A stretch of 64,000 nucleotides of DNA from the NCBI RefSeq assembly GCF_028736925.1, contig NZ_JAQZAT010000014.1:1-64000 (forward strand). Reading direction: 5' to 3'. Made by a program: the position numbers and the translations under genes. Source of the DNA: Flavivirga sp. 57AJ16 (GTDB taxonomy: Bacteria; Bacteroidota; Bacteroidia; Flavobacteriales; Flavobacteriaceae). Under the pieces are notes generated by a model. The model saw only the letters and a program-made list of their open reading frames with translations, was not told the origin of the DNA and searched no databases. This document shows, piece after piece, positions 1 to 64,000 of the stretch (position 1 is its first letter; the number at the start of each line of letters is the position of its first letter).

Positions 1-473
1 TATTTATTCATCAATTCAAAGTTATTAACATTTTTATTAGCTATGAGTCTCCCCCTGCACCCCCTCTTTAATCATCATCATCATTATAGATATAATCTAT
101 TATACAAATCTAAAGGACTGCGCTCAAGGCGACAAATCGCTTTATTAGTGAATTTATTGTTAAAAATTCCCTTGTTTTAAATCGAACTCACGTTAATTAT
201 TCTGTCTATTGACAGATTTCAAGCCTATATAGTCTAGGGATTCTTATTCATGCCGTGTCCAATCTATTCCATAATGTATTGGATTCGTGTGAATTTGTGC
301 CATTCGCGTCTTTTTTATAGATGTGTACTCTCGGTAGTTAAATTTAAGAAGAGATGAATTCCAATTTTAAGCTTAAAATTGGAAGAAAGAAGTATTTTTA
401 TGGGGTCAAATATGTAATGGGTTAAGCCGAATACAATAAACTCCAGTGAGCGAATTAACTAAGGGGTAATCAC
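1..473. other. Intergenic region with a dispersed ATTCGTG-type repeat
   Basis: No convincing gene is visible here. The stretch is AT-rich and stop-dense in all frames. At 282-317 it carries a 36-base segment (rich in TTCGTG/TTTGTG words and ending in a T run) that matches 40683-40718 at 32 of 36 positions, so a dispersed non-coding repeat is present. The rest gives no recognisable RNA or regulatory element. Confidence 0.6.
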
Positions 474-1415
474 TTAAAAACCTGACGCCTCTTTTTTAGC
501 GTCCTCAAACTCTCGCATCATATCTTCAACAATTTTTGATACTGGTTTTACATCGTGAATCAAGCCTGCAATTTGCCCTATTTCTAATTCTCCTTCTTCC
601 AACTGGCCTTCAAACATGCCTTTTTTTGCTCTGGCACGACCTAATAAATCTCTAAGCGCCTCAACTGTTGGTCCCGTTTTGTATAAAGCTTGTATATCGT
701 TATAAAATTTATTCTTTATTAAACGTACCGGGGCCAGTTCTTTTAAAGTTAATTGCGTATCTCCTTCTTTAGCATCTACCACTACTTTTTTAAAGGCTTC
801 GTGCGCAGAGCTTTCTATACTGGCAACAAACCGACTCCCCACTTGTACACCGTCTGCTCCCAAAATCATGGTTGCCAACATCGCTTTTCCCGTAGCTATA
901 CCACCTGCGGCTATTAATGGAATATGCACCTGCTCTTTAACCATCGGGATAAGTGTCAATGTAGTCGTTTCATCCCTACCATTGTGTCCTCCTGCTTCAA
1001 AACCTTCTGCTACCACAGCATCAACTCCAGCTTCTTGTGCTTTTAAAGCAAACTTTACACTACTAACAACATGCACGACCGTGATGCCTTTTTCCTTTAG
1101 CCAATGCGTCCATGTTTTAGGGTTTCCCGCCGATGTAAATACAATTTTCACACCTTCCTCTACAATAATATCCATGATTTCCTCAATATTAGGATATAAC
1201 ATAGGAACATTAACCCCAAAAGGTTTATGGGTCGCTTTTTTACATTTTTGAATATGCTCCCTTAAAACATTAGGATACATAGAACCTGCTCCAATGAGTC
1301 CTAAAATACCAGAATTACTTGCTGCCGATGCTAATCGCCAACCACTGTTCCAAATCATACCCGCTTGAATAATTGGGTATTTAATATCAAATAATTCAGT
1401 TATTCTGTTATTCAT
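474..1415 (-). CDS. NAD(P)H-dependent flavin oxidoreductase / nitronate monooxygenase-like
   Basis: A 313-residue TIM-barrel flavoprotein of the nitronate monooxygenase / 2-nitropropane dioxygenase family, also related to FabK-type enoyl-ACP reductases. These cytosolic FMN enzymes oxidise alkyl nitronates or act as NADH:quinone reductases. Visible signatures are the EGFEAGGHNG segment at residues 137-146, with the likely catalytic His144, and the FMN-phosphate loop AAGGIATG at 169-176 followed by GADGVQVGSRF. Length is normal for class II members. The start lies 13 bases after the mnmA stop, so the two genes are probably cotranscribed. The true substrate cannot be told from sequence; an FabK-like role is less likely without fatty-acid genes nearby. 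Confidence 0.9.
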   Translation of the reverse strand: MNNRITELFDIKYPIIQAGMIWNSGWRLASAASNSGILGLIGAGSMYPNVLREHIQKCKKATHKPFGVNVPMLYPNIEEIMDIIVEEGVKIVFTSAGNPKTWTHWLKEKGITVVHVVSSVKFALKAQEAGVDAVVAEGFEAGGHNGRDETTTLTLIPMVKEQVHIPLIAAGGIATGKAMLATMILGADGVQVGSRFVASIESSAHEAFKKVVVDAKEGDTQLTLKELAPVRLIKNKFYNDIQALYKTGPTVEALRDLLGRARAKKGMFEGQLEEGELEIGQIAGLIHDVKPVSKIVEDMMREFEDAKKEASGF

Positions 1416-1428
1416 ATCATTTTGTCTA

Positions 1429-2616
1429 TTAAGAAATAACCCCAGAACCTACCAATTCATCTTCTAAATACCAAGCTACAAATTGGCCTTCGGTGATTGC
1501 AGATTGAAATGCTTCAAATTCAACATACAAACCACTTTCTACTTTATATAATACGGCCTTTTGCAATGATTGCCTATAACGAATCCTAGCCATAACCTCC
1601 ATGGTTTCGTTTAAATCAAGTTTTAAATCTTCGCGAATCCAATGTAATTCTTGATTTGTTACAAACAATGCTTTTTTAAATAAACCAGGATGTTCTTTTC
1701 CTTGTCCGGTATAAATAACATTTTCATCCACATCTGTATCAATAACAAATAATGGCTCTAAAGTACCGCCAACTGCCAACCCTTTACGTTGCCCTTTTGT
1801 GAAATAATGAGCGCCTTGATGCTTGCCCACTATTTTACCATAATCAACTTTATAAGCTATCTTACGAGACAAATATTTTAACTTCTCTTCTACAGAATTA
1901 AATTCAGGCTCCATATTACCAAAAACAGCTTGCTCTTTGGGTATTTCTACAATAACACCTTCTTTTTGTTTTAGCTGTTGCTGAAGAAAATCCGGTAATT
2001 TTACTTTCCCTATAAAACATAATCCTTGAGAATCTTTCTTCTCGGCAGTTACCAAATCCAATTTAGCAGCTATGTCACGTACCTCTGGTTTTGTTAGCTC
2101 TCCAATAGGAAATAAGGACTTCGCCAATTGGTCTTGGGATAACTGACATAAAAAATAAGACTGGTCTTTATTCTCATCAACCCCTGCAAGCAACTGATAT
2201 ATTTCCTTGCCATCTTTTTGAATGGTTCCTTTTCTACAATAATGACCGGTAGCGACATAATCCGCTCCGAGGTCCAGGGCAATTTTCATAAAAACATCAA
2301 ACTTGATCTCTCGGTTGCATAGAACATCTGGATTTGGTGTCCTGCCTTTTTCGTACTCATGAAACATATAATCTACTATACGCTCTTTATACTGCTCACT
2401 TAAATCTACCGTTTGAAATGGTATTCCTAATTTTTCAGCAACTAACATAGCATCATTACTATCATCTAACCAAGGACATTCGTTAGATATAGTCACAGAA
2501 TCATCATGCCAATTTTTCATAAATAAGCCAATAACCTCATAGCCCTGCTCTTTTAACAAATAAGCAGCAACACTAGAATCCACGCCTCCAGAAAGTCCAA
2601 TAATGACTCTTTTCAT
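1429..2616 (-). CDS. mnmA: tRNA-specific 2-thiouridylase MnmA
   Basis: MnmA places sulfur on C2 of the wobble uridine of tRNA-Lys, -Glu and -Gln, using ATP and a sulfur relay. The 395-residue protein has the PP-loop SGGVDSS at residues 9-15, the first catalytic cysteine in NPDVLCNRE (Cys100) and the second in [10 protein letters not shown] (Cys200), so both active-site cysteines are present. The C-terminal beta-barrel domain is complete. A perfect -7 box sits about 20 bases before the ATG, which suggests a short leader. It is the first gene of a unit with the flavin oxidoreductase downstream. Confidence 0.98.
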
Positions 2617-2922
2617 TTCTTAAAAATTAAGCAACAAAGATACGTATAATTAGAGAAAATGATATACTTGATAGGGATTGGATAAATGGTTTAATATAAG
2701 GTCAAAAAAACGAAATTATGATATTTAGATGACTCATGCATTTTATTTGATTAAATAGGAAATCGTGACATCGAAGATTTGCTTACCAAATCAAGATTCG
2801 GCGAAGCCAATGCCTTGCTTTTCCCTTTTTATTCATTCTTTTCTATTTTATATGAATGAATTCATGAATCTTACAATTTCACGGGAATGGCAATAAGGAG
2901 CATGTTAGCTAGGTGTACTGTT
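2617..2922. other. Intergenic region upstream of mnmA
   Basis: About 300 bases between two leftward genes. Apart from the -7 box next to mnmA, I see no ORF, hairpin with a T tract, or repeat that matches elsewhere in the window. Confidence 0.5.
2635..2642 (-). promoter_or_regulatory. Candidate -7 box of the mnmA promoter
   Basis: On the minus strand this reads TATCTTTG, an exact match to the Bacteroidota -7 consensus TAnnTTTG, 18 bases from the mnmA ATG. No TTTG at the usual -33 distance is seen, so it is only a candidate. Confidence 0.4.
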
Positions 2923-3624
2923 TTATTGCTTCTTCCTGTAATTCCCTTTTGGAGAAAAGTCTTTCTCGTTTATTAATTTGCCATTTTCATAGTATTTCCA
3001 AATACCGTGCTTTTTTCCTTGTTTGTAGCGCCCTTCGATTATCAATTCTCCTTTTGAATCATAATATTTTGAATCCCCGTGCAACTCTCCGTTAACATAA
3101 ATAAAAGCTTTTAAGACAACATGGTCAACAGAGTACCACGTGGAGACACCATCCAATGTCCCATCATTATAATTTTGTTCTTCTGCTATTTGCCCATTCG
3201 GGTAATAAACAAAACGCTCTCCATGCAAATTCCCTTTATTGTTATAATGCTCTAAAGTCAATAGCCCATCAGAGTCTTTTTGATAATATTTCCATGCGCC
3301 TATATAAAGCCTTCCATCCATGGCCCCTTCGCTAATAACTTTTCCCTTGGACGTAAAAAATTTGACATAGGTTTTATTATCATTCTCATTGAAAGTTTTT
3401 GTTGCTGTTAAAACCGCTTTCTTTCTTATATTCTTGTAAAATTTAAAAACGCCTATTTCCTTGCCGTGCAAAAATTCACCCTCGTATCTAAGAATATTGG
3501 TGTTTTTAAATGTCTTTTTCCAAATACCATGACGTTTGCCATTTTCATCAAATTGATTGATACTTTGGGAAAAGCTTAAACCATGAATTAATAAAATAAG
3601 TAGCGTTACTATTATCTTTTTCAT
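2923..3624 (-). CDS. MORN/YwqK-type repeat protein, secreted
   Basis: A 233-residue protein with an N-terminal signal peptide (basic start, hydrophobic run, likely cleavage after LSFSQ). The mature part is built of repeats of the MORN-2 / YwqK type: G.R.G.WK, YENG, YDGTLDG and GKKHGIWKYYENG recur about every 22-24 residues from residue 30 to the C-terminus. Databases often call such proteins toxin-antitoxin YwqK family antitoxins, but nothing around this gene looks like a toxin. In Bacteroidota they are usually exported proteins of unknown role. The gene stands alone, with gaps on both sides. Confidence 0.75.
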   Translation of the reverse strand: MKKIIVTLLILLIHGLSFSQSINQFDENGKRHGIWKKTFKNTNILRYEGEFLHGKEIGVFKFYKNIRKKAVLTATKTFNENDNKTYVKFFTSKGKVISEGAMDGRLYIGAWKYYQKDSDGLLTLEHYNNKGNLHGERFVYYPNGQIAEEQNYNDGTLDGVSTWYSVDHVVLKAFIYVNGELHGDSKYYDSKGELIIEGRYKQGKKHGIWKYYENGKLINEKDFSPKGNYRKKQ

Positions 3625-3807
3625 TTTTCTTTTGAATAAATTTAAATCGAAACTGGTATATAGCTAAATCAGAATGATTTGTCGTAAAATATTCTGACGC
3701 TAGAGATCAATTAAACATATGACAGGTCTAAAACTTATGATATTTTTATCTTGACTCGACTATATAACAATTAATTAAACGATAATATTATTTTCAAATT
3801 GTATAAC

Positions 3808-3843
3808 AAAAAAGTTGCCATATTTAAATAAATATGACAACTT
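3808..3843 (-). terminator. Rho-independent terminator of yidC
   Basis: A 14-bp stem with one G-U type pair (3812-3825 with 3830-3843) and a 4-base loop. Read leftward it is followed by a run of six T. It begins 43 bases after the yidC stop, so it ends the leftward pyrG-yidC transcription. Confidence 0.85.
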
Positions 3844-3886
3844 CTCTTATTAATTCTTAACTCTTATCTCGTTAAGAAAAGGATAT

Positions 3887-5791
3887 TTACTTTTTTCGTT
3901 TTTGTTGTGCTTGTTTTTGTTTTTCGGCCTGCTCCATCATTTCCTGCATGCGTGCCTGAAATTTATTTTGTTTCTTAGGTTTCTTTTTATTCTCTTGAAT
4001 CTGAGCATGAATTTTGTCTTCATCAAGAATATAGTTTTTAATAACCAAGATAATTCCAATACTAATTAAGTTTGAGATAAAATAATATAAACTTAATCCG
4101 GATGCATAATTATTAAAGAAAAACAACATCATTATTGGTGAGAAGTACATCATATACTTCATCATTTTTGCCATATCCGGCATACCTTCTTGCTGTGGCT
4201 GTGTATTAACCTGTTGCCCCGTCGTTAAGCGCATGTAAAAGAAAATAGCAATGGATGCCAATATGGGAAACAAACTTACGTGATCGCCATAGAATGGAAT
4301 ATTAAATGGAAGGTTAGCCACAGTATCGTATGATGATAGATCATTCACCCACAAGAAACTTTTCTGTCTTAAATCGAAAGCAGATGGAAAAAACTGAAAC
4401 AGTGCGTAAAACACCGGTAACTGTACTAAAGCCGGTAAACAACCACTCAATGGGCTCGCTCCCGCTTTAGTTTGCAGCGCCATAGTTTCCTGTTGCGCTT
4501 TCATTTTATTATTTTTATGCTTCTCCCGAATAGCATCCAATTCCGGTTTCAGGATTTTCATCTTTGCCTGCGATAAAAATTGTTTATACTGTACAAAAGA
4601 CAGTAATAATTTGATTAATATCGTCATAACAATAATAGCGATACCGTATGGTAAAAAATCACCTAAGAAAGCAAATAAAGGAATAAAAACATACTCATTG
4701 ATCCAGCCAAAAATACCCCAACCAAGTGGCACCACTTCATCTAAATTTCTATCGTATGCATCTAATATTTTAAAATCACTTGGACCATAATACCAGTCCA
4801 TGGTTTTATTAATCTCTCCCCCAGCTAATTCCAAAGGTAGTTTTGCTGCAAATGCCTTAGTATAAACGGTATCCACTTCTTCATCCTGAACCAAGTTTTT
4901 AGATTCAAAAGTTGCCGTTTTAAATGGTGCATCTGCTAACAATATGGATGTAAAAAAATGTTGCTTAAATGCCACATAACTAACATCTTCCGCCGTATCG
5001 TCTGTTTGCTCTTGTTGCCCTAAATAATCATCTTTACCATCTTCATATTCAAAAATCACTTCAGTATATCTATTTTCATAAGAAATACTTTTTGCATGAC
5101 GATAGGTTTTTAGGTTCCAATCTAAATGAACCGCTTGCGAACTGTTTATAACATCGTTGAATCCTTGTGAACGGATCGTGAAGTCGATCATATAATCGTC
5201 CTTTTTCAACTCGTAACGATATTCCAAAAATTTACTTTCAGACACCTTAAGTTTCATTGAAACGATCGTATGGTCACCATTTTTAGTTACAGAAGGTGTA
5301 AAATATCTATCCTTGGTGTTAACCGTTCTACTTTCGGTAGTCCCAAAATTAATATTAAAAGAAGCATTATTATCTTTTACAATGTAAATGGGTTCATCAT
5401 TAAAATCTACGAACTTCTTTAATTTGACCTCAGATAAATACCCGCCTCTATTATTAAACTTTAAAGCCAATAGATCTGTTTCAACAAGGGTTTCTTTTTC
5501 TCCGGAATCCAAGGTTTCTGAATAAGCAAATGCACCAAGTTTATTTTTTAGATGGATCAATTGAAGTGAATCTGAAACCTCCCCTGCTGTTGTATAATCT
5601 TCTGAAGATGTTATTTTGGTTTGGTTTTGTGCTTCGGCTTTCTTCTCTGCAGCAACCTGTTCTTGTTTTGCTTTTTCTTGAGCTTCCAGCTCTTCTGGCG
5701 TTGGTTGGTTTTGCCAAAGCATGTACATTAATATTCCGAAAATAAGTAAAAACCCTATGACCGAATTAATATCTAATTTTTTTTCTTCCAT
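3887..5791 (-). CDS. yidC: Membrane protein insertase YidC
   Basis: YidC inserts and folds inner-membrane proteins, with SecYEG or alone. The 634-residue protein has the layout of Gram-negative YidC: one N-terminal membrane segment (about residues 11-26), a charged Gln/Glu/Lys linker, a large periplasmic beta-sandwich domain (about 85-340), and the conserved C-terminal 60KD_IMP domain with five membrane helices from about residue 355, including ASPLSGCLPALVQLPVF and the late NLISIGIILVIKNYIL helix. It ends in a long basic tail (KKKPKKQNK...), as expected for ribosome contact. It follows pyrG by 74 bases on the same strand, a frequent arrangement in Flavobacteriaceae. Confidence 0.98.
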   Translation of the reverse strand: MEEKKLDINSVIGFLLIFGILMYMLWQNQPTPEELEAQEKAKQEQVAAEKKAEAQNQTKITSSEDYTTAGEVSDSLQLIHLKNKLGAFAYSETLDSGEKETLVETDLLALKFNNRGGYLSEVKLKKFVDFNDEPIYIVKDNNASFNINFGTTESRTVNTKDRYFTPSVTKNGDHTIVSMKLKVSESKFLEYRYELKKDDYMIDFTIRSQGFNDVINSSQAVHLDWNLKTYRHAKSISYENRYTEVIFEYEDGKDDYLGQQEQTDDTAEDVSYVAFKQHFFTSILLADAPFKTATFESKNLVQDEEVDTVYTKAFAAKLPLELAGGEINKTMDWYYGPSDFKILDAYDRNLDEVVPLGWGIFGWINEYVFIPLFAFLGDFLPYGIAIIVMTILIKLLLSFVQYKQFLSQAKMKILKPELDAIREKHKNNKMKAQQETMALQTKAGASPLSGCLPALVQLPVFYALFQFFPSAFDLRQKSFLWVNDLSSYDTVANLPFNIPFYGDHVSLFPILASIAIFFYMRLTTGQQVNTQPQQEGMPDMAKMMKYMMYFSPIMMLFFFNNYASGLSLYYFISNLISIGIILVIKNYILDEDKIHAQIQENKKKPKKQNKFQARMQEMMEQAEKQKQAQQKRKK

Positions 5792-5820
5792 TTATTCTTC
5801 CCGTATGTATTAAAAAGATG

Positions 5821-5834
5821 TCTGCCTACGCAGG
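5821..5834. repeat. Short CTGC/GCAG palindrome (dispersed family)
   Basis: A small hairpin with CTGC and GCAG arms between pyrG and yidC. It resembles the stronger GCAGG-type palindromes at 15410-15429, 31869-31888 and 37516-37527. As an intercistronic hairpin it could affect mRNA processing, but that is inference. Confidence 0.4.
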
Positions 5835-5865
5835 AATTATTAGCTAATCAATAAGCTATCCAATT

Positions 5866-7539
<1,674 letters not shown>

Positions 7540-7593
7540 TTAAAATAGTTATTTCAGAATTAGTTTCGGGTTATTTAAAGGGAATTTTAAGCC

Positions 7594-7797
7594 CTATTTT
7601 GGATATAATAAAAATACTTTATTATTCATATAATAAAGTATTTCTTGAACCACACTATCTTCAAGACAAGCCATAGGGGTGTTTCGCTCATTTCCTACCC
7701 TCTTCCCTAACCTGGCGCATCCTAGTATAAAACCAAATATTTTATTACTAATAAATTTAATCAATCGTCCTAAACCGATGCAAAATCCTACCAACAT
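7594..7797 (-). CDS. Doubtful small ORF, unknown
   Basis: A 67-codon ORF starting at ATG. It would encode a hydrophobic N-terminal segment followed by a basic region and then GNERNTPMAC. I recognise no family. Its 3' end overlaps the AT-rich palindrome at 7612-7643, which would be odd for a conserved gene, and codon use is unremarkable. It may be a gene remnant or a chance ORF in the pyrG-katE gap. Confidence 0.2.
   Translation of the reverse strand: MLVGFCIGLGRLIKFISNKIFGFILGCARLGKRVGNERNTPMACLEDSVVQEILYYMNNKVFLLYPK
7612..7643. terminator. AT-rich palindrome, possible bidirectional terminator
   Basis: A perfect 13-bp stem (7612-7624 with 7631-7643) and a 6-base loop. Read leftward the stem runs into TTTTT. 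It lies inside the pyrG-katE divergent region, where no known gene needs terminating unless the small ORF above it is real. Confidence 0.45.
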
Positions 7798-8120
7798 AAC
7801 AGCAACAACGAAAATAATGAAATCTACATTAGTGTTGTCTCATGGTTCCAAAATTTGAATTAACGTAAAGTATAATGTCATTTTAATAATCAATTATAAC
7901 TCAAAAAATAATCAAGAGTACCATACAAAATCAATTCTCTACTTTTTAAATTCAGTTAATTATTTGATTCTTTGATTACCGTAATACGAAGGGGGCGTTT
8001 GTTTGAGGTAATTTTTTTATTAATAGTGTTAATCTATATGTCTAAAAATGAAGAATTTCGAAACAATATTATGAGCAGAACTGGAAGCATATTTATTTAC
8101 AATACACAAATCATAAAAAA

Positions 8121-10259
8121 ATGGCTAAAGACAAAAAACATCCATTGGAATTAAAAAAAATAAAAGATTTGAAAGCGTCACAAAAGGAAATAAATGACAC
8201 TATCATGACGACAAATCAAGGATTGAAAATTAATGACACAAACAATTCGTTAAAATCGGGAGAGAGAGGTTCAACACTTTTGGAAGATTTTTTATTACGT
8301 GAGAAAATTACAAATTTCGATCATGAACGCATTCCTGAACGAATTGTTCACGCTAGAGGAAGTGCAGCACATGGTTATTTTGAGCTTTATGAAAGTATAG
8401 AGCAATTTAGTAAAGCAGGAATTTTTACAGATGTTAATAGAAAAACGCCTGTTTTTGTAAGGTTTTCTACGGTTGCAGGCTCTAAAGGCTCAACCGATTT
8501 AGCACGCGATGTACGAGGTTTTGCAGTGAAATTTTATACAGAAGAAGGGACTTGGGATTTGGTAGGCAATAATATGCCCATCTTTTTTATTCAAGACGCA
8601 ATGAAGTTTCCGGATCTTATTCATGCAGTGAAACCAGAACCTAATAGGGAAATCCCCCAGGCAGCATCGGCTCATGATACTTTTTATGATTTTGTATCAC
8701 GTACTACCGAAACGCTTCACAATCAAATTTGGGTAATGAGTGATAGAGCCATTCCTCGTAGTTTTCGAATGATGGAAGGTTTTGGTATTCATACATTTAG
8801 ATTAATAAATGAAAAAGGAGCTTCCCATTTTGTTAAGTTTCATTGGAAACCAATACTAGGTGTGCATTCTGTAACATGGGATGAAGCGGTTAAAATTAGT
8901 GGAGCTGATTCCGATTTTCATAGACGCGATTTATGGGATGCTATAGAGGCGGGTGAATTTCCGGAATGGGAATTAGGGATTCAAATAGTTCCTCAAGAAG
9001 ATGAATTTAAATTTGAATTCGATTTGTTAGACCCTACCAAATTAATTCCAGAAGAACTAGTTCCGGTACAGATTATTGGAAAAATGACCTTAAATAGAAA
9101 TCCCGAAAACTTTTTTGCAGAAACCGAGCAGGTGGCTTTCTTGCCCGGGCATATTGTTCCAGGTATAGATTTTACTAACGATCCCTTATTACAAGGGCGC
9201 TTATTTTCTTATAGAGACACACAGTTATCTAGATTAGGCGGACCGAATTTTCATCAAATTCCAATAAACCGCCCTGTGGCAGAATCCCACAACAATCAAC
9301 GCGATGGTCACATGCAAATGGAGATCCCAAAAGGGCAAACTGCTTATTTTCCAAATAGTTTAAGTGGTGGCTGCCCTCATTTATCCAAAATAGCCGAAGG
9401 TGCATTTCACTCATACGAAGAGCGTATAGACGCCAAAAAGATTAGAACTCGTAGTGAAAGTTTTAATGATCATTTTTCACAACCAGCACTATTTTACAGA
9501 AGTTTAGCTCCCTGGGAGCAACAACATATTGCAGAGGCCTATACATTCGAACTTGGTAAATGTAACCAGACTCATATACAAGAACGGATGCTCTGGCTCG
9601 TTTCTCAAATTGATACAGATTTGGCAAAAAAAGTAGCGGAAGGGTTAGGTCTTGAAATTCCTGCATCCATCCAACACCCCATTAATCAAGCCATAGGCGC
9701 AGATGCCGATGTAGAGCAACAACAACCGCCTAAAAAGAAAAATTACCTCGATGCTGCACCTACACTAAGTCAGGCCAATACTAAATTTGAAAGTATTGCT
9801 ACAAGACACATTGCGGTATTAGTAGCTGATGGTTTTTCTATGAAAAATTTAAAAAAAATGAAAAGTGTTCTCGAAAAAAAAGGGGCCTTTGTAAAATTAA
9901 TAGCACCTCATGGTGGTAAAGTAATGTGCGACGAGAATATGGGCCATACCGTAGATGCAGCAATCATGACTACTGAAAGTGTTTTGTTTGATGCACTATA
10001 TATTCCTGGGGGTAAAAAATCTATTGAAGGATTGAAGAAAGAACCAAAATTTATAAAGTTTATAAATGAAGCCTTTAAGCACTGTAAAGCTATCGCCGTA
10101 GATGATGAAGGTGAAGACCTAATTAACGATACTTTTGTTTCACAATCCAAACAGGATCCTGCTATTTTAATTAATAAAGACCCTATAAACTTTGTAGATG
10201 CTCTTGCAAAACATCGCAATTGGGATAGAATGGAATTTGTTAAAAACATACCCGTTTAA
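8121..10259 (+). CDS. katE: Large-subunit monofunctional catalase (HPII/KatE type)
   Basis: Degrades hydrogen peroxide to water and oxygen with a heme cofactor. At 712 residues it belongs to the large-subunit clade 2 catalases. Visible active-site features are RIVHARGSAAHG with the distal His77, DLVGNNMPIFF with the distal Asn near 150, and the proximal heme ligand Tyr364 in RLFSYRDTQLSRLGGPNF. After the core, from about residue 590, there is a flavodoxin-like class I glutamine-amidotransferase/DJ-1 fold domain (HIAVLVADGF ... YIPGG), as in E. coli HPII. The lysine-rich N-terminal extension and the ATG start after an A-rich leader fit the family. The gene is probably cytosolic and stress-inducible. 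The DUF2383 gene follows downstream. Confidence 0.96.
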   Translation: MAKDKKHPLELKKIKDLKASQKEINDTIMTTNQGLKINDTNNSLKSGERGSTLLEDFLLREKITNFDHERIPERIVHARGSAAHGYFELYESIEQFSKAGIFTDVNRKTPVFVRFSTVAGSKGSTDLARDVRGFAVKFYTEEGTWDLVGNNMPIFFIQDAMKFPDLIHAVKPEPNREIPQAASAHDTFYDFVSRTTETLHNQIWVMSDRAIPRSFRMMEGFGIHTFRLINEKGASHFVKFHWKPILGVHSVTWDEAVKISGADSDFHRRDLWDAIEAGEFPEWELGIQIVPQEDEFKFEFDLLDPTKLIPEELVPVQIIGKMTLNRNPENFFAETEQVAFLPGHIVPGIDFTNDPLLQGRLFSYRDTQLSRLGGPNFHQIPINRPVAESHNNQRDGHMQMEIPKGQTAYFPNSLSGGCPHLSKIAEGAFHSYEERIDAKKIRTRSESFNDHFSQPALFYRSLAPWEQQHIAEAYTFELGKCNQTHIQERMLWLVSQIDTDLAKKVAEGLGLEIPASIQHPINQAIGADADVEQQQPPKKKNYLDAAPTLSQANTKFESIATRHIAVLVADGFSMKNLKKMKSVLEKKGAFVKLIAPHGGKVMCDENMGHTVDAAIMTTESVLFDALYIPGGKKSIEGLKKEPKFIKFINEAFKHCKAIAVDDEGEDLINDTFVSQSKQDPAILINKDPINFVDALAKHRNWDRMEFVKNIPV

Positions 10260-10345
10260 AAGCTTTTTTTAGGACATTCAATGAAATAGTTATAGTGCAT
10301 CAACTCGATTCTGGAATCCAGTTAATAAAACAAGTTATTAGAAAA

Positions 10346-10465
10346 ATGACCATTAACGTATTAGTAGGAGTCGTACTTGGATATGTAATTTTTAATATAG
10401 GAAAGATAATTCTATATAGACCTTACAGTAACAATGATAAGCAAAATGATATTAGTAAACAGTAA
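10346..10465 (+). CDS. Possible 39-residue single-pass membrane micro-protein
   Basis: The ATG at 10346 opens 39 codons to a TAA at 10465. The product starts with a hydrophobic run, MTINVLVGVVLGYVIF, that could span the membrane, followed by a polar, charged tail (YRPYSNNDKQ...). The frame stays open upstream to a GTG at 10295, which would give about 56 residues. It lies between katE and the DUF2383 gene on the same strand, so it may belong to a stress operon. There is no homology I can name. The hydrophobic-then-polar layout is the main support. Confidence 0.4.
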   Translation: MTINVLVGVVLGYVIFNIGKIILYRPYSNNDKQNDISKQ

Positions 10466-10528
10466 AAAAAGATGTCATCCAATGGGCATCGTTAAAATAA
10501 GCCATTGTTAATTTAAAATGTAAAAGTT

Positions 10529-10978
10529 ATGAGTACATACACAGAAAACATAAGTAGTAAATTAAATGATCTTTTAGAAAAAACTTATGATGCAGAAAAA
10601 GGTTTTAAAAAAGCCGCAGCGAACACAGATCACACTTACTTAAAAAGATATTTTGAAAGAAAGTCCAAAGAGCGACATAATTTTGGACAAGACTTAAATA
10701 ATGAGATCCGATCGTTTGGAGAACGTGGTATTGAAAGCGGAAGCATAACAGCTGCTGCCCACCGTACCTGGATGGACATTAAAGCCTTGTTTTCAGTCGA
10801 TAATGACGAATCTATGCTTGAAGAAGCAATTAGAGGCGAAAAGGCAGCTGTACAGGAATATAAGGATGTTCTTACTGAAACATCACTGCCCATGAGCACG
10901 CATACTATATTGCTAAAACAACAAGATGCCATTGAAAGTGATTTAAGAACCATTAAAAGTTTGGAAGATCTACATTAG
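10529..10978 (+). CDS. DUF2383 / PA2169-family four-helix-bundle protein
   Basis: A 149-residue, fully helical, ferritin-like protein of the PA2169 family (DUF2383). Typical features are the opening with a leucine/lysine-rich helix (LLEKTYDAEKGFKKAA), the central KERHNFGQDLNNEIR, and the acidic EEAIRGEKAAVQEYKDVL helix with Glu residues spaced as in metal- or dimer-forming bundles. The biochemical role is not established; relatives appear in stress and stationary-phase genes. It follows the large catalase and the possible micro-protein, which suggests an oxidative or general stress setting. A terminator follows the stop. Confidence 0.85.
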   Translation: MSTYTENISSKLNDLLEKTYDAEKGFKKAAANTDHTYLKRYFERKSKERHNFGQDLNNEIRSFGERGIESGSITAAAHRTWMDIKALFSVDNDESMLEEAIRGEKAAVQEYKDVLTETSLPMSTHTILLKQQDAIESDLRTIKSLEDLH

Positions 10979-10999
10979 TTTTTAATGTCATTTCATAGA

Positions 11000-11032
11000 G
11001 AAGAGGGAAGTTTTATACTTCTCTTTTTTTGT
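11000..11032 (+). terminator. Terminator of the DUF2383 gene
   Basis: An AGAG..AAGT / ACTTCTCT hairpin with a 2-base bulge, followed by a run of seven T, about 25 bases after the stop codon. Confidence 0.7.
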
Positions 11033-11222
11033 GTCTATTATTTATAATATTTTTTTGTGAACTCGTTTAAAATACCCGGTCAATCTGAGCACATGTTTTT
11101 GTATGGCAGTAAAAATTAACAATTTCCTCAGGATTCTTTATTAAACAAATGAACCTCCTTTAATGAAATTTTACTTAGCAGGAATAATAGCTTAAGTTCA
11201 TTTTATTAATAAGTATCATTAG

Positions 11223-11444
11223 TGTCCGACTAAAGACATAAGACCGCTCCGCTATAAGAACCAAGAATAAAGACTTGACTGTAACTAACTAACAAGCAAA
11301 ACACATATCATCATTACTTTCCTGAAATCAGAATAATTCAGATAGTCTTAGTCAATATTAAAAGTAAAGTGGCTAAACAGCAAAGCTTTTACAAATACTC
11401 TTATAATCAAGTTTCAAACAGTATTCAATAGTTTTAATCGGACA
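11223..11444. mobile_element. MITE-like element with 12-bp terminal inverted repeats
   Basis: The left end TGTCCGACTAAA (11223-11234) and right end TTTAATCGGACA (11433-11444) are inverted repeats matching at 11 of 12 positions, enclosing 222 bases with no ORF. The layout is that of a non-autonomous element mobilised in trans. No target-site duplication is evident, so it may be an old, decayed copy. Confidence 0.5.
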
Positions 11445-11644
11445 ACAATAAATAAGTATAATAAACTATATTTTATATACGATTGCATTTTAGTAATGCT
11501 ATTGGCATGCTTTTAATAAAAGAAAATTTGTTTGTTAAAAAGGAAAATGGAAATTCTATAAAACATCAATAATATCTTATAATAAACAAGCTTTCAGTAT
11601 GTCGCATCTTTGTAGCATAAACAAACAATAAAATTTTAATTATT

Positions 11645-12298
11645 ATGAAAAATAAAATTCAATTAGTCGCAGCTCTACTTTTAACTTTTGGAGCATCCAT
11701 ACTACCATTACAAGCTCAAAAGGTTTCATCTTCTGGTGCAGGATTTGGTATAAAAGGCGGTGCTAATTTTTCAAATATGTACACGGACGATGTTGATGAT
11801 AACAATGTATTAACGAGCTTTAATGCTGGTTTATACGTAAGTATGCCAATTTCTGAGTCCTTAGCTATTCAACCTGAATTTCTGTTTAGCAGAAAAGGAT
11901 CAGAATTAACGTATGATAATGTCTTTGCAGAAGGAAAAGCCAAATTTAAATTAAACTATATTGAAGTACCCGTGTTGCTTAAGGCAAATATAACTCCAAA
12001 TTTTAACATTCATGTGGGACCGTATGTAGCCTATTTAATTGATGCACAAATCACCAATGAAACAGAAGGTGGTACGTTCGATTTTGAAGATAATTTTGAT
12101 AATGATGACTTCAATAAAATTGATGCAGGTATTTCTGCTGGTATTGGTTTTGATTTTGAATCCATTGGAATTGGAGCACGTTACAATTATGGACTTACAA
12201 CGGTTGGTAAAGAAAGAACGATAGGCACAGATAATTATACTATTCCCGATGGTAAAAATAGTAACCTAAGTGTATATATAGCATTTAAATTAAACTAA
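11645..12298 (+). CDS. Outer-membrane beta-barrel protein (porin family, PorT/OmpW-like)
   Basis: A 217-residue protein with a signal peptide (basic start, long hydrophobic run, cleavage near LQAQ). The mature part is typical of the Bacteroidota outer-membrane beta-barrel family: FGIKGGANFSNMY as the first strand, then alternating strands such as FNAGLYVSMPISESLAIQPE and FLFSRKGSEL, YIEVPVLLKAN, and a terminal strand LSVYIAFKLN ending in an amphipathic pattern. Members of this family are abundant and their cargo is mostly unknown. The gene is monocistronic by position, with a long leader. Confidence 0.85.
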   Translation: MKNKIQLVAALLLTFGASILPLQAQKVSSSGAGFGIKGGANFSNMYTDDVDDNNVLTSFNAGLYVSMPISESLAIQPEFLFSRKGSELTYDNVFAEGKAKFKLNYIEVPVLLKANITPNFNIHVGPYVAYLIDAQITNETEGGTFDFEDNFDNDDFNKIDAGISAGIGFDFESIGIGARYNYGLTTVGKERTIGTDNYTIPDGKNSNLSVYIAFKLN

Positions 12299-12625
12299 AT
12301 GAAGTAGCTAATATAATGCAATTATTAGGGTATAGGTGGCGTTGCAGAATGGTTGTCCTATTGGTAAATATTAATTTAAGCGTATAGTAGAGAGCGCTTT
12401 TTAAAGAGTTAATTATTTAGACTTTTTAGTGTTGTACTTAAAATCTATTTAAATTAACTCTTTATTTGGTTACAACAGAAATAAAATGATTGAAATTCCA
12501 ATTATTAACAACAAAATCAAACCCCACCAATTCCATTATACAGGTGCTTTTTTTAACTACTAAAGAATATAATAACAATAATGCCATGATTTTTTCACCT
12601 AGTGTTGAATTTAAAAAAGATTAGA
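12299..12625. other. Intergenic region before the SemiSWEET gene
   Basis: About 330 bases, AT-rich. I see no ORF of note, no convincing hairpin terminator and no repeat shared with other parts of the window. Confidence 0.5.
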
Positions 12626-12892
12626 ATGAAACTAGAAGAAATTATAGGGATTTTAGCTGGGGTCTTCACCACTATAGCTGTACTACCACAAATTACGAAA
12701 GCTATTAAAACAGGAAGTGTAGAAGATGTCAACCCTTATATGTTTGTAATCTTGTGTATGGGTGTTGGACTGTGGGTCGTATATGGAATTATGAAACAGG
12801 ATTGGCCAATCATTATTACAAATGGTATTTCCTTCTTTCTTAATGGCATCATGCTTTGCTTAATAATTTTCCCTATTTCCCGAGGAAATTAA
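12626..12892 (+). CDS. SemiSWEET family sugar transporter
   Basis: An 88-residue membrane protein with three predicted helices, the size and fold of bacterial SemiSWEETs, which dimerise to pass sugars down their gradient. Signatures are LPQITKAIKTGSVEDVNPYM (PQ-loop-like, after helix 1), the GVGLWVVYGIM second helix and the third helix with a conserved Asn (ITNGISFFLNGIMLCLI). An upstream in-frame GTG at 12602 is less likely than the ATG at 12626, because the eight added residues are polar and not conserved in the family. The substrate is unknown. Confidence 0.88.
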   Translation: MKLEEIIGILAGVFTTIAVLPQITKAIKTGSVEDVNPYMFVILCMGVGLWVVYGIMKQDWPIIITNGISFFLNGIMLCLIIFPISRGN

Positions 12893-13031
12893 TCCCATGA
12901 GATTACAAGATCAATTTTCTTAATAGATCAGGCTTATTTAGTATTTGAATAGCTTTTTAAACCATTGTAAAATCTATTTATAATTATAAACCCTTTCTAG
13001 TAAAGCATCTCTAAAATGAGAAAGAATGATC

Positions 13032-13063
13032 TTGTTCAATAGAATTCTTAATATTATTCTTTG
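13032..13063 (+). promoter_or_regulatory. Candidate promoter of the GntA-like/DUF1989 unit
   Basis: TTG at 13032-13034, a 20-base spacer and TATTCTTTG at 13055-13063, which is one base longer than the TAnnTTTG consensus. The start codon follows 61 bases later. Confidence 0.35.
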
Positions 13064-13124
13064 AGCACATTTAATCATACTGTTATTTATAATTTTAGTA
13101 TGAACGCATTTAAAAAATATAATT

Positions 13125-13784
13125 ATGAAACAACTAGAATTAAATAAAATTCAACTGGAATATAGAGATTTTATAATTAATAAAAAGCATCCATGTGTCA
13201 TGGCAAAGACGGTTTTTGCCATGAATAAGTATCACTTAAATATTTATGATGATATATCTTCCGATAAAGTGATCATGCCTATCCTTTTGGACATTAAAAA
13301 CTATTTAGATAAATATGATGACAAATCTAAGGAATTTGAATCGTTAATAATTTGTTTTAAAAACAGTAAATTTAAATCTGATCTAGAATTTGAAAATGCT
13401 TTGTGGAACTTTTTACAAAAACTTCATGATCATGATCATACCGCTTGGGATTCTAATGTAAGTCAAGATCCAAATAATCCAAATTTTAGCTTTAGTTTAA
13501 AAGGCAAAGCTTTTTATATTGTAGGTATGCATCCAGGAAGTTCTAGATTGGCAAGAAAAGCTCCTTATTGTACCATAGTTTTTAATTTACATTCGCAGTT
13601 TGAAAAATTAAGACAAATGGGGATATACAAAAATATTAAGAAAAGGATTCGAAAACGTGATATGGCATTACAAGGTTCTATAAACCCTGTATTAGCTGAT
13701 TATGGTTCAGATACGGAAGCGAAACAATATAGTGGCAGGGCAGTTGAGAAAGAATGGACATGCCCTTTTTCTGCCAAAAATTAA
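13125..13784 (+). CDS. YqcI/YcgG family protein, GntA/DcsA-like putative heme N-hydroxylase
   Basis: A 219-residue protein of the YqcI/YcgG family. Characterised relatives are GntA (N-hydroxylation in guanitoxin synthesis) and DcsA (N-hydroxylation of arginine in D-cycloserine synthesis), heme enzymes acting on guanidine nitrogens. The family motifs are all present: HPCVMA at residues 22-27, GMHPGSSRLAR at 134-144, FNLHSQFEKLR at 153-163, QGSINP at 183-188 and QYSGR at 201-205. His22, His136 and His156 are candidate heme or catalytic residues. An unusual HDHDH run lies at 101-105. The DUF1989 gene follows after 6 bases. The neighbourhood contains no guanitoxin or cycloserine genes, so the substrate is open; a guanidine compound is inference. 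Confidence 0.85.
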   Translation: MKQLELNKIQLEYRDFIINKKHPCVMAKTVFAMNKYHLNIYDDISSDKVIMPILLDIKNYLDKYDDKSKEFESLIICFKNSKFKSDLEFENALWNFLQKLHDHDHTAWDSNVSQDPNNPNFSFSLKGKAFYIVGMHPGSSRLARKAPYCTIVFNLHSQFEKLRQMGIYKNIKKRIRKRDMALQGSINPVLADYGSDTEAKQYSGRAVEKEWTCPFSAKN

Positions 13785-13790
13785 AAATAC

Positions 13791-14417
13791 ATGAGAACGG
13801 TCAATATTATACCACCTCAATCGGGTAAGGCATTTGAAATGAACAAAGGTGATCTCCTCACTGTAATTGATCCAGAGGGAAAGCAAGTAAGCGATATGGT
13901 TCTTTTTAATCGTGCAGATAAAAGAGAAAAAATTTCTTCCGGAAAAACTATGGATTTTGAAGAAACCATTTTATTAACGAAAGGAAATTTTTTATGGAGC
14001 AATCGCTCCAAAAAAATGATGGAGATAAAAGAGGATACTAACGGAAGAAATGATTTTTTATTAGCACCGTGCAGTCCAGAAACTTTTAAGATTATGTACA
14101 ACGATCCGTCTTACCATCCTAGTTGTTTGGAAAATCTCCATAAAAATTTGACTAGATTCAGTATTGAAATTGATAATATCCCTACTGCATTCAATATTTT
14201 TATGAATGTTCAGTTTGATGAAACTGGTAAACTTAAAGTGCTACCTCCAACTTCTAGACAAGGAGACTTTATTCGTTTTAAAGCTGAAATGGATTTAATA
14301 GTAGGGTTAACAGCTTGTTCTGCAGAAGATAGTAATGGCGGTTTTTTTAAACCTATTCATTTTATTGTTACGAATGGTAAAGGTGTCATAAAAAATATTG
14401 TAAACGATTTTACATAA
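13791..14417 (+). CDS. DUF1989 (urea carboxylase-associated) family protein
   Basis: A 208-residue DUF1989 protein. Known members include urea carboxylase-associated proteins and the CgdAB carboxyguanidine deiminase, which hydrolyse guanidine-derived carbamates. Conserved parts are the ISSGKTMDFEETILLTKGNFLWSN-like central block (residues about 48-71), LAPCSPETF with Cys94, HPSCLENL with His109 and Cys112, FNIFMNV at 134-140, and EMDLIVGLTACSA with Cys176. The Cys/His set suggests a metal site. It is translationally close to the GntA-like gene (6-base gap), so the two probably act on the same guanidine-type compound. No urea carboxylase or allophanate hydrolase gene is nearby. Confidence 0.88.
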   Translation: MRTVNIIPPQSGKAFEMNKGDLLTVIDPEGKQVSDMVLFNRADKREKISSGKTMDFEETILLTKGNFLWSNRSKKMMEIKEDTNGRNDFLLAPCSPETFKIMYNDPSYHPSCLENLHKNLTRFSIEIDNIPTAFNIFMNVQFDETGKLKVLPPTSRQGDFIRFKAEMDLIVGLTACSAEDSNGGFFKPIHFIVTNGKGVIKNIVNDFT

Positions 14418-14547
14418 TTTTCGATGGATTAAAAATATAAAAAGTAGTTCTTTTTTTTGGTTTTTAATGTTTAATTCTAAATAATTCCCCGAAGGCTCTG
14501 CCTCGAGGATAGTCTGTTTCAAGATTTTTTTTATTTTGAAATAAACA

Positions 14548-14775
14548 TTATTTAGGAAACTGCCTCTGGATATTCCGAATCAAATCCTCCAGTCCATTCA
14601 TTTTTAAATCATAAACCTGAGCAAGCATATCCCCTAGTTTTCCTTTTGGAAATCCTTTGTTATGGTACCATACCACGTAATATTCTGGCAAATCAATGAG
14701 GTAACGGTCTTTGTATTTACCAAAAGGCATTTTGGTATGTGCCAAATCTATAAGAAATTGTTTATCCGGAAGCAT
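14548..14775 (-). CDS. DUF3820 family protein
   Basis: A 75-residue protein with the DUF3820 pattern: an MPFGKYKDRYLIDLPEYYVVW-like block in the first half and the FPKGKLGDML segment. The family is annotated as putative quorum-sensing-regulated virulence factor, but its function is unproven and it may bind nucleic acid. It starts 4 bases after the DUF922 gene ends, so the pair is an operon. Length and composition are normal. Confidence 0.85.
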   Translation of the reverse strand: MLPDKQFLIDLAHTKMPFGKYKDRYLIDLPEYYVVWYHNKGFPKGKLGDMLAQVYDLKMNGLEDLIRNIQRQFPK

Positions 14776-14779
14776 ATAT

Positions 14780-15319
14780 TTAATCTACCTGTTTATATTG
14801 GGATCGTTTTTTTAATTCGTCGGCAATATATATTTTCCACTTTGTTTGGGCATCAACATTTCTGGAATAATTGGTTTCAGAATCATACCTGTTTTGCATC
14901 TGTGAAAGTTCCTTATTAATTGTGTTCTGAATACTTTTTAATTGATTTCTAACACCATTGGATACTTTAACCTGATCTATTCGCTGTCTAAATTTACGAG
15001 CATGCAACTCTGTAATATCAAAATGTAACCGTTCATGATCTAACACATGAGAATCTGCTTGTTCTTTTTTATACCATGATTTTTGGGGGTAAAAATGCGC
15101 ATGCACTTCAGAAGTAAAATTGACGACCTCATCATCTGATGTGCTTATCGAAAAGCCAAACGTAATACCCGATGCCGTTACGGCTACTGCGCGCTCATTT
15201 TTAGTAGGCGTACCTTTAAAATCTGACCAGGATAATTTATAAGATTCGTTCCAGGCTATAATGGGCTCCTCTTGTTGGATACAAAAAAAACAACATATAA
15301 TAAAGAATAGTCTAATCAC
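14780..15319 (-). CDS. DUF922 family protein, putative secreted metallopeptidase
   Basis: A 179-residue protein with a short hydrophobic N-terminus (about residues 2-14) that acts as signal or anchor. The DUF922 core includes LSWSDFKGTP at 29-38 and the zincin-like helix HERLHFDITELHARKFR at 95-111, in which HERLH fits HExxH with a further His106. The family is predicted to be Zn-dependent proteases, without biochemical proof that I can name. It heads a two-gene unit with DUF3820, and no partner substrate is visible. Confidence 0.8.
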   Translation of the reverse strand: MIRLFFIICCFFCIQQEEPIIAWNESYKLSWSDFKGTPTKNERAVAVTASGITFGFSISTSDDEVVNFTSEVHAHFYPQKSWYKKEQADSHVLDHERLHFDITELHARKFRQRIDQVKVSNGVRNQLKSIQNTINKELSQMQNRYDSETNYSRNVDAQTKWKIYIADELKKRSQYKQVD

Positions 15320-15409
15320 AAGGTTTATTAAAATTAAATTTATTGCCAGGAATTTTTATAAAACATTTATTTCTGTTAGACATTCAACAGATTGCCGCAG
15401 TCGTACCTC

Positions 15410-15429
15410 CCTGTCTGCCGACAGGCAGG
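15410..15429. repeat. CCTGTC/GACAGG palindrome (dispersed family)
   Basis: Arms CCTGTC and GACAGG with a TGCC loop, then a further CAGG. It lies in the 146-base gap between the LysM and DUF922 genes, both leftward. It is related in sequence and placement to the palindromes at 5821, 31869 and 37516. Confidence 0.5.
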
Positions 15430-15465
15430 CTTCGCAATGGCATAAGCAAAACTTATAACCTGTAT

Positions 15466-17403
15466 TTATTGTTTTACCTCAACAATGGTTAAGTCGTCAT
15501 ACTTAACCAAATACACCGTATTGTTATAATAACCGCCAAAAAGCTTCTTTTTGTATGCGAATTTATTTTCTACATACTCTGTAAGCTGAGCCTCATTAAC
15601 AGACAGATATAGATCTTCTGAAGATACTAAACGTAATACAACATCCATAGTTAAATCAAAACCTTTAACGGCCCTATTGTTAGGTGTCATATTATAAGTT
15701 TGTTTATATTTTTTAACAAAGGTGTTATTATCGTTTTCATTATAGGCTCTTGACATGGTTGCAAAATGAAATTGTAAATCTGATAAATGGGTGTTATCCA
15801 CCGCATCATCCTCAAAAGCAGAATTGATATTGGTAGTAACCAACACAATCTCTATAGCTTCTTTTCTTTCTTGCCTATTCTCTTCTTGAATTAGTGATGC
15901 CAAAATACTTGTGACATTGGAAACAAATCCAGAATCATGAGTTTCTAAAAACACGATGTTTCTTCCTGGGTTTAATTTATCTTGAATATCATCTTTATTC
16001 ACGAAATATTTATCGTCACCCTTTTTATCTTTTCTGGAAAGAATTTGCTTAGCGTAATTAAACTCGCGCTTAAGGTCATCTGAAACTTTTTTATTTTTAG
16101 TGTCAGAGATAATTATAATATTATTGGTCAAAGTATCAGCCCTTACAAAATTTACAATCTTCTTTTTTAATAGATCATTTGATGGTCTTGATTGGAATAC
16201 ATTATTGTACAACTTTAAGTTTGTTCCTATGGGAGATATAACCGGGATATTAAACTTCCCTAATTTCAAAGCAGCTTCTTCAAAATTACTAGGTGTTAAT
16301 GGCCCAATAACGGCATCAACATTTTCAAAGTCATTTTTATCAATGATATCCTTAACCACACCTACTTCATTTCTAGTATCGTACACATTTACTTTAAGGG
16401 AAATCCCTAATGCTTTAAGAGAATCCAGTGCCATCAAAACACCTGAATGAAAATCTAGTGAGGCATTTAAATAAGGATCTTTTTCAATACTGTTCTTAGT
16501 ATCGGATACAGAATCAAAATCCACACGGTTTAGCCTGAAGGGCAACATAATAGCTATGTGCTTTGTATTAAAATCGGTAATACTATCCACTAAATTAACC
16601 TTATGAGAATCCAATCCTATAATACCATCGGCTAAACTAGAATACGGTATTTTTAAGATCATTCCTGATTTTAATCCCCCTTCTTTTAAAGCGGGGTTTA
16701 AAGCTTCCAGTTCTGGCTGCTCTAAACCTAATTTAATCTTTAGTCTATAAAATCCTTCTTTTGGTAATACTTTATAATAGCTGTACCTCTCATCTACTAC
16801 TTTTTCTTCTTCATCCCCTATATTTGGTACATTTAAGACCTGTCCTTCTTTTAATACCTCGCCCATTTCGGGGTTAAGATCTTCAAGTTCTTTAACGGTT
16901 ATCCCAAATTTATAAGCAATGCGCCATTTACCTTCTTTGGGAAGTACTGTATAAGTTTTAGTAAGTTTGTTAACTTCTTCAACTTCTGTAACTTTAAATA
17001 TTGGAATTTGAAGTTTGTCACCTTTACGTAAAGGTTCGGCATATAAAAACTTATTATGCTTTTTTATCTCTTCTACAGTGACATTATACTGTTGCGATAA
17101 ACTATAAAGTGTTTGCTTTTTTTTAGTTCTATGCTTTTTAAAGCCTTCTAATTCTTTTATGATAGTTACCTTGGGAGTCTCCGATATCTTAGACTTAGGA
17201 ATAATTAAAACGGAATTAACTCTTAATTCTGTTTTGGCATCCGGGTTTAAACTATAAATATCTGAAGGTGTTATTAAGTATTTCTTTGCTATACTTTCAA
17301 TGGTTTCTCCTTGCTGAACTTTATGAGTGCTGTAATTTTGGGCTTGAGCAGTACCAAAACTAAATAATAGTACTAAGCATAAAACGAAAAAGAATTTATT
17401 CAT
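15466..17403 (-). CDS. LysM-repeat protein with periplasmic-binding (type 1) domain
   Basis: 645 residues from the ATG at 17403. I prefer this start over the longer frame (17463) because it begins directly with a clean signal peptide, MNKFFFVLCLVLLFSFGTAQA. Four LysM-like units follow (about residues 22-250), each ending in an IP or VPN turn. They are typical peptidoglycan-binding modules. From about residue 275 there is a class I periplasmic-binding fold (HIAIMLPF, later VDAVIGPLTPSNFEEAA), as in penicillin-binding-protein activators and amino-acid receptors. A role in cell-wall sensing or synthesis control is inferred. It lies downstream of guaA on the same strand. Confidence 0.85.
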   Translation of the reverse strand: MNKFFFVLCLVLLFSFGTAQAQNYSTHKVQQGETIESIAKKYLITPSDIYSLNPDAKTELRVNSVLIIPKSKISETPKVTIIKELEGFKKHRTKKKQTLYSLSQQYNVTVEEIKKHNKFLYAEPLRKGDKLQIPIFKVTEVEEVNKLTKTYTVLPKEGKWRIAYKFGITVKELEDLNPEMGEVLKEGQVLNVPNIGDEEEKVVDERYSYYKVLPKEGFYRLKIKLGLEQPELEALNPALKEGGLKSGMILKIPYSSLADGIIGLDSHKVNLVDSITDFNTKHIAIMLPFRLNRVDFDSVSDTKNSIEKDPYLNASLDFHSGVLMALDSLKALGISLKVNVYDTRNEVGVVKDIIDKNDFENVDAVIGPLTPSNFEEAALKLGKFNIPVISPIGTNLKLYNNVFQSRPSNDLLKKKIVNFVRADTLTNNIIIISDTKNKKVSDDLKREFNYAKQILSRKDKKGDDKYFVNKDDIQDKLNPGRNIVFLETHDSGFVSNVTSILASLIQEENRQERKEAIEIVLVTTNINSAFEDDAVDNTHLSDLQFHFATMSRAYNENDNNTFVKKYKQTYNMTPNNRAVKGFDLTMDVVLRLVSSEDLYLSVNEAQLTEYVENKFAYKKKLFGGYYNNTVYLVKYDDLTIVEVKQ

Positions 17404-17632
17404 GTAATCTGTTTTTAAATGGCGCTTAAGGGGTATTCCCGCAATTTTATTCAGGAAAACCATCCTCTCCTTTTTAAGGATACATATAGTATGCCAAAAA
17501 AAGAAAAATATGATGTATAACCTAAAAATACTTTTGAACTCACTTAGCTATATACGGTTATTTATAATAACTGGGATGATTTCAAAAAATAAATATAATT
17601 TATAATTATTATAACGTCTAATTTAAAATTTA

Positions 17633-19174
17633 TTACTCCCACTCAATAGTGGCCGGTGGTTTTGAACTAATATCGTAAACTACCCTATTAACGCCTTTTA
17701 CTTTATTTATTATATCATTTGATGTTTTTTGTAAAAATTCATAAGGTAAATTCACCCAATCGGCTGTCATACCATCCGTACTTTCTACCGCTCTAAGCGC
17801 TACACATTTTTCATAAGTGCGCTCATCTCCCATAACACCAACACTATTAACAGGAAGTAACATGGCACCTGCTTGCCAAACTTTATCATACAGATTCCAT
17901 TCTTTTAAACCATTTATAAAAATAGCATCCACTTCTTGTAGAATACGTACTTTTTCTGCGGTTATATCTCCTAGAATACGAATCCCCAATCCTGGTCCAG
18001 GAAATGGATGGCGTCCTAAAAGTTCTGGATCAATTCCCAAAGTGGCTCCTACGCGTCTAACCTCATCCTTAAAAATAGCCCTTAACGGTTCTACTATTTT
18101 AAGTTTCATAAAATCCGGTAAGCCTCCAACATTATGATGGCTTTTAATAGTTGCAGAGGGACCTCCATTTGCTGAAACACTTTCGATAACATCGGGATAA
18201 ATAGTACCTTGTGCCAACCATTTGACATCTTCCAGCTTATGTGCTTCATCATCAAAGACTTCAATAAATGCATTTCCTATAGCTTTACGTTTTTTCTCAG
18301 GGTCCTCTATACCTGCCAAAGCATCTAAAAAACGTTGTGAAGCGTCAACCCCCTTTACGTTGAGCCCCATCCCTTTATATTGATTTAAAACATTTTGGAA
18401 TTCGTTTTTACGAAGCAAACCGTTGTTTACAAATATGCAATATAGATTTTCACCAATCGCTTTATTTAGCAAAACGGCTGCCACAGTAGAATCTACGCCT
18501 CCCGAAAGCCCTAGTACGACTTTACCATCTCCTACCTTTTCTTGAATGGCCTCAACGGTTTCTTCTACAAAAGAGTCTGGTGTCCAATCTTGATGAAGTC
18601 CAGCTATATGCACTAAAAAATTTTCTAATATTTGCTTTCCATCAGTTGAATGATATACTTCTGGGTGAAATTGAATACCATACGTTTGCTCGCCTTCAAT
18701 TTTATATGCTGCATTTTTAACATCATGTGTACTCGCTATTAAAACACTACCTGTTGGTAATTCCTTAATCGTATCGCTATGACTCATCCAAACTTGACTC
18801 CCTTCACTAACATTTTCGAAAAAAGGCGCTTCTGTTTTTATGAACGACAAATGGGCCCGACCATATTCCCTGGTATTTGAAGGTGCCACTTCCCCACCCG
18901 AGAAATGTGCCAGATATTGTGCGCCATAGCAAACTCCTAAAAGAGGTTTTTTACCACGTATTTGAGATAAATCCGGATGTAATGCTTCCTTGCCTCTTAC
19001 AGAATATGGGCTACCAGAAAGTATAACAGCTTTATAGCTTTCTATATTTGTTGGAATCTTATTAAATGGGTGTATTTCGGAATATATGTTGAGTTCCCTA
19101 ACTCGACGGGCAATAAGTTGTGTGTATTGCGATCCGAAGTCTAAAATTAGTACCTTGTCATGTTGCATGCGCAA
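17633..19174 (-). CDS. guaA: GMP synthase (glutamine-hydrolysing)
   Basis: Converts XMP to GMP with ATP and glutamine. 513 residues by the first ATG. The N-terminal class I glutaminase has the nucleophile Cys82 in LLGVCYGAQ and the FHPEVYHS His/Glu pair near residue 170. The ATP-pyrophosphatase domain has [10 protein letters not shown] near residue 220 and the C-terminal dimerisation domain ends in [18 protein letters not shown] -7-like box (19172-19179) overlaps the first ATG, so translation may begin at the second Met (19168), which gives the common [13 protein letters not shown]-terminus. It follows the PLP decarboxylase by 55 bases. Confidence 0.97.
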
Positions 19175-19229
19175 AAGTAATAATTGATTTTAGAATGACG
19201 AATATATGACTATCGATTTTTTTAATTTT

Positions 19230-20600
19230 TTATTTCATAGTATCTAAAATCATCTCAATATCTTTGCCTGTGGTATCCGGGTTAATAAAACAGAAACGCG
19301 AAACAGTCTCGTAAGTATCTCCTACCTTCCATTTAGTTGGAGTTACCAAAGCAAAACCTTTTTTATGATTTTCATAAGTCCAATGGGTATAATCTTCGGG
19401 CTTCCATCCTATTCTTCTATACAATACACAAGATAAACTTGGTTCTCGAACGAGTTCCACATGCGGACTTTCGGTAATCATCTTCCCGGCCATTTGAGCT
19501 AGTTCTATGCCGCGCTCTACAGCTTTTTTATATTGATCTGTTCCATGGGTCGCCAACGAAAACCATAAAGGCAGGCCTCTTACTCGACGCGTCAACTGTA
19601 TTTGGTAATCGGTGGGATTAAAACCATGAGCGCCCTCATCCTTAAAAATATCGAGATAGGAGCCTTCCTGTGAATGTGCTTGTTTAGCCAATTCGGGGTT
19701 TTTATAAATAACCGCTCCACAATCATAAGGAGAAAACATCCATTTATGGGGATCTATGGTAATACTATCGGCTTTTTCGATCCCGTTAAACAAATGTCTA
19801 ACAGAATCTGCGGCCAAAGCACCACCACCATAAGCCGCATCGACATGAAACCATAGGTTTTCTTTTTTACAAACATGGGCAATACCATCTAAATTATCAA
19901 TAATACCAGCATTCGTTGTTCCTCCTGTTGCTACCACAGAAAATAACCGTTTACGTTGATGCTCGGTTAAACCATTAATAGTATGCTGCAATGCTTCTCC
20001 AAGCAGCCTCTCTTCAGAATCTACCAATAGCACATCCACATCAATAACCTTTGCCATGGCCTTAATTGAAGAATGGGCACCAACGGAGGTTATTATAAGT
20101 CCTTTTTCTCCTTTAAAAGCTTCATTTTTTCTCCAATGTTCCCGAGCGGTTACCATAGCCGAAAGGTTTGCTGCCGTACCACCACTTGTAAACACACCAA
20201 AGGCTCCTTCTGGTAAACCTGTTAATGAAACAATCCATTTCATGGCTTCATTTTCACAGAAAATACCACCAGCACCTTCCATCCAATAAGCACCATGAAT
20301 ACTGGAAGCAGATGTTACTAAATCGAACATAATGGAAGCTCTAGTTGGAGATGCAGGTACAAAAGCCAAATTTCTTGGATGGTCTACCGGTACCGTAGCC
20401 TTCATTAAATATTTCTTCCATAAATTAAAAGCATATTCGCCACCAACACCTTTATCAGTAATCGTTTCACCTACTAGTTCCTTAAGCTTGGCTTCAGTTT
20501 TAGGCTTTCCAATTTTACTTTGTGTAGCAGAAAGCCTATCTATGGCATACTTCATGACATCCATAGTCATTTCAACCAATTCAATATCAATTTTGTGCAT
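19230..20600 (-). CDS. PLP-dependent group II amino-acid decarboxylase
   Basis: A 456-residue fold-type I PLP enzyme of the glutamate/aromatic/diaminobutyrate decarboxylase group. The cofactor lysine is Lys286 in TIDPHKWMFSPYDCG, and the pyridine-N-binding aspartate is Asp254 in WFHVDAAYGGG. The FTSGGTAANLSAM phosphate-binding segment is at 137-149. In Flavobacteriaceae these genes are often labelled aspartate aminotransferase family or pyridoxal-dependent decarboxylase. The substrate cannot be called from sequence. The start lies 3 bases beyond the bshC stop, so the two are cotranscribed, but a link to bacillithiol is not established. Confidence 0.9.
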   Translation of the reverse strand: MHKIDIELVEMTMDVMKYAIDRLSATQSKIGKPKTEAKLKELVGETITDKGVGGEYAFNLWKKYLMKATVPVDHPRNLAFVPASPTRASIMFDLVTSASSIHGAYWMEGAGGIFCENEAMKWIVSLTGLPEGAFGVFTSGGTAANLSAMVTAREHWRKNEAFKGEKGLIITSVGAHSSIKAMAKVIDVDVLLVDSEERLLGEALQHTINGLTEHQRKRLFSVVATGGTTNAGIIDNLDGIAHVCKKENLWFHVDAAYGGGALAADSVRHLFNGIEKADSITIDPHKWMFSPYDCGAVIYKNPELAKQAHSQEGSYLDIFKDEGAHGFNPTDYQIQLTRRVRGLPLWFSLATHGTDQYKKAVERGIELAQMAGKMITESPHVELVREPSLSCVLYRRIGWKPEDYTHWTYENHKKGFALVTPTKWKVGDTYETVSRFCFINPDTTGKDIEMILDTMK

Positions 20601-20603
20601 CTG

Positions 20604-22196
20604 TTAAAGAGTTAGTATTAAGAATTCACTATTTAAAGGGTCAAGGTTTTTAATAAGATTAGGAATGAGTTGCTCGCCATATTCCAAATAAAGCTCAGAG
20701 AAATTGGTATGTCGTTCTTGTAAACTTTGTCCAGGGAATAATTGCTCTTGCAACTCGGTCATTCTGGAAACTTGATCTGCCAAGGTTTTTTTTTGGGCTT
20801 TAAGCAATCGTTGTTCCAAATTCCCTAAGCCTTTTAACTGTTTTGCCTCTTGGGCCTTCACTGCTCCTAAAAAAGATTTATCTGTTTGCTCTGCCAACTT
20901 GAACAAGGCCTTAAATTGTGCTTCTAGATGTTCTCTTTGAGGCGAAAAGTCTATATTTATGTTCGATATTTCCCTTACTTTCCTATTAATAAAAGCATCT
21001 CGCTTTAAAAAGATATCTTCATTGGAAATATTTAGTCTTTTTAATTTATCAGCTTGTTGCTTGGTCTTGATTAAAACAGAGTTACGTAACAGCAGTACAG
21101 GGAACGGAACATTTACTGTGTTAAAAAACTGCTTTAATTGAAACCAATAAGCTAATTCTCCACCCCCTCCAATATAACAGAGATTGGGCAGTATAACTTC
21201 TTGATACAACGGACGCATGATCACATTTGGCGAAAACCTTTCCGGCGCCTCATGAAGGTGCTTTAGTATCTCACTCTTGCTCCATGAGATATTGGTGTTG
21301 TTCACCTTGAATATATCATCTTCAAAAAGGATACGCTCCCTTAGGTTTTCTTTTAAATAGAACAAATTAATCTCTCGTGGGTTCACCTGGATACCATATG
21401 CTTTAGAAAGATCTTTGTTCGTTTCCAAAACAGAATTATAAGATTTTTGATATAATAATTCTTCTTCAATAAAAGGCACAAATCGCTTCTTTAAGCCAGC
21501 ATCATTGGCATCAATAATAACTAAGCCATACGCCTTAAACAATATATTTGCAAGATATCGTGTAGCATCTGCTAAATTGGTATGGTTTAAGTAAGCACTC
21601 CTGAACAAGTCCCTTAAATAATTGGCATTTTCACTAACTCCCAACTCTTTTGAATATAAATTAAATACCGCTTCCAAACCTTCTAGCGACAGCTCTCCAA
21701 CAGCACCTTGAGATGCCCTGTTCCATTGTACCTTCTTTCCTTTAAAATTGAAATAATTAATTTCATCAAAATCATGGTCTTCAGTTGCCATCCAATAAAC
21801 GGGGACAAAATTATATGATGGATATGTTTCTTTTAATGCTTTTGAAAGATTGATCGTAGAAACTATTTTATATAAAAAATATAAAGGTCCGGTAAATAAA
21901 TTGAGCTGATGCCCTGTTGTAATAGTGAATGTATTTTCCTGTTTTAAAGCGTCAATATTTTGACGTGTTAAACCTGATGTGTCTATAGCTTTATATTGCT
22001 GTTTTAAACGATCTACCAGAACAGCTCTGGACGGCTCATCAAAGGATAAACTTTTTTCTTTTATCTGACTTTTAAAATTTTCAAGATTAGGGAAATCGTG
22101 ATAGAACGGTTTCAATTCTGATTTCTCTTCAAGATAATCACAGATTAGTGATGAAAAATAGCCTGTTTTTTTAAATGAGAGCCTCTCCGATGACAT
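20604..22196 (-). CDS. bshC: Bacillithiol biosynthesis cysteine-adding enzyme BshC
   Basis: BshC is the putative cysteine ligase that completes bacillithiol from GlcN-malate. The 530-residue length and motifs fit: TITTGHQLNLFTGPLYFLYK (about residues 92-111), VYWMATEDHDFDEIN (about 133-147), and the later GGGGELAYWFQLK (about 340-352). The Rossmann-like core is followed by a coiled coil rich in Lys/Gln (about 440-490), as in solved BshC. It is the first gene of a leftward unit with the decarboxylase. Its presence implies bacillithiol as a low-molecular-weight thiol in this organism. Confidence 0.96.
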   Translation of the reverse strand: MSSERLSFKKTGYFSSLICDYLEEKSELKPFYHDFPNLENFKSQIKEKSLSFDEPSRAVLVDRLKQQYKAIDTSGLTRQNIDALKQENTFTITTGHQLNLFTGPLYFLYKIVSTINLSKALKETYPSYNFVPVYWMATEDHDFDEINYFNFKGKKVQWNRASQGAVGELSLEGLEAVFNLYSKELGVSENANYLRDLFRSAYLNHTNLADATRYLANILFKAYGLVIIDANDAGLKKRFVPFIEEELLYQKSYNSVLETNKDLSKAYGIQVNPREINLFYLKENLRERILFEDDIFKVNNTNISWSKSEILKHLHEAPERFSPNVIMRPLYQEVILPNLCYIGGGGELAYWFQLKQFFNTVNVPFPVLLLRNSVLIKTKQQADKLKRLNISNEDIFLKRDAFINRKVREISNINIDFSPQREHLEAQFKALFKLAEQTDKSFLGAVKAQEAKQLKGLGNLEQRLLKAQKKTLADQVSRMTELQEQLFPGQSLQERHTNFSELYLEYGEQLIPNLIKNLDPLNSEFLILTL

Positions 22197-22489
22197 AGAT
22201 AATGTTGAAAATTAAAAGTGTAAAGATACAGATATTCAATTTCGGAATTCTAAAAAATTCGTTAAGAGTTTGCTCTTAATCCTGACTATTTATGTGTCAT
22301 TATAGCTTAAAAAGTATTGAACTTAATTAACCAATAACGTTAACTACGCGCTTTTAATGTTCCCATAACCTTAATAACCTTACAATAACCCTAAATTAAT
22401 ACAGTAATATTAATGACTTAACAAGTTTCGAATAGGTTAACTATAAATTTGGTATAAAATTAATAACCAAAAATATTCCTAATTAGATT

Positions 22490-24010
22490 ATGAAAAAATC
22501 ACTCAAATTTCTTTTATTATTTGTTATCTTAACTTCAACCAGTATATCCGTTATAAGCTGTGATATTGAAGACGGAAAAGATGGAAAAGACGGTGTGAAC
22601 GGTGTCGATGGTACCGATGGAACAAATGGTACGAACGGTAGTGATGCCTCTATTTATTTAACGGCATCAAAATCACCTAACTTACTAAAAGTAACACCTG
22701 ATTTTGTGGGCTTAAAAATTACACCAATCTTATCTTCAGAAGATGCTATCCCAAACACGCCCGACTTTGTATATGGTTCTATGGCCGATGGTGCTGGATT
22801 AATTAACAATGGCGATGAAACCTTTACCTTGATTAATAATATTGAAGCAGATTACTCTATTGCTCGTATTATGCTAAATAAAAACCTAAGACCTTACCAC
22901 GGTGAATATATCTTAAATGCCACAGCTACTGCCGAGACAGCTCAATGCTCGGGGTCTTTGATCAGTCCTGAAGAGCACGGGTTTGGTCCTTTATACCTAT
23001 CTGGTGGAGAATGGGGAGGTGCATCTAAAGGTGTATTTTTAACAGATCCAGCAAAAGATGCTGCCGATGCCAGTGCCGGAAAAATATTAACTGCGTTCGG
23101 ACAGTGGTCTACCGAAAATGCTGTTGTGATAGGCAAAGATGCTTATGAAAACAAAACTGTTGCCTTTATTGGAGATGACCATTCCGATAACAGTGTGCCT
23201 TCTGGACAATTAGGTATGTACGTTGGAAATAGAGGCGATTTAGAAGGCGGTAAATTATATGGCCTAAAAGTAACTTCTGCTGGTATCGATTTTGAAGTAG
23301 ATATGATTGAAGGTACGGAATACGAAGCTGAATTCGTTGAATTGACCGAAAGGGAAATCGGGGCTTTAGATGCTGAAGCAAAATCCAAAAGTATCATGGG
23401 TTTCTCTAGATTAGAGGATATCGATTGGAGAAGAGGTTCTGCCGCAAACCAAAGAGAAATTTATTTTGCTGTTACCGGTAGGGATAAACCAGACTTAGTT
23501 GGAAAAGGGAGTATACTAGGCAGGATTTACAAAGTTATATTAAACGATACAGATCCAACTGGAGCTTGTAAAATTACCTGTGTGCTAGATGGTGATAAAG
23601 TGGGCGGTAAAGCTGAAGGCTTCCACTCGCCCGATAATATCTTAGTCACCGAGAACTATGCTTATATACAAGAAGATCCAAACGGGTATTTAGATACTTC
23701 TGTTAACGGTTTTGCCAAATTATATCAGTATAACTTAAGTACCGGTACCCTGAAAACTGTTTTAGAATGTGACCAAAACAGAGCAGCAGATTTAGGCTAT
23801 GGCACTATTAATAACAACTGGGAAATTACAGGTATGATAGATGTTACCGATGTTGTTAATAACGGAGATAACACATTCTTTTTAATAACCCAAAACCATG
23901 GTTGGGAGCCTGCTGATGGCACTTCGTTTACAGACCCGAAAGCCAATGCAGACCTTGCAAACAGTAAAGAAGGATCTATGCTGTACATAATCAAAGGTTT
24001 AGAAAGATAA
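22490..24010 (+). CDS. PhoX-like (DUF839) lipoprotein with collagen-like segment
   Basis: A 506-residue lipoprotein: signal with lipobox VISC (Cys24), then a short collagen-like Gly-X-Y run (GKDGKDGVNGVDGTDGTNG, residues 29-47), then a beta-propeller-like domain resembling PhoX/DUF839. Supporting segments are GFSRLEDIDWRRG (304-316), NQREIYFAVTG and FHSPDNILVTENYAYIQEDP, which match the FxRxED and PDN elements of PhoX-type phosphatases. Whether the Ca/Fe ligands are complete cannot be judged by eye. It is separated by only 4 bases from the di-heme peroxidase gene, so the two are coupled. Probably outer-membrane or surface located. Confidence 0.75.
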   Translation: MKKSLKFLLLFVILTSTSISVISCDIEDGKDGKDGVNGVDGTDGTNGTNGSDASIYLTASKSPNLLKVTPDFVGLKITPILSSEDAIPNTPDFVYGSMADGAGLINNGDETFTLINNIEADYSIARIMLNKNLRPYHGEYILNATATAETAQCSGSLISPEEHGFGPLYLSGGEWGGASKGVFLTDPAKDAADASAGKILTAFGQWSTENAVVIGKDAYENKTVAFIGDDHSDNSVPSGQLGMYVGNRGDLEGGKLYGLKVTSAGIDFEVDMIEGTEYEAEFVELTEREIGALDAEAKSKSIMGFSRLEDIDWRRGSAANQREIYFAVTGRDKPDLVGKGSILGRIYKVILNDTDPTGACKITCVLDGDKVGGKAEGFHSPDNILVTENYAYIQEDPNGYLDTSVNGFAKLYQYNLSTGTLKTVLECDQNRAADLGYGTINNNWEITGMIDVTDVVNNGDNTFFLITQNHGWEPADGTSFTDPKANADLANSKEGSMLYIIKGLER

Positions 24011-24014
24011 TCTT

Positions 24015-25826
24015 ATGAACATATATTTGAATTTTATATTCAAAGCGAAGACATACACCATGGGTGTATGTCTTTTGCTTTTAAGCATTTCTTGTATTGA
24101 TAAGGAAAAAAACAATACAGAAACACCCATTACAAAAACAGACAAACTAGAAAAGTTATATAGCAACCACCTTGTTATGGCCTATAAGTATATGGACAGT
24201 ATTGACATTACAAACCATAATGAGATCAACAAGAAACACTATATAAATTCAAGAACATATTTTAAAAAGAGCGAACCTATACTAGCATACATAGAAAAAG
24301 AAAACTACAAGTCCCTAAATTCCCCAAACTTATTACGAATCCAGGAAGAAGACCCTACAGATATAAAAATAAACCAGCCCATAGGCTATCAAGTCATAGA
24401 AGAAAACTTGTTTTCTGAAACCATGGATACTTTGGTTTTATCCAGAGCCCTAAACGTAACCAGTGGGAGGTTAAAATTAATAGTAAATAATACAGACTTA
24501 AATTTTAAAGATTATCATGTATTATGGGTTGTCAGGGATGCTATCGTTAGGCTGGCAACCACAGGCTTATCTAATTTCGATTCCCCGGTATTGGGAACAT
24601 CATTAAACGAATCCAGTTATGCTTTAGGCACACTGAACGATATTTTAGACATTTACCAAAGTAATTTTAAGGACAAAGATCTCTTTCTGAAATGGAAAAC
24701 CACTTTAGTAAATTCCCAAAAAACACTAAATACGGATTTTGACAGCTTGGATAGATACGGATTTATTAAAAACCACACCAATAAACAATTAGAACTTTTA
24801 AAAGCTACCCAAGAGGATTGGAACGTGGAATTCCCTCTAGAATTTGCCTTAAAAAACAATGCGACCAGCTTATTTAGTAAAAATACCTTTAACTGGGAAT
24901 ACTTCTCAGATTATAAAAATGATACCATACATTTAAGTACAAAAATGGCGTTGGGCAAAAAACTATTTAATGACAAAAGGTTTTCTATAAAAAACAATAT
25001 GTCTTGTGCGACTTGTCATATTAAGGAAAAAGCCTTTACGGATGGCAAAGTAACCTTTAATAAAAATTTAAAGAGAAACACGCCAGCCCTTACATATTCG
25101 GGTTTACAGAAAGCCTTCTTTTTAGATAACAGATCAGGTAGCTTAGAAGGACAAATAGTGGGAGTGGTTACTAATCATGATGAGTTTAACACAGACCTGC
25201 AGCATATTATCAAGACCGTAAAAAGTGATAAAAACTATTCAAAGGCATTCGATACATTATATTCAAGGGGAACGACCGATATGAATATCAGGCACTCCAT
25301 AGCTTCGTACGTTAGATCGCTCAATGAGTTTAATTCAAAATTTGACAACAACATTAACGGCAAAGAAAATACGCTTACCCATGTAGAAAAAAGAGGTTTT
25401 AATTTATTTATGGGCAAAGCGGCTTGCGCTACCTGCCATTTTCCTCCATTATTCAATGGCACGGTACCTCCTTACTTTAACGAATCGGAACTCGAAATTA
25501 TTGGTGTCCCTGAAACAAAAGAAAACAAAAAGCTAGATGATGACCTAGGCCGCTATGACCTTTTTAAAACAGAGGAACGAAAAGGCGCTTTTAAAACGCC
25601 CTCTATCCGAAATGCAGAACTTACGGGACCATACATGCACAATGGTGTTTATGAAACCCTAGAAGAAGTCATGGATTTTTATAACAAAGGTGGTGGCGCT
25701 GGATTAGGTTTCAATGTACCACATCAAACATTACCGTTTGATAACCTGGAGCTTTCTGAAGAAGAAACACAAGCTATTATAGCCTTTATGAAAACATTGA
25801 CCGACGAAAATTTGCACAAGATATAA
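24015..25826 (+). CDS. Di-heme cytochrome-c peroxidase with imelysin-like N-terminal domain, lipoprotein
   Basis: 603 residues, about 250 longer than a plain CcpA/MauG peroxidase. The N-terminus ends in a lipobox SISC (Cys27). Residues about 40-300 form a helical domain with GYQVIEENLF at 124-133, which resembles the GxHxxE-type motif of imelysin/EfeO-like proteins, with Gln in place of His. The C-terminal half has the two heme sites CATCH at 331-335 and 471-475. The later GPYMHNGVYETLEEVMDFYN is the typical MauG/CcpA signature. It probably reduces peroxide or oxidises a partner in the periplasm. It is coupled to the PhoX-like gene; a joint role is inference. Confidence 0.85.
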   Translation: MNIYLNFIFKAKTYTMGVCLLLLSISCIDKEKNNTETPITKTDKLEKLYSNHLVMAYKYMDSIDITNHNEINKKHYINSRTYFKKSEPILAYIEKENYKSLNSPNLLRIQEEDPTDIKINQPIGYQVIEENLFSETMDTLVLSRALNVTSGRLKLIVNNTDLNFKDYHVLWVVRDAIVRLATTGLSNFDSPVLGTSLNESSYALGTLNDILDIYQSNFKDKDLFLKWKTTLVNSQKTLNTDFDSLDRYGFIKNHTNKQLELLKATQEDWNVEFPLEFALKNNATSLFSKNTFNWEYFSDYKNDTIHLSTKMALGKKLFNDKRFSIKNNMSCATCHIKEKAFTDGKVTFNKNLKRNTPALTYSGLQKAFFLDNRSGSLEGQIVGVVTNHDEFNTDLQHIIKTVKSDKNYSKAFDTLYSRGTTDMNIRHSIASYVRSLNEFNSKFDNNINGKENTLTHVEKRGFNLFMGKAACATCHFPPLFNGTVPPYFNESELEIIGVPETKENKKLDDDLGRYDLFKTEERKGAFKTPSIRNAELTGPYMHNGVYETLEEVMDFYNKGGGAGLGFNVPHQTLPFDNLELSEEETQAIIAFMKTLTDENLHKI

Positions 25827-26347
25827 CCAATACCATCTACACTTTTTAAATAAAGAATTTCTTGAGACCGTCCATCCCCTTGCCAATCACTTACCGTGTG
25901 CACACAAATTATTGTATAATAAAAAGATTTGGACACATTAGTGTCTTTCCTACCAGAAAGGGATGATAAAAAGGATAGTTCGTTTCAATAAATTCTTTAT
26001 TTAGCTATTAAAAATAAAAGGGATATACTTTTTATATTGAAGTGGTTTAAACTACCCAGTCAAGCTGAGCACATGTTTTTTGATTGAAGCGAAAAATAGT
26101 GATTTTATTCCCAAATGAATGCTTTTTTGCACTGCATAGCATCGCTACGGAGTAATAAAAAGATAAAATATAGGGATAAAAGGACATTTTGCAGCCAATT
26201 ATAAAAAGTTTAAACCACTTCTTTATATATTACTACTGTGCACTCCAATAACTGGTACGATTTACTCTAAATACAAAATGTTAAAAACCATTCGGCTGAT
26301 TATTATTTATTTATTTTTTCGTACCTTTTAGGTTAAATCCTAACATC
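25827..26347. other. Intergenic region with a MITE-like element
   Basis: About 520 bases between two rightward genes. The 26040-26220 segment is a repeat element with perfect terminal inverted repeats, listed separately. In the remainder I see no gene and no clear terminator after the peroxidase gene. Confidence 0.5.
26040..26220. mobile_element. MITE-like element with 14-bp perfect inverted repeats
   Basis: The ends AAGTGGTTTAAACT (26040-26053) and AGTTTAAACCACTT (26207-26220) are perfect inverted repeats enclosing 181 bases without an ORF. A diverged copy lies at about 37588-37730 (same left end, shared GCATCGCTA and ATTATAAAA words), and a left-end fragment near 11061-11110. Several copies with inverted ends suggest a non-autonomous transposable element. 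Confidence 0.6.
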
Positions 26348-27637
26348 ATGAAAAGAGCTATACCCCTAACATTAAGAATTTTTATTCTACTTTTAGTCTT
26401 TAGCTTTTCTACAGTAATAGCACAAGATAAGCAATTCGCAAAAGAGATTAAAGGAGAGGTTATTGACCAAAAAACCAAAGATGCTTTGGTTTTTGCAGAC
26501 ATCGTTATTGCTGATTCCAATATTAGCACGGTAACTAACACCGACGGTGAATTTCTATTAAAAATACCCCAAGACTTATTAAATGGTACTTTAGTTGTTT
26601 CCCATTTAGGCTACGAGAAAAAAGAAATTAAAATCTCAACCTTAGAAAACAGATTAAAAATAGCACTAACACCTGCAGTTACCGAATTAACTGCTGTTGA
26701 AATTGACACATACAAAGATGCTAAATCCCTTTTAGAAGCCACACTAAAAAATAGAAGCTCGTTATACAATAATAGCAATACATTAATGACCGCTTTTTAT
26801 AGGGAAACCATCAAAAAGAGAAGAAGAAATGCATCGCTATCTGAAGCTATTGTACAAATACATAAACGTCCTTACAGCAGTGACAAAAGAGACGCTATAG
26901 AGCTTATTAAGGCAAGAAAAAAAACAGATTATACAAAACTTGACACCCTTGCCGTAAAACTACAAGGGGGGCCTTTTAGTAACTTGTATACCGATATTAT
27001 TAAATATCCAGAATACATTTTCACAAGTGAAGATATCGCTCTTTATGATTTTAGCTTTGATCCATCTACCCGAATAAATGAAAATTTGGTTTATGTTATT
27101 AATTTTAAACAAAAACCAAATGTTACCACGCCCCTATTTTATGGTAAACTTTATATTGATGCCGAAACGTTGGCTCTCACAAATGCTGTTTATAGCTTAA
27201 ATGTTGAGAACAAAAAGCTAACCAGCCAAATGTATGTCCGCAAAAAACCAGGGTCTGTTACCGTCTATCCAACCCAAGCTACTTATAGGGTTAATTATAG
27301 GACTAAAAATGGTAAATGGCAGTATGCCTATAGTAATATCTCATTGACTTTTAAAGTTAATTGGAAAAGAAAATTATTTAATAATGTTTATACACTAAAT
27401 AGTGAAATGGCCATTACCGATTGGAGGGTTAAAGACATAGTTACCAAAAAACCCCGAAATAAAATGATCCGTCCAACGACCATTTTAGCCGATGCGACCT
27501 CTGGCTTTTCCGATCCAAAATTCTGGGGCCTGTACAACATTATAGAACCCGAAAAATCTATAGAATCTGCTATAAAGAAAATACAAAAACAATTAAAAAA
27601 AGCTAAAGAAAATCGGGATAAAGCAAAAAAGGCATAA
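26348..27637 (+). CDS. Secreted carboxypeptidase-regulatory-like domain protein
   Basis: A 429-residue protein with a signal peptide (cleavage near STVIAQD). It opens with a CarboxypepD_reg-like beta-sandwich (about residues 30-115: IKGEVIDQKTKDALVFADIVI ... LVVSHLGYEKKEI), a common N-terminal domain in Bacteroidota surface proteins. The remaining 300 residues form a beta-rich region resembling the DUF5686 group, with an alternating-strand pattern (LVYVINFKQKPN, GKLYIDAETLALTNAVYS). It is probably outer-membrane associated. The function is unknown. A second protein of this type is encoded at 40825. A terminator follows at 27692. Confidence 0.75.
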   Translation: MKRAIPLTLRIFILLLVFSFSTVIAQDKQFAKEIKGEVIDQKTKDALVFADIVIADSNISTVTNTDGEFLLKIPQDLLNGTLVVSHLGYEKKEIKISTLENRLKIALTPAVTELTAVEIDTYKDAKSLLEATLKNRSSLYNNSNTLMTAFYRETIKKRRRNASLSEAIVQIHKRPYSSDKRDAIELIKARKKTDYTKLDTLAVKLQGGPFSNLYTDIIKYPEYIFTSEDIALYDFSFDPSTRINENLVYVINFKQKPNVTTPLFYGKLYIDAETLALTNAVYSLNVENKKLTSQMYVRKKPGSVTVYPTQATYRVNYRTKNGKWQYAYSNISLTFKVNWKRKLFNNVYTLNSEMAITDWRVKDIVTKKPRNKMIRPTTILADATSGFSDPKFWGLYNIIEPEKSIESAIKKIQKQLKKAKENRDKAKKA

Positions 27638-27691
27638 TGTGGATCGGTAGCCCCCAAGATAGCTTCACCTGAAAGTCTTATAAAATTTACC

Positions 27692-27718
27692 CTCTCGGCT
27701 AAAGCTGGGAGTTTTTTT
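27692..27718 (+). terminator. Terminator of the 26348-27637 gene
   Basis: Arms CTCTCGGCT and AGCTGGGAG (two wobble pairs), then seven T, about 55 bases after the stop codon. Confidence 0.8.
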
Positions 27719-27793
27719 AGCCATTAGTAATGAAATAAATAACATCTAAAGACATTATAACCATCGTATATATGTTTTTAACCTATTTCACAG

Positions 27794-28912
27794 ATGAAAA
27801 ACTTAACCTACAGAATCATCAAGAGCACCTTTATTATAGCGCTTATTTTTACTTTCACCAATTGTTCCAAAGAGAATAACGATACCATAAATGCCATCCA
27901 TAATCCTCTTGAAAACCCTGAAAATGGTCCTGCGGCCGGAAATCCAGAAGGAAATTCACCCATTCCTATTGAGGCAAGTTTAGAAGATGTTTCTAATCCT
28001 GATGTTATTATTGGCGACGGAACTCCAGAAAGTTGCACTTGCGAAGCTGTTATAGATGCCGTAGCCCAAGGCGGGAAAATAGTATTCAATTGTGGTCCAA
28101 ACCCACATACCATTATTATGGATAGACCTGCCAAAGTGTTTAATAATGCCAATCCCAATATTGTTATTGATGGTGGTGGATTAATTACCTTAAGTGGTGG
28201 TGGAAACACCCGTATTTTATATATGAATACCTGTGATTCCGATCAAGTATGGACCACAGACCATTGTCAGAACCAAGACCATCCAAAACTTACGGTACAA
28301 AATATCACTTTTGCCGACGGCAACTCTACTTCCGAAACCGAGTATACTGGCGGTGGTGCTATATGGATTCGAGGCGGGCGGTTTAAAGTTATAAATTCAC
28401 GTTTTTTTAATAATTTTTGTGAAAGTAACGGGCCCGATGTTGGCGGGGCTGCTATTCGTGTTTTTAGTCAATACAACAATCAACCTGTCTATGTTGTAAA
28501 TACTACTTTTGGAGGAGCAGACGGTTATGGGAACGTAGGATCTAATGGTGGTGGTATAAGTAGTATTGGTGTGTCCTGGACCATTATAAACAGTCTTTTT
28601 TCTCATAACAAGGCTATTGGTCATGGCGGAAACCCTGCAGAATCGGGCACGCCTGGTGGGGGCAGCGGAGGGGCTATTTATAATGATGGGAACACCATGA
28701 CCTTAAAAGTATTGGGGACACGTATGGAAGAAAACGAGGTCAACGCCTTTGGTGCTTCTATTTTCTTTGTTAGTAATGACCATTCAGGAAACATTATTAT
28801 AGATAACTCCATAATAAAAAATAACATGGGCGGCTCTTGGTATCCTGCTTACCCCAGTATTTCCATGCATGACGATACACCGATAACAGTAACGAATTCG
28901 ACTATAGAATAA
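27794..28912 (+). CDS. Right-handed parallel beta-helix lipoprotein
   Basis: A 372-residue lipoprotein with lipobox FTNC followed by polar residues. From about residue 80 onward the sequence is a repetitive beta-helix: ITFADGNS, GGGAIWIRGGRFKVINSRFFNN, GGAAIRVF, VNTTFGGADGYGN, GGGISSIG, INSLFSHN, GGAIYNDG and IDNSIIKNN recur with Asn/Gly ladders, as in Chlamydia polymorphic-outer-membrane and pectate-lyase-like proteins. No catalytic site typical of a pectate lyase is clear. It is likely a surface adhesin or a polysaccharide-binding protein. It is monocistronic and faces parC across a repeat-rich gap. Confidence 0.75.
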   Translation: MKNLTYRIIKSTFIIALIFTFTNCSKENNDTINAIHNPLENPENGPAAGNPEGNSPIPIEASLEDVSNPDVIIGDGTPESCTCEAVIDAVAQGGKIVFNCGPNPHTIIMDRPAKVFNNANPNIVIDGGGLITLSGGGNTRILYMNTCDSDQVWTTDHCQNQDHPKLTVQNITFADGNSTSETEYTGGGAIWIRGGRFKVINSRFFNNFCESNGPDVGGAAIRVFSQYNNQPVYVVNTTFGGADGYGNVGSNGGGISSIGVSWTIINSLFSHNKAIGHGGNPAESGTPGGGSGGAIYNDGNTMTLKVLGTRMEENEVNAFGASIFFVSNDHSGNIIIDNSIIKNNMGGSWYPAYPSISMHDDTPITVTNSTIE

Positions 28913-28918
28913 GGGGAT

Positions 28919-29186
28919 TAGGAATTAGGTGTGAGGTATTCAGTGTTCAATTTCGATTTCGATTTCGGTACCCAGACATTAGGTATGAGGCATTCAATTT
29001 CAATTTCGACTTCAATTTCAGCATTCAAAATTCATTTGCGCCTTAGCGTCTTAGCGAGATAAGAACATCTGGTATTCAATTTCGATTTCGATTTCAACTT
29101 CGGTACCAGGCATTAGGGATTAGGGATGAGGCATTCAATTTCGACTTCAACTTCAATTTCAGCATCCAGTGATTAAGGATTAGGTA
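28919..29186. repeat. Low-complexity TTCGATTTCGG / ATTAGG repeat between convergent genes
   Basis: Between the beta-helix lipoprotein and parC, words such as ATTCAATTTCGATTTCG, GGTACCAGGCATTAGG and ATTAGGGATTAGG recur several times. The same words occur in reverse complement at 36245-36387. It is non-coding. A role as transcription end or as degenerate telomere-like repeat is inference. Confidence 0.6.
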
Positions 29187-31859
29187 TTAGAACAACGTTT
29201 TTTGCCCTGCTTCATCAGCATCATTATCATGGGATGATTTCATATCATTTGAGTTTGAAGTTTCTGTTCCATCACTTGCAGTGTTATTTGCGTTAACTTC
29301 TGTTTCATCAACGACTTCTAAATCATCTGCATGTATTTCTTCAGGGGCCTCATAAGGTAACGGATCTAACAAATTAACTTGATTAACCTTATCCTTTGTT
29401 AACTGATTTCCTAAAGCGTTAATACCCTTAATCGCAATAAATTCCTCTAGGTTTATTTCTAGGTTGTCTTTTCTGTCTTTGCCTCTTTCTTTAGCAAATA
29501 CAACTTCTGCCACAGGTATCCAATCTGTAGATACAATTTCTAATTGTGAATTTGGGTGTTCTGAAATAAATGATTCTTCCCGCCCTTCGTTTTCGATTAA
29601 AAATCGTTTTACATAATAAATTTCTTTTTCTCCATTGAAATAAATTGCAGAAATAGGTTTTTTAGGAATCCATTTTTCCATAACTATCATATCGTCATCA
29701 AAATGCATAGTGACTTCTGGCGTAACCGTTTTAACTATTCCCGATTGATTGATAATAAGCAATTTATCTTCACCTCTAAATTCTCCAATCAGCTCACCTC
29801 TACCATCTACATTGAGACGTCGAACCGTATCATCAAACCAGATCTTACGTGGCTTTAATGTAGAAACGCCTTTTTCTTTTAGCTCTACGCGTTTTATAGA
29901 ATATTTTGTCACTAAATTTCCTTTGGAGACCCTGCCTTTAATAAGTATATCTGCAAAATCAATATCCCATTTTAATTTCTTGATACTACCTGCTTGCCTT
30001 AATAAAATAGTAATAACTTCTGCTTCTCCATTCGGATTTGCCGAGAAGTAAAGCGTTGTAGATCCTTTGTTCCCATTTGTTAAATCATACTCCTTATCTC
30101 TTGTTATACCAGTAACAGCAAACCTTTTTATATAGGACGGTCCATTTTTACCATCACGATAAATCATGTTATAAATAGTACGTTTGTCCTTTTTCTTAAA
30201 TACAGCTACATGTATAATATTCTTACCGATAAAGGTTTTTGAGTCTACCTTGGTAACCATCATCTTCCCTTCCTTGGTAAATACTATAATATCATCTATA
30301 TCACTACAATCTCCCACATATTCATCACGACGAAGTGATGTACCTATAAAGCCTTCCTCCCTATTTACATAAAGCTTCGTGTTTCGTATAACCACTTTAG
30401 TAGCATCAACATCATCAAACGCACGAATTTCGGTTTTGCGCTCTCTTCCTTCTCCATAATCTTTCTTCAATCTTGTAAAATATGCAATCGCATAATCAAT
30501 AAGATGTTCTAAATGATGCTTTATTTCTGCTATCTGTTCTTCTAAAGCTTCAATTTTTTGCTGTGCCTTATCAATATCAAATTTTGAGATACGTTTAATT
30601 CGTATCTCGGTCAATCTTGTAATATCATCTTCAGTCACAGCTCGTTTTAAATGCTTTATATGCGGTTGCAATCCTTTATCAATAGCACCTATAACACCTT
30701 CCCAGGTTTCTTCTTCTTCAATATCACGATAAATTCTATTTTCAATAAAAATACGTTCTAAACTAGCAAAATGCCACTGTTCTTCAAACTCTCCTAATTT
30801 AATCTCAAGTTCACTTTTAAGAAGTTGCACCGTATTATCTGTGGAACGGCGTAGCATTTCAGAAACCCCTATGAATAAAGGCTTATTATCTTCAATAACA
30901 CAACCTAGAGGTGAAATAGACGATTCGCAACTAGTAAATGCATATAACGCATCAATGGTTTTATCTGGAGATAATCCCGAAGGCAAATGCACTAAAATTT
31001 CCACTTCTGCCGCTGTGTTATCTTCTATCTTCTTAACCTTTATCTTCCCTTTGTCATTTGCTTTTAAAATAGAATCTATAAGTGATGATGTGGTCGTTCC
31101 ATATGGAATTTCAGAGATAACAAGTGTATTTTTATCTAACTGTGAAATTTTGGCCCGCACTCTTACTTTACCCCCACGTAAACCTTCATTATAATTAGAA
31201 AAATCAGCAATTCCTGCCGTTGGAAAATCTGGTAGTATCGTAAACCGTTTCCCTTGCAAATGCTTAATAGAAGCCTCTATAAGTTCAATGAAATTGTGCG
31301 GTAATATTTTTGTTGATAGCCCTACTGCAATACCCTCACCTCCTTGAGCCAAAAGTAAAGGGAACATAACCGGCAAGTTAACAGGCTCTTTACGCCTGCC
31401 ATCGTAACTAGCTTGCCATTCGGTTATTTTAGGGTTATATACAACATCCAACCCAAATTTAGAAATACGGGCTTCTATATAACGTGATGCAGCAGCACGA
31501 TCTCCTGTTAAAATATTCCCCCAGTTTCCTTGGGTATCTATTAATAAATCTTTCTGACCAATCTGTACCATGGCATCTGCAATACTCGCATCACCATGCG
31601 GATGGTATTGCATGGTATGACCAACAATATTGGCTACTTTATTGTAACGTCCATCATCTAAATCTTTCATAGAATGCATGATACGGCGTTGTACTGGCTT
31701 AAAACCATCTTCTATGGCTGGTACGGCACGTTCTAAAATAACATAAGAGGCATAATCCAAAAACCAATCTTTATACATACCCGTAACTCGGGTAATAGTT
31801 TCTTGGGGCTCTTCTTGTTCGTTTATTAAATTGTCATTTGGGTCTTCGTCTTGGGTCAT
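29187..31859 (-). CDS. parC: DNA topoisomerase IV subunit A
   Basis: The DNA-cleaving subunit of a type IIA topoisomerase that decatenates chromosomes. 890 residues. The catalytic tyrosine is Tyr127 in RAAASRYIEARIS, preceded by the winged-helix segment HTMQYHPHGDASIADAMV. The tower and coiled-coil region (about 430-480, QQKIEALEEQIAEIKHHLEHL) and the C-terminal beta-pinwheel follow. It ends with an acidic Asp/Asn/Ser-rich tail. It is 56 bases downstream of parE. The lack of a gyrase-type GyrA box in the pinwheel and the ParE partner support ParC over GyrA. Confidence 0.95.
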   Translation of the reverse strand: MTQDEDPNDNLINEQEEPQETITRVTGMYKDWFLDYASYVILERAVPAIEDGFKPVQRRIMHSMKDLDDGRYNKVANIVGHTMQYHPHGDASIADAMVQIGQKDLLIDTQGNWGNILTGDRAAASRYIEARISKFGLDVVYNPKITEWQASYDGRRKEPVNLPVMFPLLLAQGGEGIAVGLSTKILPHNFIELIEASIKHLQGKRFTILPDFPTAGIADFSNYNEGLRGGKVRVRAKISQLDKNTLVISEIPYGTTTSSLIDSILKANDKGKIKVKKIEDNTAAEVEILVHLPSGLSPDKTIDALYAFTSCESSISPLGCVIEDNKPLFIGVSEMLRRSTDNTVQLLKSELEIKLGEFEEQWHFASLERIFIENRIYRDIEEEETWEGVIGAIDKGLQPHIKHLKRAVTEDDITRLTEIRIKRISKFDIDKAQQKIEALEEQIAEIKHHLEHLIDYAIAYFTRLKKDYGEGRERKTEIRAFDDVDATKVVIRNTKLYVNREEGFIGTSLRRDEYVGDCSDIDDIIVFTKEGKMMVTKVDSKTFIGKNIIHVAVFKKKDKRTIYNMIYRDGKNGPSYIKRFAVTGITRDKEYDLTNGNKGSTTLYFSANPNGEAEVITILLRQAGSIKKLKWDIDFADILIKGRVSKGNLVTKYSIKRVELKEKGVSTLKPRKIWFDDTVRRLNVDGRGELIGEFRGEDKLLIINQSGIVKTVTPEVTMHFDDDMIVMEKWIPKKPISAIYFNGEKEIYYVKRFLIENEGREESFISEHPNSQLEIVSTDWIPVAEVVFAKERGKDRKDNLEINLEEFIAIKGINALGNQLTKDKVNQVNLLDPLPYEAPEEIHADDLEVVDETEVNANNTASDGTETSNSNDMKSSHDNDADEAGQKTLF

Positions 31860-31868
31860 GCTTTTACC

Positions 31869-31888
31869 GTTCCTGCGGAAGCAGGAAC
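31869..31888. repeat. Perfect GTTCCTGC/GCAGGAAC palindrome in the parE-parC gap
   Basis: Perfect 8-bp arms (31869-31876 and 31881-31888) and a GGAA loop in the 56-base intercistronic space. It belongs to the same palindrome family as 15410 and 37516. It could serve as an mRNA processing or stability element. Confidence 0.6.
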
Positions 31889-31915
31889 CTATTTTAGTTT
31901 TTCTTGATTATATAG

Positions 31916-33778
31916 TTATTTAATCTCTTCTTCAATTAAATCCATTTCAACCTTTAAGTTATCAATGATAAACTCCTGTCGTGTTGGCGTATTTTTACCC
32001 ATATAAAAGGATAGCAATTCCTCTACAGACATATTATCATCTAGCATAATGGGGTCTAACCGAATATCATCACCTATAAAGTGTTTAAATTCATCTGGTG
32101 AAATCTCACCTAATCCTTTAAATCGCGTTATTTCTGGTTTTGGTTTTAATTTCTCAATGGCATTTTTACGCTCATCTTCTGAATAGCAATAAATGGTTTC
32201 CTTTTTATTTCTCACACGAAACAAAGGTGTCTGCAAGATATACAAATGTCCTTCTTTGATGACTTCGGGGAAAAATTGAAGAAAAAATGTAATTAACAAT
32301 AGTCGTATATGCATGCCGTCTACATCGGCATCCGTTGCAATAACGACATTATTATAACGTAAATCCTCTAAGGATTCTTCTATATTTAAAGCTGCTTGTA
32401 ATAGATTAAACTCTTCATTTTCGTAAACAATTTTCTTGCTTAATCCATAACAGTTTAAAGGTTTTCCTTTTAAGCTAAAAACGGCCTGAGTATTAACATC
32501 TCGAGATTTTGTAATACTTCCAGAGGCCGAATCCCCCTCTGTAATAAAAAGGGTCGTTTCTAAATTACGTTCGTTTTTAGTATCACCAAAATGCACCCTG
32601 CAATCTCGTAATTTCTTATTATGGAGACTAGCCTTTTTAGCACGATCTTTGGCTAGTTTTCGGATACCTGAAAGTTCCTTTCGTTCTCTTTCCGCCTGCA
32701 ATATTTTACGCTGAATGGCTTCGGCTGTTTTCTGGTTTTTATGTAGAAAATTATCTAATTGTGTTTTTACAAAATCATTTATATAGGTTCTAACGGTAGG
32801 TAAATCACCACCCATATCCGTAGACCCTAATTTTGTTTTAGTCTGGCTTTCAAAAACAGGCTCCATCACCTTAATGGCTATGGCACTAACTACAGATTTC
32901 CTAACATCGGATGCATCATAATTTTTACCATAAAATTCACGTATGGTTTTTACCAATGCTTCTCTATATGCATTTAAATGTGTGCCACCTTGAGTGGTAT
33001 TTTGTCCATTAACAAACGAATGATACTCTTCGCTATATTGTGTTTTACTATGTGTGAGTGCCACCTCTATATCGTCGCCCCTTAAATGGATAATAGGATA
33101 TAGCCTATCCGACTCATTGATATTTTCACTTAATAAATCCTTTAACCCGTTTTCACTATAGTACTTTTCTCCATTAAAAACAATGGTCAATCCCGGATTT
33201 AAATACACATAGTTTTTAAGCATCTTAACGATGTACTCATTTCTAAATTTATAGTTTTTGAAAATAAGATCATCTGGAATAAAAGACACCTTGGTTCCTT
33301 TTCTTCTCGTTGTCGTATCTAACGATTCCTCGTTAGTTAGATTTCCTTTTTCAAATTCCGCGGAAGCAGATTTATTATCGCGCGTTGATTCTACTCTAAA
33401 ATATGACGAAAGGGCATTTACCGCTTTGGTACCGACCCCATTTAATCCTACAGATTTTTTGAAAGCTTTAGAATCATACTTTCCTCCCGTGTTCATTTTA
33501 GAAACCACATCAACAACTTTTCCCAAAGGAATGCCTCGGCCATAATCACGAACCGTCACTTTAGTTCCCTGAATAGATATTTCAATAGTTTTTCCAGCCC
33601 CCATGACATACTCGTCAATAGAGTTATCCAAAACCTCCTTTAACAGGATATAAATACCATCATCTGGAGAGGATCCATCACCTAGTTTACCAATATACAT
33701 CCCAGGACGCATGCGAATATGTTCCTTCCAGTCTAGTGAACGTATATTATCTTCGGTATAATTGGATTGTGCAGACAT
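31916..33778 (-). CDS. parE: DNA topoisomerase IV subunit B
   Basis: The ATPase subunit that partners ParC. 620 residues from the ATG at 33778; a TTG four codons upstream is less likely. Visible features are the GHKL ATPase parts ([49 protein letters not shown]), the TOPRIM motifs TEGDSASGS and [12 protein letters not shown], and a C-terminal [12 protein letters not shown]. The length matches ParE rather than the longer GyrB of many bacteria. It is followed by parC in the same operon. Confidence 0.95.
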
Positions 33779-33889
33779 AGAATTGAGCAAAATTTTATGA
33801 TAGATCGCTAATATAAGACAACGCTACAAAAAATAAAACCTCCATTACACAAAGTAATTAACAATATAAAATTGTTTTTGTTGAGAACC

Positions 33890-34798
33890 TTATTCTTTGG
33901 TTTTAGGCTTCTTTAAAGATACTAATAGAATGCCTATTATAACAGCTAGAGCGCCAAAAAGTTGTAAAAATGTCAGGCTTTCATTTAAGAAAATAGCAGC
34001 CAAAACAATGGTGGAAATAGGTCCGACTCCTGCAATAATCGCAAAATTCGACGAACTGATCATTTTAATAGAAGCTGACACTAAAAATGAAGGAATCACC
34101 GTAGCAAAAATGGCAATTAAAAATCCAAGAAAATAAACTTCCCATGAAAAGCCGAACAAATCAATTTCACTTATAATACTATAATGAACAAACACGCAAA
34201 TACATGAAACAATCATGGCATAGGCTGTAAATTTCATCACACCAAATTTAGGAATCAACCAACCACTACCAACCAAATATGAAGCATATGTTATGGCGCT
34301 GAGTAAAATAAAAAAACCTCCAATATAAGTATCACTTCCAGAAATAGCGACTTCATCCCAAAAAGCAATTACGATCCCCAAATAGGTTAAGGCAATAGCA
34401 CCTCCTTGAATTTTGTTTATGGGCTGTTTTAAAAAGAACCTATTTAAAAGCAGTACGATAGTAGGGTACAAAAACAAAATGATACGCTCTAAACTTGCTT
34501 TTATATAAGTAAGCCCTACAAAATCAAAATAACTCGCCAAATAATACCCCACAAACCCAAAGAAAACAACCCAGGCATAATCTTTGTTTTTTATGGCAAC
34601 CGCCCTATTTTGTTTCCGATATAAATAAGCAACAATGATGTAAAAAGGAAAAGAAAACAGCATTCTAAGTAGTAAAATACTAATAGTATCCACTTTATAT
34701 TGATAAGCTAATTTTACCATAACCGCTTTCGAGGAAAACAGTACAATCCCCAGAATTCCTAAAAAAATACCATAAATAAACGTTTTTGTTGCTTGCAT
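33890..34798 (-). CDS. DMT superfamily transporter (EamA family)
   Basis: A 302-residue inner-membrane protein with ten predicted helices in two EamA repeats. The first covers about residues 8-140 (GILGIVLFSSKAVMVKLAYQ) and the second about 155-295 (LLSAITYASYLVGSGWL), ending in GALAVIIGILLVSLKKPK. EamA proteins export amino acids or other metabolites; the substrate is not predictable. It lies 99 bases upstream of the parE start on the same strand, so it may share or precede that promoter region. Confidence 0.9.
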   Translation of the reverse strand: MQATKTFIYGIFLGILGIVLFSSKAVMVKLAYQYKVDTISILLLRMLFSFPFYIIVAYLYRKQNRAVAIKNKDYAWVVFFGFVGYYLASYFDFVGLTYIKASLERIILFLYPTIVLLLNRFFLKQPINKIQGGAIALTYLGIVIAFWDEVAISGSDTYIGGFFILLSAITYASYLVGSGWLIPKFGVMKFTAYAMIVSCICVFVHYSIISEIDLFGFSWEVYFLGFLIAIFATVIPSFLVSASIKMISSSNFAIIAGVGPISTIVLAAIFLNESLTFLQLFGALAVIIGILLVSLKKPKTKE

Positions 34799-34947
34799 AA
34801 AACGAATATATAGGAAGCTTATTTAAATGGTATTTGCTTTACTAAAAAAATACGATGCCCATACTAAACTTAAAGTAGACCTCATCATTAATCATTATTG
34901 TTTTTTATATATTGCAGTATCAAATAAATCACAGTGAACCCAAACAA

Positions 34948-36228
34948 ATGAAAAAACTATTTTTCCTTCTTATTACTTTCTATGCATTTACAGCCTGTCA
35001 ATCAAAATATAAAGATATTCCAGACACGTATCATACCCTTTTAGATACTGCTCTTATAAAAGCCGGTTCAAATACGCCACAAATTTTAAAAGCATTAACA
35101 GAGGCTCCTAAAAACCAAAAAGAAGGTATGGCATTTCTTATAAGCTATATGCCAACAAGGGATTTAACGACGCTATCTGCTTCTTTTCTTTTAGAAAATG
35201 CGACATATGCTTATAAAGCAAGAGAAAAATACCCCTGGTGCAAAGCCTTGCCAGATACTATTTTTTTTAATGAAGTCCTCCCTTATACAAATGTAGCCGA
35301 AACCCGAGACCCTTGGCGAAAAGATTTTTATGAACGCTTTTCTAAGTATGTGGAAGATAAAAAAAGTTTAAAGGCTGCCATTTTTGCTATCGCCAACCCC
35401 ATTAAAGACGAAGTCAAGGTTGAATATAATGTAAAACGCTCTAAAATGGATTCCAGTCCAAAAGAAGCTATGGCAGAAAATATGGCAACATGTACGGGCT
35501 TGTCCATTATATTAACAGATGCCTTTCGCTCGGTAGGAATCCCATCAAGATTGGCAGGTACCCCGATGTGGACCAACATGAAAGGAAATCATACCTGGTC
35601 TGAGGTCTATATAGATAACGAATGGAAATTCATAGAATATTACCCTGAAGGTCTTAATAAATCATGGTTTTTGGCCGATGCCGGAAAAGCAGACATCAAC
35701 AACCCATTACATTGGATCTATGCCGTATCATATAAACCAACCGACCAATACTATTATGCAGGAAGAGCTGTAAAGCATTTGATAAATAAAATGGACCTGA
35801 ACGACATGCCGCCTCAAATGCGCAGACATTATGAAAACCCAAAAGAACGAGACAGCATTAAGGAAGGACCTTATATTTATGGCGTTAATGTCACCCAGCG
35901 CTATATAGATTTATATGAAAAATCCTTGGAAAACAAAAAACTCGAAGAAGATGAGCTCATGGCTAAATTTATAATATTTAAGGATCAAGACATGACAAAA
36001 AGCGATTCGAGATTAGACTGTCGTGTTGATATTTTTATGGAAGATAAAAAAATAGATTTTGGGTATGCGCCAAGCACTACAGACGATATGAACAAATTTT
36101 TAAAATTAAAGTTAAAAAAGCACACCGATTATACCGTAAAGGTTAGCAATACAAAAAACAATGTGGACCACTCTTTTTCCATATCAACAGGTGATGCCCC
36201 TTCTCAAGAGTTTAAATTAATATTATAG
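34948..36228 (+). CDS. Transglutaminase-like domain lipoprotein
   Basis: 426 residues from the ATG at 34948 (an upstream TTG adds 12 residues that break the signal peptide). Signal peptide with lipobox FTAC (Cys17). A transglutaminase-like cysteine-peptidase fold covers about residues 150-240: ENMATCTGLSIILTDAFRS with Cys182 as nucleophile and GNHTWSEVYID with His215. The third position, usually Asp, appears as Glu230 in KFIEYYPEG. The region after 340 is a beta-rich extra domain. It may process cell-wall peptides or proteins in the periplasm. It converges on ychF across a repeat-rich gap. Confidence 0.82.
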   Translation: MKKLFFLLITFYAFTACQSKYKDIPDTYHTLLDTALIKAGSNTPQILKALTEAPKNQKEGMAFLISYMPTRDLTTLSASFLLENATYAYKAREKYPWCKALPDTIFFNEVLPYTNVAETRDPWRKDFYERFSKYVEDKKSLKAAIFAIANPIKDEVKVEYNVKRSKMDSSPKEAMAENMATCTGLSIILTDAFRSVGIPSRLAGTPMWTNMKGNHTWSEVYIDNEWKFIEYYPEGLNKSWFLADAGKADINNPLHWIYAVSYKPTDQYYYAGRAVKHLINKMDLNDMPPQMRRHYENPKERDSIKEGPYIYGVNVTQRYIDLYEKSLENKKLEEDELMAKFIIFKDQDMTKSDSRLDCRVDIFMEDKKIDFGYAPSTTDDMNKFLKLKLKKHTDYTVKVSNTKNNVDHSFSISTGDAPSQEFKLIL

Positions 36229-36244
36229 ATTTCTTGTTTTTAAG

Positions 36245-36387
36245 AGGTTGTGTATCATTCAGTAATCAGTATTCAGTGTTCAGTTGGCAGTCCATAATTA
36301 ATCTAATCCCTCATACCTCATGCCTGGTACCGAAATTGAAGTCGAAATTGAATCCCTAATCCCTATTACCTATTACCTATTACCTAA
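36245..36387. repeat. Low-complexity repeat between convergent genes
   Basis: Contains CAGTAATCAGTATTCAGTG-type words, then CATGCCTGGTACCGAAATTG, then repeated CTATTACCTATTACC. It is the reverse complement of the family at 28919-29186. It fills nearly the whole convergent gap before the ychF stop. Confidence 0.6.
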
Positions 36388-36389
36388 AA

Positions 36390-37484
36390 TCATACATTAA
36401 ACAAAAAATGCATCACATCCCCATCTTTAACGACATAGTTCTTACCTTCAACACGCATTTTTCCTGCTTCTTTTACTTTTGCTTCACTACCGTAAGACAC
36501 ATAGTCTTCATAGCCAATAACCTCAGCACGGATAAAGCCTTTTTCAAAATCGGTATGTATAACGCCCGCTGCTTGTGGTGCACTGGCCCCTATATCAATA
36601 GTCCAGGCACGTACTTCTTTGACTCCAGCAGTAAAATAGGTTTGTTGATTTAACAGTTTATATGCCGAACGAATTAATTTAGCAGAACCTGGTTCTTCTA
36701 ATCCAATATCCTGTAAAAACATTTGACGCTCTTCATAATCATCCAATTCATTAATATCGGCTTCTGTACCAACCGCTAATACTAAAACCTCGGCATTTTC
36801 ATCTTTAACGACTTCTTTTACTTTTTCAACATAAGCGTTACCAGAAACTGCCGCACTTTCATCCACATTACAAACATACATAACAGGTTTATCGGTAATA
36901 AACTGGGATGGTTTCACAAAATCGGCATAATCATCTTCGCTAAATTCTAAAGCCCGAACCGATGTTCCTGCCTCTAAACCAGCCTTTATAGCCAACAATA
37001 CGGCCTCTTCTTTTTGTGCATCCTTATTTCCTGTTTTTGCAGCACGCTTAACCTTATCAAGCTTTTTATCGACAGTTTCCAAATCTTTAAGCTGTAACTC
37101 CATATCGATAGTTTCTTTATCCCGTATGGGGTCTACATGGCCGTCAACATGCACGATATTGTCATTATCAAAACAACGCAATACATGTAGAATCGCATCA
37201 GTTTCCCTAATATTTGCCAAAAACTGATTCCCTAAACCTTCGCCCTTACTGGCCCCTTTAACCAATCCGGCAATATCCACAATCTCAACCGTTGCAGGTT
37301 GTACGCGTTCTGGGGCAACCAACTTCTCTAATTTTTCCAATCTTTGGTCCGGTACATTAACCACTCCAATATTAGGCTCTATAGTACAAAAGGGAAAGTT
37401 AGCACTTTGCGCTTTGGCATTAGATAAACAATTAAATAAAGTTGACTTTCCTACATTAGGTAATCCTACAATTCCTGCTTTCAT
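36390..37484 (-). CDS. ychF: Redox-regulated ATPase YchF (Obg family)
   Basis: A universally conserved P-loop NTPase that prefers ATP over GTP and is linked to ribosome and oxidative-stress functions. 364 residues. G1 is GLPNVGKST at 7-15, followed by [15 protein letters not shown] (switch I) and [17 protein letters not shown] (G3/switch II). A central coiled coil covers about 130-170, and the C-terminal TGS domain (from about 280) ends in [13 protein letters not shown]. All parts are intact. A perfect -7 box is found 68-75 bases upstream, with a palindrome of the GCAGG family in the leader. Confidence 0.97.
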
Positions 37485-37515
37485 TGAAAATTTATTTTTT
37501 ATTCCCGTAAACCTG

Positions 37516-37527
37516 CCTGCCGGCAGG
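37516..37527. repeat. CCTGCCGGCAGG palindrome (dispersed family)
   Basis: A perfect 12-base palindrome in the presumed 5' leader of ychF. Read leftward, the sequence after and around it (AAAAATAGGTTTCCG) resembles the surroundings of the 31869 palindrome. Confidence 0.5.
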
Positions 37528-37551
37528 AACGGAAACCTATTTTTGCGAGTG

Positions 37552-37559
37552 CAAAGATA
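37552..37559 (-). promoter_or_regulatory. Candidate -7 box of the ychF promoter
   Basis: The minus strand reads TATCTTTG, matching TAnnTTTG. The resulting leader of about 60 bases would include the CCTGCCGGCAGG palindrome. No -33 TTTG is clear. Confidence 0.4.
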
Positions 37560-37587
37560 TATTATATTAATAGTATTTTATAATTTG

Positions 37588-37730
37588 AAATGGTTTAAAC
37601 TTTCTTGAAAGGAGCAAAAAATAATGATTTTATATCAATTTGGGTTGCAGAGCATCGCTATGACGTAATAAACTTACCAAATGTAAAGATGAAAAAGCCT
37701 CTTACGGCCCATTATAAAAGCCCTCATTTA
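37588..37730. repeat. Diverged copy of the 26040-26220 element
   Basis: Begins AAATGGTTTAAACT, keeps ATGATTTTAT, GCATCGCTATGACGTAATAAA and CCATTATAAAA at comparable positions, and has lost a clean right inverted end. An AAAAGCC/GGCTTTT hairpin lies at its right boundary. Confidence 0.5.
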
Positions 37731-37842
37731 ACAAGGCTTTTGATCTATTATTGATACAGGCACAAATATTAAGTAACTCTTTCACAGCTATTAAATAATT
37801 TTAATATAGTATATTTACTACAACTCAAAATAAATAATACAT

Positions 37843-40533
37843 ATGAAAAGCATTTTTACATTTACATTAAGCTTATTTAGCTTTATTCTTTCGTTCGCAC
37901 AGCAAGATATTTCTGGTCTTATCTCTGATACTTCTGGTGTACCAATTGCAGGTGTGAATGTTGTAGAAAAGGGAACAACCAACGGCGTTGTTTCAGATTT
38001 CGACGGAAAGTTCACCATTTCTGTTGATGGAAATTCAACTTTGGTTTTCACCTATGTAGGTTACAATTCGTTAGAGGTTCCTGTTAATAATCAATCCATA
38101 ATTAATGTGACCTTAGAAGATGGTGTCAGTCTCGATGAAGTCATTTTAGTCGGCTCTCGAAGCCCTAGAAGAACTGCTACGGATACCCCCGTTCCTGTAG
38201 ATGTTTTGGATGTCTCGAATATTGCATCAACTACAGGTAAGGTAGAAGTCAATGAAATATTGCAGTATGCCGCACCTTCATTTAATGCCAGCAAACAATC
38301 TGGTTCAGATGGGGCCGACCATATTGTACCTGCCTCTTTACGTGGTCTAGGACCAGATCAAACCCTTGTCTTAATAAATGGAAAACGGAGACACCAATCG
38401 TCCTTAGTAAACGTTTTTGGGACCAGAGGACGTGGAAATTCCGGAACCGACCTTAATGCAATTCCTGCAAATGCCATTAAGAGAATAGAAGTATTAAGGG
38501 ATGGGGCATCTGCTCAGTATGGGTCTGATGCTATCGCAGGTGTGATCAATATTGTTTTAAAAGATAATACCGATGGTTTTTCTGGCGGTATTACTTACGG
38601 TGCTTACAGTACAGCTATTGGTGATGGTTGGGAAGATGCCACTGGCGAAACACTTTATAATGTAGAAGGTAAAAATCGGTTGGATGGTGATGATAAAAGC
38701 TGGGATGGTGAAACCGTTAAAATAGATGCCAACTATGGCGTTTCATTAAATGACCAAGGTGGTTTTATAAATTTTACAACAGAGTTTTTATCAAGACAAA
38801 ATACTTTAAGACCTGGTTTTTCATGGAGGAAAGGTTATGGTAGTGCTGGAATTGACGGTTTTAACTTTATGATCAATGCTGCTTTACCCATAAACGATAA
38901 TACTGAGGTGTATGCCTTTGGAGGTAGAAACTATAGAGATACAAACGCCTATGCTTTCTCCAGGGACAGTTTTGCGGATGGCGATAATAGATCCGTTCCC
39001 AGTTTGTACCCAAACGGTTTTACCCCAAGAATTACTTCAAACATTACAGACGTTTCTGTTTCTGTAGGCGTGAGACATGAAATGGAAAATGGCTGGCACG
39101 TAGATTTTAATAATACCTACGGAAAAAACAACTTTCACTATTTTATAAAAGATAGCAATAATGCTTCTATGCAAGATGCGTCTCCAACCGATTTTGATGC
39201 TGGTGGGCACTTTCTTTCTCAAAACACGACCGGATTGGATTTCAATAAATATTTAGAAGATGTTGCTTCAGGATTAAGTTTAGCTTTTGGATTTGAATAC
39301 AGAACGGAAAACTTTGGCATTTTTGCAGGGGAAGTACCTTCTTATGGACTTTATGATGTAAATGGTACGATTATTACAAATCCTGCTACACAAACCGTTG
39401 CTTTTGATTCTAATGGGGATGATTTACCTGGAGGTTCGCAAGGTTTTCCTGGATATAGCCCAGATAATGAGGTTGACAGAAGCAGAACTAATTATGGCAT
39501 TTATTTCGACACCGAACTTAATGTTAGTGACGCATTTATGTTAGGTGCTGCTGTTAGATATGAAAATTATAGTGATTTTGGGAGCACCTTTAATGGTAAA
39601 TTGGCCAGTAGACTAAAAGTTAGTGATGACTTTACGATAAGAGGTTCTATCTCTACAGGTTTTAGAGCACCTTCCCTAGCCCAATTATACTATAACTTAA
39701 TCTTTAACAATATTGTTGCCGGTGAATCGGTGCCTTCTTTATTATCTGCAAATAATAGTACGGTAACAAAAGCTTTTGGTATTGGACAATTAAATGAGGA
39801 AAAGGCTTTTAATGCCAGTATTGGTTTTACTTATAAAAATAGTGGCTTCACAGCAACTGTTGATGCTTACTCTATTACTGTAGACGATAGAATTATTTTA
39901 ACAGATAATTTCACAGACCAAGCCATCTTAGGACCTTTAAATGTAGATGCTGCGCAGTTTTTTGCTAACGGAGTAGATACCAGAACCAAAGGCCTTGATG
40001 TTGTTCTAGGGTATGAAATTAATGTTGGCGAAAATAGCAAGGTTAAAATTGGAGTGGTCGGTAATGTGAACGATTTAGAGATTAAGAGTATTAATAATGG
40101 TAACCTCAATGAGTTTACTTTCTTTGGGCCATTCTCTCAAGCTTATCTCGAAGCTGCTGCTCCTGACTATAAATTCGGACTTAACCTAGGGTATTCATGC
40201 AATAAGTTTGATGCCACAGTGTCCTTAACACAGTTTAGCGAGGTCACCCTTCAAGATTTTCAGTGGGTGGATACACCAGCTACAAATCAAGCAGAAGCAG
40301 ATGCCCTTTACGCTGTAGCAACCGATGTGTATAAAGCAGCTTTGGTTGTAGACCTTAGCCTGGGATACCAGCTAACCGAAAAAGTAAAATTTAGCTTAGG
40401 AGCTAATAACCTGTTTAATAAATATCCAACACCTCAATTTGATGGCTGGACAGACCAAGGGGGGTTAGCCGATTCTGTTCAAATGGGATCAGACGGTACC
40501 TATGTTTTTGGAAGACTTAATTTTAGTTTATAA
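37843..40533 (+). CDS. TonB-dependent outer-membrane receptor with carboxypeptidase-regulatory N-terminus
   Basis: An 896-residue outer-membrane transporter. Signal peptide to about residue 19, then a CarboxypepD_reg-like domain (about 22-95), a plug domain (about 110-230; LRGLGPDQTLVLINGKRRH and RIEVLRDGASAQYGSDAIAG are classic), and a 22-strand barrel ending in YVFGRLNFSL with a terminal aromatic-type strand. There is no SusD partner next to it, so it is not a classic SusCD glycan system. The plug resembles iron-complex or vitamin-type receptors. The substrate is not predictable. Confidence 0.93.
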   Translation: MKSIFTFTLSLFSFILSFAQQDISGLISDTSGVPIAGVNVVEKGTTNGVVSDFDGKFTISVDGNSTLVFTYVGYNSLEVPVNNQSIINVTLEDGVSLDEVILVGSRSPRRTATDTPVPVDVLDVSNIASTTGKVEVNEILQYAAPSFNASKQSGSDGADHIVPASLRGLGPDQTLVLINGKRRHQSSLVNVFGTRGRGNSGTDLNAIPANAIKRIEVLRDGASAQYGSDAIAGVINIVLKDNTDGFSGGITYGAYSTAIGDGWEDATGETLYNVEGKNRLDGDDKSWDGETVKIDANYGVSLNDQGGFINFTTEFLSRQNTLRPGFSWRKGYGSAGIDGFNFMINAALPINDNTEVYAFGGRNYRDTNAYAFSRDSFADGDNRSVPSLYPNGFTPRITSNITDVSVSVGVRHEMENGWHVDFNNTYGKNNFHYFIKDSNNASMQDASPTDFDAGGHFLSQNTTGLDFNKYLEDVASGLSLAFGFEYRTENFGIFAGEVPSYGLYDVNGTIITNPATQTVAFDSNGDDLPGGSQGFPGYSPDNEVDRSRTNYGIYFDTELNVSDAFMLGAAVRYENYSDFGSTFNGKLASRLKVSDDFTIRGSISTGFRAPSLAQLYYNLIFNNIVAGESVPSLLSANNSTVTKAFGIGQLNEEKAFNASIGFTYKNSGFTATVDAYSITVDDRIILTDNFTDQAILGPLNVDAAQFFANGVDTRTKGLDVVLGYEINVGENSKVKIGVVGNVNDLEIKSINNGNLNEFTFFGPFSQAYLEAAAPDYKFGLNLGYSCNKFDATVSLTQFSEVTLQDFQWVDTPATNQAEADALYAVATDVYKAALVVDLSLGYQLTEKVKFSLGANNLFNKYPTPQFDGWTDQGGLADSVQMGSDGTYVFGRLNFSL

Positions 40534-40824
40534 TATTATACTTATTGGTGAAAAACCGGGTATATATAATGAATAATAAAAGTTGGACACGAATGACACG
40601 AATTCTCACCAATCAATCTGCCTATCCACAGGTTTCGTCTATACATCATATTTCATGTTTAACACCATGCTCTATTATGTTAGATTCGTGTAAATTCGTG
40701 CAATTCGTGTCTTTTTTAAAAATCTGCCAAATGTAGGTTATATACTCGGTTTATTATATCTATCCTTTGATTTCTATGTAACATTATCCTAATTTATTCG
40801 TCGATCTTATGAAACCATCTGTTT
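40534..40824. repeat. ATTCGTG repeat region after the TonB receptor
   Basis: At 40585-40609 the words GACACGAATGACACGAATTC appear, and at 40683-40711 GATTCGTGTAAATTCGTGC followed by AATTCGTGTC, which makes an imperfect inverted pair about 75 bases apart. The second arm with its T run matches 282-317 (32 of 36). A leader for the downstream gene follows; no ORF is convincing. Confidence 0.55.
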
Positions 40825-42300
40825 ATGAAAAAATTAGTCTTACTTACGATGTTTTTGTTTATCAGCATGTGTATAAATTCCCAAAATATTACAGCTAAAC
40901 TGGTAGATAAAAATAATGGCAACCCCATACCATACGCAACTATTAAAACAGGTGAATTTAGCGGTGTTATTTCTAATGAAGAAGGTTATTTTAGTTTAAA
41001 TTTAGAAGGCCTTCAAACCAAAACCATTACTATTTCTTGTATGGGTTATCAAAACAAAACACTTCATATCAAAACTCTCAAGACCTTCAACTTTGTGATT
41101 CCTTTGGAAGCAGCTATTAATCAACTTAATGAGGTTTATATTAGTAATAAACGACCAAACGCAGATTCTATTATCGCCAAAGTAAAAGCAAAACTCGACG
41201 AGAATTATGATATCAACCTTAACACATACAATATATTCTATAGAGGGACAGATTACATCAATTTTAAAAGCTTGGATTTCGAAATTGAAAAAGCATCGCA
41301 TGTTAAATCCAAAAATTTAAAGCAAGCGAATAAAAGTTTAGATTCCCTATCAAAACATATTATATCCAGCAATATCATTCATTTTTCAGATTTTAAAGGG
41401 GAGCTATCAAGCTTAGATAAAGACAGCATTAAACTGGTAGTCAATAAAGCGACCAAACTTATTGACCATAAAAATGATTTCTCTATTGAAGCTGTACAAG
41501 AAAAAGCACAAACATTGGTTTTAAAATATCTAGACACGACGAAAACCTACAAAGTAAAAACGGGATGGTTTAAAATTGAGGATTCATTGGCTTTAAAAGA
41601 TGAAGATTTTAAAGACGATAAAGAAAATGAATATGAAGTATCTTATTTAAAAAGTACGACGGGTTCATTATTGCTCAAATCGATGTTTGTAGGGAATTCC
41701 TTTTTAAAAACCATTTTAGACCCCAAACTATATGATTATACCTTTGAAGATGTAGGCTATAATAATGACGACCTCACCTATATTATAAGTTATAAACCAA
41801 GAAAAGGAAAAGCAAAATTTACAGGAAAACTATTTATATCGGACGAAAATTATGCCATCAACAAAGTAGACTATAAATATTATGGATCGCGCCACGGCGA
41901 AAAGTTTAACTTAAAACTCATTCTGGGTATCAAGTTTATAGAAAATGTTAGTGAAGGTACTTATATCTATGAAAAAAACAGCGATAATAAATACCAACCA
42001 AAATATATTAAAAGAATAAAAGGCAATTACTTTTATGTAAATAGGGATTTAAAACTTATTGAAAATAGCCGAGAGAAAAACAAGGTCGGTTTTAGCATTA
42101 AAATTGAAGGCGACAATCGCCATAAAGAAGAAATACTTTTTACAAGCGTTAAAGCTATTAGCTTAGAAGATTTCGCTTTAATCAAACAAGAAAAAGTAGC
42201 ACCGTTCACCATATTAAAAGCTTTCGAAAAAACGATCTGGCAAAATGAGGAAACTTTGGAGCCCTTGGAAGAAATGAAACGGTTTGGGAGTGGGGAGTGA
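40825..42300 (+). CDS. Carboxypeptidase-regulatory-like / DUF5686-like surface protein
   Basis: A 491-residue protein with a signal peptide (MKKLVLLTMFLFISMCINSQ). An N-terminal CarboxypepD_reg-like domain (about 22-100: ITAKLVDKNNGNPIPYATI ... ITISCMGYQNKTL) is followed by a long mixed region, a Lys/Ser-rich helical part (about 155-220) and a beta-rich C-terminal half similar to DUF5686-type outer-membrane proteins. The function is unknown. It is similar in plan to the protein at 26348 but not a close copy. It lies downstream of the TonB receptor with a 290-base gap. Confidence 0.75.
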   Translation: MKKLVLLTMFLFISMCINSQNITAKLVDKNNGNPIPYATIKTGEFSGVISNEEGYFSLNLEGLQTKTITISCMGYQNKTLHIKTLKTFNFVIPLEAAINQLNEVYISNKRPNADSIIAKVKAKLDENYDINLNTYNIFYRGTDYINFKSLDFEIEKASHVKSKNLKQANKSLDSLSKHIISSNIIHFSDFKGELSSLDKDSIKLVVNKATKLIDHKNDFSIEAVQEKAQTLVLKYLDTTKTYKVKTGWFKIEDSLALKDEDFKDDKENEYEVSYLKSTTGSLLLKSMFVGNSFLKTILDPKLYDYTFEDVGYNNDDLTYIISYKPRKGKAKFTGKLFISDENYAINKVDYKYYGSRHGEKFNLKLILGIKFIENVSEGTYIYEKNSDNKYQPKYIKRIKGNYFYVNRDLKLIENSREKNKVGFSIKIEGDNRHKEEILFTSVKAISLEDFALIKQEKVAPFTILKAFEKTIWQNEETLEPLEEMKRFGSGE

Positions 42301-42453
42301 TTTTTATTGAGAATTTGGGTTACGCTTATCGGCTACGTATAAGAATAGCGCGGTTTTGTGTCCGAGGAATTTCCGCAGGAAAATCAGAGTGACCAAAGGA
42401 GCACTAACTTTTAGATTTGGGATTAAACTTAAACATTATTTTTATACGACTTT

Positions 42454-42462
42454 GTTGGCAAC
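42454..42462. repeat. GTTGGCAAC motif left of the ParDE module
   Basis: GTTGGCAAC, with GTTGCCAAC at 43052-43060 and GTTGCTAAC at 43128-43136. The three bracket the toxin-antitoxin genes and resemble the conserved end boxes of cassette-type or integron-like sites. Confidence 0.35.
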
Positions 42463-42480
42463 AGTTTTTAATTTATTCAG

Positions 42481-42768
42481 TTATAATTTTTCATTCAAGT
42501 CTTGTCTTCCGATAATTGCCATTATTTCTACAATGTTTTCGTTGATTTTGTAGTAAATATTATCAACTCCACATACGCAACGCCTATGTCCTTTTTTAAT
42601 GTAATCCACAGATTCAAAGGAAAAAGGACGTTCAGCAATAATGTCAAAGTACTTAAAAAGTGATTCAAAGTATTTATCGGCTTGAGTCATTCCAAATTTT
42701 CTCGCATCGTAATGATGAATTCTTATCAAGTCATTTTTCGCTTCATTACTTAATTTGTATTTAGCCAT
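42481..42768 (-). CDS. Type II toxin, RelE/ParE family
   Basis: A 95-residue toxin of the RelE/ParE fold: YKLSNEAKNDLIRIHHYDARKFG (helical hairpin), ADKYFESLFKYFDIIAERPF (second helix pair), then the beta-sheet GHRRCVCGVDNIYYKINEN and the C-terminal IMAIIGRQD strand. ParE toxins poison gyrase or, in RelE, cut mRNA at the ribosome; which one applies is not decided here. It overlaps the antitoxin end by 8 bases, as usual for such pairs. Confidence 0.9.
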   Translation of the reverse strand: MAKYKLSNEAKNDLIRIHHYDARKFGMTQADKYFESLFKYFDIIAERPFSFESVDYIKKGHRRCVCGVDNIYYKINENIVEIMAIIGRQDLNEKL

Positions 42769-43000
42769 TAAGTAAAGACTTTGATTGAGCTAAAATTTCA
42801 TTTTTACTATCGCTTGTAAATCCGCTGTTTTCAGCTTTTTCCAATTTAGCACGAACCCAGTTAATTTCAACTTGTTGTTTTCGGGCTTGTCTTATTAAAT
42901 CATTTACGAGTTCACTCTTACTTGAGTACTCTTTTTTGTCCACTTGGGTTTTTAGCCACTCATCATTCGGTTTAGTGAAAGATATGCTTTGTCTTGCCAT
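42761..43000 (-). CDS. Type II antitoxin, ParD-like (RHH)
   Basis: 79 residues with an N-terminal ribbon-helix-helix: SISFTKPNDEWLKTQV then EYSSKSELVNDLIRQARKQ. The C-terminal part (about 45-79) is the charged toxin-binding tail. It precedes the toxin gene and overlaps it by 8 bases, and would autorepress the pair. It is one unit with the toxin and is flanked by repeat motifs that could be recombination sites. Confidence 0.9.
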   Translation of the reverse strand: MARQSISFTKPNDEWLKTQVDKKEYSSKSELVNDLIRQARKQQVEINWVRAKLEKAENSGFTSDSKNEILAQSKSLLNG

Positions 43001-43330
43001 AATTTAAATTTTTGATGTAAATATACATCAAAATCGCATCATTTATAAATTGTTGCCAACTCAATCGAAACCATTTCCAATAAGTATTATTCTGTTCATG
43101 AATTATCTCATTTGTTTTGTTCAGCTTGTTGCTAACGACTTGATATAAAATCGTTTTAATACTGAAACGAGTTCAGTACAGGTTGTTTTATATCCAATGA
43201 TAAGTGAAGTTATAATTTTTACGCAAGAAAATAAATACAAACTAAATTAGTTTATACAATTTAAATTAACAATAAAAACAAAAATCCTAAACCAAAAGCC
43301 TAGGATTCAATATATAAACTCAATAAATTA
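43001..43330. other. Intergenic region with an attC-like palindromic fold
   Basis: About 330 bases. It contains GTTGCCAAC (43052-43060), GTTGCTAAC (43128-43136) and a compound palindrome at 43142-43194: GATATAAAA / TTTTATATC outer arms and TACTGAA / TTCAGTA inner arms. The methyltransferase terminator lies near its right end. No gene is seen. Confidence 0.5.
43283..43307 (-). terminator. Terminator of the desaturase-methyltransferase operon
   Basis: On the minus strand, AATCCTA and TAGGATT arms around a GGCTTTTGGTT-type loop, followed by TTTTTG. It lies 24 bases after the methyltransferase stop. The stem-loop sequence is closely similar to the ferredoxin terminator at 47961-47985. Confidence 0.75.
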
Positions 43331-43975
43331 TCATTTAATAGCACGCCCTCGAACTTGAGGAATAATAGGAATAAATGGGGAATATAAATTATATGATTCT
43401 AACTCCAGCTTAGTAAAACCAATAGATTCCAACAATTGCTTGGTGTCTCTATTTGTATGACACCCCTCAAAAAACCAATGCCATGGTTTATGAATCAAAT
43501 TTTGAATAAATGCTAACACAGAATTTTCTCTAGCCCTTACATGCTCTATGAATACAAAAACTCCAGAGGGTTTTAAGATCCGTTTAATTTGTTGTAAACA
43601 TTGTAAAGGATCATGAACTGAGCATAAAACCAATGTACTAACCACAAAATCATAAGACGCATCAGGTAAATCTATAGCTTCTCCCATAAGTGACTTTATC
43701 TCTAAATCGATACCATATCTATCAGCACTTTTTTTTAGGTTATTATGCATATAAATATTAGGCTCAATAGCTATAAGTCTTGTTCCTTTTTTTAGATAAC
43801 GCATATTGGCACCTGTACCTGGTCCAATTTCAACAATAGTTTCGGGATGGCCTTTAAAAAGCACTCTTTTGGCGCTTCCGAAAAGTCTATCCAAATACCC
43901 AGAAAGTATTTTAAAAATAAACGCGTTTATTGGCCCACGAATGGTATTATTATTAAATTCCTTACTCATATTCAT
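43331..43975 (-). CDS. METTL7-like class I SAM-dependent methyltransferase
   Basis: A 214-residue methyltransferase. The SAM-binding GxGxG is TIVEIGPGTGANMRYL (about residues 45-60), followed by LIAIEPNIYM (acidic ribose-binding residue), DLPDASYDFVVSTLVLCSV and LKPSGVFVFIEHV. The C-terminal part has HKPWHWFFEGCHTNRDT, similar to the METTL7/thiol or lipid methyltransferase group. The start follows the stop of the protease gene without a gap (TAAATG), so translation is coupled. The substrate is unknown; a membrane-lipid or thiol target is inferred from the neighbours. Confidence 0.85.
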   Translation of the reverse strand: MNMSKEFNNNTIRGPINAFIFKILSGYLDRLFGSAKRVLFKGHPETIVEIGPGTGANMRYLKKGTRLIAIEPNIYMHNNLKKSADRYGIDLEIKSLMGEAIDLPDASYDFVVSTLVLCSVHDPLQCLQQIKRILKPSGVFVFIEHVRARENSVLAFIQNLIHKPWHWFFEGCHTNRDTKQLLESIGFTKLELESYNLYSPFIPIIPQVRGRAIK

Positions 43976-44908
43976 TTAAGGTTTTAGCGCATGACTTGAT
44001 AATAAAGCTTTACGTCCCTTGTGGTGCTCTAAAACATAGTGCATTCTAGCAATCTGATCGTTGGTAAACATGTTCATGGTCTCATCATGAGACCAAGTCA
44101 TAAAATTGTTAATCATTGCAGGTTCGCCCTCACACCCTATAAAAGCAGTATTATAAACAGGTTTATCTACCGCTGGAGTATCATCACAATAATCATTATT
44201 CTCACAATCTCCCACACCCCAAGTATGCAATACGCCTAAATAATGTCCCATTTCATGCGTTAAAGTTCTTCCAAATCGTGCATAGCATGCAATATCCGAT
44301 TCTCCAAAATGCATCCAATTAATTAAAATACCTTCTGCATCTCCTGGTTGTGGGAATGATAAATGCTCTCTTCCCGGTAAATCTGTTTCCGGTAGTGTAG
44401 CTACCCCCAATGCCTGACATTCTAATGTTTCCGGTAGAGGCGTCGTCCAAATGTTAATATAATCTTCAGGATCCCAATAAGCATATTGTGCATAATGATT
44501 TTGATTATATCCCAGCTCAGGTATTATTACCTTAGTTGAGTCTATTCTATTGATACCGTTAAAAGGTTTTCCTTCTGGATCTCGTTTTGCTAAAACAAAC
44601 TCAATTTTAGCATCGCCTCCATCGGGATGATTATTATATCCTCTTGTGCCTTCTTTTTTGCGATAATCCTCATTTAATATTTCAATTTGCCTTTTAATAC
44701 GTTCAATAGAAAGGTTTGTACCTTCTCCAACGGGTTTACCATTATGTATAATATGGACTACTACAGGTAAATAAAATATATCATCTTTTGGATCAGGATT
44801 AGGAGCATTGTGATTATCATCGTTTGAACATGAGCTTATCAATAAACTCAACGACATTATAACAACTATAGCTAGTTGTTGGTAAATAATATTCTTAAAA
44901 TTTTCCAT
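43976..44908 (-). CDS. Pappalysin-like (M43) zinc metalloprotease, lipoprotein
   Basis: 310 residues from the ATG at 44908, chosen because it gives a clean lipoprotein signal with lipobox ISSC (Cys27) and an acidic SNDD tail. The zinc motif HEMGHYLGVLH (His218, His222, His228) fits the HExxHxxGxxH of metzincin-type M43 peptidases, and MTWSHDETMNMFTNDQ contains the Met-turn. Cys pairs in the ACYARFGRT and CENNDYCDD segments may form disulfides. It is probably surface exposed and cleaves proteins. It lies between the BP74-like lipoprotein and the methyltransferase. Confidence 0.9.
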   Translation of the reverse strand: MENFKNIIYQQLAIVVIMSLSLLISSCSNDDNHNAPNPDPKDDIFYLPVVVHIIHNGKPVGEGTNLSIERIKRQIEILNEDYRKKEGTRGYNNHPDGGDAKIEFVLAKRDPEGKPFNGINRIDSTKVIIPELGYNQNHYAQYAYWDPEDYINIWTTPLPETLECQALGVATLPETDLPGREHLSFPQPGDAEGILINWMHFGESDIACYARFGRTLTHEMGHYLGVLHTWGVGDCENNDYCDDTPAVDKPVYNTAFIGCEGEPAMINNFMTWSHDETMNMFTNDQIARMHYVLEHHKGRKALLSSHALKP

Positions 44909-44952
44909 GACAATTAAATCAAATAGTTTCACTAAATTCACTGTGTTACCAA

Positions 44953-45420
44953 CTAAGGGTTTGTAATTTCTTCTACAATTCTATTACCCCATCCACCGTA
45001 ACTTCCTACATTTTCTATGTAATTGGTCAATTCAACATCGCTATAGGCACAACCATCATAAATTTCTATTCCTAATTCTACCATTTTCCACGAATCTTCA
45101 ACAAAATGCCAATTAAATAAATGTGTCGCATTTTTATTGTACCCCAAGCTTCCTTTATCAATTTTACCTAAAGGAAAAAGCCTTCTGGATTCTTTGGGTA
45201 ACTTTAATTGATCTAAACATTGTTGTATCACCATCGGATTTGATGTTACAGCAACAAATGAGGTGTCCTGCCAATTACCATGACTATTTTCTGGGCAACT
45301 TTCAAACCTAAAATAACGTTTTATCGATATGGGTGTACCTTCATCATCTTTATTACAGGATGTTATAAACAAACCTGTAATACACATAATTATACTCCAT
45401 TTTACTAGTACTTTTTTCAT
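44953..45420 (-). CDS. BP74-like domain lipoprotein
   Basis: A 155-residue lipoprotein with lipobox ITSC (about residue 22) and an acidic NKDDE tail. The mature part, FRFESCPE to NRIVEEI, matches the pattern I associate with the BP74-type domain: FRF start, TSNPMVIQQCLDQL, LFPLGKIDKGSLGYN, FNWHFVED, then EIYDGCAYSDVELTNYIENVG and a terminal NRIVEEI. Two or more Cys may pair. The function of the domain is unknown. It sits between the sterol desaturase and the M43 protease genes and could be the protease partner or substrate. Confidence 0.65.
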   Translation of the reverse strand: MKKVLVKWSIIMCITGLFITSCNKDDEGTPISIKRYFRFESCPENSHGNWQDTSFVAVTSNPMVIQQCLDQLKLPKESRRLFPLGKIDKGSLGYNKNATHLFNWHFVEDSWKMVELGIEIYDGCAYSDVELTNYIENVGSYGGWGNRIVEEITNP

Positions 45421-45450
45421 CTATCTTTTTTTATGTGAGACAACTGGTCT

Positions 45451-46233
45451 CTATTGTTTTTGCTTAGTGGCATCTTTAAACAATAGCATATCTAATACAC
45501 GATTAGAAGCTCCTAAATAATACCCCGTTTCATGTTCATGACTTTTTGGATTTTTAAACGTACCAAATAACATATCTATGATAGGTAAATCTGTATAATT
45601 ATACTTATGAATACCTTTCGCATGGTGTACCGTATGACTTTCTGGGCGCTGAATAATATAACCGATCCATCTTGGCGTATTAATATTGGCATGCTGAAAC
45701 ACTCCTAAAAAAGTAGTTGATAGAATAACTACAGTAATAGCTTGTGGAGATAACCCCATAATGAAAGCAAAACTGATAGAACCAACTAACGATAAACCAA
45801 TCATATCATTGATGCTAAAGATAAATGTACTAGGTACATCTATACGTTCTGAACTGTGATGCATTTGATGAGAAACCCGAAACAAAAAATTAGATTTATG
45901 CATACCAATATGCCAACCATATTGTACAAGTTCGAATAAAAATATGCCTAATATGATTTGTACAGTTAAACTTAAATAGCTTAAATCAATCAATAGAAAC
46001 GTCGCAAAAAAGCCATCCCAAAATAAAGGAATATATGTTGTAAGCAACAAAAAGGCAATAAAGAAAAGAAGCCCTCTTAGTTTCCAAAACTTTATTTTAG
46101 GTAGCTGTCTTGCTGGAAATAAAGATTCCCAAATAAATAAGCCACCAAAAATCGCATAAACGATTAGTGAAACCGGGTCAAGTAAAATCTCAATAGGAGT
46201 TGGTAATTGTGAAATGATAGTTTCTAAATTCAT
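45451..46233 (-). CDS. Sterol desaturase / fatty-acid hydroxylase family membrane protein
   Basis: A 260-residue integral membrane di-iron oxygenase. The histidine boxes are HIGMH (108-112), HQMHH (122-126) and HTVHH (200-204), with extra His181 and His209, as in the ERG3/FAH superfamily. Four or so membrane helices surround them. Bacterial members hydroxylate or desaturate fatty acids, sphingolipid-like lipids, hopanoids or carotenoids; which one is not shown. It is the first gene of the leftward unit that also holds the BP74-like, protease and methyltransferase genes. Confidence 0.92.
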   Translation of the reverse strand: MNLETIISQLPTPIEILLDPVSLIVYAIFGGLFIWESLFPARQLPKIKFWKLRGLLFFIAFLLLTTYIPLFWDGFFATFLLIDLSYLSLTVQIILGIFLFELVQYGWHIGMHKSNFLFRVSHQMHHSSERIDVPSTFIFSINDMIGLSLVGSISFAFIMGLSPQAITVVILSTTFLGVFQHANINTPRWIGYIIQRPESHTVHHAKGIHKYNYTDLPIIDMLFGTFKNPKSHEHETGYYLGASNRVLDMLLFKDATKQKQ

Positions 46234-46281
46234 AGTTTAATGTTTTTTTTACAAAACTATGTACTACATAAAAAACAAATC

Positions 46282-46341
46282 AAAAATGACACTTGATCTA
46301 TGTTAGGAATTCACTTTTTATAACGCTATCAAGTCATTTTT
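46282..46341. promoter_or_regulatory. Interrupted palindrome in a divergent promoter region
   Basis: AAAAATGACACTTGAT (46282-46297) and ATCAAGTCATTTTT (46328-46341) are inverted repeats, with a two-base insertion in one arm and a 30-base spacer. It lies between the desaturase start and the lipoprotein at 46420. It could be a two-site operator; a Crp/Fnr-type gene lies nearby. Confidence 0.4.
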
Positions 46342-46419
46342 AAGGGCATACTTAATTTTTTTTTATAAATTTACGACTCAACGCCCTCTAAATCTCCCTC
46401 ATAATTACAATCTACTATT

Positions 46420-47196
46420 ATGAAATACTATTCATTATTATTCGTATTATTCATTGCGTTATCATGTTCTAAAAAAGAGGATGAAACACCACTACAAAAC
46501 GAAGACAATCAAGACAACACTAACATCGTTGATAATTTTGATGGTACTGGTCCCTTAATTGACTTTGTAACTAATAATGCGCCATCTTTACCAGATGTTT
46601 CTAGAGTATCAGATAGATACCGTGCTGTTTTAACAGACAACTCAGATAATAAGACTTTGCATTTCAATCAAGATCAAGGGCGATTGGATGCAAAATTAGT
46701 AGCTTTTCCTTTCGAGTTTATAGCAAGAAATATTGGTATTGGCACTATAGACGATTCGCAAATAGCTCCAACATCGGAAAACGATCCTTATAATTTTGCA
46801 GGTGTTCAGGTTCATGTAGAAGATTTTAATTCTATAAATTCATCACATGTTGTTGTAGGACACAGAGGTTCTACCGCTTTTACAATCGAAGGCAAAAATA
46901 CTTTAAATGGAGATTCTTCGGTGAACGATATAGGAGAAAATACAGTACCAGAAGGAAGAGCCGATATAAGAATTGTGGGGAATGAAAACAAAACAATTAC
47001 GGTTTACTGGCAACTCCCTAACCTAACAAGTAATAGTACATCTGATAATTGGACACTTTATAATGGAACCGGAAACCTACCTGGAACGGCTCCAACTTAT
47101 GGTGATACTGTTTATGTTGGATTGATTACCTATGCTTTCTATACTACGGGCGTTCCTTTTGTAGGAACCTGTGATTCCATTGAAATTAAAAAATAA
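46420..47196 (+). CDS. Lipoprotein of unknown function
   Basis: 258 residues with lipobox ALSC (about residue 16) followed by SKKEDE, which looks like the Bacteroidota surface-export signal. The rest is beta-rich (VQVHVEDFNSINSSHVVVGHRG, DIRIVGNENKTITVYWQLP) and may form a concanavalin-like jelly roll, but I cannot assign a family. It is divergent from the desaturase operon and convergent with the Crp/Fnr gene, with only 12 bases between the stops. Confidence 0.7.
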   Translation: MKYYSLLFVLFIALSCSKKEDETPLQNEDNQDNTNIVDNFDGTGPLIDFVTNNAPSLPDVSRVSDRYRAVLTDNSDNKTLHFNQDQGRLDAKLVAFPFEFIARNIGIGTIDDSQIAPTSENDPYNFAGVQVHVEDFNSINSSHVVVGHRGSTAFTIEGKNTLNGDSSVNDIGENTVPEGRADIRIVGNENKTITVYWQLPNLTSNSTSDNWTLYNGTGNLPGTAPTYGDTVYVGLITYAFYTTGVPFVGTCDSIEIKK

Positions 47197-47208
47197 AATT
47201 GACTCATG

Positions 47209-47775
47209 TCAGGAATGTAATTTCTTTCTGATTCTGCTTAAACTTTCAGGATGAATTCCTAAATATTTGGCTATTTTATTAACCGGAATGTTAGATATAT
47301 ATTGGGAGTGTGTTTGAAACATTTCAGCATAACGCTCTTCGGCTGTTTTTGTTAAAAGGTCCTTTTCTCTATTCGATTTTCTTATATAACCGTATTCAGT
47401 CATAATTCTTGCAAACTTATTTACATTTAATGAAAAATTATAGGCTTGCATCAAAACCTCACGCTCGATCACTTCCATTTCGCAATCTACTAATGCTAAA
47501 ATTTGTACATCTGTAGGCTGCTGATCTAAAAAAGAGGTAAATCCACAAAACATTTCTTTTTCAAAAAAGAAATCTATTATTTTTTCAGACATGTAACTTT
47601 TAATCGACATTTCTACAATACCACTATTCATAAAATATAAAGAATCTTCAACCTGTCCATATTTGGTAATGACTTCTCCTTTTTTAAAATAACTTTTTTT
47701 TACTGGAAAAGGAGAATCTTCGTATGATGCAACAGATGTATTTAAGATAGCGTTATAAAAGTCTAGAAAAGTCAT
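47209..47775 (-). CDS. Crp/Fnr family transcriptional regulator
   Basis: 188 residues: a cyclic-nucleotide-binding-like beta-barrel (about 20-115; YFKKGEVITKYGQVEDSLYFMNSGIVEM), a connecting helix (about 116-140), and a C-terminal helix-turn-helix with VNKIAKYLGIHPESLSRIRKKL. The ligand pocket lacks the classic cAMP-binding Arg/Glu pair, as is usual for Bacteroidota Crp-like proteins, so the effector is unknown. It may control the desaturase operon or the lipoprotein next door; this is inference from location. Confidence 0.9.
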   Translation of the reverse strand: MTFLDFYNAILNTSVASYEDSPFPVKKSYFKKGEVITKYGQVEDSLYFMNSGIVEMSIKSYMSEKIIDFFFEKEMFCGFTSFLDQQPTDVQILALVDCEMEVIEREVLMQAYNFSLNVNKFARIMTEYGYIRKSNREKDLLTKTAEERYAEMFQTHSQYISNIPVNKIAKYLGIHPESLSRIRKKLHS

Positions 47776-47954
47776 ATACTAGTATAGGTTAAAATTTGAT
47801 GTTAATGATTCGATTTGATCATAAGTAGGTGTTCTGTAAATTTAACGATATACAAATTCCTTGTAAAATATAGGTTTATTTTCTATGTAGACGTCATTTT
47901 CTGTTAATGGTTGCGTCTATTTGTATTAGCCCATGGTATATTTAACATTTTAAC

Positions 47955-47985
47955 AAAAAAAATCCCAAGCCAAAAGCTCAGGATT
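47955..47985 (-). terminator. Terminator of the ferredoxin gene
   Basis: On the minus strand, AATCCTGAGC / GCTTGGGATT arms with wobble pairs and a loop TTTTG, then a run of eight T. It lies 31 bases after the ferredoxin stop and shares its sequence pattern with the terminator at 43283. Confidence 0.75.
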
Positions 47986-48015
47986 AATTATTAATTATTA
48001 ACTTTTAATTATTAA

Positions 48016-48369
48016 TTAGTCTTCAGGATGCATAAATCGCTGCTTAGCCAACAATTCTTCTTCTGTTTCTACCACATCTTCATCAGGCACACAACAATCT
48101 ACAGGGCAAACGGCAGCGCATTGCGGTTCATCATGAAACCCTTTACATTCTGTACACTTATCCGGAACTATATAATATATCTCATCGCTTATAGGTTCTT
48201 GTGCCTCATCTGCATCTACTTCATTTCCGTTAGTCAATACAACGGTCCCTTCCAGACTCGTACCATCTTTATAGCGCCAATCATCAGCACCTTCATATAT
48301 TGCCGTGTTTGGGCACTCAGGTTCACAAGCACCACAATTTATACATTCATCTGTTATTATAATAGCCAT
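48016..48369 (-). CDS. 2[4Fe-4S] dicluster ferredoxin
   Basis: 117 residues from the ATG at 48369. A longer upstream frame is discarded because it reads through AT-rich, low-complexity sequence and lacks the expected N-terminus. Cys motifs are [13 protein letters not shown] and, after an insert of about 45 residues, [21 protein letters not shown], the two cluster-binding sites of an 8Fe ferredoxin of the Allochromatium-type with an extended loop. It carries electrons for cytosolic redox enzymes. It is divergent from the acyl-CoA reductase gene. Confidence 0.93.
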
Positions 48370-48445
48370 AGCATTTTTTCTCTTGAGTTTGCTTAAATTT
48401 GCAGTTGCAAAAATAACGCCAAAACCATTCATAACCAAATACAGA

Positions 48446-49504
48446 ATGAATTTACAACAAAGAATTAACGCTTTTGTAAAATTAGGGGATTTTTTAAGCC
48501 AATTTTCTAACAAAGTTATTCTAAAAAAAGATAATGTTGAACATAATGCTCTATACTTCGATGGTTTTAAGCACCAACTAAAATTAGCAGAAGAAAACAA
48601 TGGGTGGTTTACACAGGAGAATATTCGATATTCACTTAAAGGCTGGGCAGAATCTTTAACAAAAGATCACCTGAATAAATGGTTAGCACTGTATCAAATT
48701 AATAGCACGCAGCCTAAACAAGTTGCCATTATTATGGCTGGAAATATCCCGTTGGTAGGTTTTCATGATTTTTTGTCGGTACTTATTTCTGGACATCATG
48801 TTTTAATAAAACAATCATCAAACGATAAACATCTATTGCCCTATTTGGCAAAATACTTAGAATCTGTTCAGCCAGAATTTAAAGGAACTATCACTTTTAC
48901 CGAAGAAAAAATAGAAGGTTTTGATGCCGTAATTGCCACAGGAAGCAATAATACAGCACGCTATTTTGAACATTATTTTAAAAACAAGCCATCTATTATA
49001 AGAAATAACAGAAATTCTGTGGCCGTTTTAAACGGCAAAGAGACCCAAGAAGATCTCGAAGCGCTTTCTGAAGATATTTTTAGATATTATGGTTTAGGCT
49101 GTAGAAATGTATCTAAATTGTTTGTTCCTAAAAATTACCGTTTTGATGCCTTTTTCGAAGCCATGTACCACTGGCACCCTATTATTGATAAAGCCAAATA
49201 TGCTAACAATTATGACTATAATAAAGCAGTATACTTAATGAGTGAATTTGATATGTTGGAGAATGGCTTCTTAATGGTAAAGGAAGATAAAAGTTACGCC
49301 TCCCCTATCGCTACTGTTTTTTATGAATATTATGATTCCCCTGAACAATTGAAAGAAAAACTAAATACAGATAAGCAACAAATTCAATGTATGGTCTCTA
49401 ATGGATTTATAGAAAATGAAATCCCTTTTGGAAGGACTCAAAAACCTCAACTTTGGGATTATGCGGATAGTGTCGATTCTATTGAATTTTTGTTAGCAAT
49501 TTAA
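48446..49504 (+). CDS. LuxC-like acyl-CoA reductase
   Basis: 352 residues from the ATG at 48446 (a longer frame to 48305 would overlap the ferredoxin start). It is related to LuxC acyl-CoA reductases of the aldehyde dehydrogenase superfamily. The NAD(P) and substrate regions include [20 protein letters not shown] (93-112) and [16 protein letters not shown], and the catalytic Cys219 is in [15 protein letters not shown]. It probably reduces a fatty acyl-CoA or acyl-ACP to an aldehyde or forms an acyl intermediate. A conserved flavobacterial neighbour of ferredoxin, serC and serA. There are no lux genes nearby. Confidence 0.88.
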
Positions 49505-49649
49505 TCAAAAAATTATTAAATTTTTAATACTAAATACCCAATTAATTAGGAACTTTGCATCTTAAATTTCATCCCATCCTTTATCCTTCCCAAAGAGAAG
49601 TAAGGTTGGAACCAAAATAAATATTAACTAAAAATTCACCCATAAAATT

Positions 49650-49668
49650 CCCTTTCCTTATGAAAGGG
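49650..49668 (+). promoter_or_regulatory. Hairpin in the serC leader
   Basis: CCCTTTC and GAAAGGG with a five-base loop, 14 bases before the serC ATG, followed by TTAGGGATAG. Such CCCTTTCC...GGGTTAGGG hairpins look like dispersed repeats in Bacteroidota. At this position it could influence translation. Confidence 0.4.
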
Positions 49669-49682
49669 TTAGGGATAGAAAA

Positions 49683-50747
49683 ATGAAGAAACATAACTTT
49701 AGTGCAGGCCCATGTATTTTACCTCAAGAAGTATTACTTAAAGCTTCAGGGGCAGTCGTTGATTTAGATAACAGCGGTTTATCTTTAATTGAAATATCAC
49801 ACAGAAGTAAAGCTTTTGTAGACATTATGGAAAAAGCTAGAGCATTAGCTTTAGAATTACTTGGGTTAGAGGGCAAAGGTTATAAAGCTTTGTTTTTACA
49901 AGGAGGTGCCAGCACACAATTTTTAATGGTCGCCTTAAACCTTTTGGAAAAAAGAGCCGGTTACTTAAACTCAGGTACCTGGGCAGATAAAGCCATAAAG
50001 GAAGCCAAAATTTATGATGACATTTACGAGGTTGCTTCTTCAAAAGAAGCCAATTATAATTACATCCCTAAAGGCTACGAAATACCTTCAGATTACGATT
50101 ATTTTCACTGTACTTCAAACAATACTATTTTTGGAACACAAATGAAAGCATTTCCAAAATGCGATATTCCATTAGTTTGTGATATGAGTAGCGATATTTT
50201 TTCTCGTACACTGGATTTTTCCAAATTCGATTTAATTTATGCTGGCGCACAAAAAAATATGGGCCCGGCAGGAACAACCCTTGTAGTTATTAAAGAAGAT
50301 ATTCTTGGAAAAGTATCACGTAAAATCCCTTCAATGTTGGATTATAAAGTACACATAAGCAAAGGCAGTATGTTTAATACACCTCCTGTATTTGCAGTGT
50401 ATACTTCTATGTTAACTTTAGAATGGTTGAAAAACCTAGGGGGTATTGCAGCCATTGAAAAAGAGAACGAAAAGAAAGCGCGATTAATGTATTCTGAAAT
50501 TGATCTCAATCCATTATTTAAAGGGTATGCTACTAAAGAAGATCGTTCTGATATGAATGCGACTTTTACATTAGAAAACGAAAACTTAAAGGAAACTTTT
50601 GAGACCATGCTCAAAGAAGCTGGAATTAATGGTTTAAACGGTCATAGAAGTGTTGGTGGGTATCGAGCATCTATGTACAATGCCTTACCTCTAGATAGTG
50701 TAAAAGTATTGGTTGAAGTTATGAGTGAATTAGAAAGTAAAGCTTAA
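49683..50747 (+). CDS. serC: Phosphoserine aminotransferase
   Basis: Converts 3-phosphohydroxypyruvate and glutamate to phosphoserine and 2-oxoglutarate; also acts in vitamin B6 synthesis. 354 residues. The N-terminal FSAGPCILPQEVL motif, the FLQGGASTQFLMV segment and the PLP lysine Lys191 in AGAQKNMGPAG are characteristic. The C-terminal HRSVGGYRASMYNALP region binds the substrate. Length and all key residues are normal. It precedes serA with a repeat-filled gap of 217 bases. Confidence 0.98.
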   Translation: MKKHNFSAGPCILPQEVLLKASGAVVDLDNSGLSLIEISHRSKAFVDIMEKARALALELLGLEGKGYKALFLQGGASTQFLMVALNLLEKRAGYLNSGTWADKAIKEAKIYDDIYEVASSKEANYNYIPKGYEIPSDYDYFHCTSNNTIFGTQMKAFPKCDIPLVCDMSSDIFSRTLDFSKFDLIYAGAQKNMGPAGTTLVVIKEDILGKVSRKIPSMLDYKVHISKGSMFNTPPVFAVYTSMLTLEWLKNLGGIAAIEKENEKKARLMYSEIDLNPLFKGYATKEDRSDMNATFTLENENLKETFETMLKEAGINGLNGHRSVGGYRASMYNALPLDSVKVLVEVMSELESKA

Positions 50748-50750
50748 AAA

Positions 50751-50880
50751 GTAGTTAGCAGTTTGCAGTAGACAGTATGCAGTCTCTGCTTAAATGCTTA
50801 AATACTAAAAAACATAAAAAAATAAATTATTAAAAAGATTCCCATCTTACTGAAACAAGTTCAGCACATGTCGTGGGAAT
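50751..50880. repeat. Composite dispersed repeat (CAGTAGACAGT and TTCAGCACATG blocks)
   Basis: The first block (about 50755-50790) has TTAGCAGTTTGCAGTAGACAGT-type words; the second (50833-50880) matches the reverse complement of 59490-59537 at 44 of 48 positions. Both blocks occur together again in the opposite order and strand at 59490-59625. Confidence 0.6.
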
Positions 50881-50928
50881 GACAAAAATAAATTTAATAG
50901 AAGTTATAAAGTTAACAAGTTCCAGTAA

Positions 50929-50963
50929 CTTTAAACTTTAAACTTTAAACTTTAAACTTAAAG
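50929..50963 (+). repeat. Heptamer tandem repeat in the serA leader
   Basis: Four exact CTTTAAA units (50929-50956) and a partial fifth, ending 2 bases before the serA ATG. The exact 7-base period immediately before a start codon could vary by slippage and alter translation or spacing. Confidence 0.7.
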
Positions 50964-50964
50964 A

Positions 50965-51915
50965 ATGAAAGTATTAGCAAACGATGGTATTTCACAAAGC
51001 GGAATTGCTGCATTAGAAAAAAGTGGTTTTGAAGTCATCACAACAACCGTAGCTCAAGAGCAGTTAATTAACTACATTAACGAAAAAAACATTACTGTTC
51101 TATTGGTACGTAGTGCTACTACAGTACGTAAAGACTTAATTGATGCTTGTCCAAACTTAAAAGTTATTGGTCGTGGTGGCGTTGGTATGGATAATATCGA
51201 TGTTGAATATGCAAAAGAACAAGGTCGTAGTGTTATTAACACGCCTGCTGCATCTTCCCACTCGGTTGCAGAGTTAGTATTTGGTCACTTATTTGGACTG
51301 GCCCGTTTTTTACATAACTCAAATAGAGACATGCCCTTAGAAGGCGACTCTAACTTTAAAGGCCTAAAGAAAGCTTATGCAAAAGGAACAGAGTTAAAAG
51401 GGAAAACCTTAGGTGTTTTTGGGTTTGGCCGTATTGGTCAAGCAACAGCAAAGGTTGCCATTGGAGTAGGTATGAAAGTCGTTGCTTTCGATCCATTTAT
51501 AGAAGAAGCTAATTTAGAACTTGACTTTTTTGATGGGCAAAAATTGAACTTTAATGTTAAGACTACTTCTAAAGAAGATGTTTTAAAACAAGCGGATTTC
51601 TTAACGCTACATGTTCCCGCACAAAACGATTACGTCATCGGAAAACCTGAATTAGAAATCATGAAAGATGGTGCTATTCTTGTTAATGCTGCTCGTGGTG
51701 GTGTAGTTGATGAAGTGGCTCTTGTCGAAGCTCTTAAAAGTGGAAAAATTGCCAGAGCTGCTCTAGATGTTTTTGAAAAAGAACCAAAACCAGAAATTCA
51801 ATTGTTAATGAACCCTGCTTTATCGTTGACCCCTCATACGGGTGCCGCAACAAATGAAGCCCAAGATAGAATTGGCACAGAATTAGCTGAACAAATTATC
51901 AGTATCTTAAAATAA
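50965..51915 (+). CDS. serA: D-3-phosphoglycerate dehydrogenase-like 2-hydroxyacid dehydrogenase
   Basis: Oxidises 3-phosphoglycerate to 3-phosphohydroxypyruvate, the first step of serine synthesis. 316 residues: a short form lacking the C-terminal ACT domain, common in Bacteroidota. The nucleotide-binding FGFGRIGQATAKVA, the Arg of VNAARGGVVDE, the conserved Glu, and the catalytic His in SLTPHTGAAT are present. Without an ACT domain the feedback control by serine is probably different. It is close to serC, supporting the serine pathway. Confidence 0.93.
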   Translation: MKVLANDGISQSGIAALEKSGFEVITTTVAQEQLINYINEKNITVLLVRSATTVRKDLIDACPNLKVIGRGGVGMDNIDVEYAKEQGRSVINTPAASSHSVAELVFGHLFGLARFLHNSNRDMPLEGDSNFKGLKKAYAKGTELKGKTLGVFGFGRIGQATAKVAIGVGMKVVAFDPFIEEANLELDFFDGQKLNFNVKTTSKEDVLKQADFLTLHVPAQNDYVIGKPELEIMKDGAILVNAARGGVVDEVALVEALKSGKIARAALDVFEKEPKPEIQLLMNPALSLTPHTGAATNEAQDRIGTELAEQIISILK

Positions 51916-51917
51916 TT

Positions 51918-51936
51918 TTAGGCTACTGTAGCCTAA
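51918..51936 (+). terminator. First hairpin after serA
   Basis: TTAGGCT / AGCCTAA arms with a 5-base loop, directly after the serA stop. It lacks a T tract of its own and lies before the stronger terminator. Confidence 0.5.
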
Positions 51937-51948
51937 GCGGTATAATAA

Positions 51949-51981
51949 AGTCCTAACATTTATAAATGTTAGGACTTTTTT
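51949..51981 (+). terminator. Rho-independent terminator of serA
   Basis: Perfect 12-bp stem (51949-51960 with 51965-51976), TATA loop and six T. It is one of the clearest terminators in the window. Confidence 0.92.
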
Positions 51982-51997
51982 GTACATTGAACAAATA

Positions 51998-52023
51998 ATA
52001 CCATTTCTTGTTTGAAATGGTAT
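51998..52023. repeat. ATACCATTTC palindrome upstream of the DUF937 gene
   Basis: ATACCATTTC and GAAATGGTAT, 10-bp perfect arms with a TTGTTT loop. A second copy, with one base altered in the arms, lies at 52810-52835, so the DUF937 gene is bracketed by the two. Confidence 0.5.
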
Positions 52024-52030
52024 AACTTTG
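52023..52030 (+). promoter_or_regulatory. Candidate -7 box of the DUF937 gene
   Basis: TAACTTTG matches TAnnTTTG, 25 bases before the ATG. It begins at the right edge of the ATACCATTTC palindrome, which could therefore be an operator or simply a repeat. Confidence 0.4.
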
Positions 52031-52055
52031 ATTAACCAATTAACAATATAATATT

Positions 52056-52694
52056 ATGGCAGGAATTTTAGACTTATTAAATAGCGACCTAGGAAAAACA
52101 ATCATTAATGGTGTAGCAGGCCAAACAGGGCAAGATGAGAACAAAACAGAAAACGTTCTAACAATGGCTTTACCTGTGTTAATGCAAGCCATGAAACGCA
52201 ATACAAAGACGCCTCAAGGAGCAGAAGGCTTACTTAGCGCATTAAACGGCAAACACGACGGAAGTATTTTAGATAACCTGGGCGGTTTATTTGATGGTGG
52301 TGTAGATTCTAATGTTACAGATGATGGCGGAAAAATACTAGGTCATATTCTAGGAGGCAAACAACAGCATGTTGAAAATGCTTTAAGTCAGAAATCCGGT
52401 ATAGATGCAGCATCTGTAGCTCAAATATTAAAAGTGGCAGCACCTTTATTAATGGGTATTTTAGGAAAAAAAAGCAGACAGCAAAATGTAAACACCTCTA
52501 GTGGCATTGAAGAACTCTTAGGAGGTTTACTTAGTGGTAACTCTCCTCAACAAGAACAAAGCTTTTTAGAATCTATTCTAGATGCAGATGGCGATGGCAG
52601 TGTTATTGATGATGTAGCAGGTATGGTACTGGGAGGCAACAAAAAGAAAAGTGGTCTTGGAGGATTGCTTGGTGGCCTATTTGGAGGAAAATAA
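52056..52694 (+). CDS. DUF937 family protein
   Basis: 212 residues of the DUF937 group, low-complexity and rich in Gly/Leu. MAGILDLLNSDLGKTIINGVAGQTG at the start, then ALPVLMQAMKRNTKTPQGAEGLLSAL, then LLMGILGKKSRQ and a Gly-rich C-terminus ending in GGLLGGLFGGK. The function is unknown. It includes an EF-hand-like DADGDGSVIDD at about 176-186, which may bind Ca2+. A terminator follows. Confidence 0.85.
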   Translation: MAGILDLLNSDLGKTIINGVAGQTGQDENKTENVLTMALPVLMQAMKRNTKTPQGAEGLLSALNGKHDGSILDNLGGLFDGGVDSNVTDDGGKILGHILGGKQQHVENALSQKSGIDAASVAQILKVAAPLLMGILGKKSRQQNVNTSSGIEELLGGLLSGNSPQQEQSFLESILDADGDGSVIDDVAGMVLGGNKKKSGLGGLLGGLFGGK

Positions 52695-52718
52695 CATAAT
52701 AAATAACACAAAGCACTA

Positions 52719-52749
52719 AGCGTCAAATAGTCATATTTGGCGCTTTTTT
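52719..52749 (+). terminator. Terminator of the DUF937 gene
   Basis: An 11-bp stem (52719-52729 with 52734-52744, one G-U pair), GTCA loop and six T. Confidence 0.88.
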
Positions 52750-52944
52750 GTTAAAATCATTAAAAAAACAATCATTTAAGGTATGATTTTTGTAAATTTA
52801 TTAGAAACAATACCATTTTAAGGTAGAAATGGTATAAAAAGACCTTTAAAAGTAAGCTTTCCTCAATGAGACTAGTTGTAGACTTTTTCTTGTTTTTATA
52901 ATTATAGCACTTTTAAAAGAATAAATTGAAATCCATGAAAAGCT

Positions 52945-53388
52945 ATGAAAAAAGTTATTTATATCTTACTATTGTGTGTATTTATTTTTAATTGTAATAC
53001 ATCTAAAACTACAGCATCCGATAAAAGTAGATCTGAAAAAGAACTTGCACAAACTGTGAGTGATACTGTAACGATTGCTAATGACGAGTTAGAGTACGAA
53101 ATAATCATTATAGAACCTGGTTTTAATACCTGGCTATTGACCACTGCCAGACCTGAAGGTTTCTATTCCCAGCAGTATCTTGAAAATAGAAATCAGATCT
53201 ATGTAATGGAATGGAACCAAAGAGTACTTCAACCTCAACGTTTCAATCCTAATTTATATGAAATGCGAATTGATTACCAACCAGGTATAGATTACGGTTA
53301 TGAAGTTAATTACAAACTTTATAACTACTTTATCTATTTTCAGTTGAATTATAAACAACGATTAGCTGGATTTGTTCCTAGAATTTAA
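52945..53388 (+). CDS. DUF6146 family lipoprotein
   Basis: 147 residues, lipobox IFNC (about residue 17). Family hallmarks: ELEYEIIIIEPGFNTWLLTTARP, YLENRNQIYVMEWNQRV, NPNLYEMRIDYQPGIDYGYE and VNYKLYNYFIYFQ. The family is conserved in Flavobacteriales with no known function. It is the first of a rightward row leading to the TonB receptor, although this neighbourhood may simply be conserved. Confidence 0.88.
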   Translation: MKKVIYILLLCVFIFNCNTSKTTASDKSRSEKELAQTVSDTVTIANDELEYEIIIIEPGFNTWLLTTARPEGFYSQQYLENRNQIYVMEWNQRVLQPQRFNPNLYEMRIDYQPGIDYGYEVNYKLYNYFIYFQLNYKQRLAGFVPRI

Positions 53389-53423
53389 ACTCTTTTATTT
53401 ATTTTTGCATCTAAATTGTATTT

Positions 53424-53726
53424 GTGAAAAAGTTAAAAGAACGTTGGGGCATTGAAAAAAATTGGCAAATCATTGTCATTTTATGTGTGTTTGCCATTAC
53501 TGGATCTACAGCTTCCTATATAGGTAAGCCTATTTTAATCTATTTAAACATTACACCAGAAGCATTTGGAAGTTTCGGCTATTGGACCGTCCGAATTCTT
53601 ATATTATTTATCATGTATCAATTTATGCTTGTTTTCTTCGGATGGCTTTTTGGTCAATACAGGTTTTTTTGGAATTTTGAAAAGAAAATGTTGCGCAGAA
53701 TAGGCCTTAAACGTTTTGTAGATTAG
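53424..53726 (+). CDS. DUF6787 family membrane protein
   Basis: 100 residues with a GTG start. Two membrane segments (about 15-37 and 50-72): IIVILCVFAITGSTASYIG, then WTVRILILFIMYQFMLVFFGW, followed by a conserved FWNFEKKMLRRIG tail. It is a known flavobacterial family without a function. A weak -7-like TATTTTTG is at 53400-53407. The next gene overlaps its stop by one base. Confidence 0.85.
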   Translation: MKKLKERWGIEKNWQIIVILCVFAITGSTASYIGKPILIYLNITPEAFGSFGYWTVRILILFIMYQFMLVFFGWLFGQYRFFWNFEKKMLRRIGLKRFVD

Positions 53727-54058
53727 TGAATCAAATCAAACAACATATTATATTTAGAATAATAACCCTACTGTTGGTTGTTTCGTTGCTAGTGCCTACT
53801 GTTGTTAAATTTGCCCATATTTTTGAGCACCATAAACATGAAGTTTGTTTAGGAAAAAAAGCGACACACTTACATAGATTAGATTTGGATTGTGAATTTT
53901 ACAAGTTCAAATTAAATAACCAATATTTACATTTGTTTAAATATGATGACATCATAAGTATTTCGTCTTATTTTAAAATTCCAATATTAACATACAAATT
54001 TCTTGATAATCATCGGCAATTATCTTTTTCTCTTCGAGGTCCTCCTGTTTTAGTTTAA
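53726..54058 (+). CDS. His-rich small exported or membrane-anchored protein
   Basis: 110 residues with a GTG start overlapping the previous stop by one base. A hydrophobic segment (about 10-28) is followed by a His/Cys-rich stretch, HIFEHHKHEVC and HLHRLDLDCEF, that looks like a metal-binding region. I know no named family. Directly upstream of a ZnuD-like TonB receptor, it may be a periplasmic metal-binding helper. The tight spacing implies translation in the same operon. Confidence 0.75.
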   Translation: MNQIKQHIIFRIITLLLVVSLLVPTVVKFAHIFEHHKHEVCLGKKATHLHRLDLDCEFYKFKLNNQYLHLFKYDDIISISSYFKIPILTYKFLDNHRQLSFSLRGPPVLV

Positions 54059-54094
54059 AGCATCTATTTTTTAAACTAAAACATATTTACAATA

Positions 54095-56494
54095 ATGAAA
54101 CACTATATGTTGATTATGGCTTGTTGTTTTATCAGCATAGCTCATAGTCATAACTGTAACTCCAAGTTTTATGGAGAAGTTCATGATTTCCATGATGGTT
54201 TACCTATTATAGGTGCTGCCATTTACATTGAAACTCTTGATAAATACACTACTACAGATATTAATGGGAAATTTTCCGTTGAAAATCTCTGTGATGGAAA
54301 AATAATCGTCTCTGTATCTCATTTGGCATGTGAAACAAAACGATTGGAAATTCAAATCAGTGGCGATACGTTTTATATAATTAATTTAGAACATCATATT
54401 GAGGAACTTAACGAAGTTAAAGTTGAAGGAAATAGGATTGCTAAATTAACCAAAACATCACAAGAAACACTTTTAAAAACTGATGTTATTGAACGTTTCA
54501 GTTCTTTTAGCCTTGGTGATGCATTAAAACAAATTAGCGGTGTATCTTCTATAAACACAGGGAATTCTATTGTAAAGCCTGTTATTAACGGGTTACACAG
54601 TAGCAGAATAATAGTAATGACAAATGGTGTTCGTTTACAAGATCAAGAATGGGGCATAGAACATGCTCCAAATATTGATTTAAACACCGCAGGAAGTATC
54701 AACGTCATTAAAGGTGCCGATGCGTTGGCGTACGGCGGGGATGCTATTGGAGGTGTTATTGTTTTGCGACCCTCAAGTGTTAGTTTAAAAGATTCGCTTT
54801 ACGGAAAAACAATTACCAGCGGTCATACCAATGGTAAAGGTTTTAGCTTAAATTCCTCATTAACAAAAACCTATAAAAAAGGTTGGTACATGGGTATTCA
54901 AGCTACTATGAAACGTTTTGGTGATTTTGAAGCATCTAATTATAACCTGACTAATACTGGATTAAACTCAAAAGGGTTTTCAATTAAATCTGGTTATAAA
55001 ACCTTTGAACAAGGTTTTAATTTGTATTACAGTTATTTGAATAATGACATAGCAATATTAAAGTCATCCCATATTGGAAGCATTGAAGATTTGGTGAATG
55101 CAATTAATAGTCAACAGCCATTAGTGATTGAAAATTTTAGTCATAAAATCAATGCACCAAGACAAGATGTTACCCATCAAATCATTAAAGCTGATTTTTA
55201 TAAACGGTTTAAAAAGTTTGGGCGTTTACAAGTACAATATGACTTTCAAAATAATAAACGCAATGAGTATGATATTCGAGTTGGAAATGACCGAGATAAG
55301 CCGGCAATCGACTTGACTTTAAAAACGCACACCTTTAGAACGAGTATCAAAGCTGATTCTAAAAGCAATAGGACTTATAAATTTGGCCTTAATTTAGGGT
55401 ATCAAAACAATTTTGCAAATCCAGATACCGGTGTTAGACGTTTGATTCCCGATTATGATAAATATGATACTGGCATATTTGCTATTTCAAATTTTAGGTT
55501 AAACGATAAAACCAATTTGAATTTTGGCATCCGATATGATTTTAGTCGAATAGATGCTAAAAAATTCTACCAGACAAGTCGTTGGGAAGAACGAGGTTAT
55601 GATGAAGATTTTGGTAATATTGTTATTGATGATTTAGGAACACAATTGCTTACTAATCCCGTGTTTGATTACCATAACGTCTCAACTTCTGTTGGAATCG
55701 CTTATAATATTGATGAAAATAACTCATTACTATTTAACTATGGTTTATCCAATAGAACCCCCAACCCTTCAGAATTGTTTAGTGATGGCTTACATCATTC
55801 TGCCGCTAGAATTGAATTGGGTGATTTACGCTTAAAACAAGAAACATCAAGTAGGGTTTCCGGTACATATTCATATAATAGAAACTCATTATCAATAAAC
55901 CTTGAAGCGTTTTATAACCATATTAACGATTATATTTTTATTGAACCAACAGGAACCGAGTTAACCATTCGTGGCGCATTTCCTGTTTGGAATTATAATC
56001 AAACCAACGCCATGTTATTAGGCTTGGATGTGAATGCTAATTATGAGCTTAACGAACACTGGTTGTTTAATAATAAATCGTCCTTTATAAAAGGAAGGGA
56101 TTTAACAAACAAACAAGCTTTGATCGATATGCCATCGTTTAAAACAGTAAATACTTTAGGTTATTCGAATAAAAAGTGGTTGCAACTTAATACAGAATTA
56201 CAAAGTGAGTTGGTCTTAAGACAAAACGATTTTCCAAACAATAACTTTGAGGTATTTATACCTACAACAGAAGAAATGGTTTTGGTGGATGTTAGTACAC
56301 CACCAAAAAATTATCATTTGTTACATTTTAAAAGTGATATTACTTTAAAAATGTCTCAAAAAACAGACTTAAACATTGGTTTAAATATTACTAACATTTT
56401 AAATACCTCTTACCGAGAATATCTTAACAGACTTAGATATTTTGCCGATGATTTGGGAAGAAATATTATGTTACAATTAAAATTTAATTATTAA
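54095..56494 (+). CDS. TonB-dependent receptor, ZnuD-like, putative metal uptake
   Basis: 799 residues with signal peptide (MKHYMLIMACCFISIAHS), CarboxypepD_reg-like N-terminal domain (about 22-100, with His residues in EVHDFHDGLP and NLEHHIEELNEV), a plug domain (about 115-225: LKQISGVSSINTGNSIVKP, VIKGADALAYGGDAIGGV) and a 22-strand barrel. In the barrel, SDGLHHSAARIELGD is a His-rich part similar to ZnuD-type zinc receptors. The neighbours (His-rich protein, acidic lipoprotein) support metal ions as cargo. Zinc is a guess. Confidence 0.88.
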   Translation: MKHYMLIMACCFISIAHSHNCNSKFYGEVHDFHDGLPIIGAAIYIETLDKYTTTDINGKFSVENLCDGKIIVSVSHLACETKRLEIQISGDTFYIINLEHHIEELNEVKVEGNRIAKLTKTSQETLLKTDVIERFSSFSLGDALKQISGVSSINTGNSIVKPVINGLHSSRIIVMTNGVRLQDQEWGIEHAPNIDLNTAGSINVIKGADALAYGGDAIGGVIVLRPSSVSLKDSLYGKTITSGHTNGKGFSLNSSLTKTYKKGWYMGIQATMKRFGDFEASNYNLTNTGLNSKGFSIKSGYKTFEQGFNLYYSYLNNDIAILKSSHIGSIEDLVNAINSQQPLVIENFSHKINAPRQDVTHQIIKADFYKRFKKFGRLQVQYDFQNNKRNEYDIRVGNDRDKPAIDLTLKTHTFRTSIKADSKSNRTYKFGLNLGYQNNFANPDTGVRRLIPDYDKYDTGIFAISNFRLNDKTNLNFGIRYDFSRIDAKKFYQTSRWEERGYDEDFGNIVIDDLGTQLLTNPVFDYHNVSTSVGIAYNIDENNSLLFNYGLSNRTPNPSELFSDGLHHSAARIELGDLRLKQETSSRVSGTYSYNRNSLSINLEAFYNHINDYIFIEPTGTELTIRGAFPVWNYNQTNAMLLGLDVNANYELNEHWLFNNKSSFIKGRDLTNKQALIDMPSFKTVNTLGYSNKKWLQLNTELQSELVLRQNDFPNNNFEVFIPTTEEMVLVDVSTPPKNYHLLHFKSDITLKMSQKTDLNIGLNITNILNTSYREYLNRLRYFADDLGRNIMLQLKFNY

Positions 56495-56511
56495 TTATTA
56501 AAAAAATCAAA

Positions 56512-57081
56512 ATGAAAATATTAAAAAAAATATCTATTTTACTTATATCAACCTTGGTATTCAATGCATGTTCAAATGATGATGATAATCCAGCTCCTGT
56601 AAATGAGGAAGAAGTTATTACAACTCTAACGGCCACTTTAACACCAAATGGAGGTGGTACAGCAATTACGCTTCAAACAAGAGATCTTGATGGTGATGGA
56701 CCAAACGCTCCAGTAATTACTGTTTCTGGTCCTTTAGCTACAAATACAACATACAATGTTAACTTAGAACTTTTAAATGAAACAGAATCACCTGCAGAAT
56801 CTATAAATGAAGAAATTGAAGAAGAGGATGATGAGCATCAATTTTTCTATCAAATTACCAATAACCTGGCTACATTTAGTTATCTTGACTTTGATGGTGA
56901 TAGCAACCCGCTTGGTTTGGAGTTTACGGTAACAACTACAAATACTACGGGTACAGGAAACCTAACAATCACACTTAGGCACGAACCCAATAAAAATGCC
57001 AGTGGTGTTAGCGATGGAGATATAACTAATGCAGGTGGAGAAACAGATATACAAGCTGTTTTTTCTATTACTGTTGAGTAA
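56512..57081 (+). CDS. Acidic lipoprotein accompanying the TonB receptor
   Basis: 189 residues, lipobox FNAC (about residue 20) then SNDDDN, a likely surface-export signal. The mature domain is a beta-sandwich (ITVSGPLATNTTYNVNLEL ... GNLTITLRHEP) with an acidic insert EEIEEEDDEHQFFY. Related flavobacterial lipoproteins follow TonB receptors, sometimes called type-1 periplasmic-binding-fold proteins. The acidic insert could bind metal. It is the last gene before a very strong terminator. Confidence 0.75.
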   Translation: MKILKKISILLISTLVFNACSNDDDNPAPVNEEEVITTLTATLTPNGGGTAITLQTRDLDGDGPNAPVITVSGPLATNTTYNVNLELLNETESPAESINEEIEEEDDEHQFFYQITNNLATFSYLDFDGDSNPLGLEFTVTTTNTTGTGNLTITLRHEPNKNASGVSDGDITNAGGETDIQAVFSITVE

Positions 57082-57094
57082 AAAATTAAATAAT

Positions 57095-57140
57095 AATAAT
57101 AATAGCCCCGGTTTTAATAAAACCGGGGCTATTATTATTT
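57095..57140. terminator. Strong bidirectional terminator
   Basis: A 21-bp perfect stem (57095-57115 with 57119-57139) with an AAT loop and a GC core GCCCCGG. T-rich arms on both sides let it act on either strand. Confidence 0.92.
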
Positions 57141-57326
57141 TCCTGTGATAACATAGGTGTGCCTGCGCTTTTTGCCTTGAACTTCATTTTTTTATTTCTA
57201 AATATTCTATGCCATTTTATATCGACTTAGCTATAAAATCTGAAATTAAAAAAGGAACGACGTTAATTATAAATTAAGAACATTGCCAAAGATAGATAGC
57301 AGGCCGTTTGACTTTGGAATAGAATA

Positions 57327-57468
57327 ATACCAAATAAACTTCAAAATAACTGGTTAAATCCGTTTAGCTCACTATCTTTATTTTTATAATAGGAGTTCAT
57401 GAATCTTCGATTTCTATTTCCTTTATATTTCAAATTTATTTCCAATCATTTTAAAATTCATTTGGTAT
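57327..57468. mobile_element. MITE-like element with about 28-bp inverted repeats
   Basis: The left end ATACCAAATAAACTTC (from 57327) and the reverse complement of the right end (ATACCAAATGAATTTT, ending 57468) match at roughly three quarters of the first 28-30 positions. The element is 142 bases, has no ORF and ends 10 bases before the stop of the next gene. Confidence 0.55.
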
Positions 57469-57478
57469 AACATACGGG

Positions 57479-57757
57479 TTAAACCTCTTTAACGGCTTCT
57501 TCTTTCTTAAAAACATAGGAGTACAACCACATAAGCGTAAATGTTGGTATCACATCCAGCCCAGGCAAAGCTTCCTCTACAAAAGCAACCACTCCCGCTA
57601 TTTTGCCAGGCTTTCCTTTATATAATTTAGTCATTATATAGCCAGATAGAGGTGCCCAAATGATATCCGAAAACTCACCGATCCCCGGAATTATAAAAGA
57701 GACATACCCTATAGCATCCAAAACAATGCTTAATATTAATTTTTTGTGTTTGTTCAT
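57479..57757 (-). CDS. Small membrane protein of unknown function
   Basis: 92 residues with two hydrophobic stretches: LILSIVLDAIGYVSFIIPGIG with a Pro/Gly kink at about 7-27, and TFTLMWLYSYVFKK near the C-terminus. The middle has FSDIIWAPLSGYIMTKLYKG. No named family is known to me, though similar small membrane proteins are common in Flavobacteriaceae. It follows folE on the same strand with a 45-base gap. Confidence 0.65.
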   Translation of the reverse strand: MNKHKKLILSIVLDAIGYVSFIIPGIGEFSDIIWAPLSGYIMTKLYKGKPGKIAGVVAFVEEALPGLDVIPTFTLMWLYSYVFKKEEAVKEV

Positions 57758-57802
57758 TAAGTCATATTAAAACAAGAAGCATACCAAAACCCACAATAAT
57801 GA

Positions 57803-58396
57803 CTACTTCCCTATCAACTTTAAAAATTCGTTTCTAGTTTCAATTTTTTCAAACTGTCCTCTAAACCCTGAAGTGGTTGTTATAGAGTTTTGTTTTTGTA
57901 CCCCACGCATCATCATGCACATATGGGACGCCTCTATAACCACCGCCACACCCTGTGGTTTTAAAGTACCATTAATACAATCTAAAATCTGCTCTGTTAG
58001 GCGCTCTTGTACCTGCAAGCGTCTTGCAAATACATCAACAACCCTGGGTAACTTACTTAATCCAACAATATATCCGTTAGGGATATAGGCTATATGTACT
58101 TTTCCAAAAAAAGGTAAAATATGATGTTCACAAAGGGAATACAACTCAATATCCTTTACAATAACCATTTCATTATAAGACTCCTTGAACATAGCTCCCT
58201 TAAGTATCTCGACAGGGTCTTGATGATAACCTTGTGTTAAAAACTGCATGGCTTTTGCTGCGCGCTCCGGGGTCTTTACAAGACCATCACGTTTAGTATC
58301 TTCTCCTAAATCTTTAATAATATCTTCATATCTATTCTTCACATCATCTGTGACTTGCATGTTGTACTCTTCAAACTTCTTATATGGCATATCCAT
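57803..58396 (-). CDS. folE: GTP cyclohydrolase I
   Basis: Converts GTP to 7,8-dihydroneopterin triphosphate, the first step of tetrahydrofolate and related pterin synthesis. 197 residues. The zinc ligands are Cys89 and a His in [12 protein letters not shown] and Cys160 in SHMCMMMRG, and the conserved [14 protein letters not shown] segments are present. Length is normal. The start ([12 protein letters not shown]) is a reasonable ATG; a later Met13 is also possible. Confidence 0.97.
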
Positions 58397-58805
58397 TCTA
58401 TATAATTCTTAATTTTTAAAGTTAATCAAATTTTAGCTTCTAACTAGTAAAACTAAAAATTATCAAAAGTCATTTTGCTAAAGAAAAGTATGTTTTATAA
58501 TTTATTATCCTAAACACATATGCCTGTTTTTAAATGGCACAAAACAAGCGCCATTTAAATATTTCAAAGAACAGATCGTTACACTTTATCGAAATTATTT
58601 ATTTAATGAGGAAAAAACCTTGCTTAAAGGGTCTTAACATACTCATTGGGTCGACGTATAAACATATTTTTCGCTTCGTCTTACTTACTTTATAAACAAT
58701 AATTACCCGAAATTACCCGAAAAATACTTTAAAAAGTAAAAGTAATAGCTAAATCGTTGCTAATAAATCTTTAAAGTAGTATTTTCAGCGTTCCAATTAT
58801 TAAAA
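58397..58805. other. Divergent region between folE and the ABC ATPase
   Basis: About 410 bases. It contains a TTTAAATGGC / GCCATTTAAA hairpin (58529-58538 with 58550-58559) and a tandem AATTACCCGA pair at 58701-58720. No gene is seen. Confidence 0.5.
58701..58720 (+). promoter_or_regulatory. Tandem AATTACCCGA pair upstream of the ABC ATPase
   Basis: Two exact 10-base copies in direct repeat, one helical turn apart, about 85 bases before the ATPase start. They could be a regulator site or a chance tandem duplication. Confidence 0.35.
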
Positions 58806-59468
58806 ATGATTCAAGCAAAAAATATTCATAAATATTATAATGATTTACACGTATTAAAAGGTGTGGATATTAATATAAAAAAAAGTGAAGTTGTTTCTAT
58901 TGTTGGTGCATCTGGAGCTGGCAAAACAACTTTATTGCAAATTTTGGGAACTTTAGACTCTGCTTCTTCAAATGGTAAGTCTGAATTAAGCATAAATAAT
59001 ACCAACATTAGTGATCTTACCGACAAAAAGTTGGCTAAGTTTAGAAACGAACACATCGGCTTTATATTTCAGTTTCATCAATTACTTCCAGAATTTACAG
59101 CTGTAGAAAACGTATGCTTACCTGCTTTTATAAAAGGTACTAAAAAAGCAGATGCTGAAAAACGGGCCATGGAACTTTTGGATTTTTTAGGCTTATCACA
59201 TCGATACGACCATAAACCAAATGAATTATCTGGTGGAGAACAACAACGTGTTGCGGTTGCGAGAGCATTAATTAATAATCCTGACTTAATTTTTGCTGAT
59301 GAACCCTCTGGTAATTTAGATAGCGAATCGGCCGAAATGCTACATAGTCTATTTTTTAAATTACGTGATGAATTCGGACAAACCTTTGTGATTGTTACCC
59401 ATAACAAGGAACTGGCCAACCTAGCTGATAGAAAATTAACTATGGTAGATGGAAAGATTGTTGATTAA
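58806..59468 (+). CDS. LolD/MacB-type ABC transporter ATP-binding protein
   Basis: 220 residues, close in length and sequence to LolD, the ATPase of the lipoprotein-release ABC complex, or to FtsE/MacB-type ATPases. Walker A GASGAGKT (34-41), the Q-loop at about 90, signature LSGGEQQ (141-147), Walker B LIFADE (161-166) and the H-switch in VIVTHN. No LolC/E-type permease gene is next to it, so its partner must be elsewhere. The next gene (TIGR02757) starts about 195 bases later. Confidence 0.93.
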
Positions 59469-59489
59469 TAGCAACATGTTATTTTTTTC

Positions 59490-59625
59490 ATTCCCGCGAC
59501 ATGTGCTGAACTTGTTTCAGTAAGGCGAGAATCTTTTAATACTTCATTTTATATTTTTGAGCAAACAACTGCAAACCAGTACTGTAAACTGCAACTGACT
59601 ACTGCTAACTGTCTACTGCCAACTA
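59490..59625. repeat. Composite dispersed repeat, inverted copy of 50751-50880
   Basis: 59490-59537 is the reverse complement of 50833-50880 (44 of 48), followed by an ACTGCAAACCAGTACTGTAA-type block up to about 59625 that pairs with the CAGTAGACAGT block. The two composites lie inverted about 8.7 kb apart. Confidence 0.6.
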
Positions 59626-59663
59626 TGTTTCAAGAATCCTTACTTTTACATTAAAAATTAAAC

Positions 59664-60428
59664 TTGAATAAAACCGATCTCAAAGATTTTCTTGATGCAA
59701 AGGTGATCCAATATAACAACCCCAGGTTTATTGAAAGTGATCCCATTCAAATACCACATCAATTCAGCAAAAAAGAAGACATTGAAATTTCTGCCTTTTT
59801 AACGGCTACTATTGCTTGGGGAAATAGAAAAAGTATTATTAATAATGCCAAACGCTTAATGGAGCTGTTAGACCATTCGCCATTTGACTTTGTTTTAAAT
59901 CATTCGGAAAACGATTTAGAAAAATTAATGTCTTTTGTTCATAGAACTTTTAACGGTCATGATGGCATACAATTTATAAAATCACTTAAGCATATTTATA
60001 AAAATCATGGTGGGTTAGAGAGCATTTTTTCAAAGCATAGTAAAACCCAATCTTTGCAAATAGCTATCTCAAAATTTAAATCAGCATTTTTTGAAATCGA
60101 GCATTTGCAAAGAACACAAAAACACATAAGTGATCCTTTAAAGAACTCTGCAGCAAAACGTATTAATATGTTTTTACGTTGGATGGTTCGAAACGATAAT
60201 GCAGGCGTTGATTTTGGTATTTGGAAAAGTTTCTCCCCTTCCAAATTATCTTGCCCTTTAGATGTACATTCCGGTAATGTTGCTAGAAAATTAGGATTAT
60301 TACAACGCAAACAAAATGATGCCAAAGCTTTATTGCAATTAGATACTTCTTTAAGGGAATTAGACACCAATGATCCCGTTAAATATGATTTTGCTTTATT
60401 TGGATTAGGTGTTTTTGAAGGGTTTTAA
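59664..60428 (+). CDS. TIGR02757 family protein
   Basis: 254 residues of a bacterial family without assigned function. A TTG start at 59664 is chosen because no in-frame ATG occurs until about residue 66, and the N-terminal part (LKDFLDAKVIQYNNPRFIESDPI) is already family-like. Typical segments are ISAFLTATIAWGNRKSIINNA, FVHRTFNGHDGIQF and MFLRWMVRNDNAGVDFGIW, followed by the C-terminal PLDVHSGNVARKLGL. The fold is predicted helical. It may be related to HhH-type base-excision enzymes, but no catalytic residues are assured. Confidence 0.88.
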   Translation: MNKTDLKDFLDAKVIQYNNPRFIESDPIQIPHQFSKKEDIEISAFLTATIAWGNRKSIINNAKRLMELLDHSPFDFVLNHSENDLEKLMSFVHRTFNGHDGIQFIKSLKHIYKNHGGLESIFSKHSKTQSLQIAISKFKSAFFEIEHLQRTQKHISDPLKNSAAKRINMFLRWMVRNDNAGVDFGIWKSFSPSKLSCPLDVHSGNVARKLGLLQRKQNDAKALLQLDTSLRELDTNDPVKYDFALFGLGVFEGF

Positions 60429-60513
60429 CATGTCTAAACTACTGGTGTCCCACAAATATAGGATCTAAAAAGATTTTCACGAAAAGGACAGCCCTTGGGT
60501 TATTCATAAAAAA

Positions 60514-60646
60514 AGAGGGTGTCCAAAAAGTAAGTTCGATGTCATATTGAGCTTGTCGAAATATTTTTAACTTACTGATAATCAACATCGGTTTCGACAG
60601 GCTCAACCTGACAAATCAAATTATAAAGACTTTTTAGACACCCTCT
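60514..60646. mobile_element. MITE-like palindromic element between convergent genes
   Basis: The ends AGAGGGTGTCCAAAAAGT (60514-60531) and ACTTTTTAGACACCCTCT (60629-60646) are inverted repeats at 17 of 18 positions. Inside, a second inverted pair (GTCATATTGAGCTTGTCGAAA and TTTCGACAGGCTCAACCTGAC, about 18 of 21) follows. It resembles an IS-derived non-autonomous element, and since it lies between converging TIGR02757 and M61 genes it may also act as terminator. Confidence 0.65.
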
Positions 60647-60673
60647 AATCATGAAAACGTTATTTAAAAACGG

Positions 60674-62566
60674 TTACCCTTTTAACCAAGCTTTTCGTAA
60701 TGCCTTTTGAGCATCTGTAGCATCTGCTTTTTCTATAATGGCCATACCAGTCGTATATCCTTGCGTCGTTGTTGTTTTAATAACAACTTCTTCTCCATTT
60801 CTATCTAACTTTACTTCAATGTCCTTTCCTGGTTTCCACATAAAAACCTGTTGCAGCACTTGATTCGCATTTTGTAGGGTTAAAACCTCACCATCTACAG
60901 ATTTAATAACATCGTTTACCTGTACACCTTGCGCTTTCCAAAAACTATTTTTTAATGCCTGTTCTGTAAAAAATATAGTCCCTTTCTGCGGATCTCCACT
61001 CACTATAGGCGCACCATCCATTAATATATAATTAACCTCTATCTGCCCCTCTCCTATTTCCAAGCCAACTTTTTGTAAAAACTCGTTATAATCTATTGGT
61101 ATATCTCCAATAACGTGCGTATCAAAAAACGTTCGTAATGAAGGATATGTCATAGCAACGATCTCATCTATAAGCTTATCATCCTCAAATGGTTTATTTT
61201 TTCCATATTTATTGGATAATGCTTTCATTAAAGATAAAATACCTCTATCACCATCACTCTCTTCACGCATTAAAATATCAATGCACATACCTATTAATGC
61301 TCCTTTTTGATATACGTTTAAATATTGATCCTTATAAGGGTCCTTTAAAATATTCTCGCTCATTATAGTAAAACTCATAGCATCATCCAATCGCTTTGAT
61401 TGTTGAATTTTATCCATAATTTTATTATAAAACTCAGCATTATCTACAAGGTCTTGATTTACTTGGAATAAAGTTGCGAAATACTCGGTAACCCCTTCAT
61501 ACATCCACAAATGTTTTGAGAACGTCGGATTGTTATAATCGAAATAATGCACATCTTCAGAATGTACGCTTAAAGGAGTCACTATATGAAAAAACTCATG
61601 GGACACCACATCTATCATACTTTCTTCCAATGCTTCCTTTGGCATGGATTCAGGCATCACTACGACTGTTGATGTATGATGCTCTAATGCTCCAAAACCT
61701 TTTGGGGAATCCTCTTTACCTTCAGATAAATACAAATAAATGTCATAACGTGGTGTCGCATTTACATCCCCTAAATATGCTTTTTGCGCTTGCATCATTT
61801 TAAAGATGGTCTCCTTTAAAGATTTAGCAGAATGCACTTTGTTAGGAGAATAAACACTCAATACAATTTTTATATCGCCCACTTGAAATTCCTCAACGTC
61901 CAAATTACCGTACATCATAGGATTATCTGTAATATCAAAATATCTGGAAGCAAAATAACTGGTCGTTATACTTTTTCCATCTTCACTGGTTTTAGTGCCT
62001 ACAGTTTGCAATGCTGAAGTACGCTTAAAATCTGCCGAAGCCGTAACATCCAATTTATATTGATTATTTTTTAAGGAATCGAAATAGCCTATAAAACCAT
62101 GTAGGTTTAACACATAATTATCGGGCTCTATATTAGTCCCAGAAGGTGAAAAAGGGGTATCCTTTCCTATGCCTCCATTAACTTCAGTGTCATAGGTATC
62201 ATTAACCAAATAGGTGATTTTATCCAATTGTTTTGCATTGCTTATAGTCCATGTATTGGTATCTACCTTATTTATTGGCATCTCGTTCCCCTTGTAATCA
62301 ATAGCTTTAAAGTCATCAATATACTTACCAAAATCACTTACCGAATAGGTACCTTGCACTACTTTTGGCAAGCGATAAGTAACTGTTTCCACTGTAAAAC
62401 GCCCAGGATTAATAGTTACGGGGGCTTTATCGTTATCGATACCTACTAAGTTTATCGATGTTGCTATAGGCAAACTTGTTGCTAAATCACTTTTTGTGCT
62501 TTTTGTAGCACTACAACTTGCTAGTAAAATGCCCGCAAATAATGCAGCAAATGTTTTAGTATTCAT
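60674..62566 (-). CDS. M61 family metallopeptidase with PDZ domain, lipoprotein
   Basis: 630 residues, lipobox LASC (Cys18). The N-terminal beta domain (about 40-240) is followed by the catalytic domain with HEFFHIVTPLSVHSEDV (HExxH, His323 and His327) and the downstream Glu in MYEGVTEYFA (354-363). A C-terminal PDZ domain (about 505-600; KAQGVQVNDVIKSVDGEVL) follows. This matches the glycyl aminopeptidase/M61 family. It probably acts in the periplasm or on the surface on peptides. Confidence 0.93.
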   Translation of the reverse strand: MNTKTFAALFAGILLASCSATKSTKSDLATSLPIATSINLVGIDNDKAPVTINPGRFTVETVTYRLPKVVQGTYSVSDFGKYIDDFKAIDYKGNEMPINKVDTNTWTISNAKQLDKITYLVNDTYDTEVNGGIGKDTPFSPSGTNIEPDNYVLNLHGFIGYFDSLKNNQYKLDVTASADFKRTSALQTVGTKTSEDGKSITTSYFASRYFDITDNPMMYGNLDVEEFQVGDIKIVLSVYSPNKVHSAKSLKETIFKMMQAQKAYLGDVNATPRYDIYLYLSEGKEDSPKGFGALEHHTSTVVVMPESMPKEALEESMIDVVSHEFFHIVTPLSVHSEDVHYFDYNNPTFSKHLWMYEGVTEYFATLFQVNQDLVDNAEFYNKIMDKIQQSKRLDDAMSFTIMSENILKDPYKDQYLNVYQKGALIGMCIDILMREESDGDRGILSLMKALSNKYGKNKPFEDDKLIDEIVAMTYPSLRTFFDTHVIGDIPIDYNEFLQKVGLEIGEGQIEVNYILMDGAPIVSGDPQKGTIFFTEQALKNSFWKAQGVQVNDVIKSVDGEVLTLQNANQVLQQVFMWKPGKDIEVKLDRNGEEVVIKTTTTQGYTTGMAIIEKADATDAQKALRKAWLKG

Positions 62567-62663
62567 TTAATTATCGTTTAGTTTTTAATTGACGCGCAAA
62601 ATACCAATATGTTACGGTCTCTGTTCTTAAGGTTATGTTAAAAAGATAAATTATATTCGTCCC

Positions 62664-63671
62664 ATGCAAAAACCTTTAGTTAGTATACTTATTCCTTTTA
62701 AAAACACCGAAGCCTATATCGAGGCCTGTGTGGCCTCTATATTAAATCAAACCTATGCCCATTGGGAATTGCTTATAGTCGATGACAATTCATCTGATTC
62801 CAGTGCTAACATCGTTAAAAAATTTGCAAAAAAAGATGAGAGAATCACCCTTTTAAAAAATCAAGGAACAGGTATAATTGATGCTTTACGATTGGCTTTT
62901 AATTACAGCAAAGGTGCATTTATTACAAGAATGGATAGTGACGATATTATGCGTGCTAACAAATTAGAAGTATTGGTAAATAATTTATTGACACACGGAA
63001 AACAGCATATAGCCATTGGTTTAGTAAATTATTTCTCTAAAGATGGTATTAAAGAAGGCTATAAAAACTATGAAATTTGGTTGAATAACTTAACCAAAAC
63101 CGGGCAAAATTATTCTGAAATTTATAAAGAATGTGTGATTCCCTCCCCTTGCTGGATGATTCACAGAAACGACTTAATAGCTTGTGATGCTTTTAACCCC
63201 AATAGCTATCCCGAAGATTACGATCTAGCATTTAGGTTTTACAAACACCATTTTAAATGTATTCCTTGTGATGTTATTATCCATGATTGGAGAGATTATA
63301 GTTCACGAACGTCAAGAACACATGAACATTATGCCGAGAATCATTTTATTGACATAAAGTTACACTACTTTTTAGAATTAGACTATAATCCCGATAAATC
63401 GCTTGTTGTTTGGGGCGCTGGAAACAAAGGAAAAACAATTGCCAAAACACTTATTAAAAAAAATATCCCTTTTGAGTGGATCTGTGACAACCCCAAAAAG
63501 ATTGGAAGGGATATTTATGGTAACATATTAAAGCCGTTTAGCTATTTAAAAGAAATAGAAAATCCTCAAAGTATTATTACCGTTGCTAATAAAGAAGCAC
63601 AAATAGAGATTAAAAATTATATGAAAACTCTAAAGATGAAGCCTATTATAGATTATATTTTCTTTTGTTAA
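62664..63671 (+). CDS. GT2 glycosyltransferase with C-terminal Rossmann-like domain
   Basis: 335 residues. The GT-A domain covers about 5-240: SILIPFKNTEAYIEACVASIL, IVDDNSSD (38-45) and TRMDSDDIM (DxD around Asp91-Asp93). The C-terminal 85-90 residues contain VVWGAGNKGKTIAKTLIKKN and WICDNPKKIGRDIYG, a small nucleotide-binding-type fold often fused to glycosyltransferases of surface polysaccharide pathways. The donor and acceptor are unknown. It is alone here, without other glycan genes, so it may be a lone modification enzyme. Confidence 0.92.
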   Translation: MQKPLVSILIPFKNTEAYIEACVASILNQTYAHWELLIVDDNSSDSSANIVKKFAKKDERITLLKNQGTGIIDALRLAFNYSKGAFITRMDSDDIMRANKLEVLVNNLLTHGKQHIAIGLVNYFSKDGIKEGYKNYEIWLNNLTKTGQNYSEIYKECVIPSPCWMIHRNDLIACDAFNPNSYPEDYDLAFRFYKHHFKCIPCDVIIHDWRDYSSRTSRTHEHYAENHFIDIKLHYFLELDYNPDKSLVVWGAGNKGKTIAKTLIKKNIPFEWICDNPKKIGRDIYGNILKPFSYLKEIENPQSIITVANKEAQIEIKNYMKTLKMKPIIDYIFFC

Positions 63672-63701
63672 GACTAATAAAATAAGCCAAAAGACAAAAA
63701 A

Positions 63702-63728
63702 GTCGTTAAAATGTCGCATGCAAGTCGC
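63702..63728 (+). promoter_or_regulatory. Three GTCG(T/C) repeats with 11-base spacing
   Basis: GTCGT at 63702, GTCGC at 63713 and GTCGC at 63724, exactly 11 bases apart, just upstream of the -7 box of the regulator gene. Helical-phase repeats like these suggest a cooperatively bound operator, possibly for autoregulation. Confidence 0.45.
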
Positions 63729-63751
63729 TATCAAAAAGAAAGTTTCTGAAG

Positions 63752-63759
63752 TAATTTTG
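63752..63759 (+). promoter_or_regulatory. Candidate -7 box of the XRE-type regulator
   Basis: TAATTTTG matches TAnnTTTG, 24 bases before the ATG. No clear -33 box. Confidence 0.35.
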
Positions 63760-63783
63760 TTAAATAATTAAACCAAACTTATT

Positions 63784-64000
63784 ATGAACGAAATAGGAGA
63801 AAAAATTAAAGAGGTAAGAAAAAGAAAAGGACTGTCTCAAGAAGAATTAGCCGACGTAGCAAAGGTGAATTTAAGAACCATTCAACGTATAGAAAACAAC
63901 AAAAATGAACCTAGAGGAAAAACACTTCATTTAATTTGTGAGGCTTTAGACCTAAATGCAGAAGATATTTTAAATTACGGTAAAAAAGACGATAAAAATT
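63784..64000 (+). CDS. XRE-family helix-turn-helix regulator (partial, cut by window end)
   Basis: The first 72 codons are present. An N-terminal HTH_3 domain is clear: IGEKIKEVRKRKGLSQEEL, ADVAKVNLRTIQRIENN, KTLHLICEALDL. In Flavobacteriaceae such domains are frequently followed by a DUF4870-like membrane part; the rest lies outside the window. The upstream GTCGC repeats suggest self-control. Confidence 0.88.
   Translation, partial: MNEIGEKIKEVRKRKGLSQEELADVAKVNLRTIQRIENNKNEPRGKTLHLICEALDLNAEDILNYGKKDDKN

Follow-up and report, generated by a model that had tools for sequence, protein, structure and literature searches.

The window analysed here, a stretch of 64,000 nucleotides from contig NZ_JAQZAT010000014.1 of Flavivirga sp. 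57AJ16, contains a block of approximately 7 kb with six plus-strand genes (8121-14417), encoding a catalase, a DUF2383 protein, an outer-membrane protein, a SemiSWEET transporter, a GntA-like protein and a DUF1989 protein, with minus-strand genes around it. The features are as follows:

7589..14538, no strand given: island with the six-gene plus-strand block; homology to relatives in the genus ends at 7588-7636 and restarts at 14539-14548
8121..10259, plus strand: long HPII-like catalase carrying a C-terminal domain, the first of the six block genes (PF00199, 4.8e-179; PF18011, 4.5e-16)
10529..10978, plus strand: DUF2383 four-helix-bundle protein, in the block (PF09537, 2.2e-33; TIGR02284, 83.6 bits)
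11645..12298, plus strand: outer-membrane beta-barrel protein, in the block (PF13568, 8.3e-27)
12602..12892, plus strand: SemiSWEET transporter, directly upstream of the pair (NF037968, 92.2 bits, cut-off 80)
13125..13784, plus strand: predicted GntA-like (YqcI/YcgG family) heme-thiolate N-hydroxylase, 219 aa (PF08892, NF041366)
13791..14417, plus strand: DUF1989 protein, single domain, 208 aa (PF09347, 2.9e-55)

The GntA-like reading frame matches the Pfam family YqcI_YcgG (PF08892) with an E-value of 1.9e-63 and scores 295 bits against the NCBIfam GntA equivalog NF041366, above its cut-off of 145; it is the sole PF08892 match of the source genome. All five motifs that a preliminary description had read in this gene (HPC, GMHPGSSR, NLHSQFE, QGSINP and QYSGR) are found in its translation, and the families proposed there for both genes are confirmed by these matches and by that of the second gene to PF09347. 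The spacing of six bases between the two genes also holds (13125-13784, then 13791-14417, both on the plus strand), while the start at 13032 had to be given up, as this position lies upstream of the GntA-like gene, which begins with an ATG at 13125. For the DUF1989 protein the nearest named NCBIfam models are the urea-amidolyase-associated proteins, and it is below the cut-offs of both (TIGR03424 and TIGR03425), with 105 of 285 bits for UAAP2 and 79 of 206 bits for UAAP1. The catalase, at 1016.8 bits, is below the HPII equivalog cut-off of 1102. Solved structures exist for homologues.

Within the genus, GntA is present in one of 12 genomes and the nearby LysM gene (15466-17463) in all 12. The site of the island was compared in five of the 11 relatives, whose site stretches contain no match to any of the six block genes. 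The flanking genes, 5866-7506 and 14780-15319, are both present without the block in G687, G679, G681 and G248; the stretch from G684 has only the right flank in common with the window. In place of the block, G679 has 155 bases and G248 about 0.9 kb, and G681 and G687 have about 1.7 and 4 kb with other genes, by eye one TetR-like and one hydrolase-like. The site is variable, and because the block is missing there in four relatives, the six genes were either gained here or lost in the relatives, absence from the rest of the relatives' genomes having been tested for GntA only. No integrase was found among the window genes scanned by Pfam. Transposon-like ends were rejected: among the repeats listed (20 of 22 direct, 25 of 61 inverted) there is no long exact repeat at both ends, and the best is a 34-nt inverted match with 71% identity.

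Co-occurrence and genomic context of the two genes

The association of the two families was examined in a sample of 299 genomes of the family and another of 395 genomes of the phylum, with some genomes in both. GntA over the cut-off is present in 35 of the family genomes, all of which also carry DUF1989; DUF1989 occurs in 37, the remaining two being among the other 264, namely G217, which has a tandem pair, and G025, whose match is weaker. At E <= 0.001 the GntA genomes rise to 37, the extra two (G079 and G175) being weak and without DUF1989. Fisher's test of this co-occurrence gives 1.2e-43, a naive value not corrected for descent. In the phylum sample GntA is found in nine genomes and DUF1989 in ten; going by the coordinates, the two genes stand no more than a few tens of bases apart in all nine GntA genomes, and the tenth DUF1989 genome, G444, has a tandem DUF1989 pair. 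A lack of statistical linkage, which the preliminary description had named as evidence against a functional pair, was therefore looked for and not seen in either sample.

Gene order was analysed at 36 family GntA loci besides the window; the weak G175 match (L100) yields neither protein at the limit applied. DUF1989 lies near GntA in 34 of the 36, always on the strand that carries GntA, the two exceptions being second copies in G266 and G111. The gap is between -74 and +42 bases in 22 of these loci, the negative values depending on the start chosen. An FMN_bind_2 (PaiB-like) gene stands between the two in eight loci (for instance L064:5597-6214) and an MgtC gene in two; at L072 a gap of 550 bases contains no named family, and in G256 (L094) the full-length GntA is about 4 kb away, with a shorter GntA-like ORF beside DUF1989. 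Pairwise distances of the two proteins correlate over 47 loci (Mantel r 0.84, 0 of 2000 permutations), partly because of shared descent. The adjacency is not due to chance. Both families also match in the Bacillus subtilis control genome, where ycgG and ycgI presumably lie near each other.

The pair also occurs on plasmids. The plasmid collection holds 29 records with a GntA-like match, 16 of them with at least 80% query coverage, and in 13 of these 16 a DUF1989 gene directly follows (Bacteroidota, alpha- and betaproteobacteria and Deinococcus). The 13 come from Chryseobacterium, Hymenobacter, two Comamonas, a Comamonadaceae strain, two Sphingobium, two Novosphingobium, two Sphingomonas, Skermanella and Deinococcus. 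The DUF1989 genes of Hymenobacter and Sphingobium V4 were located by tblastn, that of Hymenobacter being absent from the gene table and in two pieces. Downstream of the pair on the Chryseobacterium plasmid lie ligD and cphA, the latter encoding cyanophycin synthetase, which makes an arginine-containing polymer (L101:7295-12642). No DUF1989 match was found near the GntA-like gene in the stretches taken from a Rahnella and two Streptomyces plasmids, where the homologues lie near oxidoreductase or exporter genes; the Rahnella row (GntA-like, SDR, 2Fe-2S, LysE, MOSC; L106:5941-11226) resembles a biosynthetic cluster. One record was opened out of 13 weaker plasmid matches, the haloarchaeal Natrinema plasmid, in which an amidohydrolase gene and an isochorismatase-family gene flank a distant YqcI/YcgG gene (L125:3486-6304), perhaps another pairing of hydroxylase and hydrolase.

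Neither alignment retrieved a relative from IMG/VR. The phage collection includes one record that carries both genes (L170:5786-7101), the 8.6-kb UNVERIFIED faecal scaffold MT836826, which is probably bacterial DNA. The contig collection, scanned with one sequence, gave only two weak Algoriphagus matches. A role in phage defence was considered and dropped, there being no PADLOC match.

Neighbouring genes were counted at 36 pair loci of the family, mostly stretches of 13 kb, and in 28 arbitrary 13-kb control stretches from 28 of the same genomes. YetF/DUF421 was counted at 20 of the 36 pair loci, SemiSWEET at 19, FMN_bind_2 at 11, DUF892 at ten, and ATP-dependent DNA ligase and FMN reductase at five each, all against none of the 28 controls, and SDR at 12 against two. 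Since these families had been chosen for recurring at pair loci, the test leans towards enrichment and its p-values flatter; nor do loci from related genera count as independent. No significant enrichment is seen for catalase (4/36 against 0/28, p 0.09), Ku (3/36 against 0/28, p 0.17) or DUF2383 (2/36 against 1/28, p 0.59). By what is generally known of these families, YetF, SemiSWEET, DUF892 and catalase count as stress-type genes. At L088 and L089, from another genus, the genes again stand in the order catalase, SemiSWEET, YetF, GntA, DUF1989. Beyond Bacteroidota, the pair has YetF in its vicinity in Sphingobium and a catalase-family peroxidase in Comamonadaceae OTU4NAUVB1; in most other plasmid stretches no shared stress-type neighbour was seen. 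Two families of small proteins, of 184 aa (L084:8181-8732) and 148 aa (L090:4149-4592), lie near the pair in 12/36 and 11/36 loci, respectively, and in none of the 28 controls; neither has a Pfam or NCBIfam match.

Among six other window genes scanned by Pfam there is no reductase and none looks biosynthetic, and no other guanitoxin gene adjoins the pair. The annotated plasmid stretches with the pair contain no second guanitoxin-named gene and no NRPS or PKS gene. Placement of the pair outside any guanitoxin or cycloserine cluster, as first described, therefore holds: neither Pfam in the window nor the plasmid annotation reveals a recognised biosynthetic cluster, and the idea of a guanitoxin cluster finds no support in the window neighbourhood.

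Conserved residues and phylogeny of the two proteins

The positions in the GntA-like protein were counted by hand on a printed profile alignment with AglA. PMC12866846 gives, for AglA, Cys44 as heme ligand, Arg166 as heme-carboxylate arginine, Phe152 and Phe182 as substrate-clamp aromatics, and Gln177 and Arg179 as touching the guanidine and the backbone. Window C24, the predicted heme ligand, aligns to Cys44, and R144, the predicted heme-carboxylate arginine, to Arg166, and each is invariant in the 48 rows labelled paired, which supports a heme-ligand residue in the first protein. Y131 and F159, the predicted clamp aromatics, align to Phe152 and Phe182, with F159 kept in 48/48 rows, and N154 (48/48) and H156 (47/48) to Gln177 and Arg179; as the paired set has Asn/His at these two positions, its substrate pocket differs from that of AglA. 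The protein is thus like AglA, GntA, ChmN and DcsA in its family match, invariant heme-ligand Cys, heme-carboxylate Arg and aromatic clamp, and unlike them in its constant DUF1989 partner and in having no recognised natural-product cluster around it. A single clade of paired GntA proteins was rejected, since unpaired proteins nest among the paired ones in the tree.

In the DUF1989 protein, C94, C112 and C176 align to C263, C279 and C343, the zinc cysteines of Tdm according to PMC12560246, and are kept in 47 of 47 paired rows, so that a zinc site is predicted for the second protein. The position of Tdm H276, a proposed Fe ligand, is His in 43 of the 47 rows, and that of D346 is not conserved. 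Unlike Tdm, the window protein has no GcvT domain, its 208 residues comprising DUF1989 only; with the iron site not conserved, identity as a TMAO demethylase was rejected.

The preliminary description had further pointed to a carboxyguanidine deiminase. UAAP2 we take to correspond to CgdB and UAAP1 to CgdA. The tree of 56 DUF1989 rows places all 47 paired proteins on one side of a branch (support 65/47, weak; 69% of bootstraps), with only nine outgroup rows and a program warning of long branches. Six UAAP1/UAAP2-type rows, two annotated so in Pantoea and the four members of the G444 and G217 tandems, form a separate group (98/86). D55, S181, N182 and K187 are present in 47/47 paired proteins and all four differ in 6/6 UAAP1/UAAP2-type rows; N182 and K187 are also found in DUF1989 proteins of Halalkalicoccus and Klebsiella. 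The window protein shares the family with CgdA/CgdB and its three cysteines with three UAAP2-type rows, and differs from them in lying outside the six rows, in being a single gene rather than a tandem, and in a source genome with no guanidine carboxylase over the cut-off. The deiminase identity was accordingly rejected on the tree, the cut-offs and the missing carboxylase. The CgdA/CgdB clade itself is defined in PMC11410670, and carboxyguanidine deiminase is a DUF1989 enzyme.

Proposed role and alternative explanations

Because the pair travels together across several phyla and here lies in an island with stress-type genes, the two genes probably form an undescribed two-step pathway. Of the first proposal, the functional pairing is supported by co-occurrence and gene order; deiminase type and nitrogen scavenging are not supported. 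The reading we favour, tentatively and with a little under even confidence, is a mobile module of two enzymes predicted from sequence to N-hydroxylate a guanidine and then cleave the product in a zinc-dependent manner, in the service of stress survival rather than nitrogen scavenging or toxin synthesis. N-hydroxylation is the best guess for the first step because of the chemistry of the family: members of YqcI/YcgG are described as guanidine N-hydroxylases in PMC12866846 and PMC10849742. Cleavage is suggested for the second because carboxyguanidine deiminase is of the same family and the zinc site is conserved. Points that weigh against this reading are the pocket residues that differ from AglA, the GntA-like genes with no DUF1989 neighbour (Rahnella, two Streptomyces, the second copies in G266 and G111), the paired GntA proteins falling outside a single clade, the lack of a reductase among the window neighbours scanned, the non-significant counts of catalase, Ku and DUF2383, and the plasmid loci beyond Bacteroidota, most of them with no shared stress-type neighbour.

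By family analogy, the thiolate-heme enzyme would use O2 and two electrons to N-hydroxylate the guanidine group of a small metabolite, most likely L-arginine or a close relative. A housekeeping reductase may supply the electrons; in some species the supplier may instead be the FMN_bind_2 protein, a candidate donor whose gene stands between those of the pair. The zinc DUF1989 protein would then act on the N-hydroxyguanidine, most likely hydrolysing a C-N bond at the guanidine carbon and yielding hydroxylamine, ammonia or a product of hydroxyurea type. DcsA and DcsB of D-cycloserine biosynthesis follow the same logic, arginine N-hydroxylation and then a hydrolase; DcsB is arginase-like and not DUF1989, and both belong to an antibiotic cluster, unlike the present pair.

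A less likely explanation, to be taken seriously nonetheless, is that the two proteins cooperate on something other than a guanidine (a small amine, an amidine or a nucleobase), or that DUF1989 is a partner subunit or a protein handling metal or substrate. The pocket residues that differ from AglA are in its favour, as are the haloarchaeal plasmid, where the partners of a distant YqcI/YcgG gene are instead an amidohydrolase and an isochorismatase-family gene, and the unlike chemistries of DUF1989 members, such as the demethylation of TMAO by the DUF1989-containing Tdm (PMC12560246). On the other side stand the published description of the family as guanidine hydroxylases, although the activity of DcsA is given as not confirmed in vitro in PMC10849742, and the fully conserved zinc site, which suggests catalysis. 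We regard it as improbable that free guanidine or guanidino compounds are broken down oxidatively to supply nitrogen, replacing the guanidine carboxylase route. A catabolic route was one of the possibilities first put forward, and signs of guanidine nitrogen scavenging are missing: the source genome has no urea/guanidine carboxylase over the cut-off (best TIGR02712 score 537 of 1304 bits) and no urease match, 32 of the 35 pair genomes have no strong urease match (one, G031, has a weak match below the cut-off), neither the window stretch nor any of 21 related loci has a guanidine riboswitch by Rfam, whose only matches are two group II intron pieces in L105, and the neighbours are of stress type. 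The points for catabolism are the urea-amidolyase-associated proteins as closest named DUF1989 models, the catabolic look of operons with other DUF1989 genes, and a strong urease match that is commoner in pair genomes, 3/35 against 2/264 others (these five being the strong ones among 11 genomes at E <= 0.001). The source genome has three ureohydrolase-family genes.

The NCBI name implies that a small N-hydroxyguanidine natural product is made, which seems to us quite improbable. The score against the NF041366 equivalog and the Rahnella and Streptomyces homologues beside oxidoreductase or exporter genes speak for it. Against it are the window genes scanned, none of biosynthetic appearance, the annotated plasmid stretches and the constancy of DUF1989 as partner. 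DUF1989 is not known as a guanitoxin gene. The name "guanitoxin biosynthesis GntA" is probably misleading here. The source genome has no NO synthase, the NOS oxygenase domain PF02898 being absent. A NOS-independent oxidation of arginine or guanidine for stress defence could be imagined, inherited here along with catalase and further survival genes, in which the heme enzyme would make an N-hydroxyguanidine and the zinc DUF1989 protein would break it down to a reactive nitrogen signal, be it NO, HNO or hydroxylamine, or to a hydroxyurea that quenches radicals; we give this version little credence.

Direct searches of the open-licence PMC literature found no publication joining DUF1989 and YqcI/YcgG; PMC2922099 assigns YqcI/YcgG to peptide-synthesis operons. 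Both families are already known; what is new is their pairing, the island setting and the likely misnaming. Given the strong linkage, the question of the substrate is directly testable with two small proteins. In the literature found, the YqcI/YcgG enzymes of known role serve natural-product synthesis, and an automatic toxin-pathway name has been put on genes with a different partner in many species. If the proposal is true, it would give the YqcI/YcgG family its first role in primary or stress metabolism and a group of DUF1989 proteins a function.
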